Of a DNA stretch of 64,000 bases, positions 1 through 64,000 are shown piece by piece; position 1 is the first letter of the stretch; each line of letters begins with the position of its first letter. This stretch comes from Pseudacidovorax sp. RU35E (GTDB lineage Bacteria > Pseudomonadota > Gammaproteobacteria > Burkholderiales > Burkholderiaceae_C). Position numbers and translations under genes: made by a program. The DNA is taken from positions 124,001 through 188,000 of the forward strand of contig NZ_FTMY01000009.1 in NCBI RefSeq assembly GCF_900156165.1, in the 5' to 3' direction. The notes under the pieces are model-generated. The model did not search any database and was not told the DNA's origin. It saw only the letters and a program-made list of their open reading frames with translations.

Positions 1-588
1 CAAGCGCGCCGCATCGGGCTGCACCTGGAACTGCCGCACCTCGCCGCCGATGGGAATGACCTGCGCCACGCCCGGCACCGACATCAGCCGCGGGCGCAGC
101 ACCCAGTCCGCGTACTCGCGCACGGCCATCGGCGAGATTCTTTGGGGATCGACCGGAATCGCGATCTGCATGATCTCGCCCATCACCGAGCTGACCGGGC
201 CCATGCGCGGCACGGTGCCGGCGGGCAGGCCTTCTTCCATGGCCGACACGCGTTCGGACACCAGCTGCCGGGCGCGGAAGATCTCGGTGCGCCAGTCGAA
301 GGTCACGTACAGGAAGGACAGGCCGGCCGAAGACACCGAGCGCACCGTCTCCACGCTGGGCAGGCCGCTCATGGCGGTTTCCAGCGGGAAGGTGATGAGC
401 TGCTCCACCTCTTCGGGGGCCATGCCGCCGGCTTCGGTCATGACCGTCACCGTGGGCTTGTTGAGGTCGGGGAACACGTCCACCGGCGTGCGCGTCAGCG
501 TGTACGCGCCATAGGCCATCGCCGCGAGGGCGAGCACGATCACCAGCAGCCGGTTGCCCAGGCTGCGTTCGAGGAGCCACTTGAACAT
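1..588 (-). CDS. czcA: Heavy-metal efflux RND pump, CzcA/CusA family (N-terminal 196 residues; runs off left edge)
   Basis: This is the inner-membrane proton/cation antiporter of a tripartite heavy-metal efflux system that moves divalent or monovalent metal ions out of the cell. Only the first 196 residues are in the window. The start is the ATG at 588, 13 nt after the adaptor gene stops. Residues about 14-32 form the first membrane helix, followed by the family motif [13 protein letters not shown] and the start of the periplasmic porter domain ([12 protein letters not shown]). The HME branch of RND pumps carries this motif, which separates it from drug pumps. It is the last visible gene of an operon reading czcI-like, czcC-like, a 188-residue membrane protein, czcB-like, czcA-like. 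The metal (Co/Zn/Cd or Cu/Ag) cannot be told from this fragment because the diagnostic transmembrane helix 4 is outside the window. Confidence 0.92.
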
Positions 589-601
589 GGTGGGTGCGGC
601 C

Positions 602-1732
602 TCAGCGGATCTGGTTGATGAGCGTGGCGCCGTCGGTGACGACGCGCTCGCCGGGCGCGACGCCCGACGTCAGGGCCACGCGCACGCCGTCCAGCGGCGC
701 GGTGGTGACGGTGCGCGGCGCGAAGCGCTCCGGCGCCGTCTTGACCCAGACGATGGTCTCGTTGGCGGCGTTGCGCATCAGCGCGGCACGCGGCACGGCG
801 ATGGCCTCGTGCGTGCTGCGGCTGTGCACCTGCAGCCGCACCGGCTGGCCCACCGCCAGCGTCGACAACGCGGCGCCCTGGGCGCGGAAGGCCAGCGGCA
901 GGGCCTGGTCGCGCAGCGCGCGGGCGGCGCCGACGAACTGCAGCGGCACCTGCGTGCCGCCGACGGCCAACGAGGCGCCGCCGATGTCGCTGGTGAGCGC
1001 CGGGTCGTAGGCCAGGGCCTCGATGCGCAGGCGCGCCGGGTCGACGATCTCGAACACCAGCTCGCGCGCATCGACCACCTGGCCGGCGACCACGGACGAG
1101 GACGCGATGACGCCCGAGGCCGGCGCGACCAGCGCATCGCGGCCCGACAGGCCGGCGCCGATGGCCCCGGCCCGCTCGCGGGCGGCGGCCACTTCGCTCT
1201 CGAGCGCCTCGATCTCCTTGCGGGGCACGGTGTCGGCCAGCTCGCGCAGGCGCGCCAAGCGCTTTTCGGCCAGCGTTCCGGCGGCCCGCAGTTCGGCCAG
1301 CTGGGCGGCCTGCGTTGCCCGCTCCAGCGGTGCGGCAGCGGGCTGCACCCAGGCCAGCACCTCGCCCTTGCGCACGGCCTGGCCAGGCTCGGGCAGTCCG
1401 CGCGGGCCGGGCTCGATGCGGCCGGCGATCAGGGCCTGCACCTTGCCGCCACTTTGCGGATCGCTGACCACGCGGCCATCGAGTTCGATGCTGCGCGGCA
1501 GGACGGCGACGGTGGTCACGACGGTGCGCACCGCCAGCTGGCGCTGGCTGGGCTTGGGCAGGAAGACGCTGCCGTCCGGCTGGCGCTGCGGGCCGTTGGC
1601 CGCGGCGGCCGGCGGTGCGCCGCCGTGGTCGTGGCCGGCGTCGGCCAGGGCGCTCGTCGGCAGTGCCAGGGCGAACAGGAGGGCGAGCGTGGCAGTGAGC
1701 TGCCGCGGGGCAGAAGAAGGAAGGCGGTTCAT
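602..1732 (-). CDS. czcB: Periplasmic adaptor (membrane fusion) protein of the metal efflux RND system
   Basis: A 376-residue adaptor that bridges the RND pump and the outer-membrane channel. The sequence shows a signal peptide (about residues 1-29, ending ALADAG), a short His-rich stretch right after it (AGHDHGG), a lipoyl/barrel-sandwich half ([15 protein letters not shown]), a coiled hairpin of about residues 140-185, the returning half-motif (VAPASGVIA), and a C-terminal beta-barrel plus membrane-proximal domain ending [11 protein letters not shown]. The open frame extends upstream, but the ATG at 1732 overlaps the previous gene's stop by ATGA, and the upstream extension is Arg-rich and lacks a signal peptide, so 1732 is chosen. 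The His-rich N-terminus suggests metal handling in the periplasm (inference). Confidence 0.9.
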
Positions 1733-2295
1733 GCGGCGGCTCCGGTGGCGGGACGGCGGCGCAGCAGCCAGGCGACTGCGGCGGCGAGGACGAGGGCGAG
1801 GGCGGCGAGGGCCGCGGCGGCCCAGGGCAGCAGGCGCCGCCAGGCTGGAGTGGCGTTGGCGTCGTGGCCGTGGCCATCGGCGGCCTCGATGTGCCATTCG
1901 CCGCGCAGCTCGTCGCGCGCGTCGCCAACGCTCAGGCGGGCGATCAGCGGCAGCTCGCCGGTGGCCTCGGCCGTGGCCTCGTCCAGTTCGACTTCGTACG
2001 TGCCTTCGCCGTGCGGCTCGGCGACGAAATCCTTCTCGCCGATCCGCAGTTCGAGGCGGGCGTCGTTCACGGGCTGGTTGTCGGCATGGCGGTCCAGGTA
2101 GAGCGCGAGTTCATGGCCCTGCCGCACGCCGACCAGTTCGAAGGCCTCGGATTCGAGGGCGAAGCGGGGCAGGGCGGCTGTGGCCGGCGCGGCGGGCGCC
2201 GCGTCGTGGCTGTGGCCTTCGTCGGCCAGGGCAGTGGGCAGGAAGACGGCGGCGGCCAGGGCCAGCGCGGTGCCTGCGAGGAATTGGAAGTTCAT
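1729..2295 (-). CDS. Membrane-anchored periplasmic protein with His-rich ends, in the metal efflux operon
   Basis: A 188-residue protein without a function I can name. It has a signal peptide (about 1-24, ending TALADE), a His/Asp patch directly after it (EGHSHD), a beta-rich middle with many acidic residues (about 45-135), a second His patch (HGHDAN, near 140-147), one membrane helix (about 155-178) and an Arg-rich cytoplasmic tail. This topology places the folded part in the periplasm, held by a C-terminal anchor. It lies between the TolC-like and adaptor genes and overlaps the adaptor by 4 nt, so it is made together with them. The middle resembles the extra N-terminal domain that some CzcB-type adaptors carry, so it may be a split-off metal-binding module; that is inference. 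Confidence 0.8.
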   Translation of the reverse strand: MNFQFLAGTALALAAAVFLPTALADEGHSHDAAPAAPATAALPRFALESEAFELVGVRQGHELALYLDRHADNQPVNDARLELRIGEKDFVAEPHGEGTYEVELDEATAEATGELPLIARLSVGDARDELRGEWHIEAADGHGHDANATPAWRRLLPWAAAALAALALVLAAAVAWLLRRRPATGAAA

Positions 2296-2317
2296 GGGAG
2301 GGTTGGGTGTCGGGTTG

Positions 2318-3649
2318 TCATTCGGGCAGCAGGCCCAGGGCCTGGCGCCATTGCGAGACGGCGGCCGCCAGCTCGATGCGGCTGGCGGCCAGCTGGCGGG
2401 CGGCGTCGCCGGCTTCCTGCGTGGTGCGCAGGCGCGTGGGCAGGTCGGATTCGCCGAGCCGGAAGGACTTCTCGATCAGGCCGAGGGTCTGGCTGGCGAG
2501 GGCGTCGCGTTCCTCGGCGGCGGCCAGGCGGATGCGGGCCGCGTCCACGCGGGCCCGGGCGGCCTGCTGTTCGGCGGCCAAGCGGCCTTCCTCCAGCCGC
2601 CACTGCGCTTCCAGCTCGAGGGCCTCGGCCAATGCCGTGGCCTGGCGGGCCTCCTGCCGCGCGCTTGCGCCGAAGGGAATGCGCAGGCCCACATTGAGCG
2701 TGCTGCGCGCCGCCTCGTCGGCACTGCCGCGCTCGCGGGTGGTGCCCAGGGTCAGCTCCGGGTTGCCGGCGCCCTGGCGGGCGGCCAGCTCGGCCTGGGC
2801 GCGGGCGATGGCGAGACGCTGGGTGAGTTCGGCCAGCGCGGGGTGCGTGGCAGTGGGCGCCCCGGGCTCAGCGCGCGGCTCGGGTTCTGCCTCGGCGCCG
2901 ACGTCATCGACCAGGCGCGCAGGCCCGGCATTGGCCCCGGCGTTGCCGCCGGTCAGCGCCTCCCAGCGGAGCGCGGCTTCGACCGCCGCACGGGCCGCCT
3001 CAGCCTGCGCCGCGCGGGCCGCGGCCACCGTGCCCTGTGCCTGCAGCAGGTCGCTGCGCGCCAGGTCGCCCGCGCGCCAGCGGCGCTCCACATCCGCAGC
3101 CAGCGTGCGGGCATGGGCCAGCTGGGCATCGGCCACCTGCTGCTCGACGCGGGCGCGGGCCCAGGGCCACCAGGCCTCGCGCAGCGCGCCGGCCAGCCGC
3201 AGCCGTGCTGTCTGCTCGCGCAGGGACACGGCGGCCGCTTCGGCCGCGGCCACGGCCTGACCGCGGCTGCGCTCGCCCGGTCGCCAGAGCGGAATGGCCA
3301 GGCCTGCCTCCCATTCGCGCTGGCCGTCGTTGGCGTTGGCGCGGTCGGTGCGGTGGGTGAGTTCGAGCGCCATCGGCTCGGGCGTCCAGGCTGACGCGGC
3401 GCGCTGGCCGGCCTCGGCCGCCTGCTGGCGCGCCGCCAGCGCCCGGGCTTCGGGCTGGCGCGCCCAGGCCTCGTCGAAGGCCTGGCGCAGCGGACCGGGT
3501 GCCGTCGGGGCGGCGGGTGTCGGCGGCGCCGGCGGTTGGGCCAGCGCCCAGGGCGCCAGCAGGAGCCCGAGCGTCAGCGCAAGTCGCGGCCGCCAGGCAG
3601 GATGGGGCCGGGGCGACGAGCGCCGCGGCCGAAGGGGTGTGAAAGGCAT
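2318..3649 (-). CDS. czcC: TolC-family outer-membrane factor of the metal efflux system (CzcC-like)
   Basis: A 443-residue outer-membrane efflux protein with two repeated alpha-helical/beta-strand halves typical of the OEP family, rich in Ala, Arg and Glu with long heptad-like helices (for example about 105-215 and 300-420). A basic N-terminal region followed by a hydrophobic stretch ending WALAQ forms the signal peptide. The frame opens 75 nt further upstream, but the ATG at 3649 has GGAG seven bases before it and directly precedes the signal peptide, so it is preferred. As the third partner with the adaptor and RND pump it forms the channel through the outer membrane. It follows the czcI-like gene by 144 nt on the same strand. 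Confidence 0.9.
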   Translation of the reverse strand: MPFTPLRPRRSSPRPHPAWRPRLALTLGLLLAPWALAQPPAPPTPAAPTAPGPLRQAFDEAWARQPEARALAARQQAAEAGQRAASAWTPEPMALELTHRTDRANANDGQREWEAGLAIPLWRPGERSRGQAVAAAEAAAVSLREQTARLRLAGALREAWWPWARARVEQQVADAQLAHARTLAADVERRWRAGDLARSDLLQAQGTVAAARAAQAEAARAAVEAALRWEALTGGNAGANAGPARLVDDVGAEAEPEPRAEPGAPTATHPALAELTQRLAIARAQAELAARQGAGNPELTLGTTRERGSADEAARSTLNVGLRIPFGASARQEARQATALAEALELEAQWRLEEGRLAAEQQAARARVDAARIRLAAAEERDALASQTLGLIEKSFRLGESDLPTRLRTTQEAGDAARQLAASRIELAAAVSQWRQALGLLPE

Positions 3650-3793
3650 TCCAGTTCTCCAAGGCAAATCGATGTGCGAGGGAGACCGGCAGGCCGCACG
3701 CACCCCCGGCGGGGGCGCGCGCATGCAGCGCGTCGCTGGCGCGCCAGGCGCGTCAGGCGGAGGGGAAGGGGGTGAAGCTGCAGGCCTTGCCGG

Positions 3794-4141
3794 TCAGGCA
3801 AGGCCGGGCCACTGGGGCCGTTCGGGCGGGGCCAGCGCGCGCACCGCCAGCGGAGCAGCGGCGCCTTCGCGCAGTTCGGCCTTGGGAATGGCCGGGGCCC
3901 CGGGCGCGATCGCGGTGGCCAGCGCGACGCAGTGCGCGTGGCAGTGGCCGCAGTCCAGATGGCCCAGCGCGGGCGGCGTGCCCGGCTCGTCGTCGTTGTC
4001 GGCGACGTCGAAATGCTGGTGCTCGTGGTGGCCCAGGTGCGTCATGCCGCCGGCCTCGTGCTGGCAGTAGGCCTTCAGCGCAGCAACGCTGAACTGAAGC
4101 GGCATCAAGACCAGCAGGAGGATGAAGAAAAGGCGGCGCAC
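3794..4141 (-). CDS. czcI: CzcI-like His/Cys-rich periplasmic metal-resistance protein
   Basis: A 115-residue exported protein at the head of the efflux operon. It starts at GTG 4141 with a short signal peptide ([19 protein letters not shown]) like that of CzcI proteins of Cupriavidus, followed by a metal-binding looking segment: HLGHHEHQH, an acidic stretch and CGHCHAHC. CzcI proteins are small periplasmic factors associated with czcCBA operons and thought to modulate metal-dependent expression. The reading frame stays open far upstream opposite ygiQ, but that part is an antisense shadow. No ATG fits the signal peptide, so the GTG start is inferred. Together with the divergent ygiQ it defines a 180-nt intergenic region that should hold the operon promoter. 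Confidence 0.75.
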
Positions 4142-4321
4142 GACGGGCGCGGATTCTAGGTGTGGCCGGTGTCCCGCTCGCGCGGCTTCCCTTCGGGATG
4201 AGGGGAGAAGGCCCCCGCCCTTAAAATCGCTGCCTTCTTTCCGCCCGGGCGCCAGCGCGGTTCCCGAACGCAGCATCACAGCGCAGCGCCGCCCTCCCGC
4301 GCCGCCGGATCCACCCCACGC

Positions 4322-6760
<2,439 letters not shown>

Positions 6761-6827
6761 TCGCGGGCCCTCCGCATCGCCGCATCGGCGATAACGTGGC
6801 GCGCTGCAGGGCTGGCTCTGTGCTGCA

Positions 6828-7937
6828 ATGGCTCGCATGGCCTCCGCCGCCCTCAGCCTCGACCACCTGCGCCTTTACGCCGTCGCGCGCTCGCTGTTCA
6901 CGCCGACCACGCTGCCGGCCGCCATCCGGCGGCTGGGGTTCGTGCAGGCGGACCCGATCCGCGCGCCCGCCCGCGCACAGGACCTGACGCTGCGCCACCG
7001 CGTCGCCGACTACCGCGCCGGCGACCTGGAAGCGCGCTACCCGCGGCTGCAGATCGACGAGGACTGCCTTGTCAACTACGGCTTCCTGCCACGCGAGCAC
7101 TTGGCGCTGGTGCATCCGCGCGAGCCGAGACGCCCCTGGGACGCCGAGGCCCAGCGCAAGGCGGATGACGTGCTGGCCTTCGTGCGCGAGCGCCGCATCG
7201 CGCATCCGCGCGACGTGGAACTGCACTTCGCTCACGGAAGGCGGCAAAACGCCTGGGGCGGCGGCGGCAACCTGGCCACCCACTTGCTCGACGGCCTCCA
7301 CTACCGCGGCCTGCTGCGCGTGAAGCGCCGCGACAGTGGCACGCGCGTCTATGAGATCGCGGCACACCCGCCCGCCGACGAAAGCCCTGCCGGCCGCGCC
7401 CGTCGGGCTGCGGGCCTCATCGACCTGGTGGTGCGCAAGTACGCGCCGCTGCCGGCGTCCAGCCTGACCTACCTTGTGCGCCTGCTCGGCTATGGCGCGC
7501 CGCACCTGAGCGCGCACACGCAGATCGCGCTGCGCCTCGCGCGTGAGCATCTCGCCAGCGCCACCCTCGACGGCACGACGTGGTACTGGCCAGCCGACGA
7601 GAACCCGCGTTCACGTCGGTGGGTCGTGGACGACCAGTTGCGCCTGCTCGCCCCGTTCGACCCCATCGTCTGGGACCGCCGCCGCTTCACGCTGTTGTGG
7701 GGCTGGACGTATAAGTTCGAGGCCTACACGCCGCCGGCGCAGCGGCAGTTCGGGTATTACGCATTGCCGATGTTGTGGGGCGATCGGGTGGTCGGATGGG
7801 CGAATGTGGCGGGACAGGCGGCGAGCGGCGTGCCGATCGTGGGCTACGCCGATGCAGCCGCGGCCCGGGATCGGACCGCATCGACGCTGCTGGAAGAGGA
7901 AATGACGCGCCTTCACGGATTCCTGGTTCCGCGCTGA
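6828..7937 (+). CDS. ycaQ: YcaQ/AlkX-type DNA glycosylase (winged-helix, interstrand crosslink repair family)
   Basis: A 369-residue protein of the HTH_42/AlkZ superfamily of DNA glycosylases that excise bulky alkylated bases and unhook crosslinks. It has the N-terminal winged-helix region and the catalytic-type motif Q40-A41-D42 (FVQADPIR), matching the Q-x-D motif of the YcaQ branch rather than the Q-x-Q of the AlkZ branch. The C-terminal signature [14 protein letters not shown] and [17 protein letters not shown] closely resembles E. coli YcaQ as I remember it. A second ATG nine bases downstream is an equally good start. It stands 67 nt after ygiQ and is convergent with the LysR gene that follows. 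Confidence 0.85.
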
Positions 7938-7974
7938 GCGCGCTGGCTCACGGACCTGCTGGCGGCGACGGCCT

Positions 7975-8949
7975 TCAGGACCTCGGGGCCTGAATCCGTC
8001 GGTCCGTCGGCGTGTCGCGGAGATGCCGTGCCGCCCCCACCGTCCTCACCACCGCCGACAGCAACGACCGAAACCACACATGCCCCGGCGCCGGCTGCGT
8101 GCGCCCATGCCACAGCTGGTAGAAGCGCATCGGCGGAAAGTCCACCGGCGCGGGCACGATGGCCAGGGGCAGCAGGCCGGCGTAGTACTGCGCAAAGTGC
8201 CGGCTGGTGGTGAAGATCAGGTCGGTGCCGGGCAGCAGGTGCGGCGCCAGGCCGAAGTAGGGCACCGTGACGGTGCCGGTGCGGCTCATGCGCTGTGAGG
8301 CGAGGGCGGTCTCGACCACGCCGCGCTGGGTCACGCTGTAGAGCAGCGGCACCACGTGCGAGCCCTGCAGGTAGTCGGCCAGCGTCATGCGTGCGGCGCA
8401 GGGGTGGCGTTCGTCGACCAGGCAGACGATCTCGTCCTCCAGCAAGAGCGTGGTGCGCAGGTGTTCCGGCGGCTGCGGCCAGTTGCCGATGACCACATCC
8501 AGTTCGCCTTCGGCCAGCGCGGCCTCGAAGTCGTAGTCGGGGCCAAGCGGCTGCAACGCCAGCCTGGCCGCGGGTGCGGTCTCGCGCATGTACTGCGCCA
8601 CGGCGGCCATCAGCGGCGGGGCCAGGTAGTCCGGCGTGCCGATGCGGAACACCTGCCGCGTGGTGGCCGGGTCGAAGCTGGATTCGGGCGCGAGCAGCGC
8701 ATCCAGCTCGCCCAGCACCAGCCGCACCGACGCATGCAGCTGCATCGCCCGCTCGGTGGGCACCATGCGCTGCTTGTCCTTGATGAGCAGCGGGTCGCCG
8801 AATACCTCGCGCAGACGCTTGAGGGCGCTGCTGATCGCGGGCTGCGACTGGTTCATGCGCGCGGCGGTGCGCGAGACGCTGCGCTCCGCCATCAAGGTGT
8901 GGAAGACGCGCAGCAGGTAGGTGTCGAAAGGGTCGTCGGGTCGGGACAT
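7975..8949 (-). CDS. LysR-type regulator, divergent from a Bug receptor gene
   Basis: A 324-residue LysR-type transcriptional regulator. The N-terminal winged HTH (about 10-70) includes RSVSRTAARMNQSQPAISSALKRLRE, and the rest is a periplasmic-binding-protein-like effector domain. The start at 8949 is chosen because the HTH begins shortly after it; the longer frame (to 9084) would add an atypical leader and cover the promoter region. The HTH and C-terminal layout resemble the NodD/PcaQ-like branch that often controls aromatic catabolism. It is transcribed away from the Bug-AMDase genes across 152 nt, the usual arrangement for a LysR regulator and its target. A GCACC-N5-GGTGC dyad (8963-8977) just upstream of its start could be an autoregulatory site. 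Confidence 0.9.
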   Translation of the reverse strand: MSRPDDPFDTYLLRVFHTLMAERSVSRTAARMNQSQPAISSALKRLREVFGDPLLIKDKQRMVPTERAMQLHASVRLVLGELDALLAPESSFDPATTRQVFRIGTPDYLAPPLMAAVAQYMRETAPAARLALQPLGPDYDFEAALAEGELDVVIGNWPQPPEHLRTTLLLEDEIVCLVDERHPCAARMTLADYLQGSHVVPLLYSVTQRGVVETALASQRMSRTGTVTVPYFGLAPHLLPGTDLIFTTSRHFAQYYAGLLPLAIVPAPVDFPPMRFYQLWHGRTQPAPGHVWFRSLLSAVVRTVGAARHLRDTPTDRRIQAPRS

Positions 8950-9101
8950 GCGATGCTGGGTTGCACCGCCTTGGTGCCTCGCCCTCGGAATGACGGGTCG
9001 CTGGCGCCATTCGGCTGATACGGTGCATTCCTTCTTGGCAATTGGCGTGCCGGAGAACGCTTCGAACAATGCGGGCATTCCCATTGCTTGCGGCCTTCAC
9101 C

Positions 9102-10109
9102 ATGTCCGAATTCTTTCTTCCTACACGCGGATCGACCCTGCCGCGCCTGAGCCGACGCGGCGCATTGCGCCTGATGGCCGCGGGGGCGGCGGCCGGCGCC
9201 CTGCCTGCCTTCGCCCAGTGGCCCGAGCGGCCGATCAAGATCGTCGTCACCTTTGCACCCGGTGGCGCCAGCGACATCCTGGCACGCGTGGTGGCCGAAC
9301 AGCTGGGCCGCAAGCTCGGCCAGCCGGTGGTGGTGGACAACCGCCCCGGTGCGGGCGGCACCATCGGCGGCCAGGTGGTGGCCACGGCGGCGCCGGATGG
9401 CTACACGCTGATGCTCTCCAACACCACGCCGATTGCGCTGGGCCCCTTCACGCTGGACAAGCAGCCCTACGACCCGGTCGCCGCCTTCAGCCATGTGGCC
9501 TACCTGGGCTCGGCGCCGCTGGTGGTCATGGCGAGCAAGGAGTCCGGCATCAAGAGCTGGGCCGATCTGGAGGCGCGCGCCAAGAAGGACGGGCGGCTGG
9601 ACTTCGGCTCCGGCGGCCCGGGCTCGGTCGGCCACATCCATGGTGAGCTGATCAAGCGCGTGACGGGCGCCAACATGGTGCATGTGCCCTACCGCGGCGG
9701 CGCGCCCATGACGACCGACCTGCTGGCCAACATCGTGCCCGTGGGCATCGACGTGATCACGGCCTACGTGCAGTACTTCAAGACCGGCCAGCTGGTGCCG
9801 CTGGCCGTCACCGGCACCACCCGCTCGCCGCTGATGCCCGAGGTGCCCACCATGGTCGAACTGGGCCAGCCCAAGCTGGTGCTGGAGAACTTCTTCGGCA
9901 TCTCCGGCCCGGCCAGGTTGCCGGCCGAGACGAGCGCCCGCCTGCACGACGCGACCAACGCGGTGCTGGCCATGCCCGAAGTGCAGAAGAAGATGGTCGA
10001 CCTGGGCATCGTGGCCCAGCCCGAGAGCACCGCGCGCTTCGAAGGCTTCGTGCGCGACCAAGTGGCGGTGCTGGGACCGACGGTGAAGGGCGCGGGCATC
10101 AAGCTCTGA
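9102..10109 (+). CDS. Bug-family (TctC-like) periplasmic substrate-binding receptor
   Basis: A 335-residue tripartite tricarboxylate transporter receptor of the Bug type, which captures carboxylates in the periplasm. The N-terminus carries a twin-arginine-like export signal (LSRRGALRLM, then hydrophobic, cleavage near AFAQ). The mature protein begins with WPERPIKIVVTFAPGGASDILAR, where the two loops holding the ligand carboxylate lie, followed by VVDNRPGAGGTIGG and the conserved VPYRGGAPM. ATG 9102 is preferred over the upstream frame because it starts the signal peptide. No TctA/TctB permease is present nearby. It is immediately upstream of the AMDase homologue, so it may deliver that pathway's substrate, either to a distant permease or as a sensor (inference). 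Confidence 0.93.
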   Translation: MSEFFLPTRGSTLPRLSRRGALRLMAAGAAAGALPAFAQWPERPIKIVVTFAPGGASDILARVVAEQLGRKLGQPVVVDNRPGAGGTIGGQVVATAAPDGYTLMLSNTTPIALGPFTLDKQPYDPVAAFSHVAYLGSAPLVVMASKESGIKSWADLEARAKKDGRLDFGSGGPGSVGHIHGELIKRVTGANMVHVPYRGGAPMTTDLLANIVPVGIDVITAYVQYFKTGQLVPLAVTGTTRSPLMPEVPTMVELGQPKLVLENFFGISGPARLPAETSARLHDATNAVLAMPEVQKKMVDLGIVAQPESTARFEGFVRDQVAVLGPTVKGAGIKL

Positions 10110-10118
10110 GCGTGGGCG

Positions 10119-10139
10119 GGGGCCGCCGCGGGCGGCCCC
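10119..10139 (+). other. Strong stem-loop between the Bug receptor and AMDase genes
   Basis: Perfect 9-bp GC-rich stem (GGGGCCGCC / GGCGGCCCC) with a GCG loop, ten bases after the receptor stop. It is not followed by a T-run, so it is a poor intrinsic terminator; a role in mRNA stability or in making the receptor more abundant than the enzyme is possible. Confidence 0.6.
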
Positions 10140-10169
10140 ACAATCCGCAGCTTTGCCCCAGGAGCTGCG

Positions 10170-10886
10170 ATGACCGATTCCGCCATGCCCGTGCTCGGGC
10201 TGATCGTGCCGCCCGCCGCTGGCGAGGTGCCGCCCGAAGGCCCGGCGCTGTACGACGGCCGCGCACGCTTCCTCGCCCGCGGCCTCGCACTGGCGGGCAT
10301 CCATCCCGAAGGCTTCGACGAGGTGGAAGGGCGTATCGTCGACCTGGCCCGCGAGCTGAAGGCAGCAGGCGCGCAGGCCGTCTCGCTCATGGGCACCTCG
10401 CTCAGCTTCTATCGCGGCGCCGCCTTCACCGAGGATCTCCGTGCCCGGATGGCGGCCGCGACCGGTCTGCCGTGCACGACCATGAGTCATGCCATCGTGC
10501 GCAGCCTGCGCCAACTGGGCATGCGTCGGGTGGCGGTGGCCACGGCCTACATCGACACGCTCAACGACCGGCTCGCCGCCTACCTGGAAGCCGAGGGCTT
10601 CGAGGTCACGGCCATCCGCGGCCTGTCGATGACGGGCGTCGAGGCGGTCGGTCAGGTCGATGCCGGGACGCTCGCCCAGCTCGCCCGCAGCGTCAGCGCT
10701 GAAGGGCAGCCGGACGGCCTGCTCATCTCCTGCGGCGGCCTGCGCACGCTGGACCTGCATCCGCGCCTGGAGCGCGAACTGGGCCTGCCCGTCACCTCCA
10801 GTTCGCCGGCCGGCTTCTGGGACCTGATGCGAACCGCCGGCCTGGATGCCGCATCGCCCGGCCACGGCCGCCTCTTCGATGCCTGA
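10170..10886 (+). CDS. Arylmalonate decarboxylase (AMDase) homologue, Asp/Glu racemase superfamily
   Basis: A 238-residue cytoplasmic enzyme that from memory matches Bordetella bronchiseptica AMDase along its whole length. AMDase removes CO2 cofactor-free from alpha-aryl or alpha-alkenyl malonates to give optically pure acids. Visible hallmarks are IVPPAAG near the N-terminus, the dioxyanion-hole region SLMGTSLSFYRGAAF (G75, T76, S77), ATAYID with Y127, SCGGL with catalytic C188, and SSSPAGFWD near the C-terminus. Position 75 is Gly, so only one active-site Cys is present, as in the decarboxylase and unlike two-Cys racemases and maleate isomerases. A good AGGAG precedes the ATG. The stop overlaps the next LysR gene by 8 nt. 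The natural substrate of this family is unknown; function as an arylmalonate-type decarboxylase is a confident family assignment but the substrate is inference. Confidence 0.88.
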   Translation: MTDSAMPVLGLIVPPAAGEVPPEGPALYDGRARFLARGLALAGIHPEGFDEVEGRIVDLARELKAAGAQAVSLMGTSLSFYRGAAFTEDLRARMAAATGLPCTTMSHAIVRSLRQLGMRRVAVATAYIDTLNDRLAAYLEAEGFEVTAIRGLSMTGVEAVGQVDAGTLAQLARSVSAEGQPDGLLISCGGLRTLDLHPRLERELGLPVTSSSPAGFWDLMRTAGLDAASPGHGRLFDA

Positions 10887-11790
10887 GGGCCTTCAGCTGG
10901 ACCTGGCCACGCTGCGCGTCGTGGTCACGGCGGCCGAGCTGGGCTCGATCAGCGCCGCGAGCGACCGGCTGAACCTGGCCATCGCCGCCGCCAGCGCCCG
11001 CATCAGCGCGCTGGAGGAATCGCTGGGCCTGCGCATCTTCGAGCGCTCATCGCGCGGCGTACGGCTCACGCCGGCGGGTCAGATGCTGGTGCGCCGCGGG
11101 CGCGAGTTGCTGGCCGATGCCGACCGCCTGTCGCTCGACCTTCACGACCATGCCCGCGGCCTGCAGGGTCATGTGCGCCTGGCGGCCAACACCTCGGCGC
11201 TGGTGGAGGTGATGCCCGCCCACCTGCAGCACATGGCCCGCGCCCATCCGCTGATCCGCATCGACGTGGAAGAGCATGGCAGCCTCGACATTCCGCTGCT
11301 GCTGCTCGAAGGCCGCGCCGACCTGGGCATCGTGCACATGGCGCATGCGCCGCACGGCATCGCGCTGACCGACTGCTTCGTCGACACGCTGGTGCTGGTG
11401 GTGCCGCAGGGGCACGCACTGGCCATGCGCGAGGCCGCGGCGCTGGCGGATGCGCTGGATGAGGACTTCATCTCCCTGGGCGACGGCACCGCACTCTCCA
11501 GCCGGCTGGCCGCCGCCGCGTCGGTGGCGGGCCGCCTGCTCAAGATCCGCATGCAGATGCGCAGCTTCGACGTGGTCTGCCGCATGGTGGCCGGCGGCCT
11601 GGGTGTGGCGGTGCTGCCGCGCGAGGCCGTCGCGCCGCAGCTGGCCAGCCTGCCGATCCGGGCCGTGCCGCTGACGGACGCCTGGGCCGTGCGCACGCAC
11701 CGCATCGCCGTGCGCGAGGGCGTGGAGCTGGCGCCGCCCGCGCGCACGCTGTTCGACGTGCTGGCCGGCCGCGCGCCGCGCCCCGCGTAA
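10879..11790 (+). CDS. LysR-type regulator co-transcribed with the AMDase homologue
   Basis: A 303-residue LysR-type regulator. The HTH lies at about residues 8-66 (ELGSISAASDRLNLAIAAASARISALEESLG), followed by RLTPAGQ and an effector-binding domain. The ATG at 10879 lies inside the end of the AMDase gene (8-nt overlap), so the two are translationally coupled. It is on the same strand as the enolase-fold gene that starts 118 nt later. The intervening region holds a T-N11-A dyad at a classical LysR position upstream of a plausible promoter, so this protein probably regulates the downstream genes (inference). Confidence 0.92.
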   Translation: MPEGLQLDLATLRVVVTAAELGSISAASDRLNLAIAAASARISALEESLGLRIFERSSRGVRLTPAGQMLVRRGRELLADADRLSLDLHDHARGLQGHVRLAANTSALVEVMPAHLQHMARAHPLIRIDVEEHGSLDIPLLLLEGRADLGIVHMAHAPHGIALTDCFVDTLVLVVPQGHALAMREAAALADALDEDFISLGDGTALSSRLAAAASVAGRLLKIRMQMRSFDVVCRMVAGGLGVAVLPREAVAPQLASLPIRAVPLTDAWAVRTHRIAVREGVELAPPARTLFDVLAGRAPRPA

Positions 11791-11799
11791 ACCCTCGTC

Positions 11800-11814
11800 T
11801 TCGCGGATCGCGAA
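11800..11814 (+). promoter_or_regulatory. Candidate LysR operator (T-N11-A dyad)
   Basis: Perfect 15-bp inverted repeat TTCGCGGATCGCGAA containing the T-N11-A core of LysR-type recognition sites. Its centre (11807) lies about 65 bases upstream of the start point expected from the promoter at 11836-11865, which is where LysR proteins bind their activating site. The LysR gene ends only 10 nt upstream. Confidence 0.55.
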
Positions 11815-11835
11815 AGCGGCCTTCGCGCCGCGGCG

Positions 11836-11865
11836 TTGTGGCGGGCGGGGGCGGCTTCCTAGACT
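11836..11865 (+). promoter_or_regulatory. Candidate sigma70 promoter of the enolase-fold gene
   Basis: TTGTGG (11836-11841), an 18-bp spacer and TAGACT (11860-11865). The -35 element is weak (3 of 6) and the -10 moderate (4 of 6), as expected for a promoter that needs an activator. It lies 44 bases before the ATG at 11909. Confidence 0.4.
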
Positions 11866-11908
11866 GGCCGCGTTCCCCCGAAGACCCGAAGCCAGGAGAC
11901 ACCGCCCC

Positions 11909-13063
11909 ATGAAGATTGCCCGCGTCCACGCCACGCCGCTGAACCTGCCGGTCAGCGTCGGCCATGGCGGCCGCACCAAGACCACCTCGCTCTCGCTGTG
12001 CCTGGTCGACATCGAGACCGACGATGGCCGCATCGGCACCGGCATGACCGCCATCACCGAGGAAGAGGCCGTGGCCGCCATCGTCAACGAGGTGGCCGCC
12101 CATCACCTGAAGGGGCTGGACCCGCTCAACCACGAGCAGGTGTGGGAGCGGCTCTACTGGCTGCTCACGCCCCGCGGCCAGTCGGGTTATGCCAGCCATG
12201 CCATCGCCGCCATCGACCTCGCCCTGTGGGACCTGAAGGGCCAGGCCTTGGGGCAGCCCTGCTGGAAGCTGCTGGGCGGCGCACGCGCCCAGGTGCCGGT
12301 GTATGCCACCTTCGGCTTCGCCTTCTACGACCGCGACGAGCTGGCCCAGGCCGCGCGCGACTGGGTGGGCCGCGGCTTCTCGCGCCTGAAGATGACGGTG
12401 GGCCACCACGGGCTGGCGCGCCGCGACGAGCCCCGGCCGCTCGACACGCTGATCGCCGAGGACGTGCAGCGCATCCGTGCCGTCCGCGAGGCGGTGGGCC
12501 CCGACGTGCAGATCTACATCGACGCCAACTGCAGCCTGGACTATTTCCATGCGCTGTCGCTGGCCCGCCGGGTGGAGGCCTACGACATCGCCTTCTTCGA
12601 GGAGCCGGTGACGCAGAACGACATTCCCAACCTGGCCAAGCTGCGGGCCAAGACGGCGATCCCGCTGGCGGCCGGCCAGAACGAGGGCCATGCCAGCCGC
12701 TTCCGCGACATGCTGGTGGCGCAGGCGGTGGACGTGGTGCAGCCCAATGCCTGCATCACCGGCGGCTTCACGCAGTGCGCGCGCATCGCCGGCATGGCCG
12801 CGGCCTTCAACACGCGCTTTGCCAACGGCGGCGCCTGGCCGCACCACAACATGCACCTGCATGCGGGCCTGGCCAACGGCTCGCTGGTCGAGTACCACTC
12901 GGTGGCCGTGGAATGCTGCAAGCAGGTGTTCGACGGCCTGCCCGAGCCGCAGGCCGGCGTGCTCGACCTGCCGCAGGCGCCGGGCCTGGGCTTCGCGCCG
13001 AACCGCGAGCGGCTGCGCGAGCTGGCCAAGCGCCCGGGCTCGCGCGGTGCCGGAAAAGCGTGA
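11909..13063 (+). CDS. Mandelate racemase/muconate lactonizing enzyme-family protein (enolase superfamily)
   Basis: A 384-residue enolase-superfamily protein with an N-terminal capping domain (1-125) and a TIM-barrel (126-360). Two metal ligands are clear: D205 (IYIDANCSLD) and E231 (FFEEPVTQND). The third ligand position, normally Glu in a GEN motif, reads AAGQNEG here (Q257, with E259 two residues on). The usual K-x-K of mandelate racemase reads K161-M-T, and the Asp of the His-Asp dyad appears as N280 (QPNACITGG). It may therefore be a dehydratase or other variant and not a racemase. A good AGGAGA precedes the ATG. It is followed after 199 nt by a Bug receptor and then by an FMN-dependent hydroxyacid dehydrogenase. 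Confidence 0.85.
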   Translation: MKIARVHATPLNLPVSVGHGGRTKTTSLSLCLVDIETDDGRIGTGMTAITEEEAVAAIVNEVAAHHLKGLDPLNHEQVWERLYWLLTPRGQSGYASHAIAAIDLALWDLKGQALGQPCWKLLGGARAQVPVYATFGFAFYDRDELAQAARDWVGRGFSRLKMTVGHHGLARRDEPRPLDTLIAEDVQRIRAVREAVGPDVQIYIDANCSLDYFHALSLARRVEAYDIAFFEEPVTQNDIPNLAKLRAKTAIPLAAGQNEGHASRFRDMLVAQAVDVVQPNACITGGFTQCARIAGMAAAFNTRFANGGAWPHHNMHLHAGLANGSLVEYHSVAVECCKQVFDGLPEPQAGVLDLPQAPGLGFAPNRERLRELAKRPGSRGAGKA

Positions 13064-13140
13064 CATGAAGTGCCCTCGCATCGCCAGTTCCCCGAGCGTT
13101 CGTTCCCCGTCCCCATACCGGTTCCAGACATGCGGGTGAA

Positions 13141-13200
13141 CCGCGGCGCATCAACCCGTTCGCCCTGAAACCGCGGCGCCCCAAGCCGTTCGCCCTGAGC
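13141..13200 (+). repeat. Two tandem 30-bp direct repeats
   Basis: Units 13141-13170 and 13171-13200 start CCGCGGCGC and end in CCGTTCGCCCTGA; 25 of 30 positions agree. The second unit runs into the palindromic repeat at 13185-13220. They fill most of the 199-nt gap between the enolase-fold gene and the Bug receptor. Confidence 0.7.
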
Positions 13201-13220
13201 CTGTCGAAGGGCAGAACGGC
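13185..13220. repeat. REP-like palindromic repeat (GTTCGCCCTGAGCCTGTCGA type)
   Basis: Inverted arms GCCGTTCGCCCT (13185-13196) and AGGGCAGAACGGC (13208-13220) pair over 12 bp with a single bulged A. This short dispersed repeat is common in Comamonadaceae and related genomes; related copies lie at 30271-30300 and 31500-31520. Confidence 0.7.
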
Positions 13221-13262
13221 GCGCAGCCCAAGTCCGCGCCCGAACAAGAAAAGGAGACAACC

Positions 13263-14246
13263 ATGACGACCCATCCATTGACTCGCCGCCACGCCTTCGC
13301 CCTGGCCGCCGCGATGCTGGCCGCCGCGCCGGCCGTGCAGGCGCAGTCCGGAACGTATCCCGAGCGCCCGATCCGCCTGCTGGTCGGCTATTCGGCCGGC
13401 GGCGGCGTGGACGCCATGGCCCGGCTGCTCACGCCGCGCCTGTCCACGCTGCTGGGCCAGCAGGTCGTGGTCGAGAACCGGGCGGGCGCCGCCGGCCTGA
13501 TCGCCGGTGACCTGGCGGCCAAGGCGCCCGCCGACGGCTACACGCTGCTGCTGGGCGACAGCTCCACGCTGATCGCGCAATACATGCAGCCGAAGATGTC
13601 CTTCGACCCCATCAAGAGCTTCGTGCCGGTGGCAGGTCTGTTCACGCTGCCGCTGGTCGTCGTGGCGGGCAACGACTTCCCGGCGAAGACGCCGCAGGAG
13701 CTGGTGGCCGCCCTCAAGGCGAGGCCCGGCCACTATTCCTTCGCCACCTCGGGCGTGGGCACGGTGCAGCACCTGGGCTTCGAGCTGTTCAAGGGCAAGA
13801 CCGGCACCTTCGTCACGCACATCCCGTATCGCGGCGCGGCCCAGATCGTGCCGGACGTGATCAGCGGGCAGGTGCCGCTGGGCGTCGTCAGCGCCACCTC
13901 GGCCCTGGCGCAGGCCAAGGGCGGACGGCTCAAGGCGCTGGCGGTGATGAGCCCGGTCAAGCTGGCGGGTGCCGAGGACGTGGCGCCGCTGGCGGCGGCG
14001 GTGCCGGGCTTCGATGCCGCGCCGCGCGTGTTCCTGCTGGCACCGGCCGGTACGCCCGATGCGGTGGTAGAGCGGCTGGGCAGCGCCGTGCGCACGGTGA
14101 TGGCTGCGCCCGACCTGGCCCAGGTCGTCGCGCAGCAGGGCGCCGTGCCGGCCTTCGAGCCGCCGGCCGAACTGGGCCGCAGCCTCGTGCAGGAGTCGCA
14201 GCGCTGGGGCCAGCTGATCCGCGAGCAGAACATCGTCGCCCAATGA
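13263..14246 (+). CDS. Bug-family (TctC-like) periplasmic substrate-binding receptor
   Basis: A 327-residue extracytoplasmic carboxylate receptor. It has a signal peptide (about 1-27, ending AVQAQS), then YPERPIRLLVGYSAGGGVDAMARLL and VVENRAGAAGLIAGD, the two ligand-loop regions of Bug proteins, and HIPYRGAAQ later. A strong AAAAGGAGA stands seven bases before the ATG. It lies between the enolase-fold gene and the FMN-dependent dehydrogenase, all on one strand, and is the second receptor of this island. No permease genes accompany it. Confidence 0.93.
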   Translation: MTTHPLTRRHAFALAAAMLAAAPAVQAQSGTYPERPIRLLVGYSAGGGVDAMARLLTPRLSTLLGQQVVVENRAGAAGLIAGDLAAKAPADGYTLLLGDSSTLIAQYMQPKMSFDPIKSFVPVAGLFTLPLVVVAGNDFPAKTPQELVAALKARPGHYSFATSGVGTVQHLGFELFKGKTGTFVTHIPYRGAAQIVPDVISGQVPLGVVSATSALAQAKGGRLKALAVMSPVKLAGAEDVAPLAAAVPGFDAAPRVFLLAPAGTPDAVVERLGSAVRTVMAAPDLAQVVAQQGAVPAFEPPAELGRSLVQESQRWGQLIREQNIVAQ

Positions 14247-14292
14247 GCCCCCTTGCACCGTCGCCGAGCGGGTTGGCGCGCAGGGCGTGCGC

Positions 14293-15474
14293 ATGAGTGC
14301 GCCGGCCGCACTGGCGCGCATGACCTGCGTGGAAGATCTGCGCCAGGTGGCCCGGGCGCGGGTGCCGCGCATGTTCTACGAGTACGTCGATTCGGGCTCC
14401 TGGCGCGAATCGACCTACCGCGCCAACGAGCGCGACTTCCAGCAACTACTGCTGCGCCAGCGCGTGGCGCGGGACATCTCGCAGCGCACCGTCGCCACCA
14501 CGATGCTCGGCCATCACGTGGCCATGCCGGTGGCGCTGGCGCCGACGGGCCTCACGGGCATGCAGCATGCCGATGGCGAGATCCTGGCCGCGCGCGCCGC
14601 ACGCGACTTCGGCGTGCCCTTCACGCTCTCGACCATGAGCATCTGCTCGCTGGAGGACGTGGCCGCGCACACCGGGCGGCATCCCTTCTGGTTCCAGCTC
14701 TACGTGATGCGCGACCGTACGTTCATCGAGTCGCTGATCGAGCGGGCGAGGGCGGCCAACTGCAGCGCGCTCCAACTCACGCTCGACTTGCCGGTGATGG
14801 GGCAGCGCCATGCCGACATCCGCAACGGCCTGTCGGTGCCGCCGCGGCCCACGCTGCGCAACCTGCTGGACCTGGCCCTGCGCACGCGCTGGTGCCTGGG
14901 CATGCTGGGCACGCGGCGGCGCAGCTTCGGCAACATCGTGGGCCATGTGAAGGGCGTGGACGACATGGCCTCGCTGGCCGCCTGGACCAACGCCCAGTTC
15001 GATCCCACGCTGTCGTGGGCGGACGTGGAATGGATCAAGCGCCGCTGGGGCGGGCCGCTGGTGCTCAAGGGCATCCTCGACGCGGAGGATGCTCGCCGGG
15101 CCGTGGACTGCGGCGCGGATGCGATCGTGGTCTCCAACCATGGTGGCCGGCAGCTGGACGGGGCGCCCTCCGCCATCCGCGCGCTGCCGGCCATTGCCGA
15201 TGCCGTGGGGCTGGAGATCGAGGTCTGGCTCGACAGCGGCGTGCGCAGCGGCCAGGACGTGCTCAAGGCCCGGGCGCTGGGCGCCCGCGGCACCATGATC
15301 GGTCGCGCCTTCCTCTATGGGCTGGGGGCCTTCGGCGAGGCGGGCGTCATGCGGGTGCTGCAGATCATCCGGCGCGAGCTGGACCTGACCATGGCCTTCT
15401 GCGGCCGCACGCACATCGACGATGTGGATGCGTCGATCCTGCTCGGACCGCAGCGTGGCGGCCCTTGGGACTGA
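14293..15474 (+). CDS. FMN-dependent alpha-hydroxyacid dehydrogenase/oxidase (lactate/mandelate dehydrogenase family)
   Basis: A 393-residue FMN-dependent 2-hydroxyacid dehydrogenase that oxidises an S-2-hydroxy acid to the 2-keto acid. Conserved elements are the FMN-binding ALAPTGLTGM, FQLYV, K259 (VLKGIL), catalytic H283 with R286 in SNHGGRQLDG, and the phosphate-binding DSGVRSGQD and IGRAFLYGLG. The family includes L-lactate, glycolate and (S)-mandelate enzymes; the sequence alone does not settle which. A GTG six bases upstream is an alternative start. It follows the Bug receptor by 46 nt and closes the island; with AMDase and the mandelate racemase-like protein upstream, an aromatic 2-hydroxy acid is a reasonable candidate substrate (inference). 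Confidence 0.9.
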   Translation: MSAPAALARMTCVEDLRQVARARVPRMFYEYVDSGSWRESTYRANERDFQQLLLRQRVARDISQRTVATTMLGHHVAMPVALAPTGLTGMQHADGEILAARAARDFGVPFTLSTMSICSLEDVAAHTGRHPFWFQLYVMRDRTFIESLIERARAANCSALQLTLDLPVMGQRHADIRNGLSVPPRPTLRNLLDLALRTRWCLGMLGTRRRSFGNIVGHVKGVDDMASLAAWTNAQFDPTLSWADVEWIKRRWGGPLVLKGILDAEDARRAVDCGADAIVVSNHGGRQLDGAPSAIRALPAIADAVGLEIEVWLDSGVRSGQDVLKARALGARGTMIGRAFLYGLGAFGEAGVMRVLQIIRRELDLTMAFCGRTHIDDVDASILLGPQRGGPWD

Positions 15475-15504
15475 GGGCCGGCACGCCGGCGAGCAGGGGC
15501 CGGG

Positions 15505-16197
15505 TCAGAGCCCCAGCGTGTCGAACTGCGCGTAGACCTGCGCCAGCCAGCCCTTGACGCGCTGGCGCTCCAGCAGGCCCAACGCCTCGGGGCCGGTCTT
15601 GTCGTTGACGGCCTTCCAGAAGCTCGTGTTGTTGGCGTCGATCTTGCGCATCGTCGCTTCCTGCAGGCGGGGCAGGGTGATGAACTGGGCGCCGTGCTCG
15701 CGGGCCTTGATCTGCGCGGGCGAGCCTTCCAGCGTCGAGAAGTCGCTGCCGCGGCCCTGGTTCTGCACCACCACGTACCGGGCACGGGTGCCGTAGGTAT
15801 CGACCAGGCGACCCAGCATGTCGGTGGAGTCGCGGCCATCGTCCATCACGTGCCAGAACACGACCGGGATCTCCAGCTCGTCGAACACCTCGAAGAGCTG
15901 CGATTCGGCGATCCAGCGCGCCAGCGGCGCCTGCGTCTGCGCGGCCAGGTCGACGATCACGCTGCGCTCGGGGTGCTCCTCGAAGCCGTTGACCACCGTG
16001 TCGAGTCCCTCGAAGCTGTCCACCGCCACAGGCGAGGCGAAGCCCTCGTAGAAGCGGGTGAAGGAGTTGTGCGAACGGTCGGTGTCGAAGCCGATGAAGG
16101 GGCGGCTGCGGTCGATGAAGTACTGGGCCAGCAGGCGCGAGGTGACGGACTTGCCGACGCCGCCTTTTTCGCCACCGATGAAGTTCAGGGTGCTCAT
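15505..16197 (-). CDS. ParA/MinD-like P-loop ATPase, orphan
   Basis: A 230-residue protein starting almost directly with a ParA-type deviant Walker A (GGEKGGVGKS, residues about 8-17). The rest follows the SIMIBI fold, with FDTD and VIVDLAAQ as likely switch and Walker B regions. It has no DNA-binding N-terminal domain and no ParB or parS neighbour, so it is not a standard partition protein. It lies alone, convergent with the dehydrogenase gene and upstream of a lipoprotein gene on the same strand. Function unknown. Confidence 0.8.
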   Translation of the reverse strand: MSTLNFIGGEKGGVGKSVTSRLLAQYFIDRSRPFIGFDTDRSHNSFTRFYEGFASPVAVDSFEGLDTVVNGFEEHPERSVIVDLAAQTQAPLARWIAESQLFEVFDELEIPVVFWHVMDDGRDSTDMLGRLVDTYGTRARYVVVQNQGRGSDFSTLEGSPAQIKAREHGAQFITLPRLQEATMRKIDANNTSFWKAVNDKTGPEALGLLERQRVKGWLAQVYAQFDTLGL

Positions 16198-16341
16198 GTG
16201 CAGGAGGGGAGATGGTGGAGAAGTTGCGCGCCGCGCGGCGCGGAGGCCGGGTTTGCACGGGTTGCGCGGCTCATTCTAGAAAGTGGTCCGTGTCTGCGGT
16301 GTGCAAAGACGGCCTGCCCGAAGGGTCGGCACCGGCCCGCC

Positions 16342-17106
16342 TCAGCGCGGCACCATCGCCAGCAGCGGCCCCAGGTTGCCCATCAGCCAGTTCTGGCTGA
16401 AGTCCAGCGCGGCGCGGCGGTATTTCTCGTCGGCCTGGGCGGCCAGCAGATCGAGCCGCGCCACCACCTTCGACAGCTCCCGGTCCACCAGCAGGTTGCG
16501 GCCGCGCTCGCTGATCTCGGTGGACAGCAGCAGGGGCTGGCCGTCGGTGCCGGTGCGCGAGGTCAGCAGCCAAAGCGAGATCTCGAAGTTGCGTGCGGCG
16601 CGGAAGGCGTTCTCGGCGCTGACGCCGTCGATCATGGTCTGCCGCCAGGTGTCGCCGTTGGCCTGCTTGAGCATGGCGGACCAGCCGTTCACGAGCGCGG
16701 CCACGCGGTCGCCCGCATAGGTCTCGGGCGGTGCGAAGGCCAGACGCACGGCGTCGATGCCGGTGGCGCCGCGCAGCCAGGGCAGGGGGCGCTCCTGGTC
16801 GATGGCCTGCCAGGTGCGGGCCACGGCGTCGTCGGCGCTGGTGGCCCATTTGCGCCATTCACGTGGGTTGCGGCGGTACAGCGACAGCTGCACGCGGCGC
16901 ACGGACTCCAGGTTGTCGCGCAGCGCCAGGTTGGCCACGCGGTTGGCGCCGGACTCCATCCATTCGCCCTGCGTGTAGGGCTCGGCGCGCTGGGTGTCGT
17001 GGAACATTCCGCAGCCGGCGAGCAGGGCGCAGGCACCGATCAGGCCGGGCAGCAGCAGGGGCCGCGCGTGCATGGGCGCGAGGGAAGCGGGCAGGGGAAG
17101 GCGCAT
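16342..17106 (-). CDS. Putative lipoprotein of unknown function
   Basis: A 254-residue protein with a lipoprotein signal: hydrophobic stretch and lipobox LLAGC (lipidated Cys at residue 32). The mature part is mostly helical, rich in Arg, Leu and Trp, with no motif I recognise. An internal ATG at 17073 would give a more typical 21-residue signal before the Cys and may be the true start. It is divergent from smc, with 94 nt between them. Confidence 0.75.
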   Translation of the reverse strand: MRLPLPASLAPMHARPLLLPGLIGACALLAGCGMFHDTQRAEPYTQGEWMESGANRVANLALRDNLESVRRVQLSLYRRNPREWRKWATSADDAVARTWQAIDQERPLPWLRGATGIDAVRLAFAPPETYAGDRVAALVNGWSAMLKQANGDTWRQTMIDGVSAENAFRAARNFEISLWLLTSRTGTDGQPLLLSTEISERGRNLLVDRELSKVVARLDLLAAQADEKYRRAALDFSQNWLMGNLGPLLAMVPR

Positions 17107-17200
17107 GGGTGCACGTTATCATCCTGCCCTTGCGCGGCAAGGCACGGCCTGCGCACTTTCTCCTTGAATATCAACATCTTGGCCTTGCTGCCCGTCTGCG

Positions 17201-20200
17201 GTGCGTCTCAACTCCATCAAGCTTTCCGGGTTCAAGTCCTTCGCTGAGCCGACCAACTTCATGCTCCCGGGCCAGCTGGTGGGCGTGGTGGGCCCCAACG
17301 GCTGCGGCAAGTCCAACATCATGGACGCGGTGCGCTGGGTGCTGGGCGAGTCGCGCGCCTCCGAGCTGCGCGGCGAGTCCATGCAGGACGTGATCTTCAA
17401 CGGCACCACCAGCCGCAAGCAGGCCAGCCGGGCCAGCGTGGAGCTGGTGTTCGACAACGCCGACCACCGCGCCGGCGGCCAGTGGAGCCAGTTCACCGAG
17501 ATCGCGGTCAAGCGCGTGCTCACGCGCGACGGCAACAGCAGCTACTTCATCAACAACCAGCCGGTACGTCGCCGCGACGTGCAGGACGTGTTCCTGGGCA
17601 CCGGCCTGGGCCCGCGGGCCTACGCCATCATCGGCCAGGGCACGATCAGCCGGATCATCGAGTCCAAGCCCGAGGAACTGCGGCTCTTCCTCGAAGAGGC
17701 CGCTGGCGTCTCCAAGTACAAGGAGCGCCGCCGCGAGACCGAGAACCGTCTGTCGGACACGCGCGAGAACCTGACCCGGGTAGAGGACATCCTGCGCGAA
17801 CTCAACGCCAACCTCGAGAAGCTGGAGAAGCAGGCCGAGGTGGCGGCGCGCTACAACCAGCTGCAGGCCGAGGCCACGCGCAAGCAGCACCAGCTGTGGT
17901 TCCTCAAGCGCGCCGATGCCGAGGCCGACCAGCTGCGCGTGCAGGCCGAGGGCCGCCAGGCCGTCAACGACCTCGAATCGCGCATGGCCGACCTGCGCCA
18001 CATCGAGGCCGAGCTGGAGACCATCCGCCAGGCCCACTACGGCGCCGGCGACCAGGTCAACCAGGCCCAGGGCAAGCTCTACGAGGCCAGTGCCGAGGTG
18101 GGCCGGCTGGAGGGCGAGATCCGCTACGTGGTCGAAGGCCGCCAGCGCGTGCAGCAGCGCCTGGCCCAGCTGGCCGAGCAGATCCAGCAATGGGACACCC
18201 GCCGCGCCGATGCCGAGGTCGAGCTGGAGAACCTGGCCGGCGCCGGCATGGACGCCGAGGAGCAGGCCGCCATCCTGGCCGCGCAGCTGGAAGAGCAGGA
18301 AGCCCGCCTGCCCGAGCTGGAAGACGCCCGCCAGCGCGCGCAGGAGACGGCCAACGGTCAGCGCGGCGCGGTGGTGCAGGTGCAGCAGCAGATCCAGGTG
18401 CTGGCCGCCGACCAGCGCAACATCGACGACCAGGTGCGCCAGCTCGCTCAGCGCAGCGATCGCCTGCGTGCCGACCGGCAGGCGCTGAACGCACCCGACG
18501 AGGCGAAGCTGGACGCGCTGCGCGAGGAATTCGCCATGGCCGAAGAAGCCGCCAGCGAATCCGAGGCGCGCCTGATGGACCTGCAGGAGCGCGTGCCGCA
18601 GCTGGACGACGACCGCCGCGCCCGCCAGCAGGCCGTCAACACCGAAGGCGCGCGCCAGGCCGAACTGTCCGCCCGGCTGGAGGCGCTGCGTGCCCTGCAG
18701 GAGAAGGTCAAGACCGACGGCAAGCTGCGCCCCTGGCTCGCCAAGCACGGTCTCGATGGCCTGCAAGGCCTGTGGAGCCGCCTGCATGTGGAGCCGGGCT
18801 GGGAGGCCGCCCTCGAAGCCGCGCTCCGCGACCGCATGGGTGCACTCGAGATTTCCCGCCTGGAGATGGCCCGCGCCTTCGCCAACGACGCGCCGCCGGC
18901 CAAGCTCAGCTTCTACACGCCACCCGCCGCGCCGGCCGCCTCTATGCCTGCCGTCATGCCCCGCCTCGCGGACCTGCTGCGGCTGCATGACGCCGGCCTG
19001 CAGTCGCTCCTGGCCGACTGGCTGCATGGCTGCTTCACCGCCGCCAGCCTGGACGAAGCGCTGGCCGCCCGCGAGCGACTCCAGCCCGGCGAGGCCATCT
19101 ACGTGGCGGCCGGCCACGTCGTCACGCGCCACAGCGTCGGCCTCTATGCGCAGGACTCCGAACAGTCCGGCCTGCTGGCCCGCCAGCAGGAGATGGAGAA
19201 CCTGGAGCGCGAACTGCGCGCCCAGGCCCTGATCGCCGAGGAGGCCCGCACCGCCCTCGTGCGGGCCGAAAGCGCCTATGGCGAGGCCGCCGGCCGCCTG
19301 GTCGGCGCACGACGCGAGGCCGACCAGACCCGCGCCCGCGCCCATGAATTGCAGGTCGAGACGCTGCGTCTGTCGCAGCAGGCCGAGCAGGCCCGCGCCC
19401 GCAGCGAACAACTCAATGCTGATCTGGGCGAGGTCGAGGCCCAGCTTGAAGAATTGCAGGAGCGCCGCGTCGCCGCCGAGGCCCGCTTCGAGGAGCTGGA
19501 CCTGCAGCTGGCCGACAGCCAGGAGCGCCATGCCGAGCTGGAAGAGCGGGTGATCGAGGCCAGCCGCAAGCTGGACGCCGCCCGCGAGCAGCACCGCAGC
19601 CTGGAGCGGCAGGTGCAGGAATCCACCTTCTCCCAGCGCACGCTGGAGGCGCGCCGCGCCGAACTCGGCCGCGGCATCGACACCGCCCGCCAGCAGACCG
19701 TGGCGCTGGCCGACGAGCGCGAGCGGGCCGAGGGCGAACTGGCCCGCCTGTCGGACGCCGCTGCGCAGGCCGGCCTGCAGGACGCCCTCGACCTCAAGGC
19801 CGAGCGTGAGGCCGCGCTGGGCGCCATGCGCAGCCAGTACGACGACCTGACGCAGAAGCTGCGCGCCAGCGACGAGCGACGGCTGCAGATCGAGCGCGCG
19901 CTCGACCCGCTGCGCCAGCGCATCACCGAGATGCAGCTCAAGGAACAGGCCGCGCGCCTGGGCCTGGAGCAGTACGAGCAGTTGCTGACAGACGCACAGG
20001 CCGACCGCGAGGCCATCGCCGCCTCCATCGAGGCCGACAAGGTGCGCCTGGCCGGGCTGCAGGGCGAGATCGACCGCCTGCACCGCGAGGTGGCCGGCCT
20101 GGGCGCCGTCAACCTGGCGGCGCTGGACGAACTCACCAGCGCCCGCGAGCGCAAGACCTTCCTCGACGCCCAGTCGGCCGACCTGAACGAGGCCATCACC

Positions 20201-20716
20201 ACGCTGGAAGACGCCATCCGCAAGATCGATGGCGAGACGCGCGAACTGCTGGGCGGCACCTTCAACACCGTCAACGAGCACTTCAGCCGCATGTTCCCGG
20301 AGCTGTTCGGCGGCGGCAACGCGCGGCTGATCATGACCGGCGACGAGATCCTGGATGCGGGCGTTCAGGTCATGGCCCAGCCGCCCGGCAAGAAGAACCA
20401 GACCATCCACCTGCTCTCGGGCGGCGAGAAGGCGCTGACGGCCATCGCGCTGGTGTTCGCCATCTTCCAGCTCAACCCCGCGCCCTTCTGCCTGCTGGAC
20501 GAGGTGGACGCGCCGCTGGACGATGCCAACACCGAGCGTTACGCCCGGCTGGTGTCGGCCATGAGCCGGGGCACGCAGTTCCTCTTCATCAGCCACAACA
20601 AGATCGCGATGGAGATGGCGCAGCAGCTGATCGGCGTGACCATGCAGGAGCAGGGCGTCTCGCGCATCGTGGCGGTGGACATGGAATCCGCCGCCGGCAT
20701 GGCCGAAGTCGGCTGA
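17201..20716 (+). CDS. smc: Chromosome segregation protein SMC
   Basis: A 1171-residue SMC ATPase of the condensin-like complex that organises and helps segregate the chromosome. It starts at GTG 17201 (MRLNSIKLSGFKSFAEPTNF). Walker A is GPNGCGKSN near residue 32, then about 450 residues of coiled coil with a hinge around 500-620, a second coiled coil, the signature LLSGGEKALTA near 1066 and Walker B FCLLDEVDAPLDD near 1100. Length is standard. The order smc-zipA-ligA is shared by many beta- and gammaproteobacteria; zipA follows after 52 nt. Confidence 0.97.
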   Translation: MRLNSIKLSGFKSFAEPTNFMLPGQLVGVVGPNGCGKSNIMDAVRWVLGESRASELRGESMQDVIFNGTTSRKQASRASVELVFDNADHRAGGQWSQFTEIAVKRVLTRDGNSSYFINNQPVRRRDVQDVFLGTGLGPRAYAIIGQGTISRIIESKPEELRLFLEEAAGVSKYKERRRETENRLSDTRENLTRVEDILRELNANLEKLEKQAEVAARYNQLQAEATRKQHQLWFLKRADAEADQLRVQAEGRQAVNDLESRMADLRHIEAELETIRQAHYGAGDQVNQAQGKLYEASAEVGRLEGEIRYVVEGRQRVQQRLAQLAEQIQQWDTRRADAEVELENLAGAGMDAEEQAAILAAQLEEQEARLPELEDARQRAQETANGQRGAVVQVQQQIQVLAADQRNIDDQVRQLAQRSDRLRADRQALNAPDEAKLDALREEFAMAEEAASESEARLMDLQERVPQLDDDRRARQQAVNTEGARQAELSARLEALRALQEKVKTDGKLRPWLAKHGLDGLQGLWSRLHVEPGWEAALEAALRDRMGALEISRLEMARAFANDAPPAKLSFYTPPAAPAASMPAVMPRLADLLRLHDAGLQSLLADWLHGCFTAASLDEALAARERLQPGEAIYVAAGHVVTRHSVGLYAQDSEQSGLLARQQEMENLERELRAQALIAEEARTALVRAESAYGEAAGRLVGARREADQTRARAHELQVETLRLSQQAEQARARSEQLNADLGEVEAQLEELQERRVAAEARFEELDLQLADSQERHAELEERVIEASRKLDAAREQHRSLERQVQESTFSQRTLEARRAELGRGIDTARQQTVALADERERAEGELARLSDAAAQAGLQDALDLKAEREAALGAMRSQYDDLTQKLRASDERRLQIERALDPLRQRITEMQLKEQAARLGLEQYEQLLTDAQADREAIAASIEADKVRLAGLQGEIDRLHREVAGLGAVNLAALDELTSARERKTFLDAQSADLNEAITTLEDAIRKIDGETRELLGGTFNTVNEHFSRMFPELFGGGNARLIMTGDEILDAGVQVMAQPPGKKNQTIHLLSGGEKALTAIALVFAIFQLNPAPFCLLDEVDAPLDDANTERYARLVSAMSRGTQFLFISHNKIAMEMAQQLIGVTMQEQGVSRIVAVDMESAAGMAEVG

Positions 20717-20768
20717 CGCGCAGGCACGTCCGCGCCCCTTACAACAAGAACACGGAAGAGCAATCCCA

Positions 20769-24055
<3,287 letters not shown>

Positions 24056-24183
24056 CGGCAGTCCGATTGCTACGGTCCGTGCGCTGACTCTTACGGGGCG
24101 TTACCCGTGTAAAGGGAGTCCCTCGTCGGCATCCGGGCTCCAACCGCGTTGAACATCCATGGCTGCGGCCACGAGGACAAACG

Positions 24184-24735
24184 ATGACGAAGAACTTCAG
24201 ACGTGGTGGGGCTCGCGCTTTGGCGCTGGGTGTGGCAATCCTGCTGGGTGGCTGCGCCGCCTATGACGCTCCGGGCTATGCCACCAGCTATCCGGGCTAC
24301 CAGACCTATCCGCAACCGGCTTATCCGGCCTATCCCGCGCAACCGTATTACGGCCAGCCGGCCGTGGTGCCCGGCGGCTATGTCGGTGTCGATGTGTACC
24401 GAGAGCCCAGTCCGCGCTACTGGGGCAGCCGGCCGGTGGCACCTGCTGCCTATCCGCCGGGGTACTACGGCGGAAGGCCCGGCTGGAACGACCGTGACCG
24501 TGGCCGCGATTGGGATCGGGATCGCAGCGACCGGGGCAATCGGGGTTGGCGCGGTGCGCCGCCGCCCCAGGCTCAATTGCCGGGCGCCGTGCCGGTGGTG
24601 CCCGTCGTGCCTCCGCGGGGCCCTGGTGCTGGCGGCGGTGGTCGTGGCCAGGGCGGCGTGCCCTTCGTGGATCCGCGCGTGGGCAGCGGCACGGTCATTC
24701 CGGTGCCGCGGCAGGATTCCGGCAACACGCCTTGA
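24184..24735 (+). CDS. Tyr/Pro/Gly-rich putative lipoprotein
   Basis: A 183-residue low-complexity protein. The first 24 residues form a lipoprotein signal with lipobox LLGGC. The next part is a Tyr-Pro rich stretch (repeated YP/PAYPAQPYYGQP-like units, residues 27-90), then an Asp/Arg-rich block (DRDRGRDWDRDRSDRG) and a Gly/Pro/Val-rich tail. No catalytic motif is visible. Such proteins are common surface or periplasmic lipoproteins of unknown role in this family. It stands between ligA and def. Confidence 0.75.
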   Translation: MTKNFRRGGARALALGVAILLGGCAAYDAPGYATSYPGYQTYPQPAYPAYPAQPYYGQPAVVPGGYVGVDVYREPSPRYWGSRPVAPAAYPPGYYGGRPGWNDRDRGRDWDRDRSDRGNRGWRGAPPPQAQLPGAVPVVPVVPPRGPGAGGGGRGQGGVPFVDPRVGSGTVIPVPRQDSGNTP

Positions 24736-24809
24736 CCGAGCTTGCGGGCTGATGGCGACCGAGCAGCGAAGACCGTTCGGAAAGACCGCTGCATCGGCAG
24801 AATCGGCCC

Positions 24810-25349
24810 ATGACCATCCGGCGAATCCTCAAGATGGGCGACCCGCGGCTGCTGCGCATCGCCCAACCCGTCACCGCCTTCGACACCGACGAACTGCATC
24901 TGCTCGTGCGCGACATGTTCGAGACCATGCGCGCCGTCAATGGCGCCGGACTCGCGGCGCCCCAGATCGGCGTCGATCTGCAACTGGTGATATTCGGCAC
25001 CGACGCGCCCAACCCGCGCTATCCGGATGCCCCCGTCGTTCCCCGTACCGTGCTGCTCAATCCGGTGATCGAGCCATTGGGCGACGAGGAGGAAGAAGGT
25101 TGGGAGGGCTGTCTGTCAGTGCCTGGGCTGCGCGGCGTGGTGCCACGCTGGAAGCACATCCGCTACCAAGGTTTCGACCCTTACGGCGATCCGATCCAGC
25201 GCGAAGCCGAGGGCTTTCATGCCCGGGTGGTGCAGCACGAATGCGACCACCTGATCGGCAAGCTCTATCCGATGAGAGTGCGGGACTTCACCCGCTTCGG
25301 TTTTACCGAGGTGCTGTTTCCCGGCCTTGACGCTTCGGACGACGACTGA
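24810..25349 (+). CDS. def: Peptide deformylase
   Basis: A 179-residue metalloenzyme that removes the formyl group from nascent proteins. All three motifs are intact: GAGLAAPQ (residues 45-52), EGCLS (99-103) and HECDH (143-147), giving Cys and two His as metal ligands and Glu as catalytic base. Length is normal. No fmt gene is adjacent, so this may be one of several deformylases in the genome. It is convergent with the DoxX gene. Confidence 0.96.
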
Positions 25350-25418
25350 GACACGTGCGGGTCTGACGATCGCCCACGGCAGCCGGCAAGGCAGCTCAGC
25401 AGACCGGTGGCACCGACC

Positions 25419-25814
25419 TCAGTTGAAGCGTCCGCCAGCGCCGATGCGGCCGCCGCCGATCATCGAGATGGTCAGTGCCGCCGCCAGGAACATGCCCTGC
25501 AGTTCCAGCGCCCAGCCGCCGTTGGCGCTGAACTTGCCCAGGTCGCCCATGTGGACCAGCCAGATGGCGACCACCATGTTGATGGCGATCACCAGCGCTG
25601 CGGGACGCGTCAAAAAGCCGACGATCAGCAGCGCCGGAGCCACGATCTCGCCCACGTAGACCAGGTTCGCGAGGATGCCCGGCACACCATGCGAGGCCAG
25701 CATGTGGCCGATGCCGTCGACCCCCTTGGGCAGTTTGGCGATGCCGTGCAGCAGGATCAGCACGCCCAGGGTGGCGCGCAGGAGGAACTTGCCGATGTCG
25801 TCGGTACGGTTCAT
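25419..25814 (-). CDS. DoxX family inner-membrane protein
   Basis: A 131-residue integral membrane protein with four predicted helices (about 8-28, 48-70, 75-92, 100-122). The opening FLLRATLGVLILLHGIAKL and the central GEIVAPALLIVGFLTRPAAL are typical of DoxX proteins. The family's function is not settled; members have been linked to thiol redox homeostasis. It is single, 78 nt downstream of serB on the same strand. Confidence 0.88.
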   Translation of the reverse strand: MNRTDDIGKFLLRATLGVLILLHGIAKLPKGVDGIGHMLASHGVPGILANLVYVGEIVAPALLIVGFLTRPAALVIAINMVVAIWLVHMGDLGKFSANGGWALELQGMFLAAALTISMIGGGRIGAGGRFN

Positions 25815-25892
25815 GGACGGTAGGGTGAAAGGAAGTTGGGAGAGGAGGCCACACAGCGGCCAAGAGCGCGGAATGGTAGCCGCGCCGATCGG

Positions 25893-26618
25893 TCAGGGCT
25901 GCACCACCTCGAGCAGCCGGTCCAGCCCGCCCGCGTCGATGGCCACCATGGCCTGCTCCCGCACTTTGGGCTTGGCATGGAAGGCCACCGACAACCCCGC
26001 TGCGCCCATCATCGGCAGGTCGTTGGCGCCATCGCCGACCGCGATGGTCTGCGACGGCGCAAGGCGCAGCAGCGAGGCCACTTCGAGCAGCGTGCGGCGT
26101 TTTTCGGCGCCGTCGCAGATGTCGCCCCAGTCCTGCGCGCGCACCCGTCCGGTGAGCCGGCCGCCATCTTCCTCCAGCAGGTTGGAGCGTGCGAAGTCGA
26201 TGCCCAGCCGGGCCATCACGCGATCGGCGAAGAAGGTGAAGCCGCCAGACACCAGCAGCACCTTGAGACCCGCCTCGCGGCAGGCGCCCACCAGCTCGGG
26301 CGCGCCGGGCGACAGGCGCAGCCGCTGGTCGTAGACCTCCTGCAGCGCGCCCACCGGCACGCCTTCGAGCAGCGCGACGCGGCGGCGCAGGCTTTCCTTG
26401 AAGTCCTTGATCTCGCCGCGCATGGTGGCCTCGGTGATGGCCGCGACTTCTGCCTTCTTGCCCACCGCATCGGCGATCTCGTCGATGCATTCGATGGTGA
26501 TCAGCGTCGAGTCCATGTCGAAGGCGATCAGGCCGAAGTCGGCCAGCTTCAGCGGCCTGGGGATGTGCCGGACGACAAGGCCTGGCGAGATGGATGGCGT
26601 GGGAACGGCGACAGTCAT
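25893..26618 (-). CDS. serB: Phosphoserine phosphatase SerB
   Basis: A 241-residue HAD-family phosphatase for the last step of serine synthesis. Motif I is DMDST (nucleophile D34, acid D36), motif II VSGG (about 137-140), and motif III GDGANDLPMM with Mg-binding Asp residues near 190. The cap insertion ECIDEIADAVGKKAEVAAIT matches SerB. It lacks the N-terminal ACT-like extension of the E. coli enzyme, giving a shorter protein that is normal for this group. Possible co-transcription with the downstream DoxX gene. Confidence 0.95.
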   Translation of the reverse strand: MTVAVPTPSISPGLVVRHIPRPLKLADFGLIAFDMDSTLITIECIDEIADAVGKKAEVAAITEATMRGEIKDFKESLRRRVALLEGVPVGALQEVYDQRLRLSPGAPELVGACREAGLKVLLVSGGFTFFADRVMARLGIDFARSNLLEEDGGRLTGRVRAQDWGDICDGAEKRRTLLEVASLLRLAPSQTIAVGDGANDLPMMGAAGLSVAFHAKPKVREQAMVAIDAGGLDRLLEVVQP

Positions 26619-26711
26619 GACGTCGATTTTCTCATCGCGATCCGTGGGCGCCGGGCTTGCGTCGCAACGGGCTGCGACGGACCTCGCCGCGATGCTGCAG
26701 GACGCGGTGGC

Positions 26712-27689
26712 TTACTGCGGCACCAATCCCGCTGCCTTCACCAACTGCGCGTGCAGCTTGATGTCCGCGGCGATGATGCGCTGCAGCTCCTCGGGCGAGC
26801 TAGGCGCCACCTCGATCCCGTTGGTGGCCAGCTTGGCCTTGAGGTCTGCATCCAGTGCGGCGCGCACGGCTGCGTTCAGCTGGTCGATGAGGGGCTTGGG
26901 CGTGCGGGCCGGCGCCAGGATGCCCACCCAGGCCGAGAGATTCAGGTCGGGGATGCCGCTTTCGGCCATGGTCGGCACATTGGGCAGCACGGGCGAGCGC
27001 TGCGGGCTCAGCACGCCCAGTGCGAACAGCTTGCCCGCCTGCACATGCGGCAGCGCCTCGGGCATGACGGCGAACATGCCGTCCACGCTGCCGGCCAGCG
27101 TGTCGTTGATGGCCGGCGCGCCACCCTTGTAGGGCACGTGGAGCATCTTCGCGCCGGTGCGGGTCTCGAACATGAGCGCACCCAGGTGCTGGGGGCTGCC
27201 GTCGCCCGACGATGCGTAGGTGAGCTTGCCCGGCTCCGCTTTGGCGGCGGCGAGGAATGCCGCGACCGTGGGGTACTTGGCCTTGTCCTTCACGATCAGC
27301 ACCATGGGCTGGTTCACCAGTCGCGAGATCGGCGCGAAGTCGGCTTCGGGGTCGTAGGGCAGGGTCTTGAAGACGCTCTTGTTGGTCGTGAGGAAAGAGG
27401 CGGGAGAGACGGTGAGCGTGTAGCCGTCCGGCGCCGCGCGGGCCACCGCAGGCATGCCGATCTGCCCCGACGCACCGGCACGGTTGTCCACGACGAAGGG
27501 CTGGCCGAGCGCCGCGCCGAGCTTCTGGCTCACCTCGCGCGCGATCATGTCCGCGCTGCCGCCCGCGGGCAGGCCCACGATGACCTTCACCGGCCGGTCG
27601 GGGTACCGGGGCTGCGCAAATGCCTGGCCGCTGGCGGCCAGCGTGCCCAGTGCGCCCGTGAACATCAGGGCTTGTCGTCGGGTGTGCAT
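26712..27689 (-). CDS. Bug-family (TctC-like) periplasmic substrate-binding receptor
   Basis: A 325-residue carboxylate-binding receptor with a signal peptide (about 1-25, ending QAFAQP), then YPDRPVKVIVGLPAGGSADMIAREV and VVDNRAGASGQIGMPA, and HVPYKGGAPA further on, all Bug signatures. It lies alone between mfd and serB with no permease, regulator or enzyme gene nearby, so no substrate can be proposed from context. Confidence 0.92.
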   Translation of the reverse strand: MHTRRQALMFTGALGTLAASGQAFAQPRYPDRPVKVIVGLPAGGSADMIAREVSQKLGAALGQPFVVDNRAGASGQIGMPAVARAAPDGYTLTVSPASFLTTNKSVFKTLPYDPEADFAPISRLVNQPMVLIVKDKAKYPTVAAFLAAAKAEPGKLTYASSGDGSPQHLGALMFETRTGAKMLHVPYKGGAPAINDTLAGSVDGMFAVMPEALPHVQAGKLFALGVLSPQRSPVLPNVPTMAESGIPDLNLSAWVGILAPARTPKPLIDQLNAAVRAALDADLKAKLATNGIEVAPSSPEELQRIIAADIKLHAQLVKAAGLVPQ

Positions 27690-27749
27690 CGCTTCTCTCT
27701 CCGTTGCGTTTTGGAACGGTGAGTTTTAGCAAGCCCTGTGCCGATGCAA

Positions 27750-27781
27750 GCTTTCGCGCAGCCGACCCGGCGGACGAAAGC
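27750..27781. other. Nested stem-loop between mfd and the Bug receptor gene
   Basis: Outer arms GCTTTCG / CGAAAGC and an inner GCCG-ACC-CGGC hairpin, 47 nt downstream of the mfd stop. No T-run follows on either strand, so it may mark an mRNA end but not a classical terminator. Confidence 0.35.
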
Positions 27782-27828
27782 GACGGGCCACGCGACTCCT
27801 TCAGGGCTCGGAGCGACCCAGGCGCCCC

Positions 27829-30800
27829 TCAGGCCGCCACTGCCTCGGTCTTCGGCTGGCCCAGCGAGCGCAGCACGTCGCGCACCATCTGCGCCCGGTC
27901 CTTCGGGTCCGTCAGCTCGCGCTCGATGCGCAGCTTGTCGTTGCCCGCCAGCTTGATGTGCTTGTTCTTCTGGATCAGCCCGATGATGGCCATCGGGTCG
28001 ATGGGCGGGTTGGGCTTGAAGCTGATGTTGATCACGCCCGGCGCCGCGTCCACCTTGGTCACGCCGTAGGGCCGCGCCAACACGCGCAGACGGTGCACGT
28101 CGATCAGCGTCTGCGTCTGCGGCGGCAGCTTGCCGAAGCGGTCCACCAGCTCTTCGAGCAGGGTGTCGATCTGGTCCGTCGTCTTGGCCGTGGCCAGCTT
28201 CTTGTAGAAGGACAGGCGCAGGTGCACGTCGCCGCAATAGTCGTCGGGCAGCAGTGCGGGGGCATGCAGGTTGATCTCGGTGGTGGCCGACAGCGGCGCC
28301 AGCAGGTCGGGCTCCTTGCCGGCCTTGAGCGAGGCCACGGCCTCGGCCAGCATCTCGTTGTAGAGCTGGAAGCCGATCTCCATCATGTTGCCGCTCTGGT
28401 GCTCGCCCAGCACCTCGCCGGCGCCGCGGATCTCCAGGTCGTGCATGGCCAGGTAGAAGCCGGAGCCCAGCTCTTCCATGGCCTGGATGGCATCCAGCCG
28501 CTGGGCCGCCTGCTTGGTCAGGCCCTCGATGTCCGGCACCATGAGATAGGCATAGGCCTGGTGGTGGCTGCGGCCCACGCGGCCGCGCAGCTGGTGCAAC
28601 TGCGCCAGGCCGAACTTGTCGGCCCGGCTGATGACGATGGTGTTGGCACTGGGCACGTCGATGCCGGTCTCGATGATGGTCGAGCACAGCAGCAGGTTGA
28701 AGCGCTGGCCGACGAAGTCGCGCATCACGCGTTCCAGCTCGCGCTCGGGCATCTGGCCGTGGGCCACGGCGATGCGCGCCTCGGGCAGGATCTCCTGCAG
28801 CTTCTGGCGCCGGTTCTCGATGGTCTCGACCTCGTTGTGCAGGAAGTAAACCTGCCCGCCGCGTTTCAATTCGCGCAGCACGGCCTCGCGGATCACGCCG
28901 GTGCCCTCGTTGCGCACGAAGGTCTTGATGGCCAGGCGCCGCTGCGGCGCGGTGGCGATGACCGACAGGTCGCGCAGGCCCTCCAGCGCCATGCCCAGCG
29001 TGCGCGGGATGGGCGTGGCGGTGAGTGTCAGCACGTCCACCTCGGCGCGCATGGCTTTCATCGCCTCCTTGTGGCGCACGCCGAAGCGGTGCTCCTCGTC
29101 GATGATGAGCAGGCCCAGGTTCTTGAACTTGACGCTCTCGGAAAGCAGCTTGTGCGTGCCGACGACGATGTCGACGCTGCCGTCGGCCAGGCCCTTGGCA
29201 GCGGCCGAGATCTCCTTGGCGGAGCGGAAGCGGCTCATCTCGGCCACCTTGACAGGCCACTTGGAGAAGCGGTCCACCAGCGTCTGGTAGTGCTGCTCGG
29301 CCAGCAGCGTGGTGGGCGCCAGGAAGGCCACCTGCTTGCCGCCGGTGATGGCCACGAAGGCCGCCCGCAGCGCCACCTCGGTCTTGCCGAAGCCCACGTC
29401 GCCGCAGACCAGCCGGTCCATCGGCTGGGGCGAGATCATGTCCTGGATCACGGCATGGATCGCCGCTTTCTGGTCGGCCGTCTCCTCGAAGCCGAAGTCG
29501 TTGGCGAAGACCTCGTAGTCCGCTGCCTGGAAGCGGAAGGCATGGCCCTCGCGCGCGGCGCGGCGGGCGTAGATGTTGAGCAGCTCGGCCGCGGCGTCGC
29601 GCACCTGCTCGGCGGCCTTGCGCTTGGCCTTGTCCCACTGGCCGCTGCCCAGCTTGTGCAGCGGCGCCTCGTCGGCGCTGACGCCGGTGTAGCGGCTGAT
29701 CAGGTGCAGCTGGCTCACCGGCACGTAGAGCGTGGCCTTGTCGGCGTACTCCAGGTGCAGGAATTCCTGCAGCAGTGGCTTGCCGTCCGGCCCCACGCCC
29801 TGGCCCAGGTCCATGTTGACCAGGCCCTGGTAGCGGCCGATGCCGTGCGCGCTGTGCACGACCGGGTCGCCCAGGGCGAGTTCAGAGAGGTCCTTGATCA
29901 GCGCGTCGACGTCGCTCGTGGCCTCCTGCCGGTTGTTGCGGCGCCGGCCGCTGCCGGTGCCGGTGGCGAAGAGCTCGGTCTCGGTGACGAAGTCGATGCC
30001 GGCCTCGTTCCAGGCAAAGCCGGCGGCCAGCGCGGCGGTGGCGATGCCGATCTTCTCGGTCGCGTCGGCCTCGAATTCGGCCAGGGTGTCGAAGGCTGGC
30101 GGGCTGACACCGCTGGCGCGCAGGAAGTCCAGCAGGCTCTCGCGCCGGCCGGCCGTTTCGGCCAGCAGCAGCACGCGGTGGCGCGTGGCCTGGATGTGTT
30201 CCTTGAGGCGGGCGAGGGGGTCGTCCGCGCCGCGCACGGCGGCCATCGGGGGCAGCAGCGCGAATTCGGGGAAGGCTTCGACAGGCTCAGCCTGAGCGGA
30301 TGAGGCCCGCAGCGACAGTTGCCGGTGCGGCTTAGTCTGTCCGTAGAACTGCTCGGCATTGAGGAACAGCGCCTCGGGCGGCAGCACCGGTCGCTCCGGG
30401 TCGCCGTGGGCCAGGCGGTAGCGCTCGCGCGTGTCCTGCCAGAAATGCTGGAAGGCGGCCTCCAGGTCGCCGTGCAGCACCAGCGTGACGGAGGAGGGCG
30501 CATCGCCGTCCCGGCGTTCCGCACCGGCGCCGGCCAGGTAGTCGAACACCGTGGCCGTCTGGTCGAAGAACAGCGGCAGGTAGTACTCGATCCCGGCGGT
30601 GGCGACGCCGTTGCCCATGTCCTTGTAGATGCGGCTCTTGGTCGGGTCGCCTTCGAGCAGTTCGCGCCAGCGGCTGCGGAAATGCGCGCGGGCGTCGTCG
30701 TCCATCGGGAACTCGCGGCCGGGCAGCAGGCGCACCTCGGGCACGGGGTACAGGCTGCGCTGGCTGTCGGGGTCGAAGGTGCGGATCGAATCGATTTCGT

Positions 30801-31356
30801 CGTCGAACAGGTCGACGCGGAAGGGCTGCGGCGAACCCATCGGAAACAGGTCGATCAGTCCGCCGCGCACCGCGTATTCGCCGGGGCTCACCACCTGCGT
30901 CACATGGCTGTAGCCCGCCAGCGTGAGCTGGGCCTTCAGGCGCGCCTCGTCCAGCTTCTGCTTGGTGCGGAAGTGGAAGGTATAGCCCGCCATGAATCCT
31001 GGCGGCGCCAGGCGGTAGAGCGCCGTGGTCGCCGGCACCAGCACCACGTCCACCTCCTTCTGCAGGATGCGCCACAGCGTCGCCAGGCGTTCGCTGATCA
31101 GGTCCTGGTGCGGCGAAAAGCTGTCGTAGGGCAGCGTCTCCCAGTCCGGGAAGACGGCGCAGCGCAGTTCGGGCGCGAAGAAGGCCAGTTCGTCCGTCAG
31201 GCGCTGGGTGTCGGTGGCGTCCGCCGTGAAGATGGCGGTCGTGCGACCGGCCGACTTTTCACGCACTGCCAGCCGAGCGAGCAGCAGTGCATCGCTGGAG
31301 GATGGCGGACGGGGAAGGGTGAAGCGTTTGCCGGGGGAGAGGGCGGGCAGGTCCAT
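27829..31356 (-). CDS. mfd: Transcription-repair coupling factor Mfd
   Basis: A 1175-residue ATP-dependent DNA translocase that removes stalled RNA polymerase and recruits UvrA to lesions. Order: UvrB-like N-terminal region (FPDWETLPYDSFSPHQDLISERL), RNA polymerase-interacting CarD-like domain (DPVVHSAHGIGRYQGL), RecG-like helicase core with Walker A GDVGFGKTEVA and DEEHRFGV box, and the C-terminal TRCF domain. ATG 31356 begins MDLPALSPGKRF; the frame extends upstream across ispD in antisense but that is not coding. Residues about 352-362 (SAQAEPVEAFP) are encoded by a REP-like repeat inserted in frame, an unusual local feature in an otherwise normal protein. Confidence 0.96.
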   Translation of the reverse strand: MDLPALSPGKRFTLPRPPSSSDALLLARLAVREKSAGRTTAIFTADATDTQRLTDELAFFAPELRCAVFPDWETLPYDSFSPHQDLISERLATLWRILQKEVDVVLVPATTALYRLAPPGFMAGYTFHFRTKQKLDEARLKAQLTLAGYSHVTQVVSPGEYAVRGGLIDLFPMGSPQPFRVDLFDDEIDSIRTFDPDSQRSLYPVPEVRLLPGREFPMDDDARAHFRSRWRELLEGDPTKSRIYKDMGNGVATAGIEYYLPLFFDQTATVFDYLAGAGAERRDGDAPSSVTLVLHGDLEAAFQHFWQDTRERYRLAHGDPERPVLPPEALFLNAEQFYGQTKPHRQLSLRASSAQAEPVEAFPEFALLPPMAAVRGADDPLARLKEHIQATRHRVLLLAETAGRRESLLDFLRASGVSPPAFDTLAEFEADATEKIGIATAALAAGFAWNEAGIDFVTETELFATGTGSGRRRNNRQEATSDVDALIKDLSELALGDPVVHSAHGIGRYQGLVNMDLGQGVGPDGKPLLQEFLHLEYADKATLYVPVSQLHLISRYTGVSADEAPLHKLGSGQWDKAKRKAAEQVRDAAAELLNIYARRAAREGHAFRFQAADYEVFANDFGFEETADQKAAIHAVIQDMISPQPMDRLVCGDVGFGKTEVALRAAFVAITGGKQVAFLAPTTLLAEQHYQTLVDRFSKWPVKVAEMSRFRSAKEISAAAKGLADGSVDIVVGTHKLLSESVKFKNLGLLIIDEEHRFGVRHKEAMKAMRAEVDVLTLTATPIPRTLGMALEGLRDLSVIATAPQRRLAIKTFVRNEGTGVIREAVLRELKRGGQVYFLHNEVETIENRRQKLQEILPEARIAVAHGQMPERELERVMRDFVGQRFNLLLCSTIIETGIDVPSANTIVISRADKFGLAQLHQLRGRVGRSHHQAYAYLMVPDIEGLTKQAAQRLDAIQAMEELGSGFYLAMHDLEIRGAGEVLGEHQSGNMMEIGFQLYNEMLAEAVASLKAGKEPDLLAPLSATTEINLHAPALLPDDYCGDVHLRLSFYKKLATAKTTDQIDTLLEELVDRFGKLPPQTQTLIDVHRLRVLARPYGVTKVDAAPGVINISFKPNPPIDPMAIIGLIQKNKHIKLAGNDKLRIERELTDPKDRAQMVRDVLRSLGQPKTEAVAA
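30271..30300. repeat. REP-like repeat inside the mfd coding region
   Basis: GGCTTCGACAGGCTCAGCC and flanks match the TTCGACAGGCTCAG core of the repeat at 13185-13220. It keeps the mfd frame open and sits in the loop between the UvrB-like region and the RNA-polymerase-interacting domain. Confidence 0.65.
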
Positions 31357-31499
31357 GCGGGGGCGGCACCAAAGGCAGACCCTCCCGGCCGCGATGGCGG
31401 GGAGGGCGAAGCGCGCAATTTTAGAATGCGGGGCTTTTCCCTGGACGGGGCCGGCCCGGTCGCCGTTCCGTCCGCGCAGAACCGGTCGACTCCCCCTCC

Positions 31500-31520
31500 G
31501 GTTCGCGCTGAGCTTGTCCA
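31500..31520. repeat. Degenerate copy of the REP-like repeat upstream of ispD
   Basis: GTTCGCGCTGAGCTTGTCCA differs from the GTTCGCCCTGAGCCTGTCGA core at a few positions. It lies in the 225-nt divergent region between mfd and ispD, which also holds a TAGAAT box near 31421. Confidence 0.5.
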
Positions 31521-31581
31521 CGTGCCGTGCCCACGGCGCCCCATCCCACCGTTGCCCGTCCCGTTCCCGCCCGCCTCGCCC

Positions 31582-32307
31582 ATGCCCTTGCCGCCGCCGC
31601 GCCTGTTCGTGCTCATCCCCTGCGCCGGGACGGGCTCCCGCTCCGGCGCCGCCGGCCCCAAGCAGTACGAGCCGCTGGCAGGACGGCCGCTGGTGGCGCA
31701 CACGCTGGACGTCTTCCGCGCCCTGGGCGACCGGCTGGCGGCCATCGCGCTGGTGGTGGCGCCCCAGGACGAGCGCATCGCGCAGGTGCTCCCGGGCTTT
31801 CCGGGCCCCGGCGAATGGCTGCTGCGTGCCGGCGGCGCGACGCGGGCGCAGAGCGTGGCCCAGGGCCTGGGCGCCCTGCGCGAGCAGGCCGGCGCGCTGC
31901 CGCACGACTGGGTGCTGGTGCACGACGCCGCCCGCTGCCTGCTGCAACCCACCCAGGTCGATGCACTCATCGGCGCCTGCGAGCACGACGCCGTCGGTGG
32001 CCTGCTGGCGCTGCCGCTGCCGGACACGCTCAAGGCCGCCACGGCCGACGGCCGCGTGGCCGGCACCGTGACCCGCGCCGACAAATGGCTGGCCCAGACG
32101 CCCCAGATGTTCCGCATCGGCCTGCTGCAGGAGGCGCTGGCGCGCATGGGCGACGCGGTGACCGACGAATCCAGCGCCATCGAAGGCCTGGGCCTGACGC
32201 CACGGCTGGTGCCCGGCAGCGCCCAGAACTTCAAAGTGACCTTCCCCGACGACTTTGCCCTGGCGGCGGCAGTGCTTCAGGCTCGCCGCGCCGGGGCCGA
32301 CCAATGA
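31582..32307 (+). CDS. ispD: 2-C-methyl-D-erythritol 4-phosphate cytidylyltransferase IspD
   Basis: A 241-residue enzyme of the MEP isoprenoid pathway that joins MEP to CTP. The N-terminal nucleotide loop reads [32 protein letters not shown], containing the catalytic Arg/Lys region, and [11 protein letters not shown] is the metal-binding segment. ATG 31582 is the first in-frame start giving the normal N-terminus; the frame upstream is a shadow of mfd. It overlaps ispF by ATGA, so the two are translationally coupled, as in many bacteria. Confidence 0.96.
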
Positions 32308-32855
32308 CGAGCCCGACGACCATGGCCCACGCTGCCGACTTCGACTTTCCCTTCCGCATCGGCGAGGGCTGGGACGTGCACCAGCTGGCCGCTGGCCGCA
32401 AGCTCATCCTGGGCGGCGTGGAGGTGCCCCACACCGTCGGCCTGCTGGGCCATTCCGACGCCGATGTGCTGCTGCATGCCATCACCGACGCGCTGCTGGG
32501 CGCGGCGGCGCTGGGCGACATCGGCCGGCACTTTCCGGACACCGACCCGCAATTCCGCGGTGCCGATTCGACCGTGCTGCTGGCCGAGGCTGCGCGCCGT
32601 GTGCGGTCGCAGGGCTGGGCGATCGGCAACGTGGACAGCACCATCGTGGCCCAGGCGCCCAAGCTGGCGCCGCACATCCCGGCCATGTGCGCCCGCATCG
32701 CCGAGGTGCTGGCGCTGGCGCCGGGCCAGGTCAACGTCAAGGCCAAGACGGCCGAGAAGCTCGGCCCCGTGGGCGAGGGCCGGGCGATGGAGGCGCGCGC
32801 GGCGGTGATGCTCTACCGCGCGCCTGCCGCGACTGCCGGGATCAGCGGCAGCTGA
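32304..32855 (+). CDS. ispF: 2-C-methyl-D-erythritol 2,4-cyclodiphosphate synthase IspF
   Basis: A 183-residue MEP-pathway enzyme that cyclises CDP-ME 2-phosphate. The zinc ligands are in GWDVHQL and [19 protein letters not shown], and the trimer-interface motif [14 protein letters not shown] is intact. The ATG at 32304 overlaps the ispD stop; ATG 32322 is an alternative that removes a short leader. Its 3' end overlaps the end of the convergent tannase-family gene by 14 nt. Confidence 0.95.
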
Positions 32856-34563
32856 AGTTCGCCGCGTCTTCGATGCTGCCGCTGCCGTTGTAGCGCGCCT
32901 GCTTCGGATAGGCACACAGCGGGCGCGTACGGCCGGGCCAAGTCACGTCCGGGTTCTCGGGCCGGGCGCGGGCCACGATGCGCTCGGGCGGCTGTCCCTT
33001 CTCGACCCAGTTCACCAGCGCCGTCAGGCCGTCGTACTGGTCGGTGGCCGGGCCTCCGCTGCAGTGGGCCATGTTGGGCACCGTGAACAGCCGGGCCATG
33101 CCGTCGGTGGCAGCCCCGTAGCGCTGGCGCAGCTGGCCGAGGTAGCGCACGGTGTCGGTCACCGAGAACACCGGATCGCTCACGCCATGGAAGAACAGGA
33201 TCTTGCCGCCATGGCGGGCATAGGCGTCCATGTCGGGCGAGTCGGCGGCCACCATGCGCATGGCGGACTCGCGGAAGGCGCCGTCGGTGGCGTAAACCTT
33301 GGCCGTGTCGCGCTGCGGATCGAAGCCCATCGCATAGGCCCAGAAGTCGCTCGTCACGGTGGGCGGCGTGGTGAAGAACATGGCCAGCCCACCGGTCATC
33401 AGCGTGAGGTTGCGGGCGTTGGCCGGGCCGCTGGTGGCGTCGCCGAACTTCCAGCGTGTCCAGTCGGCCGAATGCAGGCCGGCGTCGAACACCCAGTCCG
33501 AATAGACGGGCTTGCCCTGCGCATCGCGCGCACCGGCGAAGGAGCGCTGCAGCGCCTCGACCTGCGCCGGGCCCAGGCAGGCGTCCGTCTTGGCGCCGGT
33601 GCAGCGCAGCACCTCGGGCTTGAACTGGCAGGCCGGCCAGTTGTTGACCATGCCGTCGGCCAGGCCGTCCAGTGCATCGCACTGGCGCAGCACTTCGCGC
33701 GTGAGCAGCTTCATGTCGCCGGGCGAGAAGGCCTTGGACAGCACCGGTCGGCCGTCGGGGCCGGGCGGCGCCTGCTCGGCCGCGGCGCGGGCATAGAGCT
33801 GCGTGTCGTACACCGCCTGCACCGAGGCCAGCGGCACGCGGTAGGCTGGCGCCGAGGCGATGACGCCGTCGAACATCTCCGGGTAGCGCTGCGTCATCAT
33901 CATGGCCTGCCGCCCACCGTTGGAGCAGCCCACGAAGTAGGAACGCTGTGGCGCCTGGCCGTAGTGGGCGCGGATCAGCGTCTTGGCCACGCGCGCCGTC
34001 TGCGCCATCGAGTTGTAGCCGTTGTCGGCGCGTGCCTGCGGGTCCAGCCCGAACTGGTAGGGGCCGTTGGGGCCAGGCTCGTTGAGGTGGCCGGTGTCGG
34101 TGAAGACCACCGCATAGCCCTGCATCAGGGCATTGCTGGTGTTGCCGCCGCCGGTGAGCACGCCGATGGCATCGCGCAGCACGCCGTCGGTGCCGCCGCC
34201 GCCCTGGAAGAAGAAGCGGCCGTTCCACTGCGCCGGCAGGCGCAGGTCGAAGCCGATGGCGTAGGACTTGCCGTCCAGGCCGGTGCGCTCGGCGATCCTG
34301 CCCTGGACATGGCAGTGGGCGGGCACCGGCGCGGTGGAGCCGGGCGCGCCGGGCTGGATGCCGGTGAGGTTGATGGTGCCGGCGGCGACTTCCTCGGTCA
34401 ACGTGAGCCGGGCGCCGGGTGGCATGGCCCGCGCGAGCTGGGCGCATGCCAGCGGCGTGGTCGCGGCTTGCGCCGCGGGCGGAGCGTCGCCCGGGCTGGT
34501 GCAGGCGCTCAGCAGCGCGGCGGCGCCTGCGGCGGCCAGGCCGAATCCGACAGTGCGGCGCAT
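32842..34563 (-). CDS. Tannase/feruloyl esterase-family secreted esterase, MHETase-like
   Basis: A 573-residue exported alpha/beta-hydrolase of the tannase family, which cleaves esters of aromatic acids. A lipoprotein-type signal ends in LLSAC (Cys21). The nucleophile is S214 in GCSNGG, with D463 (GVSDPVFS) and H500 (NMAHCSGG) completing the triad; C213 and C501 match the active-site disulfide of this family. By alignment from memory with Ideonella MHETase, R384 falls at the carboxylate-binding Arg411 and F466 at Phe495, while Ser131 is Gly and Glu226 is Asn here. It lies 3 nt after a Bug receptor gene. Ferulate-, tannin- or terephthalate-type esters are all possible; activity on MHET is inference. 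Confidence 0.87.
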
Positions 34564-34566
34564 GGC

Positions 34567-35556
34567 TCAGTCCGCCTTGAAACCGGTGGCCTGCACGGCC
34601 TTGCCCCAGGTCACCGTGTCGGCCGCGATGATGTTGCCGAACTCCTTGGCCGTGGTGCCGGTCACGCTGAAGCCGGCGTCTTCCATGCGCTGCTTGCCGT
34701 CGGCGGACTGCATGGCGCGGCGGATGTCGGCCTCCAGCTTGGCCAGCACCTCGGGCGGCGTGCGGCTGGGCGCCACGATGCCGAACCAGGACTGGAACAC
34801 CAGCTGGCCGTAGCCCTGTTCCTTGAAGGTGGGCACGTCCGGCAGCAGCGCGGCGCGGGTTTCGCCGCTGGCGGCCAGGGCCACCAGCTTGCCGGCCTTG
34901 ACGTTGGGCGCCGCCAGGCCGACGCTGGCGAAGGCACCGGACACGTCGCCGCTCATCAGGCCGGCCAGTGCGTCGCCGGTGTTGCGGTAGTGCACCGCCT
35001 CGGGCTTGACGCCGATGGCGTCGCCGAAGATGTAGGCGCCGAAGTGCCCGGGCGTGCCGGCGCCGAAGGTGCCCATGAACATGCCCTTCTGCTGCCGGCT
35101 CCATTCGACGAACTGCTTGACGTCGCGCGCCGGCACCTTCTGCGGGTTGACCACCAGCATGAAGTTGCTGGTGACGACCTGGCTCACGGGCGCGAAGTCC
35201 TTCTTCGGGTCGTAGGGCAGCTTGGTGTAGCTGCTGGGCGCGATCGACAGCTGGCCGGTCTCCCCCAGCATGAGGGTGTAGCCGTCGGGCTGGGCGCGTG
35301 CGGCCTCGCTGGCGGCGATGGTGCCGCCTGCGCCGGGCTTGTTGTCCACCACCACGCCGACCCCGTTCCAGCCTTCAGACAGCTTCTGGGCGAGCAGGCG
35401 CGCGACGATGTCCGGGCCGGTGCCGGCCGGGAAGCCGACGATGAGCCGAACCGGCCGGCTGGGATATGCGGCGGTCTGCGCCTGGGCGCCGGTCCAGGCT
35501 GCGGCCAGGGCGGCCGTGGCGGCGAGCAAGCGGAAGGATGTGCGGAATCGGGTCAT
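34567..35556 (-). CDS. Bug-family (TctC-like) receptor coupled to the tannase-family esterase
   Basis: A 329-residue periplasmic carboxylate receptor: signal peptide (about 1-26, ending GAQAQT), YPSRPVRLIVGFPAGTGPDIVARLL, VVDNKPGAGGTIAASE and the YRNTGDAL loop, which replaces the usual PYRGG. It precedes the esterase by 3 nt and follows a DUF3237 gene by 93 nt on the same strand. Terephthalate-binding TphC of Comamonas belongs to this family, so uptake of the acid set free by the esterase is a reasonable role (inference). Confidence 0.93.
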   Translation of the reverse strand: MTRFRTSFRLLAATAALAAAWTGAQAQTAAYPSRPVRLIVGFPAGTGPDIVARLLAQKLSEGWNGVGVVVDNKPGAGGTIAASEAARAQPDGYTLMLGETGQLSIAPSSYTKLPYDPKKDFAPVSQVVTSNFMLVVNPQKVPARDVKQFVEWSRQQKGMFMGTFGAGTPGHFGAYIFGDAIGVKPEAVHYRNTGDALAGLMSGDVSGAFASVGLAAPNVKAGKLVALAASGETRAALLPDVPTFKEQGYGQLVFQSWFGIVAPSRTPPEVLAKLEADIRRAMQSADGKQRMEDAGFSVTGTTAKEFGNIIAADTVTWGKAVQATGFKAD

Positions 35557-35649
35557 GAAAGTCTCCTTGGAAATGTTCTGGGCGAGGAATCGCAGCGATG
35601 CGCGGGGTCGATGGCCAGGCCTTGCGAGCGGCTGGGGCCGGATGGGATT

Positions 35650-36132
35650 TCAGTTCAGCACGAAGAAGCGCATGGCGACCTGGGCGGGATGCCGCACGCC
35701 GCTGCCGACGAACAGCCGCTGCGTGATCCAGCGCAGCGCGGGCGAATCGGTCTCGAAGCTCGGCGTGCAGCGGAAGTACACCTCCGACGGCTGCACCGGC
35801 TCGCCGCGCATCAGGCGGGCCATCACCTCGGGCGCCGCAGCGCGCACAGCGTGGTTCTGCACGTAGATCAGGTCGCCGGCGTCGGTCTCCATGCCGTAGC
35901 GGGCATCGAGCACCGAGCAGCCTTCGGTGGCGAAGAGCTGAAAGTCGGCTCCGCCCGGCAGCACCCGTGCCGTCCAGCCGTCACCGTGGGCCGTGCCGCC
36001 GAGGATCGGCACCACCCGGCGCAGGCCCTGCGCGCCGCGGCCGAGCACCAGCGGCTGGCCCACGTCCACGGCCACGTCGGCAAAGTGCGCCAGACTGGGC
36101 GCTGCGAGGGGATCGTTGTCGGACATCATCAT
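35650..36132 (-). CDS. DUF3237 domain-containing protein
   Basis: A 160-residue beta-rich protein of the DUF3237 family (VDVGQPLVLGRGAQGLRRVVPILGGTAHGDGWTARVLPGGADFQ, broken here only as a description of the first repeat; later VYFRCTPSFETDSPALRWI). Its biochemical role is unknown; members often lie in aromatic-degradation regions. Three consecutive ATG codons (36132, 36129, 36126) could start it. It is the first gene of the minus-strand group with the Bug receptor and the esterase, and divergent from the LuxR-type regulator. Confidence 0.8.
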   Translation of the reverse strand: MMMSDNDPLAAPSLAHFADVAVDVGQPLVLGRGAQGLRRVVPILGGTAHGDGWTARVLPGGADFQLFATEGCSVLDARYGMETDAGDLIYVQNHAVRAAAPEVMARLMRGEPVQPSEVYFRCTPSFETDSPALRWITQRLFVGSGVRHPAQVAMRFFVLN

Positions 36133-36165
36133 TTCGCTAGCGTAAGTCCCGTGGCGGCGGCGTCT

Positions 36166-36185
36166 CGTCATCCCAGAAGATGACG
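36166..36185. promoter_or_regulatory. 20-bp perfect dyad in the divergent promoter region (candidate LuxR-type operator)
   Basis: CGTCATC-N6-GATGACG, 7-bp arms, total 20 bp, the size of a LuxR-family binding site. It is flanked by a wider inverted pair AAGTCC (36144-36149) and GGACTT (36185-36190). It lies between the DUF3237 gene and the LuxR-type gene. Confidence 0.55.
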
Positions 36186-36222
36186 GACTTTCCCCAACAT
36201 CGCTGCGGCCGTCCCGCCTGCC

Positions 36223-37023
36223 ATGAGAACCTGGAGCCCCACCCTGCCTGCCGGCGCCAATGCGCATGCGCTGCTGGCGGCGCGCATGCCCGAGGTGGTA
36301 CCAGCGCTGGGTGAGGCGGCCTTCGGCCCGCGGCTGCTGCAAGCCGTGGCGGCGACGCTGCCGGTCGCCTCCTTCTCCATCTACCGGACAGGGGCCAGGC
36401 CGGCCATCTTCATCAGCGGCAGCCTCGGGGTGCCCGACACCACGCGCGACTGCTGGCGCGCCTATCTGTCAGGTCCGGTGCAGCACGACCGCACCTTCCG
36501 CGATGGCGATGCCGCGCCGCTGCGCATGTGCCACATCACGGCCGGCGAGGTGCCGCCCGAGCATCGTGCCAAGGTCTACGACGCGCACGGCGTTCGCGAG
36601 CGGGTATCGGTGGTCGAGCGTGAAGCGTCGCCCGACGGCGCACTCTTCGCCGTCAATTTCTACCGGCATTCGGGCCAGCGGCCTCTCGCGGACGGCCAAC
36701 TGGCCGATTTCGGCGAGGCAGGGGCGCTGTTGATGGCGCTGGTACGCAAGCATGTGGCGCTCGCATCGCCCCCGCCGGAATCCGCCGGTCAGCCGCAGCG
36801 TCTACTGGCCCGGTGTCCCGAGCTGACGCCCCGCGAACTGGACGTCTGCCTGCGACTGCTGCGGGGCATGACGCAGGAAGGCATCGCGGCCGATCTCGGT
36901 GTTGCGCTGCCCACGGTCAAGACCTACCGCAACCGGGCCTTCGCGCGGCTCGGCATCAATTTCAGGAGCGAGCTGTTCGCGTTGATGCTCGGGCCCGACG
37001 AGCGCGAGAGCGCCCGCATCTGA
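36223..37023 (+). CDS. LuxR-family transcriptional regulator
   Basis: A 266-residue regulator with a C-terminal LuxR/GerE HTH (about 200-258: LTPRELDVCLRLLRGMTQEGIAADLGVALPTVKTYRNRAFARLG). The N-terminal 190 residues show no clear receiver or autoinducer domain and may sense a ligand. It is divergent from the DUF3237-Bug-esterase genes with 90 nt between, so those genes are its likely target (inference). Confidence 0.9.
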   Translation: MRTWSPTLPAGANAHALLAARMPEVVPALGEAAFGPRLLQAVAATLPVASFSIYRTGARPAIFISGSLGVPDTTRDCWRAYLSGPVQHDRTFRDGDAAPLRMCHITAGEVPPEHRAKVYDAHGVRERVSVVEREASPDGALFAVNFYRHSGQRPLADGQLADFGEAGALLMALVRKHVALASPPPESAGQPQRLLARCPELTPRELDVCLRLLRGMTQEGIAADLGVALPTVKTYRNRAFARLGINFRSELFALMLGPDERESARI

Positions 37024-37086
37024 GCCATGGCGCGCCACTTGCGCGCGAAGAGCACTCTGCCGCAGCCGGTGCCGGGCCGGGCGCGA

Positions 37087-38046
37087 TCAGGCCTTATCGG
37101 CGCTGGCTTCGTCCAGGCGCGCAATCTGCGCGACGTCGAGCTTCAGGTGCGCCGCGGCCACCAGCTCCCGCAGTTGCTCCAGCGATGTGGCACTCGCGAT
37201 GGGTGCTGTGATCGACGGCCGCGCGATCTGCCACGCGAGCGCGACCTGACCGGGCTTGGCGCCCGTCTCGGCCGCAACCGCGTCCAGCGCCGCCAGGATG
37301 CGTCGTCCGCGGTCGTTGAGGTAGTTGGCCACGGCCCGCTCTCCGCGGGTGCTGCGGGAGGCATCGGCCGCGCTGCGGTACTTGCCGGTGAGGAAGCCCA
37401 TCGCCAGTGCGAAGAAGTTGATCACTCCCAGCTGCTGCGCCTGGCACAGCGGCTCGAGCTCGGCCTCGTACACCTCGCGGTCGTACAGGTTGTACAGGGG
37501 CTGCAGACTCTCGTAGCGCGGAAGGCCCAGGCGCTCGGACACCGCCAGCGCTTCCGCCAGACGTGGCGCGGTGTGATTGGAGGCCCCGATGGCACGCACC
37601 TTGCCGGCCTGGATCAGCTCGGCGTACGCACCCAGTGTGTCCTCGAAGGGCGTGTCGGCATCGTCGTCGTGCGACTGATAGAGATCGATGCAGTCGCACT
37701 GCAGCCGGCGCAGCGAGGCTTCGACCGCTTCGCGGATATAGCGCGGCGACAGGCCCTTCTTGCCTTCGCCCATCGGCTTGCCGACCTTGGTGGCCAGCAC
37801 GATGCGGTCGCGTTTGCCGCAGGCGCGCAGCCACTTGCCGATGATCGTCTCCGACTCGCCGCCGGTGTGCCCGGGCGCCCAGATGGAATAGACGTCGGCC
37901 GTGTCGATGAAGTTGAAGCCGGCGTCGACCCAGGCGTCGAGCAGGCGGAAGGAGGTGGCCTCGTCCACTGTCCAGCCGAAGACGTTGCCGCCGAAGGCGA
38001 GCGGGGAAACCTGGAGGCCGGAGCGGCCGAGGGGACGCAAGTTCAT
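37087..38046 (-). CDS. Aldo/keto reductase
   Basis: A 319-residue NADPH-type aldo/keto reductase with a TIM-barrel. The catalytic set is visible: Asp and Tyr in FIDTADVYS, Lys in ATKVG, His in YQSHDDD. Features such as GGESETIIGKWL and LGVINFFALAMGFLTGKY point to the YajO/Tas-like branch. Start at 38046 begins MNLRPLGRSGLQVSPLAFGG, the usual N-terminus; the upstream frame is a shadow of the kinase gene. Substrate unknown. It lies 4 nt after envZ on the same strand and may be read through from it. Confidence 0.92.
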   Translation of the reverse strand: MNLRPLGRSGLQVSPLAFGGNVFGWTVDEATSFRLLDAWVDAGFNFIDTADVYSIWAPGHTGGESETIIGKWLRACGKRDRIVLATKVGKPMGEGKKGLSPRYIREAVEASLRRLQCDCIDLYQSHDDDADTPFEDTLGAYAELIQAGKVRAIGASNHTAPRLAEALAVSERLGLPRYESLQPLYNLYDREVYEAELEPLCQAQQLGVINFFALAMGFLTGKYRSAADASRSTRGERAVANYLNDRGRRILAALDAVAAETGAKPGQVALAWQIARPSITAPIASATSLEQLRELVAAAHLKLDVAQIARLDEASADKA

Positions 38047-38050
38047 GGGT

Positions 38051-39463
38051 CTATGCCTGAAGCGTGGAAGAGGTGGATCCCGCGCGCCGGTCGATGGGGG
38101 CGGCCGCCGTGCCCTGGGCGCGAAGGAGCCGGATGTGGGCCGCAAAGCCGCGGCCCGGCGTGCTGGTGAGCGCGAAGGTGCCGCCCATACGCTCGATGTT
38201 CTTGGCCACGATCGACAGGCCGAGGCCAGCGCCCGCGGCGGACGTGCGTGCCGTGTCGCCGCGGAAGAAGGGCTTGGTCAGCTGCGCCAGCATCACCGGT
38301 GCCACGCCCGGGCCGTGGTCGCGCACCTTGATCAGGACGGCGGTGGGCTGTGTCTGGGCCTGGATGTCGATCTGCGTGACGTTCATGCCGGGCGTGCGGC
38401 CATAGCGGCGTGCGTTCTCCAGCAGGTTGGACAACACTCGCTTGAGCTCGACCTCATCCGCCATCACCATGGCTTCGTCGGGCACGTTGATCTGGATTTC
38501 GACATCGTCCTGGTCGCGCACCGGGAACACGCTGTCGTCCACCACGTCGCGCAGCCGCAGCGGTTGCAGCCGCACATGGTCGGGCCGCGCATAGTCGAGG
38601 AACTTGTCGATGATGCCGTCGAGCTGTGCTATGTCGGCCGCCATGTGGGCGCGGGCGTCCTCATCGGCCACGCTCATTTCCGTCTCCAGACGCAGGCGCG
38701 CGAGCGGCGTGCGCAGGTCGTGCGAGATGCCGGCCAGCATCACGGCCCGGTCCTGCTCGATCTTGGCGAGTTGGTCCGCCATGCGGTTGAAGCCGATATT
38801 GACGGCACGGATCTCGTTGGTGCGGGCATGCTCGTCCAGGCGGTGGGCCTCGTACTCGCCCTCGCGTACCTGCGTCGTGGCGCGCGACAACTGCTTGAGG
38901 GGACGGTTGATCAGCCGCGTGATCAGCGCCGATCCCGCCAGCGACATGAGGCCGGCGGTGATGAACCACGTGAACCATGTGCGTCCGCCGACGCGGGTGA
39001 AGCGCGCCGGGTCGAGCAGCAGCCAGTATTGGTCGCCGTCGATGCCGAAGCCGATCCACAGGCCGGCCTCGCCATTGACCTCGCTCGCGATGGTCGTGCC
39101 TTCGCCCAGGCGGCGGATCAACTCGTCACGCACGCGGCGGTCGAGTGCGCGGTCGGTGTAGCCCTCGTAGCGGTCGCGCGGTTCCCTCGGGACGATGCGC
39201 ACACCTTCCTGGTCCGCCAAGGTCTTGATGAGCGAGACGCGGGTGATGGCGTCCGAGTACACCAGGGCGGCGCGCGTGAGGTTGACCAGCGAGGCGATCT
39301 GGTGCGCCGTCTGGACGGTGCGCGGCTCGTCTTCGAAGGCGCGAAAGGTCTGCAGCCAGCCGACGATGCAGCCCAGCAGCAGCAGCACAAGCAGGAAGAA
39401 GGTGCGCCAGAACAAGCTGAAGCCCACCCGGAAGCGAGCCTGAGCGCGGGCGCGCTCGGACAT
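38051..39463 (-). CDS. envZ: EnvZ-like osmosensory sensor histidine kinase
   Basis: A 470-residue membrane kinase, partner of the OmpR-like regulator just upstream. Two membrane helices (about 18-40 and 170-190) flank a periplasmic domain, followed by a HAMP region (NRPLKQLSRATTQVREGEY), the His box GISHDLRTPLARLR and an HATPase domain with RYGRT, DHGPGV and GAGLGLSIV. The start is uncertain: ATG 39463 begins close to the first helix, while a GTG at 39553, just after the ompR stop, would add about 30 residues. Confidence 0.92.
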   Translation of the reverse strand: MSERARAQARFRVGFSLFWRTFFLLVLLLLGCIVGWLQTFRAFEDEPRTVQTAHQIASLVNLTRAALVYSDAITRVSLIKTLADQEGVRIVPREPRDRYEGYTDRALDRRVRDELIRRLGEGTTIASEVNGEAGLWIGFGIDGDQYWLLLDPARFTRVGGRTWFTWFITAGLMSLAGSALITRLINRPLKQLSRATTQVREGEYEAHRLDEHARTNEIRAVNIGFNRMADQLAKIEQDRAVMLAGISHDLRTPLARLRLETEMSVADEDARAHMAADIAQLDGIIDKFLDYARPDHVRLQPLRLRDVVDDSVFPVRDQDDVEIQINVPDEAMVMADEVELKRVLSNLLENARRYGRTPGMNVTQIDIQAQTQPTAVLIKVRDHGPGVAPVMLAQLTKPFFRGDTARTSAAGAGLGLSIVAKNIERMGGTFALTSTPGRGFAAHIRLLRAQGTAAAPIDRRAGSTSSTLQA

Positions 39464-39555
39464 TTCGAGCGGGGAGGGCAGCGTTCCCTGGATGGAATCG
39501 TGCGAGGGAGGCGTTCGCCCCGAGGCGGGGTTCGCAGGGGCCGCGAGGGGCACGG

Positions 39556-40287
39556 TCAGGCGTTGCCGTCCGGCACGAACACGTAGCCCACACCCCACAC
39601 CGTCTGGATGTAGCGCGGTGCGGCGGCGTCGGATTCGATGAGCTTGCGCAGGCGGGAGATCTGGACGTCGAGGCTTCGGTCGAACGGCTCGAATTCGCGG
39701 CCGCGGGCCAGCTGGGCCAGCTTCTCGCGCGAGAGCGGTTGGCGCGGGTGGCGCACCAGTGCCTTGAGCATCGCGAATTCGCCGGTGGTCAACGACAGCT
39801 CTTCGCCGTCCTTGCGCAGCGTGCGCGATCCCAGATCGAATTCGAACGGTCCGAAGGACACCATCTCGTTCTCGGAGGACGGCGCGCCCGGCGCTTCCTG
39901 CGGCGGCCGGCGGCGCAGCACTGCATGCACGCGGGCCAGCAGTTCACGGGGGTTGAAGGGCTTGCCCAGGTAATCGTCGGCACCCACTTCCAGGCCCACG
40001 ATGCGATCCACATCCTCGCCCTTGGCCGTCAGCATGATGATGGGGGTGCGGTCGTTGGCTGCGCGCAAGCGTCGGCACACCGACAGTCCATCCTCACCCG
40101 GCATCATCAGATCCAGCACGATCAGATCGACCGTGTCGCGCAGCAGGATGCGATTGAGCGCCTTGCTGTCCTCGGCGACGATCACCTCGAAGCCCTCCTG
40201 GGTCAGGTAGCGTCGCAGCAGGTCGCGGATACGGGCGTCGTCATCGACGATCACGATCTTGTCGGTACGGGTCTGGTTTTGAGTCAT
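39556..40287 (-). CDS. ompR: OmpR-like response regulator
   Basis: A 243-residue two-component regulator. The receiver domain has the acidic cluster VDDDARIRDLLRRYL, phosphoacceptor D59 (VLDLMMPGEDG), MLTAKG and GKPFNPREL; the C-terminal winged helix ends with the OmpR/PhoB-type RYIQTVWGVGYVFV. Its receiver follows E. coli OmpR almost motif by motif. ATG 40287 is preceded by GAGGAA. It is first in an operon with envZ and probably an aldo/keto reductase, and is divergent from a small secreted-protein gene. GTTACA-type sites lie upstream. Confidence 0.95.
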   Translation of the reverse strand: MTQNQTRTDKIVIVDDDARIRDLLRRYLTQEGFEVIVAEDSKALNRILLRDTVDLIVLDLMMPGEDGLSVCRRLRAANDRTPIIMLTAKGEDVDRIVGLEVGADDYLGKPFNPRELLARVHAVLRRRPPQEAPGAPSSENEMVSFGPFEFDLGSRTLRKDGEELSLTTGEFAMLKALVRHPRQPLSREKLAQLARGREFEPFDRSLDVQISRLRKLIESDAAAPRYIQTVWGVGYVFVPDGNA

Positions 40288-40451
40288 AAGTACGACATTC
40301 CTCGGAGGCAGATTTGTAACAGAGCCGATTGTGTGGGTCGAGTTCACAGATTCTTCGGCGCGCCGCGACCCGCTGACACGACGTTACACAACTTGCGCGC
40401 GCTCGCGTGACAGCAAAATTCGCGCATTGAAGCAGTGGCAGAGTAGAGCCC

Positions 40452-40802
40452 ATGAGCACGGCATGCTGCTTTTCGCGACCTCTCCGGGACTTTGGCCCCG
40501 GCCTGGTGATCGCTGCGGCCTGTGCAGGCGTTGTGCCAGTGAACGCGGCCGAGGGTCCGCGATGGCCAGCGCCGGCGACGCGTCAGGGTGCAATGCAACA
40601 GGAGGATCCGGGCAGCGATGTCGAGCTGCGTCAACTGTCGCCAGCCGAACGCGCCGAGCTTCGCCAGCAGCTTCGCAGCGAATGGAATGCGCGTCATGCC
40701 TCTGAGGCCGGCTCGCCCGATCCCGGCGCGACGCGAGCCGATGGCGCACCGCCGCGGCGTGGTTGGAACCTGCCCTTTCCCTGGCGTGAGCCTCGCCGCT
40801 GA
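40452..40802 (+). CDS. Small exported protein of unknown function
   Basis: A 116-residue protein with an N-terminal hydrophobic stretch (about 13-32, ending VNAAE) that fits a signal peptide, then a charged helix LSPAERAELRQQLRSEWNAR and a Pro/Arg-rich tail. The helix resembles that of many small betaproteobacterial periplasmic proteins. It lies 33 nt upstream of the SIMPL gene on the same strand and is probably co-transcribed. Confidence 0.7.
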   Translation: MSTACCFSRPLRDFGPGLVIAAACAGVVPVNAAEGPRWPAPATRQGAMQQEDPGSDVELRQLSPAERAELRQQLRSEWNARHASEAGSPDPGATRADGAPPRRGWNLPFPWREPRR

Positions 40803-40835
40803 GTGCGTGGCACGCCTTGTTTTCCCCCTTCCTGA

Positions 40836-41570
40836 ATGAGGATCTGTTTGACCATTTCTCCCCCGCTATTTCGTACCGTTGCGCCTTTGGTGCTGGCCGC
40901 TTTGTCATTGCCCGCCTTGGCCCAGGAGGCGCCAGTCTGGTCCCCACCTCAGAACGTGGTGCAGCTCACGGCGTCGGGGTCGGTCGAGGTGCAACAGGAC
41001 ATGTTGACGATGACGCTGTCCACCACACGCGACGGCGCCTCGGCAGCAGCGGTCCAGAGTCAATTGAAGGCGGCTGTGGACGCCGCCCTGGCCGCGGCCC
41101 GGACGCAGGCCCAGGCAGGCGAACTGGATGTGCGCACCGGCAACTTCAGTCTTTCGCCGCGCTACAGCCGCGAAGGCAAGATCAACGGCTGGCAGGGGAG
41201 TGCCGAGGTGGTTCTCGAGGGGCGGGACTTTGCGCGCATCACGCAGGTTGCTGGCCGCATTGACAGCCTCAGCGTGGCCAATGTCGGCTTCAGTCTCAGC
41301 CGTGAGCAGACCCGCAAGGTCGAGGCCGAGGCACAGGCGCATGCCATCGAGAACTTCCGCCAGAGGGCCGCCTCACTGGCGCAGAACTTCGGCTTCGGCG
41401 GCTATTCGCTGCGGCAGGTGTCCGTCAACGGTCCGCAAGACTTCGTGCCCCGCCCGCGCATGATGGCCGCCGAGGCCATGGCTTTCAAGGCTGACGCCGC
41501 ACCTGTGCCGGTCGAAGCCGGCAAGGCAACCGTGACCGTCACGGTGTCCGGGTCGGTCCAGTTGAAGTAA
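40836..41570 (+). CDS. SIMPL domain (DUF541) periplasmic protein
   Basis: A 244-residue exported protein: signal peptide (about 1-29, ending PALAQE), then the SIMPL/DUF541 beta-alpha repeats starting VVQLTASGSVEVQQDMLTMTLSTTRDG and ending KATVTVTVSGSVQL. Family members are periplasmic or secreted, related to BP26/OMP28 of Brucella and to E. coli YggE, which has been linked to oxidative stress. Molecular role unknown. Confidence 0.88.
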   Translation: MRICLTISPPLFRTVAPLVLAALSLPALAQEAPVWSPPQNVVQLTASGSVEVQQDMLTMTLSTTRDGASAAAVQSQLKAAVDAALAAARTQAQAGELDVRTGNFSLSPRYSREGKINGWQGSAEVVLEGRDFARITQVAGRIDSLSVANVGFSLSREQTRKVEAEAQAHAIENFRQRAASLAQNFGFGGYSLRQVSVNGPQDFVPRPRMMAAEAMAFKADAAPVPVEAGKATVTVTVSGSVQLK

Positions 41571-41611
41571 TGACTCGCCGGGCCAGGGGCTCGCGGCCCC
41601 GCATGGCCTCG

Positions 41612-42382
41612 CTATTGCGCGGTCCAGCCGCCGTCCATTGCCCAGGCCACCCCTCGCACCTGGTCGGCTGCGGGTGAACACAGAAACACTGCGAGCCCGC
41701 CGAGTTGCTCGACCGTGGTGAACTGCAGCGACGGCTGCTTTTCCCCCAGCAGGTCTTTCTTGGCCTGCTCCACGCTGATGGCTTCGCGCGCGGCGCGGTC
41801 GTCGATCTGCTTTTGCACGAGCGGCGTCAACACCCACCCAGGACAGATGGCGTTACAGGTCACGCCCGTGGTCGCCGTCTCCAGCGCCACTGCCTTGGTC
41901 AGCCCGACGATGCCATGCTTGGCCGCCACATAGGCGGACTTCTGCGCCGAGGCCACGAGCCCATGCGCCGAGGCGATGTTGATGACGCGCCCCCAATTGG
42001 CTTCACGCATCGCAGGGATGGCCAGCCGGGTGGTGTGGAAGGCGCTGGTGAGATTGATGGCGATGATGGCGTCCCACTTTTCGGGCGGAAAGTCCTCGAC
42101 CTTGGCCACGTGCTGAATGCCGGCGTTGTTGACGAGCACGTCTACACGACCGAACTTGCTCGCGGCAAAGGACATCATGTCCTCGATCTGCGCGGCCTTG
42201 CTCATGTCGGCGCCGTGGTACTCGGCTTTCACGCCGAGGGCACGGATCTCGGCCAGCGGGCCATCGGCATCGCCGAATCCATTGAGCACGAGGTTCGCAC
42301 CTTGCTGCGCCAGGGTCTTGGCGATGCCGAGTCCGATGCCACTGGTCGAGCCTGTGACGAGCGCTGTTTTGCCTTGAAGCAT
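41612..42382 (-). CDS. bdhA: 3-hydroxybutyrate dehydrogenase (short-chain dehydrogenase)
   Basis: A 256-residue SDR enzyme that converts 3-hydroxybutyrate to acetoacetate with NAD+ in PHB degradation. The cofactor motif is TGSTSGIGLGIA, then NNAGIQHV, catalytic Ser in INIASAHG, Tyr/Lys in YVAAKHG and the C-terminal GVAWAMDGGWTAQ typical of D-3-hydroxybutyrate dehydrogenase. ATG 42382 starts the domain; the long upstream frame runs antisense to the hydrolase gene and is not coding. The PHB regulator phaR lies about 4 kb away. Confidence 0.92.
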   Translation of the reverse strand: MLQGKTALVTGSTSGIGLGIAKTLAQQGANLVLNGFGDADGPLAEIRALGVKAEYHGADMSKAAQIEDMMSFAASKFGRVDVLVNNAGIQHVAKVEDFPPEKWDAIIAINLTSAFHTTRLAIPAMREANWGRVINIASAHGLVASAQKSAYVAAKHGIVGLTKAVALETATTGVTCNAICPGWVLTPLVQKQIDDRAAREAISVEQAKKDLLGEKQPSLQFTTVEQLGGLAVFLCSPAADQVRGVAWAMDGGWTAQ

Positions 42383-42451
42383 GGTGGGCTGTTCTCCGCG
42401 ATCAATTAGGATGGACGCGAGCATTATCCCCAGCGCCACGGAGACGTTTGC

Positions 42452-43414
42452 ATGACAGAGCCCATCCTTGACTTCGTGGACTGCGCGGACGCGGGTGGTG
42501 GCCATCGCATGGCCTATTGGCAGTGGGGCGACCCGAGAGCGGAACATGTGGTGCTGTGCGTGCATGGCCTCACGCGCCAGGGGCGGGACTTCGACGCGCT
42601 GGCACAGGTGCTGCTGGCGAAGGCGTCGCGGCCGGTGCGCATCGTCTGCCCCGATGTGGTGGGACGCGGCCGCAGCGATTGGCTGCCCGAGCCATTGCAC
42701 TACCAGTTTCCGCAGTACGTGGCAGACATGATGGCGCTGCTTGCGCAGTTGCATGCACGTGCACCTCTCACGCAGTTCGACCATGTGGGCACCAGCATGG
42801 GCGGCCTCATCGGCATCTTCCTTGCAGCCCAGCCGACGCTGGCGCCGGTCCCCGTACGACGTCTTGTGCTCAACGATGTGGGGCCTGCTGTTGAATTCGA
42901 CGCCATTGCCCGCATCTCGAGCTACGTGGGACAGGCCGGTGTCTATGCCACTGTCGACGAGGCAGCGCAGATGCTGCTTGCGATCTCCGCGGGCTTCGGC
43001 CCCCACTCGCGCGAGCAGTGGCAGGCGTTGACGGTACCGATGCTGGTGCCGGCTCGTGAGCGCAGCGCCGATGGCCGGCAGCGGCTGGATATGGCCGCGG
43101 AGCGTGTCGACGTGGCATCTGGCCCCTACCGGTTGCATTACGACCCGGCCTTGTCGGTGGGCCTTCGTGCTTTGACGCGCGAGCAGGCCTTGCAGGGTGA
43201 AGCCGTGGTGTGGGCCGCCTACGATGCCGTGAAGGCGCCAACCCTGCTGCTGCGCGGTGCCGATTCCGATCTGCTGTCGCGCACCACGGCGCAGGCGATG
43301 ACGCAGCGCGGGCCGAGGGCGTCGCTGGTCGAGTTTGCTGGTGTGGGCCATGCTCCGACGCTGGTCGATCCCGCACAGTCCTCGGTCGTGGCGTCCTTCC
43401 TGTTCGAGCGCTAG
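42452..43414 (+). CDS. Alpha/beta-hydrolase
   Basis: A 320-residue alpha/beta-hydrolase-fold protein. The oxyanion HG motif is VLCVHGLTRQGRDF, the nucleophile Ser is in GTSMGGLIG, the acid likely in LLRGADSDLL and the His in GVGHAPTL. It is divergent from bdhA across 69 nt and 33 nt upstream of relA. Esterase or lactonase activity is possible; a role next to 3-hydroxybutyrate dehydrogenase in PHB or oligomer turnover is only a guess from position. Confidence 0.88.
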   Translation: MTEPILDFVDCADAGGGHRMAYWQWGDPRAEHVVLCVHGLTRQGRDFDALAQVLLAKASRPVRIVCPDVVGRGRSDWLPEPLHYQFPQYVADMMALLAQLHARAPLTQFDHVGTSMGGLIGIFLAAQPTLAPVPVRRLVLNDVGPAVEFDAIARISSYVGQAGVYATVDEAAQMLLAISAGFGPHSREQWQALTVPMLVPARERSADGRQRLDMAAERVDVASGPYRLHYDPALSVGLRALTREQALQGEAVVWAAYDAVKAPTLLLRGADSDLLSRTTAQAMTQRGPRASLVEFAGVGHAPTLVDPAQSSVVASFLFER

Positions 43415-43447
43415 TGCCCATGAAGAATTTGCGAGTGAGAGTTGTCA

Positions 43448-45643
43448 GTGTCCGAGCCAGCCGTTGTTGAACATGCCTTGTCCGCCGCCACCGCCCAGGT
43501 GGCACCCGGGGTGGAGGACATGCTGGCCAGGGCCCGCGCATTCGCGGCGCCGCTGATCGAAGGCGAGACGCTCGATACGGGTGAGAACACGCTCGCCCAT
43601 GCCGATGCAGTGGCTGCCATCGTGGCCTCGATGGGCGGCTCGGAGGCCATGCAGGCGGCCAGCTACCTTGTCTACGCATGCCCACACCTCAACCGCCCGC
43701 ATGAGGTCATCGCCAAGGTATTCGGCGACAACTATGCGTCGCTTGCGCTGGAGACCACCAAGCTGGTCCAGGTCCAGAAGCAGACGCGCGGCGTGGTGCA
43801 GATGGCCGACGGCAGCGGCGCGCAGACCGAGACGGTGCGCAAGATGTTGCTCGCCTTCTCCCGTGATCTGCGAGTGGTGATGCTGCGCCTGGCGTCCCGT
43901 CTTCAGACCCTGCGCCATGCGGCGGCCGTCAAGCAGCCCGTGCCGGAAAGCATGGCGCGCGAATCATTGCAGGTGTTTGCGCCGCTGGCCAACCGGCTGG
44001 GCATCTGGCAGGTCAAATGGGAGATCGAGGACCTGTCCTTTCGCTTCCTGGAGCCGGACACCTACAAGCTCATCGCCCAGCTGCTCGACGAGAAGCGCGC
44101 CGAACGGGAGGTGTATGTCGAGCAGCTGCGTACCCGGCTCGAGCGCGATCTGGCCAGCCAGGGCATCGAGGCCAAGGTGCAAGGCCGGCCCAAGAACATC
44201 TACAGCATCGTCAAGAAGATGCGCGGCAAGTCGCTCGACTTTGGCCAGGTCTTCGACATCCTCGCCCTTCGAGTGATCGTGGGCGACGTGAAGGACTGCT
44301 ATGCGGTACTGGCCTGGGTGCATTCGCATTTCCAGCCGATCGTGGAGGAGTTCGACGACTACATCGCTCGTCCCAAGCCCAATGGCTACCAATCGCTGCA
44401 TACGGTGGTGCGCGACGTGGTCGGCGGCCGCCCGGACAAGCCGATCGAGATCCAGATCCGCACAGCGCAGATGCACGAGCATGCCGAACACGGCGTGGCT
44501 GCGCACTGGGCCTACAAGGAGGCAGGCCCGAAGGGCTACGCCGGCGTGTGGGCTGGGGGTGAGTACGACGCCAAGATTGCGGTGCTGCGCCAACTGCTGG
44601 CGTGGGAGCGCGATCTCTCGGGCGGCGAGCAAGGACGTGGACTCTTCGACGACCGCATCTACGTGCTGACGCCCGACGCAGCAATCGTCGAACTGCCGCA
44701 AGGCTCGACGCCGGTGGACTTCGCTTATACCGTGCACACCCAGCTGGGGCATCGGTGCCGTGGCGCAAGGGTGGACGGCGCCATGGTCCCGCTGAATACG
44801 CCTCTGCAGAATGGTCAGACCGTCGAGGTGATCGCCACCAAGGAAGGCGGCCCTTCTCGCGACTGGCTCAACACCGAACTAGGGTACCTGGCCAGCCATC
44901 GTGCACGGGCCAAGGTGCGCGCCTGGTTCAATGCCCAGGCTACCCACGAAACCGTGGCGCGAGGCCGGGAGGCGGTGGAGAAACTACTGCAGCGAGAAGG
45001 CAAGACGGCGCTTCGCCTGGAAGACCTGGCGTCGCAGCTCGGCTTCCGCAGCGCCGATCACCTGTTCGAAGTGGTGGGCAAGGATGAGTTCTCCCTGCGC
45101 AACATCGAGAACCTGTTGCGCCCGCAGGAGCCGCAGCCTCAGGTCGAAGAAGCGCCCTTGATCCGCAAGTCGCGTGCGACTGATGGCTCTGGCAAGGGTG
45201 GGGTGCTGGTGGTGGGCGTGTCATCGCTGATGACCCAGTTGGCCAAGTGCTGCCGACCTGCGCCGCCGGATGCCATCCGCGGCTTCGTGACGCGCGGCCA
45301 CGGCGTCAGCGTTCACCGCGCGGACTGCAGCAACTTCCGGACGATGGCCACCAAGGATGCCGGTCGCGTGATCGAGGTGGAGTGGGGCGCCTCGCGTGCA
45401 GGCAGCGAGATCGTCTACGCGGTCGACGTGGCCGTGGAAGCGACTGATCGTCAGGGACTTCTGCGCGACATCTCGGATGTCTTTGCGCGCGAGAAGATGA
45501 ATGTGATCGGCGTGCAGACGCAGTCCGTCCGGGGCACCGCATGGATGACCTTCACCATTGAAGTGGCCGATGCTGCGCGGCTCACTCATGTGCTGGGCAT
45601 CGTCGCCTCGGTCCAGGGCGTGCGCTCGGCCCGACGTCGCTAG
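43448..45643 (+). CDS. relA: RelA, (p)ppGpp synthetase
   Basis: A long RSH-family protein (731 residues from GTG 43448) that makes (p)ppGpp from ATP and GTP/GDP in the stringent response. The N-terminal hydrolase domain is degenerate: where active SpoT has HD it reads AASYLVYACPHL. The synthetase domain has the acidic RelA-type EFDD signature (EEFDDYIARPKPNGYQSLHTVV), not the basic RFKD of bifunctional enzymes. TGS (IYVLTPDAAIVELPQGSTPVDFAY), helical and C-terminal ACT domains follow. The start is GTG 43448 with GAGAG six bases before, or TTG 43442; an in-frame stop at 43436 rules out longer forms. Confidence 0.95.
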   Translation: MSEPAVVEHALSAATAQVAPGVEDMLARARAFAAPLIEGETLDTGENTLAHADAVAAIVASMGGSEAMQAASYLVYACPHLNRPHEVIAKVFGDNYASLALETTKLVQVQKQTRGVVQMADGSGAQTETVRKMLLAFSRDLRVVMLRLASRLQTLRHAAAVKQPVPESMARESLQVFAPLANRLGIWQVKWEIEDLSFRFLEPDTYKLIAQLLDEKRAEREVYVEQLRTRLERDLASQGIEAKVQGRPKNIYSIVKKMRGKSLDFGQVFDILALRVIVGDVKDCYAVLAWVHSHFQPIVEEFDDYIARPKPNGYQSLHTVVRDVVGGRPDKPIEIQIRTAQMHEHAEHGVAAHWAYKEAGPKGYAGVWAGGEYDAKIAVLRQLLAWERDLSGGEQGRGLFDDRIYVLTPDAAIVELPQGSTPVDFAYTVHTQLGHRCRGARVDGAMVPLNTPLQNGQTVEVIATKEGGPSRDWLNTELGYLASHRARAKVRAWFNAQATHETVARGREAVEKLLQREGKTALRLEDLASQLGFRSADHLFEVVGKDEFSLRNIENLLRPQEPQPQVEEAPLIRKSRATDGSGKGGVLVVGVSSLMTQLAKCCRPAPPDAIRGFVTRGHGVSVHRADCSNFRTMATKDAGRVIEVEWGASRAGSEIVYAVDVAVEATDRQGLLRDISDVFAREKMNVIGVQTQSVRGTAWMTFTIEVADAARLTHVLGIVASVQGVRSARRR

Positions 45644-45756
45644 GGCCGGACGGTCCAGTGGTTGCCAAGATGAGGCCCGGTGTGGCCATGGCGTCGCGCC
45701 ATCAGCGCGGTGCGTGACGGCTGCCCCGGACTTCTGTCCACCGCGGCGCCGCAGGC

Positions 45757-45786
45757 AAAAAAATAGCCCCTTGCGGGGCTATTTTT
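45757..45786. terminator. Bidirectional intrinsic terminator
   Basis: AAAAAAATAGCCCC-TTGC-GGGGCTATTTTT: strong stem with A-run before and T-run after, so it works on both strands. It lies between the convergent relA and tRNA-Val genes. Confidence 0.9.
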
Positions 45787-45814
45787 GGTGTGTGCCTGGT
45801 TGACACACTGCGTT

Positions 45815-45891
45815 TGGTAGGCGCGATTGGACTCGAACCAACGACCCCCACCATGTCAAGGTGGTGCTCTAACCAGCTGAGCTACGCGCCT
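45815..45891 (-). tRNA. tRNA-Val (anticodon GAC)
   Basis: A 77-nt tRNA on the minus strand with encoded CCA. The acceptor stem AGGCGCG pairs with CGCGCCT, the D arm is GCTC-AGCTGGTTA-GAGC, the anticodon arm CCACC-TTGACAT-GGTGG gives GAC, and the T arm holds TTCGAGT. It reads GUC and GUU valine codons. Confidence 0.96.
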
Positions 45892-45911
45892 GTGTTTGTT
45901 CGAGAGGGTAG

Positions 45912-45941
45912 AGTATAGCACGCAATTTTTGGCGCTGTGAA
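45912..45941 (-). promoter_or_regulatory. Promoter of tRNA-Val
   Basis: On the minus strand TTCACA (45936-45941), an 18-bp spacer and TATACT (45912-45917), with the mature tRNA 5' end 21 bases downstream. Five of six positions match consensus in each box. Confidence 0.75.
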
Positions 45942-46154
45942 GCCCCTGTGCCATGCTGCCCGAATGCCAAAGAAAAGGTGGTTGGCGCGGCAGCGTCGAA
46001 TCCTTCGCGCGCGGTAGGAGAAACAGCGCTCGACCAATCGCGCAAGACTTGCTTCCAAGCGCCACCATCCATCGCCCGCACGATTGATGCAATTTGTTGC
46101 GCTGTGTGATACCTTGCCGCGCACACAACACCACCCCGCTTCCGAGAGATCCTG

Positions 46155-46514
46155 ATGAGCACGCCCCCTGTCCTGACCGATGACGTTGCTTCGCGCCGCC
46201 GGACCGCCATGCTCCTCCATCAGGCGCCACTCGAGTTTGCGCGGGCCGTGTATGGCATCAACGACCGGGCGAGTGGACGGGTCGGGACCATGGCGGCACA
46301 GGATGTCGCACGGGCGGAAGGGATGGGGGTGCTCGTTACACGGGAACGTGTCCAGCAGCGAGCGCGGTCGTATCTCCCGATGGAGGGGCGGGAGCATTGC
46401 CCCCGGTGCTGGGTATTTGCCAGCACCCGTACGCTGCTGTCTTTCCATCGTGCCGAAGAAGGTCACGAAACCGCTCGCTGCGCGAGCTGCGGTGCCGAGT
46501 ACCCGAACGCCTGA
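46155..46514 (+). CDS. Small zinc-ribbon-type protein of unknown function
   Basis: A 119-residue protein with a helical N-terminal two thirds and a C-terminal zinc-ribbon-like region, CPRCW (about 82-86) and CASCG (about 110-114). No other domain is recognised. The ATG follows GAGAGATCCTG, an acceptable ribosome binding site. It lies alone between tRNA-Val and phaR with its own 263-nt upstream gap. The paired Cys motifs argue that it is a real gene. Confidence 0.6.
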   Translation: MSTPPVLTDDVASRRRTAMLLHQAPLEFARAVYGINDRASGRVGTMAAQDVARAEGMGVLVTRERVQQRARSYLPMEGREHCPRCWVFASTRTLLSFHRAEEGHETARCASCGAEYPNA

Positions 46515-46615
46515 GCGGCAGACCGGGCAGGGTAAACCTTGCGGGGCACTTCGGATGCCCTCCCTAGAATGGGTCGCTCGTTGATCGCGAGGTGTGTGGT
46601 TTGAAGGAATCTCCA

Positions 46616-47152
46616 GTGCAGGGCAAGAAGACAGCGGCCAAGCCGTCGTCTGAGCGGGTGATCAAGAAGTATCCCAATCGCCGTCTCTACGACACTGACT
46701 CTTCCGCCTACATCACGCTGGCGGACGTCAAACAGCTGGTGATGGACCAGGCGACGTTTGTGGTCCGCGATGCAAAGACGGGCGAGGACATCACCCGCAG
46801 CATCCTGTTGCAGATCATTCTTGAAGAAGAAGCCGGTGGCGCGCCGATGTTCACCGAGCAGGTGCTGGCCAGCATCATCCGCTTCTACGGACACGCCATG
46901 CAGGGTTTCATGGCGCCCTACCTCGAGAAGAACATCCAGGCCATGGCGGAGGTGCAGGCTCAGATGGCGGACAAGGCGCAGGGCTTCACACCGGAGATGT
47001 GGGCGCGCTTCATGACCATGCAGTCCCCCATGCTGCAAGGGTTGATGGGCAGCTACGCCGAGCAGTCCAAATCCGCGTTCCAACAAATGCAGGAGCAGAT
47101 GCAGAAGAACGCCGACCAGGTGCTGGGCGCGTTTGGACTGAAGCGGCCCTGA
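46616..47152 (+). CDS. phaR: Polyhydroxyalkanoate synthesis repressor PhaR
   Basis: A DNA- and PHA-binding repressor of phasin and PHB genes. The N-terminal PHB-accumulation DNA-binding domain begins RVIKKYPNRRLYDTDSSAYITLADVKQLVM, and the second domain (DITRSILLQIILEEEAGGAPMFTEQVL) is also typical; a Gln/Met-rich helical tail follows. The start is unclear: GTG 46616 has AAGGAA before it and matches the usual N-terminus, while TTG 46601 and GTG 46592 are possible. A TAGAAT box lies about 50 bases upstream. Confidence 0.92.
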   Translation: MQGKKTAAKPSSERVIKKYPNRRLYDTDSSAYITLADVKQLVMDQATFVVRDAKTGEDITRSILLQIILEEEAGGAPMFTEQVLASIIRFYGHAMQGFMAPYLEKNIQAMAEVQAQMADKAQGFTPEMWARFMTMQSPMLQGLMGSYAEQSKSAFQQMQEQMQKNADQVLGAFGLKRP

Positions 47153-47256
47153 GCGGTGCCGGGGGGCATGTGGCGAGTCAATCGCTGTTGTCTGACGCGG
47201 CGTGCGACGGCGCCGAGTTAACTTCGGCGGCATCCAAAAGCATCCCCGGGCAACCC

Positions 47257-47826
47257 GTGACGCGTCCAACTCCTTCTCGCCAGGCGCTCCGCCGCATTCT
47301 CATTTCTGGTGCCGTGGCATTCGCCGTCGTGGGGCTGGTGGGTTGCGCGACGACCAAGCCCAGCATCGACCGGATGGAGACCGTGGACCTGCGTCGCTTC
47401 ATGGGCGATTGGTATGTCATTGGCAACATCCCGACCTTGCCCGAACGGGATGCGTACAACGCGGTGGAGTCCTATTCGCTTGATGGCGACGGCCGCATCC
47501 GTACACGCTTCCGCTACCGGGAAGGGGCGTTCGATGGCCCGTTGCGTACCATGAATCCCATCGGGACCGTCGTACCGGGTTCAGGCAATGCCGTGTGGGG
47601 AATGCAGTTCATCTGGCCTATCAAGGCCGAGTATGTGATCGTCGATGTCGACCCGGCCTATTCGCTGACCATCATCGGGCGCAGCGCACGGGACTATGCC
47701 TGGATCATGGCCAGAGATCCTTCGATTCCAGACCAGCGCTACGACGCTGCTGTCGCCCGTTTGCAGGCGCTGGGCTATGACGTTTCGAAGCTCCGTCGCG
47801 TGCCCCAGCGGTGGCCGGAGCGCTGA
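47257..47826 (+). CDS. Bacterial lipocalin (Blc-like lipoprotein)
   Basis: A 189-residue outer-membrane lipoprotein of the lipocalin family that binds lipids. From GTG 47257 the signal ends in VVGLVGC (Cys30). The lipocalin signature RFMGDWYVIGNIP follows and the barrel strands end in TIIGRSARDYAWIMARDP, as in Blc. The frame is open further upstream, but only this start gives a normal lipoprotein signal. The family is often stress-induced. Confidence 0.88.
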   Translation: MTRPTPSRQALRRILISGAVAFAVVGLVGCATTKPSIDRMETVDLRRFMGDWYVIGNIPTLPERDAYNAVESYSLDGDGRIRTRFRYREGAFDGPLRTMNPIGTVVPGSGNAVWGMQFIWPIKAEYVIVDVDPAYSLTIIGRSARDYAWIMARDPSIPDQRYDAAVARLQALGYDVSKLRRVPQRWPER

Positions 47827-47894
47827 AGGTTCGACTCCTTTGGAACGATGGGGCCCAAAGGCCGACAATCGCTGCCTCTGCGAAAGTGCTCCCG

Positions 47895-48371
47895 ATGAAT
47901 GAAATTCAGTGGTTTGTCCGCATCTGCGAGATCGACGGTCTTGAAGCCGGCCTGCGTGAGCTCAACGCGCGTGTGCCGCACCGGTACACCGGCGTATATC
48001 GATTCGAGGGCAACCTGATGCGCAATCTCGCGCTCGTCGACAAAGCGGGCGAAGCGCGTCCCGAGCATCTGGCGGCAGTGCCTTTCCAGGACAGCTTCTG
48101 CCAGTATGTTCTGCGTGAAGGTGAGTTCCGCAGTGGCGACACCGCGACGGACCATCGCCTGGATGGGCACGTCTACCAAGGCGTGCTGCTCAGCTATCAC
48201 GGCGTGCCCGTTCTCGACGACAGCGGCCAGTTGTTCGGCTCACTGTGCCATTTCGACCCAGCCAGCAAAGAACTCAACGACACGGAGTTCGCCACCATGC
48301 AGCGCGTCGCGCGGGTGATACCCGCCTTCCTGCGCTCGCGCTCGGCGGGCGTGCCGGTGCCCGCGGCCTGA
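47895..48371 (+). CDS. GAF domain protein
   Basis: A 158-residue protein consisting almost only of a GAF domain: YTGVYRFEGNLMRNLALVDKAG, VPFQDSFCQYVLREGEF and LLSYHGVPVLDDSGQLFGSLCHFD are typical strands and ligand-pocket segments. GAF domains bind small molecules such as cyclic nucleotides or sense redox. No output domain is attached, so its partner is unknown. It follows the lipocalin gene by 68 nt. Confidence 0.88.
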   Translation: MNEIQWFVRICEIDGLEAGLRELNARVPHRYTGVYRFEGNLMRNLALVDKAGEARPEHLAAVPFQDSFCQYVLREGEFRSGDTATDHRLDGHVYQGVLLSYHGVPVLDDSGQLFGSLCHFDPASKELNDTEFATMQRVARVIPAFLRSRSAGVPVPAA

Positions 48372-48372
48372 A

Positions 48373-49149
48373 TCAGCGCTGAAACGGCGGCGCGCCGCGC
48401 AGGCGCCGCCACATCAGCAAGGGCAGGCGGAGGACGAATTCGATCATCAGCCGCGTGTGCATCCACGTCAGCAGCACGTTGTCGCGGCCGTACCGGAAGT
48501 GGGAGACGCCGCCCTCGTCGGCGCTCAGATACTTCACCGGCGCATCCACATTGATCGGTTTGACGCCACGCCAGGCCAGGCGCACGACCGCCTCCGTGTC
48601 GAAATCGAAACGCCGCATCCAGGGTTGGCGTTCCATGATCACGAGCAGATCCGCGATGGGGTAGACCCGGAAGCCGTAGAGAGAGTCCCCGATGCCGGCG
48701 AACAGCGTCTCGAGCTGTGTCCAGCCATTCGAGATGCGTCTGCCGCGCACGCGCAAAAGCGGGGCGCTGGCGTCGAACACAGGCTTTCCCAGCACCATCG
48801 TCTCAGGTCGCCGGATCGATGAGTCCATGAAGGTGGGGATCAGCGAGGCCGGATGCTGACCGTCCGAATCCATGGTGAGCGCATGCGTGAATCCTTCCGC
48901 AGCTGCGGTGCGCAGCCCCTGCATCACGGCTGCGCCCTTGCCTTCGTTCTTCGGGAGCACCCAGACGCGCAAGCCGGTGTCCTGAGAGGCCATCTGCTTC
49001 AACACCTCTGCCGTGCCGTCGGTGCTGCCATCCACGACCACCCACACCGGGTTCCACTGGGCCCGAGCCTCGCGCACCGTGTCGAAGACTTTGGGGCCTG
49101 TGTTGTAGCTGGGAATCAGGACAAGGTGGGTGCGCGAGGACTCTGGCAT
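48373..49149 (-). CDS. Family 2 glycosyltransferase
   Basis: A 258-residue GT-A fold glycosyltransferase: VLIPSYNTGPKVFDTV, VVDGSTDGTAEVL, NEGKGAAVMQGL and the metal-binding DSDGQHPASL (DxD-like). The C-terminus may be membrane-associated (LMIEFVLRLPLLMW). It overlaps the acyltransferase gene by 34 nt, which fixes the two as a unit. A similar GT2-acyltransferase pair occurs in xanthomonadin and aryl-polyene pigment clusters, matching the chorismatase and halogenase genes upstream. Confidence 0.9.
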   Translation of the reverse strand: MPESSRTHLVLIPSYNTGPKVFDTVREARAQWNPVWVVVDGSTDGTAEVLKQMASQDTGLRVWVLPKNEGKGAAVMQGLRTAAAEGFTHALTMDSDGQHPASLIPTFMDSSIRRPETMVLGKPVFDASAPLLRVRGRRISNGWTQLETLFAGIGDSLYGFRVYPIADLLVIMERQPWMRRFDFDTEAVVRLAWRGVKPINVDAPVKYLSADEGGVSHFRYGRDNVLLTWMHTRLMIEFVLRLPLLMWRRLRGAPPFQR

Positions 49150-49919
49150 TCGGCAGCAGCCGCCTCGGGGGTGGCCCCGGGCGTCAGGTGTTGTTGGAAG
49201 TATTGTTCGAGCCGTGCCGTCAAGGCATTGCTGTCCGCCATCGGTGAGAAGCGCTCGCCGAGCCGAAGATTGAACACGATGGGCAGTGGTGGCACGCGCC
49301 AGATGGGCCAACCCTTGCCGAGGTACGGGGAATCGGTGTCGATGAATACGGTCTGGATCGGGGCGTCGGCCAACCGCGCGATCAGCGTGACGCCCGGCCG
49401 GAAGGCATTGAGTCTTCCGCCCGTGGTGCGCGTGCCCTCAGGGAAGACGACCAGTTGACCTCCCGCCCGCAGGTCGTCGACCGCTAGCCGAACCATCGCA
49501 CGAGCGGAATCATTCCGGATGTAGCGCGCCAGGCGCGCACCGGCGCCGAGGAATACGTTCTTCATCAGCGCCGCCTTCATGATGCACGCACTGCGCGGGA
49601 GGTGGGCCACCAGCAGCAGTGCGTCGAGCATCGTCGGGTGGTTGGCAATGATCACCAAGCCCCGTTCGTCGCGCAGTGCCGAGAGGCAGCGGGCGTCGAT
49701 GCGCATCAGCCCGCATGCGCAGGCCACGGTCCAGAACAGACGGTAGCCATAGGCGATGGCTGCCCGACCCACCGCCCGGCCAGAACGCGCAGGCAGCAGC
49801 GGATACAACAGCATGGCCATCAGATTCCATGCGAGCGACATGAGACCCAACCCCAACAGCATCAGATAGAGCGGCGGCGCGAGCAACAACGCCTTGGCGA
49901 AGCGCAGGACCACTCTCAT
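49116..49919 (-). CDS. Lysophospholipid-type acyltransferase (PlsC family)
   Basis: A 267-residue membrane acyltransferase. One to two N-terminal membrane helices (about 8-44), then the catalytic NHPTMLD (H94-x4-D99) and the substrate-binding FPEGTR (159-164). PlsC-family members transfer fatty or polyketide acyl groups. As it is joined to the glycosyltransferase by overlap and follows a chorismatase and a halogenase, attachment of an aryl-polyene-type acyl chain is plausible (inference), and glycerolipid synthesis less so. Confidence 0.9.
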   Translation of the reverse strand: MRVVLRFAKALLLAPPLYLMLLGLGLMSLAWNLMAMLLYPLLPARSGRAVGRAAIAYGYRLFWTVACACGLMRIDARCLSALRDERGLVIIANHPTMLDALLLVAHLPRSACIMKAALMKNVFLGAGARLARYIRNDSARAMVRLAVDDLRAGGQLVVFPEGTRTTGGRLNAFRPGVTLIARLADAPIQTVFIDTDSPYLGKGWPIWRVPPLPIVFNLRLGERFSPMADSNALTARLEQYFQQHLTPGATPEAAAAECQSPRAPTLS

Positions 49920-49958
49920 GACGGACAGTGGCAGGGTAGGGCGATCGGGCGGAAAGGG

Positions 49959-51119
49959 TCAGCGCTTGGTGTCATCCGGATGCGGGAGCTGCCCAGGCTG
50001 GGCGCCCGCGCCGGCCTCGAGGGGCAGCGTAGGAGGGGCGCAGCGATCGGCGATGCTCATGTGGGTTTCGATTTCTAGCAGCAGATCGCGACGACAGATG
50101 TCGGCATGCAGGAACACTGCGCGACGGACGAAGTGGCTGTCCGGACCGATGGCAACAGCGAGCCGATCGTGCAGTTCGGTCGCGTCGGCAGGGTGGCGAA
50201 CGTACACCACGGCATCGCAATCGGCCAGAGCGAATCCACCGCCGCCATGCCGGTTGGCTTCGGCCATCACGGCGTCAAGATTGCGCAGCGTCTCCGCAAG
50301 TTGGGCGTGCAGGTCGTCCACATGGACAGTGGCGTGCCCAACGATGCTGGCGGTGCCCGAGACGAACAGCTGCTTCGTTCCCCCCGGCTGGTGCACCACG
50401 GCCGCGCGCGAAAAGGTGGGTGCGCGCGGACCGTAGTCGGCGGGGTAGCGCCAGGCGGGCGTTTGGCGTGGGTTCTCGATCGGCTGGGGTGGAAGCTTGC
50501 CGGCCAGGAAGCGCAGCACCAGTCCGCCGCGGTGCAGGCCCAGCGCACAGGCTGCGGGCGATCCTTCGAATGCAGGCTGCCTGGCATCCAGAAAAGCCTG
50601 CTGGCGGCCAGCGTTGAACTGACGGTAACGCTCCAGCCCGCCCCCATCGTCGTTGATGCGCGGAAGGTAGTTCCAGAGTCGATGCAGGTGCACAAAGCCC
50701 GTCTGGGCCAGACAGGCGAACAGATCGGCATAGGCGCGTCGGGCAAGCGCTTCGAGTCCGCTGCTGTCTTCGGCCAGATCGATGGTGCCGAACAGGTGCT
50801 GGCCATCATGACGCCAGCGGACGCAACCCGCGCGTCCGGACTCCACCGAGCCGGCTGCCAGCCACACGTCGGCAGACACCTGCCGGTGCAGCAACACCGC
50901 CGCTGGCACTGTGGCGAATCCCTTGGGCAGGGCGTCTGGTTCGTCGACGAGGCCGTAGACCAATCCCCCCAGCACGCGGCCGGGCTCAACGGCGGCCGCA
51001 TCGCTGAGAGGCCAACGTTGAAAGCCCGGCGCTGGGGATGGTCCGAGTTCCGTGTCGGCGCCGAGGCTCCCCCGGGCGCCGGGGAGGGCGTCAGCAATGG
51101 GCAACGAAGCAGTGCTCAT
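49959..51119 (-). CDS. Chorismatase, FkbO/Hyg5/XanB2 family
   Basis: A 386-residue enzyme of the chorismatase family that hydrolyses chorismate to hydroxybenzoate or a dihydroxycyclohexadienoate. Family signatures are RLWNYLPRIN (147-156) with ERYRQFN after it, and the RidA-like C-terminal segment SGTASIVGH (about 254-262) plus VHVDDLHAQLAETLRNLDAV. XanB2 of Xanthomonas makes 3- and 4-hydroxybenzoate for xanthomonadin and ubiquinone; which product forms here cannot be read from sequence. It overlaps the halogenase-type gene by ATGA. Confidence 0.85.
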   Translation of the reverse strand: MSTASLPIADALPGARGSLGADTELGPSPAPGFQRWPLSDAAAVEPGRVLGGLVYGLVDEPDALPKGFATVPAAVLLHRQVSADVWLAAGSVESGRAGCVRWRHDGQHLFGTIDLAEDSSGLEALARRAYADLFACLAQTGFVHLHRLWNYLPRINDDGGGLERYRQFNAGRQQAFLDARQPAFEGSPAACALGLHRGGLVLRFLAGKLPPQPIENPRQTPAWRYPADYGPRAPTFSRAAVVHQPGGTKQLFVSGTASIVGHATVHVDDLHAQLAETLRNLDAVMAEANRHGGGGFALADCDAVVYVRHPADATELHDRLAVAIGPDSHFVRRAVFLHADICRRDLLLEIETHMSIADRCAPPTLPLEAGAGAQPGQLPHPDDTKR

Positions 51120-52474
51120 CGGCGCTCGAGTACGTTCTCACCCGCCAGCGGGCCCAGGTCGCGGATGTTGCGACGGCGTCGCTGCCAGGCATGCCATGTG
51201 CGTCGCGGGTGGGCAGCGGAGACGGCGTAGTACATGGTCTTGAGGATGCGCAGCGACCGCCAGATGGGCGTGCCTTTGTGGATGTCGCCCGCCAGCAGCG
51301 ACATCAGTGCTTCCTTCACCCGGAAGGGGTTCTGCGGATACATGAAGAACTCCCGCATCGTCGGGTTGGTGACGCGGAAGATGAACCAGGAGAACTCCTT
51401 CGGGCCCTTGCGCATGTAGCGCTCGAAGGCCCGCCGCGCGGCAGGGGCGCGCTCCGGCTGGTCCAACGCGGTGGCCACGAGCCCGGCACCTTCGAAGGCG
51501 CTGTGCATCGCCAGATACACGCCTGACGAAAAGACCGGATCGATGAAGGTGAAAGCATCCCCCAGCATCAGGTAGCGCTCGCCGGTGCAATGGGTGCCGC
51601 TGTAGGAGTAGTTTCCGGTCGCGTAGACCGCGTCGTCGACCAGCTCTGCGTCCTTGAGCCGCTCGGAAAGCTCCGGGCTCATGGCGATGGTGTCGGCGAA
51701 GAACTCCTTGAGCGGCTTGTCCCTCGACTTGAGGTAGTAGGGCCAGCATACGGCCCCGACGCTGACGGTGCCGTCGGCCAGCGGGATGTACCAGAACCAT
51801 CCGTGCTTGAACCAGAAGATGGTGATGTAGCCCTCGTACATGCCCTCGGCCCGCCAGGCATTGCGGAAGTGGCCGAACAGGGCCGAGCTGTTGTGGCGCG
51901 GGTTCTTGAGCTTGGACTTCAAGCGGTTGGCCATGAAGGTGTCGCGGCCGGATGCGTCGATCACGAAGCGAGCGCGCCATTGGCGCGAGCTGCCGTCGTC
52001 CAGCGTGGCCTGGACAGTGGCCCCCTGGTCGTCGAAGGCGACCTCCCGCACGCGGCATCCCTCCAGCGTCGTCGCGCCTTCCTTCGCTGCATGGCGGAAC
52101 AGAATTTCGTCCAGGTCGGACCGGCGAACCTGCCAGGCGTGGGTGAGCTTCTTGTCCCATCCCTCGCCAAAACCGAGGCGGACGCTGCGCCCGTGCTCCT
52201 GCGAGACGAACTCCGCGCCCCACTTGGCCATGCCGACGCGCTCGACCTCTTCGCGCACGCCGAGTCGGTCGAACAGTTCCGCGTTGGCGGGCAGCAGCGA
52301 TTCGCCGATGTGGAAGCGCGGGTGGTGCGCCTTCTCGGCCATCACCACCCGCCGGCCCTGGCGCGCCAGCAGCGCGGCGGCCGTGGCCCCGGCCGGGCCG
52401 CCGCCGATCACGAAGACGTCGCAGCTGTCCGAGTCTGCGGTCGCCATGCCGGCGCTGGAGGATTCGGTGCTCAT
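51116..52474 (-). CDS. Flavin-dependent halogenase-like protein
   Basis: A 452-residue FAD-dependent enzyme. FAD-binding GGGPAGATAA lies near residue 24 and GDAFTFIDPVFSSG near 305-318, matching the F-x-x-P-x-F-S-x-G motif of halogenases. The diagnostic WxWxIP motif is intact as WFWYIP (226-231), and K84 in MAKWGAEF is a candidate for the catalytic Lys that binds hypohalite. The ATG at 52474 is chosen over the longer frame because the FAD motif follows soon after. It heads the four-gene minus-strand unit. Halogenation of a phenolic or polyene carrier-bound acid is likely from context (inference). Confidence 0.85.
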   Translation of the reverse strand: MSTESSSAGMATADSDSCDVFVIGGGPAGATAAALLARQGRRVVMAEKAHHPRFHIGESLLPANAELFDRLGVREEVERVGMAKWGAEFVSQEHGRSVRLGFGEGWDKKLTHAWQVRRSDLDEILFRHAAKEGATTLEGCRVREVAFDDQGATVQATLDDGSSRQWRARFVIDASGRDTFMANRLKSKLKNPRHNSSALFGHFRNAWRAEGMYEGYITIFWFKHGWFWYIPLADGTVSVGAVCWPYYLKSRDKPLKEFFADTIAMSPELSERLKDAELVDDAVYATGNYSYSGTHCTGERYLMLGDAFTFIDPVFSSGVYLAMHSAFEGAGLVATALDQPERAPAARRAFERYMRKGPKEFSWFIFRVTNPTMREFFMYPQNPFRVKEALMSLLAGDIHKGTPIWRSLRILKTMYYAVSAAHPRRTWHAWQRRRRNIRDLGPLAGENVLERR

Positions 52475-52592
52475 GGAACGGTCGGTGTGTCGTGAAAAAC
52501 GCGGAGTATGCCGTCCCGCCGGGGGGACGCTTCGTTGCGGACGGTAAAATTGCCCACCCGTAACGACAGACAAGAAACGCGAGCATCAGGTC

Positions 52593-53324
52593 ATGGCCGG
52601 ACACAGCAAGTGGGCAAACATTCAACACAGAAAAGGCCGGCAGGACGAGAAGCGCGGCAAGATCTGGACGCGCGTCATCCGCGAAATCATGGTGGCCGCG
52701 CGCACGGGCGGCGGTGACCTCACGGCCAATCCGCGGCTTCGCCTGGCTGTGGACAAGGCCAAGGCGGCGAACATGCCGGCGGACACCATCAAGCGCAACA
52801 TCGACAAGGCCACGGGCAACCTCGAAGGCGTGCAGTACGAGGAAATCCGCTACGAAGGCTACGGCATCGGCGGTGCCGCCATCATCGTCGACACCATGAC
52901 CGACAACCGTGTGCGCACCGTCGCCGAGGTCCGGCACGTGTTCTCCAAGTACGGCGGCAACATGGGCACCGAGGGCTCGGTGGCTTTCCAGTTCAAACAC
53001 TGCGGAATGATTCTGTTCGCGCCGGGGACGGACGAGGACAAGGTCATGGAGGTGGCGCTGGAAGCCGGTGCCGAGGACGTGGTCAGCGACGACGAGGGTG
53101 CCATCGAGGTCATCACCGCGCCCGGCGAGTTCGAGGCAGTGAAGAATGCGCTCGAGGCCGCCGGCCTCAAGGCCGAACTGGCAGAAGTCACCATGCGTGC
53201 AGAGAACACCATCGAACTCGGTGGCGAGGACGGCGCCCGCATGCAGAAGCTGCTCGATATGATCGAAGACCTGGACGACGTCCAGGAGGTCTACCACAAC
53301 GCGTCCATCGCGGAGGCGTCCTGA
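52593..53324 (+). CDS. yebC: YebC/PmpR family protein
   Basis: A 243-residue YebC/TACO1 family protein starting [23 protein letters not shown], the invariant N-terminus, with [16 protein letters not shown] and the acidic C-terminal domain. Members act as transcription regulators and have been linked to translation of proline-rich stretches. It is the first gene of the operon that runs to rng and overlaps purD by one base (TGATG). It is divergent from the halogenase-type gene. Confidence 0.97.
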
Positions 53325-54619
53325 TGAAGGTTCTGGTCATCGGCGCCGGCGGACGCGAGCATGCGCTGGCCTGGCGCCTTGCGCATTCCGAGCGCGTCAC
53401 GCGGGTCTATGTGGCGCCCGGCAACGGCGGCACGGCCGTCGACAAGCGTTTCGTGCAGGTGCCGCACACCGATCCGGCCGCGCTGCGCGAATGGGCGCAG
53501 CAGGAAAAAATTGCATTGACGGTCGTCGGCCCGGAAGGTCCGCTGGCGGCTGGCGTGGTCGACGAATTCCGCGACCATGGCCTGCGCATCTTCGGCCCGA
53601 CCAAGGCGGCGGCGCAGCTCGAAAGCTCCAAGGCCTTCTCCAAGGCCTTCATGAAGCGGCACAAGATTCCCACCGCGGAATACGACACCTTCACCGATGC
53701 CACGGCCGCCCATGCCTATGTGGACGCCAAGGGCGCGCCCATCGTCATCAAGGCCGACGGCCTGGCGGCGGGCAAGGGCGTGGTCGTGGCCACGTCGCTG
53801 GCCGAGGCGCACGAGGCCATCGACTTCATGCTGCTCGACAACAAGCTGGGCATCAGCCACAACGAGGGCGGGGCCCGCGTCGTCATCGAGGAGTTCCTGG
53901 CCGGCGAAGAGGCGAGCTTCATCGTGCTGTGCGATGGCAAGAACGTCGCGGCCCTTGCCACCAGCCAGGACCACAAGCGCCTGCTCGATGGCGACCAGGG
54001 CCCGAACACCGGCGGCATGGGCGCCTATTCGCCGGCGCCCGTGGTGACGGCCGAGGTGCATGCCCGCGTGATGCGCGAGATCATCCTGCCGACCATCCGC
54101 GGCATGGAGCGCGACGGCATTCCCTATACGGGTTTCCTCTACGCCGGGCTGATGATCGACGCCGCCGGCCATCCCAAGACGCTCGAATTCAACTGCCGCA
54201 TGGGCGACCCCGAGACGCAGCCGATCATGATGCGCCTCAAGTCCGACCTGTTCGACCTGCTCTGGCATGCCACCGACGGCACGCTGGACCAGGTGGAACT
54301 GGAATGGGACCGCCGCACGGCGTTGGGTGTGGTCCTGGCCGCACACGGTTATCCGCTGGACCCGCGCAAGGGTGACGCCATCAGCGGCGTGCCGGCGGAG
54401 GCTGCCGATGCGGTGGTCTTCCATGCCGGCACCACGCTGGAGGACGGCAAATTGCTCACCAGCGGCGGTCGCGTGATGTGCGTGACGGTGCTGGCCGACA
54501 ACGTCAAGCTGGCCCAGCAGCGCGCCTACGAGGTGGCGGCGCAGGTGCGGTTCGACGGGGTCCAGTACCGCAAGGACATCGGCCATCGCGCGATGCCTGC
54601 GCGCGGGCAGGGCGCCTGA
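53324..54619 (+). CDS. purD: Phosphoribosylamine-glycine ligase PurD
   Basis: A 431-residue ATP-grasp ligase of purine synthesis (GAR synthetase). The N-terminal domain begins [17 protein letters not shown]; the ATP-grasp part has [18 protein letters not shown] and the metal site [12 protein letters not shown]. Length is standard. One-base overlaps with yebC before and hemF after show translational coupling. Confidence 0.97.
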
Positions 54620-55533
54620 TGCAGGCCGAGCCGCAGGCGGTCGGCGACTGGCTACGCGGTCTGCAGGCTCGCATCATCGAGACCATCGAAAGGGCGGACG
54701 GCGGGCGTGCCGTCCGCGATGCCTGGCGCAAGCCGCCCGATGAGCCGCTGCAGGGTGATGGGCTGACCTGCATCCTGGAAGGCGGCGATCTGTTCGAGCG
54801 CGCGGGCTGCGGCTTCTCGCATGTGCGGGGCCCGCGGCTGCCGCCTTCTGCCACGCAGCATCGCCCCGAACTGGCCGGTGCGCCCTTCGAGGCCATGGGC
54901 GTCTCGCTGGTCTTCCATCCGCGCAACCCGTATGTCCCGACGGTGCACATGAACGTGCGCATGATCGCGGCGCTGCCTGGCGACGCTGATCCCGTGTGCT
55001 GGTTCGGCGGCGGCATGGACCTCACGCCCTATTACGGCTTCGAGGAGGACGCGGTCCACTTCCACCGCAGCTGCCGCGATGCCCTTGCGCCATTCGGCGA
55101 GGACAAATACCTCCGTTTCAAGGCCTGGTGCGACGAGTATTTCTGCCTCAAGCATCGGGGCGAGCAGCGCGGCATCGGCGGCATCTTCTTCGATGACTTC
55201 TCCGAGCTGGGCTTCGAGCACAGCTTCGGCATGCTGCAGGCGGTTGGCGATGCCTTCCTGCCTGCTTACATGCCCATCGTGGAGCGCCGGCGCGCCACGC
55301 CCTGGGGCTCGCGCGAGCGCGATTTCCAGCTCTACCGTCGGGGTCGCTACGTGGAATTCAACCTGGTGTGGGACCGCGGCACGCACTTCGGTCTGCAGTC
55401 GGGCGGTCGTACCGAGTCGATCCTGCTGTCGATGCCGCCGCAGGCCAGCTGGTCCTATCGCCGCGAGGAAGCACCCGATTCGGCCGAGGCGCGGCTCTAC
55501 ACCGACTTCCTGCCGCGCCGCGAATGGCTCTGA
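54619..55533 (+). CDS. hemF: Oxygen-dependent coproporphyrinogen III oxidase HemF
   Basis: A 304-residue haem-biosynthesis enzyme that uses O2 for oxidative decarboxylation of coproporphyrinogen III. Landmarks are [33 protein letters not shown] and [30 protein letters not shown], all close to E. coli HemF. Presence indicates aerobic growth. Overlaps purD by one base and nadD by 10. Confidence 0.97.
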
Positions 55534-56150
55534 AACCCCGCGTGGGCGTGTTCGGCGGTGCCTTCGATCCACCGCACAACACGCATGTGGCGTTGGCGCG
55601 CGCAGCCCTCTCCCAGTTGCGTCTGCGCGAGCTCCGGGTGCTCCCCACCGGCCATGCCTGGCACAAGGCGCGCACGCTTAGCGATGCGGCGGACCGGGTG
55701 GCCATGGCACGGCTCGCTTTCGAGCCGCTGGGTGTCGTGAAGGTCGATGCGCGGGAGACCTTGCGCAGCGGTCCGACCTACACGCTCGATACCCTGCGAG
55801 AATTGCGGCTCGAACAGCCCGAAGTCGAGTGGGTGCTGATGCTCGGCACCGACCAGGCGGCGGCACTGCCCACCTGGCATGGCTGGCAGCAGATCCTGCA
55901 GATCGCCACGGTGGCGGTGGCCGAACGCATCGATGATGCGGGCCAGCCCATCGTCTTCGATCCGCGCAGTCTTCCCGGGCTGCCGGCCGAAGCCCGTTTC
56001 GAATCCCTTCGCATTGCGCCTGAGGACACCAGTGCCACCCTGATCCGCCAGCGCGCAGCGCAGGGGCTGGACGTGGCGGCGCTGGTTCCTCCTGCCGTTG
56101 CACGCTATATTGAACAACACCACCTCTACAGCCCGCCTGATGAGCACTGA
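55524..56150 (+). CDS. nadD: Nicotinate-nucleotide adenylyltransferase NadD
   Basis: A 208-residue NAD-synthesis enzyme. The nucleotide-binding motif is [18 protein letters not shown] (HxxH form), and the C-terminal substrate part [14 protein letters not shown] replaces the usual ISSTxIR. ATG 55524 lies inside the end of hemF (10-nt overlap), and its own end overlaps rsfS by 11 nt. Confidence 0.94.
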
Positions 56151-56829
56151 CGCCTCCGCCAAGAAAGACATCCAGAAACTCCAGCGGGCCATCGTCGATG
56201 GCCTGGAGGACGTCAAGGCACAGGACATCCAGGTCTTCAACACGGAGCACCTGTCCCCGCTGTTCGAGCGGGTGATCGTCGCCTCCGGTTCGTCCAACCG
56301 CCAGACCAAGGCCCTCGCCGCCAGCGTGCGCGAGGCCGTCAAGGAGGCCGGCTTCAACAAGCCGCGCATCGAAGGCGAAGACAACGGCGAATGGATCATC
56401 GTGGACTGCGGCCCCGCCGTGGCCCACATCATGCAGCCCAACATCCGCGCCTACTACCACCTCGAAGAGATCTGGGGCGACAAGCCGGTGCGCGTGAAGT
56501 TCGGCGCGCCCAAGCCGTCGGCGCGCGTCTCTTCGGACGAATCCCCGGCACCGGCCAAGAAGGCGCCGCGCAAGCGCGCTGGCGCCAGTGGCGGTGCCGA
56601 ACCCGCCGCGTCGTCGGCCCGCAAGCCTGCGGCCAAGAAGGCCGCGTCCAGACCCGCAGCCCCCAAGGCGCCGGCATCCAAGGCGCCCGCACGCAAGAGC
56701 GCCGGGAGCGTGGCCGCAAAGTCAGCCCGGAAGCCGGCTGCCAAGAAGGTGGCCCCGAAGAAGGTCGTGGTCGGCGCACCGGGTGGCAAGGTGGCTTCCA
56801 AGAAGGTGCCGGCCCGCAAGAAGGCATGA
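56140..56829 (+). CDS. rsfS: Ribosomal silencing factor RsfS with a long Lys/Ala-rich C-terminal tail
   Basis: A 229-residue protein. Residues about 1-118 are a complete RsfS domain ([50 protein letters not shown]), which binds ribosomal protein uL14 and keeps subunits apart in starvation. The remaining about 110 residues are an Ala/Lys/Pro repeat tail with PAAKKAA, KAPARK and PKKVV units like a histone H1 C-terminus, and have no counterpart in the about 105-residue E. coli protein. ATG 56140 follows the nadD end region; the stop overlaps rlmH by ATGA. Confidence 0.94.
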
Positions 56830-57293
56830 AGTTGCTGGTGGTCGCCGTCGGGCAGCGCATGCCCGACTGGGCGCAGACCGCCTGGGACGATTACGCCAAA
56901 CGCTTTCCGCCGGAGCTCAAGCTCGAGCTCAAGGCCGTCAAGACCGAGCCGCGCGGCTCCAAGTCGCTCGAGACGCTCTACGCGGCTGAGCGCGAGCGCA
57001 TCGAGGCGGCCATTCCTCGGGGCACCCGCATCGTCGCGCTCGACGAGCGCGGCACCGCGCTCACCACCAAAGCCTTGGCTTCCCGCCTGTCGTTCTGGCA
57101 GGGGGAGGGCGACGACGTGGCGCTGGTCATCGGCGGGCCCGACGGGCTGGAGCCGGCCTTCAAGGCGGCCGCACACGAGCGCATCCGGCTTTCCGACCTG
57201 ACTCTCCCCCATGCCATGGCGCGCGTGCTGTTGGTCGAACAGCTCTACAGGGCGTGGTCGGTCAACGCCGGCCATCCTTACCACCGTGAATAA
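56826..57293 (+). CDS. rlmH: 23S rRNA pseudouridine1915 N3-methyltransferase RlmH
   Basis: A 155-residue SPOUT methyltransferase that modifies helix 69 of 23S r[20 protein letters not shown] at the start, ALDERG, the trefoil-knot motif VIGGPDGL and the C-terminal [23 protein letters not shown] are all typical, and length equals the usual 155. It overlaps rsfS by 4 nt and maf by 8 nt. Confidence 0.97.
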
Positions 57294-57903
57294 ACCTCGC
57301 ACAGACTTCGTCTACCTGGCCTCTCAGAGCCCTCGCCGGGCCCAGTTGCTCGACTTGCTGCATGTCCGGCACGAGCCGCTGCTGGCCGACGCGGAAGAGG
57401 ACGCCGAGGCGCTGGAGGCGATGCTGCCGCGTGAGGCTGCCACCGCCTATGTGCAGCGGGTGACCGGGCTCAAGCTGGACGCGGCCGTCGCCCGCCTGCG
57501 CCGGCGCGGATTGCCCATGGCGCCCGTGCTGTGCGCCGACACCACCGTGGCGTTGGGCGGCCGCATCCTGGGCAAGCCGGCCGATCCGGCCGATGCGCGT
57601 GCCACCCTTGCCGCACTCTCGGGCCGTACGCACCGTGTGATGACGGCCGTCGCCGTGCAGGCAGGGCGACGCCGGCTGCAGGCGCTGAACATTTCGCGGG
57701 TCCGCTTCGCCGAACTCACGCGATCTCAGATCGAGGCCTACGTGGCGACGGGCGAGCCCATGGGCAAGGCTGGCGCCTATGCCATCCAGGGACTGGGCAG
57801 TGCGCTGGTCGCGCACATCGCCGGCAGCCATTCGGGCATCATGGGCCTGCCGGTCTTCGAGACGGCCCAACTGCTGCGTCAGGCAGGCTGGCACATCCCC
57901 TGA
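57286..57903 (+). CDS. maf: Maf-family nucleoside triphosphate pyrophosphatase
   Basis: A 205-residue house-cleaning enzyme that hydrolyses dTTP/UTP or modified nucleotides. It starts at GTG 57286 ([21 protein letters not shown]); further motifs are [28 protein letters not shown] and [13 protein letters not shown]. The SQSPRR and the spacing fit the YhdE branch. Overlaps rlmH by 8 nt and precedes rng by 12 nt. Confidence 0.95.
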
Positions 57904-57915
57904 ACGGCCAAGTCC

Positions 57916-59460
57916 ATGCAAGAAATCCTCATCAACTGGGCCCCCCAGGAGACCCGCGTCGCCGTGGTCGAGCATGGCGCCGTGCAGGAATTGCACGTGG
58001 AGCGTACGCTGGAGCGCGGCCTCGTCGGCAACGTGTACCTGGGCAAGGTCTCCCGCGTACTGCCCGGCATGCAGTCGGCGTTCATCGACATCGGGCTGGA
58101 GCGCACGGCCTTCCTGCACGTCGCCGACCTCGTGGCGCCGTTCACCCCGGGTTCGCGCACCGCACCGATGCCCGAAGCGCGTCCGGCCACCAGCGAAGGC
58201 GGCCGCCCGCAGCAACCCGTGGTGCCCATCGAGCGGCAGGTGTTCGAGGGTCAGTCGCTGCTGGTGCAGGTGATCAAGGATCCGATCGGCACGAAAGGCG
58301 CGCGGCTGTCCACGCAGATCAGTATTGCCGGACGCATGCTCGTGTTCCTGCCGCAGGACAACCACATCGGCGTTTCGCAGAAGATTCCGCCTGAGCAACG
58401 TGACACGCTGCGTCGCCGCGTGCAGACGCTGGCAGAGGCCGCCGTCCAGGCACCGGCCGGGCAGGGGACGCCGCCCCGCGACCATGGCGGCTACATCCTG
58501 CGCACCAATGGCGAAGACGCCAGCGACGCCGAACTGGCCGATGACATTGCCTACCTGCGAAAGACCTGGACCCGCATCCACGAGCGCGCTGGCAAGATGC
58601 CTCCGGTGTCGCTGCTGCACCAGGACCTGAGCCTCCTCCAGCGTGTGCTGCGGGACCTGGTGGACGATCACACGACCACCATCCGCATCGATTCACGGGA
58701 GCAGCACGACAAGCTGGTGCGCTTTGGCGCCGAGTTCATGCCCAAGGCGGTCGAGAAGCTGGCTCTCTACACCGGCGAGCGGCCGATCTTCGACCTGTTC
58801 AACATCGACGAGGACATCGTCCGTGCGCTCGGCCGACGGGTGGACCTCAAATCCGGCGGCTACTTGGTGATCGACCAGACCGAGGCACTCACCACCATCG
58901 ACGTCAACACGGGCGCCTTCGTCGGCGCGCGCAACTTCGACGACACCGTCTTCAAGACCAATCTGGAGGCGGCGCTGGCCATTGCGCGGCAGCTGCGTCT
59001 TCGCAATCTCGGTGGCATCGTGATCGTCGACTTCATCGACATGAGCCGCAACGACCACCGCGAGCAGGTGCTGGCCGAACTGCGCAAGCAACTCGGCCGG
59101 GATCGGGTCAAGACGACCGCCAGCGGCTTCTCGCAACTGGGATTGGTGGAGATGACGCGCAAGCGGACGCGCGAGTCGCTGGCCCATATGCTGTGCGAGC
59201 CCTGCGTCGCCTGCGGGGGGCAGGGCATCGTCAAGACCGCACGTACGGTGGCTTACGAGGTGCTGCGCGAGATCCTGCGCGAGGCGCGGCAGTTCACGCC
59301 ACGCGAGTTCCGCATCGTCTCTTCGCCGGCGGTGATCGAGCTTTTCCTCGACGAGGAAAGCCAGCATCTGGCAGGGCTGTCGGACTTCATCGGCAAGCCG
59401 ATCTCCCTGCAGGCGGAGTCCGCGATGGGGCAGGGCCAGTACGACATCGTCCTGCTCTGA
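57916..59460 (+). CDS. rng: Ribonuclease G
   Basis: A 514-residue endoribonuclease for 16S rRNA 5' maturation and mRNA decay. An S1 domain (about 38-120, with a short insert) is followed by the RNase E/G core: catalytic Asp residues in TTIDVNTGAFVG and VIVDFIDM, and the zinc-link Cys pair in CEPCVACGGQG. The C-terminal scaffold of RNase E is absent, so this is RNase G. It ends the yebC-rng group. Confidence 0.96.
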   Translation: MQEILINWAPQETRVAVVEHGAVQELHVERTLERGLVGNVYLGKVSRVLPGMQSAFIDIGLERTAFLHVADLVAPFTPGSRTAPMPEARPATSEGGRPQQPVVPIERQVFEGQSLLVQVIKDPIGTKGARLSTQISIAGRMLVFLPQDNHIGVSQKIPPEQRDTLRRRVQTLAEAAVQAPAGQGTPPRDHGGYILRTNGEDASDAELADDIAYLRKTWTRIHERAGKMPPVSLLHQDLSLLQRVLRDLVDDHTTTIRIDSREQHDKLVRFGAEFMPKAVEKLALYTGERPIFDLFNIDEDIVRALGRRVDLKSGGYLVIDQTEALTTIDVNTGAFVGARNFDDTVFKTNLEAALAIARQLRLRNLGGIVIVDFIDMSRNDHREQVLAELRKQLGRDRVKTTASGFSQLGLVEMTRKRTRESLAHMLCEPCVACGGQGIVKTARTVAYEVLREILREARQFTPREFRIVSSPAVIELFLDEESQHLAGLSDFIGKPISLQAESAMGQGQYDIVLL

Positions 59461-59500
59461 TCCTGCAAGGCCCGGCAAGGGGGCTCGACAGAGACGCAGC

Positions 59501-60742
59501 CTAGTGCGTCATGCTGAAGGTCAGGGCGTCCTGCAGGGCCAGTGGTCTGGCCAGGAAGTAGCCCTGGGCGCAGTCCACATCCAGCCGCTGGAGCATCTCC
59601 AGTTCGGCCCCCGATTCCACCCCTTCGGCAATGACCAGACTGTCGATCTCGTGCGCGAAGCTGGTCAGGCCCTTGGCCAGAGCGCGGCGCTTGCCGTCCT
59701 CGTGGATGTTGCGCGTCAGGCTCATGTCGAGCTTGATGATGTCCGGGGCCAAGTTGAGGATGTGGCGCATGCTCGCGTAGCCCGCACCGGCGTCGTCGAC
59801 GGCCACGCCGATGCCGAGAGCGCGCAATGGTGCGAGGGCGGCGGCCAAAGCCGCATAGTCCTGGACGATGGCGTGTTCTGTGATTTCCAGCGTCACCCGG
59901 GATGGCGTGTTGAGGGCCGACAGCACGGGCTCCAGACGTCCCGAGAGCACGAGGCTCGGTGAGCAGTTCACGCTGAGCGAACAGTGACCGGGGAAGTCAT
60001 CCAGGCTTGTCAGGGCCTTCTCGATGGCATGGAGCTCCAGCGGCAGGCCGAAGCCTGATTCGTCGGCCACACGGAACCATTCGTCCGGCGGACGTTTGGG
60101 GGCGATGTCGAAGCGCGACAGACACTCGAACGCCCGCACTGCCCGCTGCGCGATGCTATAGACCGGCTGGAAGACGATGCGCGGCGCGCCCTGTGCCATG
60201 GCCTGCCGCACTTCGCGCGCAGCGCTCTCACGCGCCCGCTGAAGGGCAGAGCGCTCATCCATGCGCAAGGCGACCACCTCGGCAAAGGCATGCATCAGGC
60301 GCATCTCCCGCTCGCCGAGGGCCGGGTTGGGCAGGTAACTGAAACAGCAGAGGGTGCCGTAGATGCTGCCGTCCTTCAGCCGTACCGGCACGCTCAGGTG
60401 CGAGCCGATGGGCACTGCCGCGGTCTGCGGAATCTGGAGGGCGGCCTCGAGCTTGGAGGTGTCTGGGATGCACTCGGGCAATTCGCCGCGGACCACCTTG
60501 AGGCAATAGCCCTCCGAGAGCGGCATCCGCTGATTTGCACGCAGGGGGCCGTTGGGCGCACAGTCCACGTACTCGAACGCCCGCTCCTCGGTCTCGAAGT
60601 GCGAGATGAACGCCACATCCATGCCCAGATGCCGCCGCACGGCCGCAAGCACGCCATGGATTCCTTCTGCAGCGGGGTCCACTCTGCCGAATTCACCAGG
60701 AGCACCCAAGGCACCGGCAGGTGCTGCTGTCGGGAGCTGCAT
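59501..60742 (-). CDS. GAF-EAL protein (putative c-di-GMP phosphodiesterase)
   Basis: A 413-residue protein with an N-terminal GAF domain (about 25-170) and a C-terminal EAL domain. The EAL motif itself reads ECL (AFECLSRFD), but the other catalytic-type residues are present: Asn in LSVNCSP, EITE, VDDAGAGYAS, Lys in IKLDMS and VIAEGVES. It may hydrolyse c-di-GMP under control of the GAF ligand. ATG 60742 is chosen because AAGGA lies seven bases before it; earlier ATGs at 60766 and 60775 are possible. A TTAACA dyad lies 70 bases upstream. Confidence 0.88.
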   Translation of the reverse strand: MQLPTAAPAGALGAPGEFGRVDPAAEGIHGVLAAVRRHLGMDVAFISHFETEERAFEYVDCAPNGPLRANQRMPLSEGYCLKVVRGELPECIPDTSKLEAALQIPQTAAVPIGSHLSVPVRLKDGSIYGTLCCFSYLPNPALGEREMRLMHAFAEVVALRMDERSALQRARESAAREVRQAMAQGAPRIVFQPVYSIAQRAVRAFECLSRFDIAPKRPPDEWFRVADESGFGLPLELHAIEKALTSLDDFPGHCSLSVNCSPSLVLSGRLEPVLSALNTPSRVTLEITEHAIVQDYAALAAALAPLRALGIGVAVDDAGAGYASMRHILNLAPDIIKLDMSLTRNIHEDGKRRALAKGLTSFAHEIDSLVIAEGVESGAELEMLQRLDVDCAQGYFLARPLALQDALTFSMTH

Positions 60743-60811
60743 TGCCAATCCTTCGTATCTCGTCATCGTCTCCATGTGTCGGCCCGACCGGCACACCACT
60801 GAAGCGTCAGA

Positions 60812-60826
60812 TTAACATTCTGTTAA
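60812..60826. promoter_or_regulatory. 15-bp perfect dyad upstream of the GAF-EAL gene
   Basis: TTAACATTCTGTTAA, arms TTAACA / TGTTAA around TTC. It is an AT-rich island in GC-rich DNA, in the 234-nt gap between msbA and the GAF-EAL gene. Candidate operator or part of a promoter. Confidence 0.45.
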
Positions 60827-60976
60827 GTTTCCGCCACTTCGTAGATCACCTGAGCCCTTTGGTCTGCTCCATTTGGTCGAGACGTAGGACAAACACCTGG
60901 ACGCTGTGGCGCGTGCGCTGCGTATCGCGAAGTCCCGCATGGGTCGCGCAAGAAGACAGGCCGCGGCAGGCGGTCC

Positions 60977-62746
60977 TCAGGCTTCGGCAGGTGTCGAGGC
61001 GCGAGGCGCCTGAAGGCGCGCATAGAGGCCATCGCGCACCATCAGCTCCGCGTGGCTGCCCTGCTCGACGATGCGGCCACGGTCCATCACCACGATGCGG
61101 TCGGCATGCTGGATGGTGGACAGGCGGTGCGCCACGATCAGCGTCGTGCGTCCCTGCATGAGGCGCTGCAGGGCGTCCTGCACCAGCCGTTCGGATTCGG
61201 TATCGAGCGCGGAAGTGGCCTCGTCCAGCAGCAACACCGGCGCGTCGCGGTAGAGCGCACGGGCGATCGCCAGCCGCTGCCGCTGCCCGCCGGAGAGCTC
61301 CGTGGCGTTATGGCCCAGCACCGTGTCGATGCCTTGCGGCAGGCGCTCCACATGCGACGCGAGATTGGCCGCCTCGACGCATTGCAGTACGCGGGCCCGG
61401 TCGATCCGAGCGGCGCCCAGGGCCACGTTGGCGGCCAGCGTGTCGTTGAGCATGACCACATCCTGGCTCACCAGCGCAAACTGGCTGCGCAGGCTGCGCA
61501 GCGTCCATTCGGCCACGTCGTGGCCATCGAGCAGGACCTGGCCCGCACTCGGATGAACGAATCGCGGCAGGAGGTTGACCATCGTCGTCTTGCCGGAGCC
61601 TGAAGGCCCGACCAGCGCGACGATTTCGCCTGGGGCCACACTCAGGTCGATGCCGTCGAGCGCCATGCCGGCATCCTCGCGGTAGCGCACCTGGACGCCG
61701 CGCAGTTCGACGCGGCCCTCTGCCCGCGCCATCTCGAAGTGGCCGTCGGTCTCGACCGGGGTGCCGTCCATCAGCCCCAGGCCGCGCTCGAGCGCGGCGA
61801 GTCCCCGGGTGATGGGATTCGCCATGTCCGCAAGGCGACGGATCGGCGCAATCAACATCAGCATGGCCGTGATGTAGGCCACGAAACCGCCGACCGTCAG
61901 CCCGCGGTCGCCGCTCTGCCAGAGCGCGATCATGACCACCACCGACAGCGCGACCGCCGCGAAGAGCTGCGTCAGCGGCGTCATGGCGGCCGAGGCGATG
62001 GTCGACTTCACCGCCAGCCGGTTGAGGCTGTGGCTGAGCCTGTCGAAGCGCGCCGACTGGCCGGCCTGTGCGCCGTGCAGACGAACCATGCGGTGGGCCA
62101 GGACGTTCTCCTCCACCACGTAGGCCAGCTCGTCCGTGGCCTGCTGACCCATCAAGGTCAGGCTGTAGAGCCGTCGCGACAGCGCCTTCATGATCCACGA
62201 GACCCCTGGCACCAGCACTGCCACGACCAGCGTGAGCTTCCAGTTCAGGAAGAGCAGGTAGAACAGCAGCGCCACCACGGTGAAGCCATCGCGAGAGATG
62301 CTCAGCAGCGCCTGCACCAGCAGCATGGCGCCGGTCTGCACTTCGTAGACGATGGTGTTCGACAAGGTGCTGGCCGACTGGCGCGAGAAGAGTCCGAGAT
62401 CGGCCGCCAGCATGCGCTCGAACAGCACGCTGCGCATGCGCTGCATGCCTTCGTTGGCGATGCGTGCCAGCGCGTACTGCGACACGAACTGCGCCACGCC
62501 ACGCACCGCAAAGAGCAGGATGATGGCCGTGGGCACCATCCACAGGGCCAGCTGGCCACGTGCGAAGCCCCGGTCCAGCAGGGGCTTGAGCAAGGCGGGC
62601 ATCAGGGGTTCGGTGACGGCGGCCATGACGGACATCACCAGGGCCAATACCCACCAGCGACGCGAACCGCCGAACCACGTCATGAGCCGGGCGAGCCGGC
62701 GAGTCAAGGGTGCTCGCGCAGGCGCGTCGGCAGGGGAGGTCGACAT
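60977..62746 (-). CDS. msbA: Lipid A export permease/ATP-binding protein MsbA
   Basis: A 589-residue ABC exporter half-transporter that flips lipid A-core across the inner membrane. Six membrane helices (about 30-310) are followed by the nucleotide-binding domain with Walker A GPSGSGKTT, signature ELSGGQRQRLAIARAL, Walker B VLLLDEATSALD and H-loop IVAHRLST. ATG 62746 begins MSTSPADAPARAPL; the frame upstream of it is antisense to tolB. No lpxK is adjacent in the window. Confidence 0.94.
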   Translation of the reverse strand: MSTSPADAPARAPLTRRLARLMTWFGGSRRWWVLALVMSVMAAVTEPLMPALLKPLLDRGFARGQLALWMVPTAIILLFAVRGVAQFVSQYALARIANEGMQRMRSVLFERMLAADLGLFSRQSASTLSNTIVYEVQTGAMLLVQALLSISRDGFTVVALLFYLLFLNWKLTLVVAVLVPGVSWIMKALSRRLYSLTLMGQQATDELAYVVEENVLAHRMVRLHGAQAGQSARFDRLSHSLNRLAVKSTIASAAMTPLTQLFAAVALSVVVMIALWQSGDRGLTVGGFVAYITAMLMLIAPIRRLADMANPITRGLAALERGLGLMDGTPVETDGHFEMARAEGRVELRGVQVRYREDAGMALDGIDLSVAPGEIVALVGPSGSGKTTMVNLLPRFVHPSAGQVLLDGHDVAEWTLRSLRSQFALVSQDVVMLNDTLAANVALGAARIDRARVLQCVEAANLASHVERLPQGIDTVLGHNATELSGGQRQRLAIARALYRDAPVLLLDEATSALDTESERLVQDALQRLMQGRTTLIVAHRLSTIQHADRIVVMDRGRIVEQGSHAELMVRDGLYARLQAPRASTPAEA

Positions 62747-62811
62747 GGCGGTGGATTCTACGGGCGCCGCTTGCAAGGGCCTTGGGGGCTGTAGGACAGA
62801 TTCGAAATCGG

Positions 62812-62833
62812 CGCGCAAGCCCGGGTTTGCGCG
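62812..62833. repeat. 22-bp inverted repeat between msbA and tolB
   Basis: CGCGCAAGCC-CGGGTTTGCGCG, self-complementary along its whole length except one G-T pair. It lies in the 174-nt divergent region of msbA and tolB. Confidence 0.45.
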
Positions 62834-62920
62834 GAGAGCCGAGGTGTAACATCGCTTGCTTCGCGCCTGGGCCAGCGACCCGGATTTGAAACTTTCCAGG
62901 CGCACATTCCTCCGAGCTGC

Positions 62921-64000
62921 ATGAATACTTCGTCGCCGTCGCAGTCTTCCCCCGCCTTCCCGACCCTCGCCCGCCGCACGCTGATCACCGCGTTCGCCGC
63001 CGTGCCGGTCCTTCCCGCCCTGGCTCAGTTCCGCGTCGAAGTCTCGGGTGTGGGCCTCACCCAGCTGCCCATCGCGCTGGTGCCCTTCCGGGGAGAGGAA
63101 ACGTCTCCTCAAAAGATCTCCACGATCGTCCAGGCCGACCTCGAGCGCAGTGGCCAGTTCCGCGGCGTCGATGCGTCCGGCCAGGCGCTGGACGAGAACA
63201 GCCGCCCCGATCTGGCCGTCTGGCGTCAACGGACGGCCGACTCGCTGGTCGCGGGCAGTGTCACGCGGCTGGCCGATGGCCGCTGGGACGTGCGCTTTCG
63301 CCTGTGGGACGTGGTGCGCGGCCAGGACCTTGGCGGCCAGAGCTACACCGTGCCCGAGGCCGACCTTCGCCTCGCCTCGCACCGTATCGCCGACTATGTG
63401 TACGAGAAGCTGACCGGCGAGAAAGGTGTCTTCTCCACCCGCATCGCCTACGTCACCCGCGCCTCGGGCCGCTACACGCTGTGGGTTGCCGACGCCGATG
63501 GCGAGAACGCCCAGGCGGCACTGGCCAGTCCCGAGCCGATCATCTCGCCTGTCTGGTCGCCGAGCGGCGGCGAACTGGCCTATGTGTCCTTCGAGTCGCG
63601 CAAGCCCGTGGTTTATGTGCACACGGTGGCGAACGGACAGCGGCGCCTGGTGGCGAACTTCCGCGGTTCCAACAGCGCGCCAGCCTGGTCGCCCGACGGC
63701 CGCAGCCTGGCCGTGACCCTCAGCCGCGATGGCGGCTCGCAGCTCTACACGATTCCTGCCTCCGGCGGCGAGCCGCGGCGCCTGACGCAGAGCAGCAGCA
63801 TCGACACCGAGCCCACCTACACGGCAGATGGCAGTTCCATCTACTTCGTCAGCGACCGGGGCGGTGCACCGCAGATCTACAAGATGCCGGCCAGCGGTGG
63901 CGCGCCGGTGCGCGTGACCTTCTCGGGGTCCTACAACATCTCGCCCGCCATCAGTCCCGACGGACGGTGGTTGGCCTACATCTCGCGCGTGGGCGGAGCC
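62921..64000 (+). CDS. tolB: Tol-Pal system protein TolB (runs off right edge)
   Basis: The first 360 residues of the periplasmic beta-propeller protein of the Tol-Pal envelope system. A signal peptide (about 1-36, ending PALAQF) precedes the N-terminal domain (VEVSGVGLTQLPIALVPF) and the first propeller blades with repeated SPVWSPSGGELAYVSFES, APAWSPDGRSLAVTLS and PAISPDGRWLAYIS units. The stop lies outside the window. pal would be expected next. Confidence 0.96.
   Translation, partial: MNTSSPSQSSPAFPTLARRTLITAFAAVPVLPALAQFRVEVSGVGLTQLPIALVPFRGEETSPQKISTIVQADLERSGQFRGVDASGQALDENSRPDLAVWRQRTADSLVAGSVTRLADGRWDVRFRLWDVVRGQDLGGQSYTVPEADLRLASHRIADYVYEKLTGEKGVFSTRIAYVTRASGRYTLWVADADGENAQAALASPEPIISPVWSPSGGELAYVSFESRKPVVYVHTVANGQRRLVANFRGSNSAPAWSPDGRSLAVTLSRDGGSQLYTIPASGGEPRRLTQSSSIDTEPTYTADGSSIYFVSDRGGAPQIYKMPASGGAPVRVTFSGSYNISPAISPDGRWLAYISRVGGA

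Follow-up and report, generated by a model that had tools for sequence, protein, structure and literature searches.

In the window, the whole stretch of 64,000 nucleotides analysed here, an arylmalonate decarboxylase (AMDase) gene was located in a well-supported five-gene cassette (10139..15504) together with genes for a LysR regulator, a mandelate racemase (MR)/MLE-family protein, a Bug receptor and an FMN-dependent 2-hydroxyacid dehydrogenase (FMN-dh), in that order. Our best explanation as a whole, held tentatively, is that the cassette may serve a 2-hydroxy-acid pathway resembling that of mandelate, to which AMDase would provide an optional entry. Six open reading frames, all on the plus strand, occupied 9102..15474 as the sequence-only reading had described, and Pfam and NCBIfam profiles confirmed its gene content (two Bug receptors, an AMDase, a LysR regulator, an MR/MLE-family protein and an FMN 2-hydroxyacid dehydrogenase). 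The cassette begins with the gene for the AMDase (238 aa; 10170..10886, plus strand; Pfam, NCBIfam and PDB alignment), whose 3' end is overlapped by the start of that for LysR2, the LysR-type regulator of the cassette (10846..11790, plus strand; Pfam). The MR/MLE enolase-superfamily protein (11909..13063, plus strand; Pfam and alignments), the TTT (Bug/TctC) periplasmic receptor Bug2 (13263..14246, plus strand; Pfam) and an FMN-dh of the LldD/MdlB type (14287..15474, plus strand; Pfam and NCBIfam) follow. Upstream are Bug1, also a TTT receptor by Pfam (9102..10109, plus strand, alternative start at 9042), and an adjoining divergent LysR (7975..9084, minus strand; ORF list and Pfam).

The limits of the unit were revealed by an empty-site comparison. 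Exactly 10139..15504 was missing from locus L201 of a close relative (G406), in which the flanks were 89.5% and 95.0% identical with 39 unaligned bases between them, this being one relative. Since G406 retained the divergent LysR and Bug1 without the block, these two genes are neighbours of a five-gene cassette and not members. Bug1 was found in only 5/71 AMDase loci, all of its own genus, so the earlier island that included it had to be shortened. Base composition was uninformative as a sign of foreign origin, with a GC of 0.688-0.735 within 9-15.5 kb and 0.675-0.750 around it.

The window protein is, by family and catalytic residues, a true AMDase with putative decarboxylase activity. It matched PF17645 at 2.6e-100 (335.2 bits, cut-off 25.9), and residues 3-237 of 238 aligned to solved AMDases (3dtv etc., E 2e-75). 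Cys188, Tyr127 and Thr76 were conserved in 74/74 aligned loci and Ser77 and Gly75 in 72/74, three of the 74 being weak and distant. Identical or similar residues were present for all 12 AMDase sequence criteria given in PMC4996985, with the numbering shift set by eye from the PDB alignment: P14 P15, L41, G75, T76 S77, Y127, V157, C188 and G189, the motifs LMGTSLSF and LLISCGGL, and I44, F49 and V160 as similar-residue replacements of V43, Y48 and M159. It is highly improbable that the protein is instead an Asp/Glu-superfamily racemase or isomerase with no decarboxylase function. That superfamily holds maleate isomerases, which were also matched in the PDB; however, the protein scored 320.5 bits over its full length with NF052327 (cut-off 225) and only 82.9 bits with the EutA model (cut-off 318), has Gly at the position of the second racemase Cys, and retains LMGTSLSF and LISCGGL in agreement with the criteria published in PMC4996985.

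The sequence-only reading had been open to the objection that AMDase homologues elsewhere rarely keep these neighbours. MR was retained in 66/71 and Bug2 in 67/71 strong AMDase loci, nearly all loci being from Burkholderiales, which rules out a chance neighbourhood and supports a catabolic unit around AMDase. However, an FMN-dh was present in only 18/71. Two gene orders were observed, order A in 16 loci and order B in 50, and the FMN-dh was found in 16/16 of the former and 2/50 of the latter. A LysR match of at least 35% identity was present in 65/71 loci; its orthology in Variovorax order B is unsure because identity there is only 35-40%. Neighbours were counted by tblastn. The 71 loci leave out seven duplicates, L174-L176 (31-40% identity), 13 weak actinobacterial loci (L022-L034), weak PF17645 matches and, in G104 and G1238, partial AMDase matches located on small contigs. 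The genome search scored only some of the first-look candidates per genome, and absence from it is not proof of absence. Within the genus of G285, 53 of 101 genomes carried AMDase and MR, one AMDase alone, three MR alone and 44 neither (Fisher p 8e-24, in a test that ignores kinship). Of the three genomes with MR alone, two were cases of contig ends (L187, L189). The AMDase and MR trees had similar main groups when compared without a formal congruence test. Downstream of order B in Variovorax were MmgE/PrpD, acyl-CoA dehydrogenase, CoA transferase and citrate-lyase-like genes, which were set aside as a neighbouring operon since they lie mostly on the opposite strand.

The MR protein matched PF02746 (2.5e-16, N-terminal domain) and PF13378/MR_MLE_C (4.9e-53, barrel domain). 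It had been called a mandelate racemase-family protein; membership of the enolase superfamily stood, whereas the canonical racemase acid/base residues were missing. The MR subgroup of this superfamily is defined by a KxK motif, a His-Asp dyad and three acidic metal ligands. Neither the KxK motif nor the dyad was found, and K161-x-T163, Q257, N280 and NGG occurred where canonical residues were expected. K161-M-T163 was present in 64/66 MR rows (the other two were gapped) and QPN in 66/66. In a separate MR alignment the second place of KxK was T, I or V in 13/14 rows, with Lys only in L183, and Gly307-Gly308 was invariant across a 10-row alignment. The QPN Asn and Gly307-Gly308 places align with the D and H of L183 and 5olc. 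At the metal-ligand sites, D205 and the FEEP motif were retained and the third was Q257, with E259 close by; 3no1 carries a GQxE resembling this stretch. Judged by these residues, the protein is a member of a subgroup that has neither the second Lys of KxK nor the dyad. Because both are absent, racemisation would not be a default expectation, and the ordinary MR enolate chemistry of the sequence-only reading cannot be assumed. Literature searches for the residue pattern gave no usable match. It is rather doubtful that the protein stands for a so far unrecognised subgroup of the enolase superfamily, whose catalytic arrangement would be new, and that it forms with AMDase and FMN-dh an undescribed pathway for substituted tartronate-type malonates, which would be the natural role of AMDase.

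The MR might also act first, with a hydroxylated di- or tricarboxylate dehydrated or rearranged to an alkenyl or aryl malonate for AMDase and FMN-dh working on a later hydroxy acid. We consider this order unlikely, although several observations point to it. The nearest NCBIfam models of the MR protein were sugar-acid dehydratases, and its PDB matches, 5olc, 4ggb (presumably a lactone cycloisomerase) and 5xd7 among them, included galactonate dehydratase and cycloisomerases. The fold family, the overall alignment and the metal-ligand motifs DxN and FEEP are common to these enzymes and the window MR. Moreover, members of the MR subgroup lay near TTT receptors or permeases in Halostagnicola, Neorhizobium, Paracoccus and G400, with no AMDase match in the fetched stretch, suggesting that MR may act directly on an imported compound. 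However, a canonical dehydratase base pair was not recognisable, the second Lys and His-Asp dyad being missing; compared with 5olc, the protein has KMT in place of KMK and QPN in place of QPD, and the His of PH is not conserved. MR and FMN-dh also occurred together without AMDase in G400 and on G1206 contig L188, showing that FMN-dh can follow MR where AMDase is lacking.

The window FMN-dh matched PF01070 at 3.4e-138 (460.9 bits), carried the SNHGGRQ motif and exceeded the NF008398 cut-off (437.1 vs 376 bits). It missed that of the L-lactate dehydrogenase LldD model NF033901 (384.6 vs 550 bits). Known relatives of this enzyme, the FMN 2-hydroxyacid enzymes, are (S)-specific. The FMN-dhs of L088, L090 and L186 were only 39-41% identical to that of the window despite MR identities of 83%, 82% and 64%; thus FMN-dhs of different lineages are found at MR loci and look separately recruited. 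The receptors and the regulator also gave profile matches, with TctC at 9.4e-56 for Bug1 and 7.7e-58 for Bug2 (PF03401, 189.8 and 196.6 bits, cut-off 27) and the LysR substrate domain at 2.6e-36 for LysR2.

The mandelate pathway, mdlABCD, consists of MR, FMN (S)-mandelate dehydrogenase, benzoylformate decarboxylase and benzaldehyde dehydrogenase. The window cassette has in common with it an MR-family protein and an FMN 2-hydroxyacid dehydrogenase. In contrast to it, AMDase and TTT uptake are added, MR lacks the canonical racemase residues, and no ThDP 2-oxo acid decarboxylase or aldehyde dehydrogenase (ALDH) was found by Pfam among the nine window genes scanned (6828..16197). Both were present on a Ponticoccus plasmid (L178), an alphaproteobacterial case of the AMDase-MR association, in which FMN-dh, MR, TctCBA, AMDase, ALDH and a ThDP enzyme occurred together. 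The best PDB match of this ThDP enzyme was benzoylformate decarboxylase, giving what appears to be a mandelate-like set. G400, without a strong AMDase, carried MR, Bug, FMN-dh and oxidoreductase-domain genes, which we take to be of the indolepyruvate type (ferredoxin-oxidoreductase type). A wide plasmid occurrence of AMDase was rejected: in two listings, which showed 20 out of 300 and 30 out of 371 matching records, only Ponticoccus and Aminobacter exceeded 40% identity. The Ponticoccus AMDase was found in its own genome only (1/200) in the phylum sample, and that of Aminobacter was part of an operon for an ABC transporter, where no MR match came within 10 kb.

For the mandelate-like pathway we infer the substrate, step order, stereochemistry, MR chemistry and gene locations as follows. 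Bug2 would act as the periplasmic receptor of a substituted malonate, which it would deliver to TctAB proteins encoded elsewhere, and LysR2 would respond to the same compound. The putative AMDase substrate is an alpha-hydroxymalonate that also bears an aryl or alkenyl group at the alpha carbon; loss of one carboxylate and protonation on the usual R face would yield an (R)-2-hydroxy acid. By epimerising this acid, or through a related reaction at its alpha proton, the MR-like enzyme may bring it into the form that FMN-dh accepts. FMN-dh would then oxidise the (S)-2-hydroxy acid to a 2-oxo acid for a further enzyme encoded elsewhere, whose candidate counterparts adjoin MR and FMN-dh: a benzoylformate-decarboxylase-like ThDP enzyme in Ponticoccus and one of the ferredoxin-oxidoreductase type in G400. 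The proposed 2-hydroxy- to 2-keto-acid step gains support from the differing FMN-dh lineages at MR loci and from these 2-oxo-acid-type ThDP neighbours. Against the pathway as a whole stand the low FMN-dh count, the missing racemase residues of MR, the 5/71 loci that lack MR, the Aminobacter AMDase without a nearby MR match, and a ThDP step seen in two relatives only and by differing enzymes. We know of no natural alpha-hydroxy-aryl malonate. A paper reportedly deals with alpha-hydroxy-phenylmalonate as an AMDase substrate; it was not found in selected passages of AMDase papers or in literature listings. The R-selectivity of AMDase is stated in PMC4996985, where heteroaromatic alpha-hydroxycarboxylic acids are described as products of engineered AMDase variants. 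Their origin from engineered and not wild-type enzyme weakens them as support for the pathway.

Strains with AMDase have been isolated on phenylmalonate, namely B. bronchiseptica KU1201 (PMC4424294) and Variovorax sp. HH01 (PMC4996985). These count against the mandelate-like pathway, since the product would be an arylacetate and not a 2-hydroxy acid. They favour a route in which AMDase decarboxylates simple arylmalonates and the resulting arylacetates enter the phenylacetate pathway, with MR and FMN-dh merely co-regulated and serving other acids bound by the same Bug. AMDase without MR in 5/71 loci agrees with such a route. Nevertheless, the close AMDase-MR association and the absence of the cassette as a block from G406 argue against it, and we regard it as improbable.

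The physiological substrate of AMDase is stated as unknown in PMC4424294 and PMC4996985. The sequence-only reading had offered the neighbours as a physiological context for the enzyme; such a context is not new, since the AMDase, MR and Bug neighbourhood was published in 2016 in PMC4996985, where MR/MLE genes were reported from 61% of the AMDase neighbourhoods available, along with TTT, TRAP and ABC transporters. The MR/MLE gene, orphan Bug/TctC receptors and an accessory distribution are common to that work and ours, whereas the empty-site limits, the FMN-dh, ThDP and ALDH partners and the MR subgroup residues are described here; the word 'dehydrogenase' has 0 occurrences in its main text, figures and supplements apart. 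New here are the MR, Bug2 and FMN-dh counts, the differing FMN-dh lineages, the Ponticoccus set and the MR subgroup, the chemistry of which is not guessable from textbook residues. AMDase is a well-used biocatalyst, and the cassette suggests that it may feed into 2-hydroxy-acid oxidation. The five-gene limit, the recurrent FMN-dh, the AMDase-free versions and the Ponticoccus set narrow the question of its natural role to a few compounds and knock-outs.

The sequence-only reading had named six genes in the window, and all six were found on the plus strand in their places: a TctC receptor (Bug1, 9102-10109), an arylmalonate decarboxylase (AMDase, 10170-10886), a LysR regulator (10846-11790), a mandelate racemase/muconate lactonizing superfamily protein (MR, 11909-13063), a second TctC receptor (Bug2, 13263-14246) and an FMN-dependent dehydrogenase (FMN-dh, 14287-15474). 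All were assigned by Pfam, the AMDase also by NCBIfam. AMDase residues 3-237 aligned with solved AMDases (2e-75), and the protein was 97% identical to the AMDase of Pseudacidovorax sp. NFM-22. Cys188, Tyr127 and Thr76 were present in 74 of 74 aligned loci and Ser77 and Gly75 in 72, the 74 including three weak, distant loci. The motif criteria in the text of PMC4996985 were matched with three similar-residue replacements. The surrounding 5.69-Mb genome also encodes a second, distant AMDase-superfamily homologue (L002, G000:C17:30934-31545) with 32% identity and without the LMGTSLSF motif.

After seven duplicates were dropped, 74 distinct loci were compared, 71 of them with a strong AMDase (at least 54% identity), and neighbours of these were counted within 7.5 kb of the AMDase. 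Bug2 was found in 67 loci, MR in 66, LysR (at least 35% identity) in 65 and FMN-dh (at least 40%) in 18, while Bug1 and the divergent LysR (7975-9084, minus strand in the window) were each found in 5. The order AMD-LysR-MR-Bug2-FMN occurred in 16 loci, all with the FMN-dh (16/16); the order LysR-MR-Bug2-AMD occurred in 50, with an FMN-dh in two (L088, L090). The LysR of Variovorax loci in the latter order was only 35-40% identical, making its orthology unsure. MR was missing from five strong-AMDase loci (L015, L019, L020, L021 and L086), with Bug2 kept in L015; L019 and L021 were truncated by contig ends, yet the gene immediately upstream of their AMDase was neither Bug2 nor MR. Two FMN-dh copies adjoin the AMDase unit in some Variovorax loci (L006, L009, L129, L134, L135).

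An empty site was observed in G406, a genome of the same genus, where AlkZ-LysR-Bug1 is followed directly by a ParA-like gene. The G406 contig matched window positions 7013-10138 at 89.5% and positions 15505-16165 at 95.0%, and the two matches are separated by 39 bases that did not align, showing that exactly the five cassette genes (10139-15504) are absent. No strong AMDase was detected in G406 in the own-genus search, and no MR at E 1e-90. This site comes from a single 3,826-base draft contig, and the absence may reflect loss there or gain in other genomes. In the other nine cassette-less genomes of the genus, the fetched stretch held the ParA-like gene and no match of at least 45% to AlkZ, LysR, Bug1 or the cassette genes, so a G406-type site was not displayed there. 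The ParA-like protein (15505-16197) has weak TraL similarity (NF010461, 51.5 bits against a cut-off of 360), and each of the 10 same-genus genomes searched carried a homologue.

A draw of 399 genomes from the family contained 13 with a strong AMDase match (E <= 6.4e-64), and 5 of 15 genomes of the genus also had one. With the window protein as query (E <= 1e-30), AMDase was found in 54 of 101 Variovorax-group genomes, 4 of 300 from the order (the three besides the own genome only 31-40% identical), 1 of 369 from the class and 2 of 398 from the phylum, the last two counts including the own genome; counts from the genome draws cover the part of the first-look candidates that was scored. Among the 101 Variovorax-group genomes, 53 had both AMDase and MR, one AMDase only (G1194), three MR only and 44 neither (Fisher p 8e-24, ignoring kinship). 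Two of the MR-only genomes (G1205, G1239) had contigs that stop short of the expected AMDase place. In the third, G1206, LysR-MR-Bug2-FMN begins about 50 bases beyond the end of a penicillin-binding-protein gene, indicating that this otherwise complete unit lacks the AMDase there. The main groups were similar in AMDase and MR trees (quick searches, long branches), although loci of the LysR-first order outside Variovorax and loci without MR were more mixed in the AMDase tree.

The MR alignment comprised 66 orthologues, the window's among them, with best-segment identities of 67-100%. Distant members (39-54%) came from Ponticoccus, Burkholderia arboris, Neorhizobium, Paracoccus and the haloarchaeon Halostagnicola. 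K161, D205, the FEEP motif, Q257, N280, G307-G308 and H316 were common to all. The fold assignment comes from Pfam alone. In canonical enolase-superfamily enzymes, the second Lys of KxK, the Asp of QPD, the His of PH and the metal ligands have catalytic roles. Unlike a canonical-looking family member (L183) and 5olc, the window-type MR lacks this Lys, Asp and His. Its third metal-ligand position is Gln, with a Glu two places further; 3no1 has a similar GQxE, so this position may or may not serve as a metal ligand. Some distant members are found close to genes of the TctC-TctB-TctA (TTT) transporter class, with no AMDase match in the fetched stretch. On a haloarchaeal plasmid (L180, 3793-8095), TctC-TctB-TctA is followed by an MR with the same unusual residues. 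In B. arboris (L179, 7735-10146), the gene for an MR of the subgroup (54%) comes right after one for a BenE-type benzoate transporter, which hints at an aromatic carboxylate.

At L088, L090 and L186, the FMN-dhs were 57-62% identical to each other but 39-41% to that of the window, whereas the neighbouring MRs were 83, 82 and 64% identical to the window MR. From these sequences, MR loci seem to have acquired such enzymes on more than one occasion. L186 (6673-19341) belongs to G400, a same-genus genome with an MR of the window-type subgroup and no strong AMDase; it carries a Bug receptor (37% to Bug2), the FMN-dh, a second MR-like gene, a branched-chain-type ABC transporter, and TPP-binding and POR/DUF6537 proteins, which we take to make up an indolepyruvate-type ferredoxin oxidoreductase. 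The fullest set among the loci compared was on a Ponticoccus alexandrii plasmid (L178, NZ_CP047170.1 108198-124680), where FMN-dh (33-34%) and MR (50%) diverge from TctC-TctB-TctA, AMDase (NF052327, 271.9 bits, cut-off 225), an aldehyde dehydrogenase and a ThDP enzyme. The latter matched NF006203/PRK08327 (643.6 against 456 bits), with benzoylformate decarboxylase as top PDB match (2.5e-25). The receptor there shared just 25-29% identity with Bug2 and Bug1.

The text of PMC4996985, on which our comparison rests, catalogues 63 AMDases, with an MR/MLE gene in 61% of available sequences, TTT, TRAP or ABC transporter genes nearby and orphan receptor genes in Betaproteobacteria; the transporter link is repeated in the text of the TTT review PMC5812351. 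PMC4996985 describes the natural substrate as still to be identified, and PMC4424294 treats the true substrate and pathway as undiscovered. No title or abstract opening among the AMDase literature matches listed gave a 2-hydroxy-acid route, most subscription papers being outside that scope.

The evidence is best read as a 2-hydroxy-acid pathway in which AMDase provides an optional entry step. According to the text of PMC4996985, AMDases are R-selective and engineered variants yield heteroaromatic alpha-hydroxycarboxylic acids. By our own reasoning, a hydroxyl in place of the methyl of a 2-arylpropionate leaves the R label unchanged. Known FMN 2-hydroxyacid enzymes are (S)-specific. The enolase-fold MR would act between an R-selective AMDase and an (S)-specific FMN-dh. 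Against this pathway, the racemase residues are missing from MR, and FMN-dh is absent from 53 of 71 strong-AMDase loci. Further, a plasmid-borne Aminobacter AMDase (L177, NZ_AP017987.1; NF052327, 303.6 bits) is flanked by the permease gene and the ATPase gene of an ABC transporter, where the fetched stretch gave no MR match, and we know of no natural substrate for such an AMDase route. In view of these four points, the substrate and the MR reaction are inferences. The AMDase cassette is a real, bounded catabolic unit and a better delimited variant of an already published gene-cluster type, and its proposed pathway is plausible and testable.
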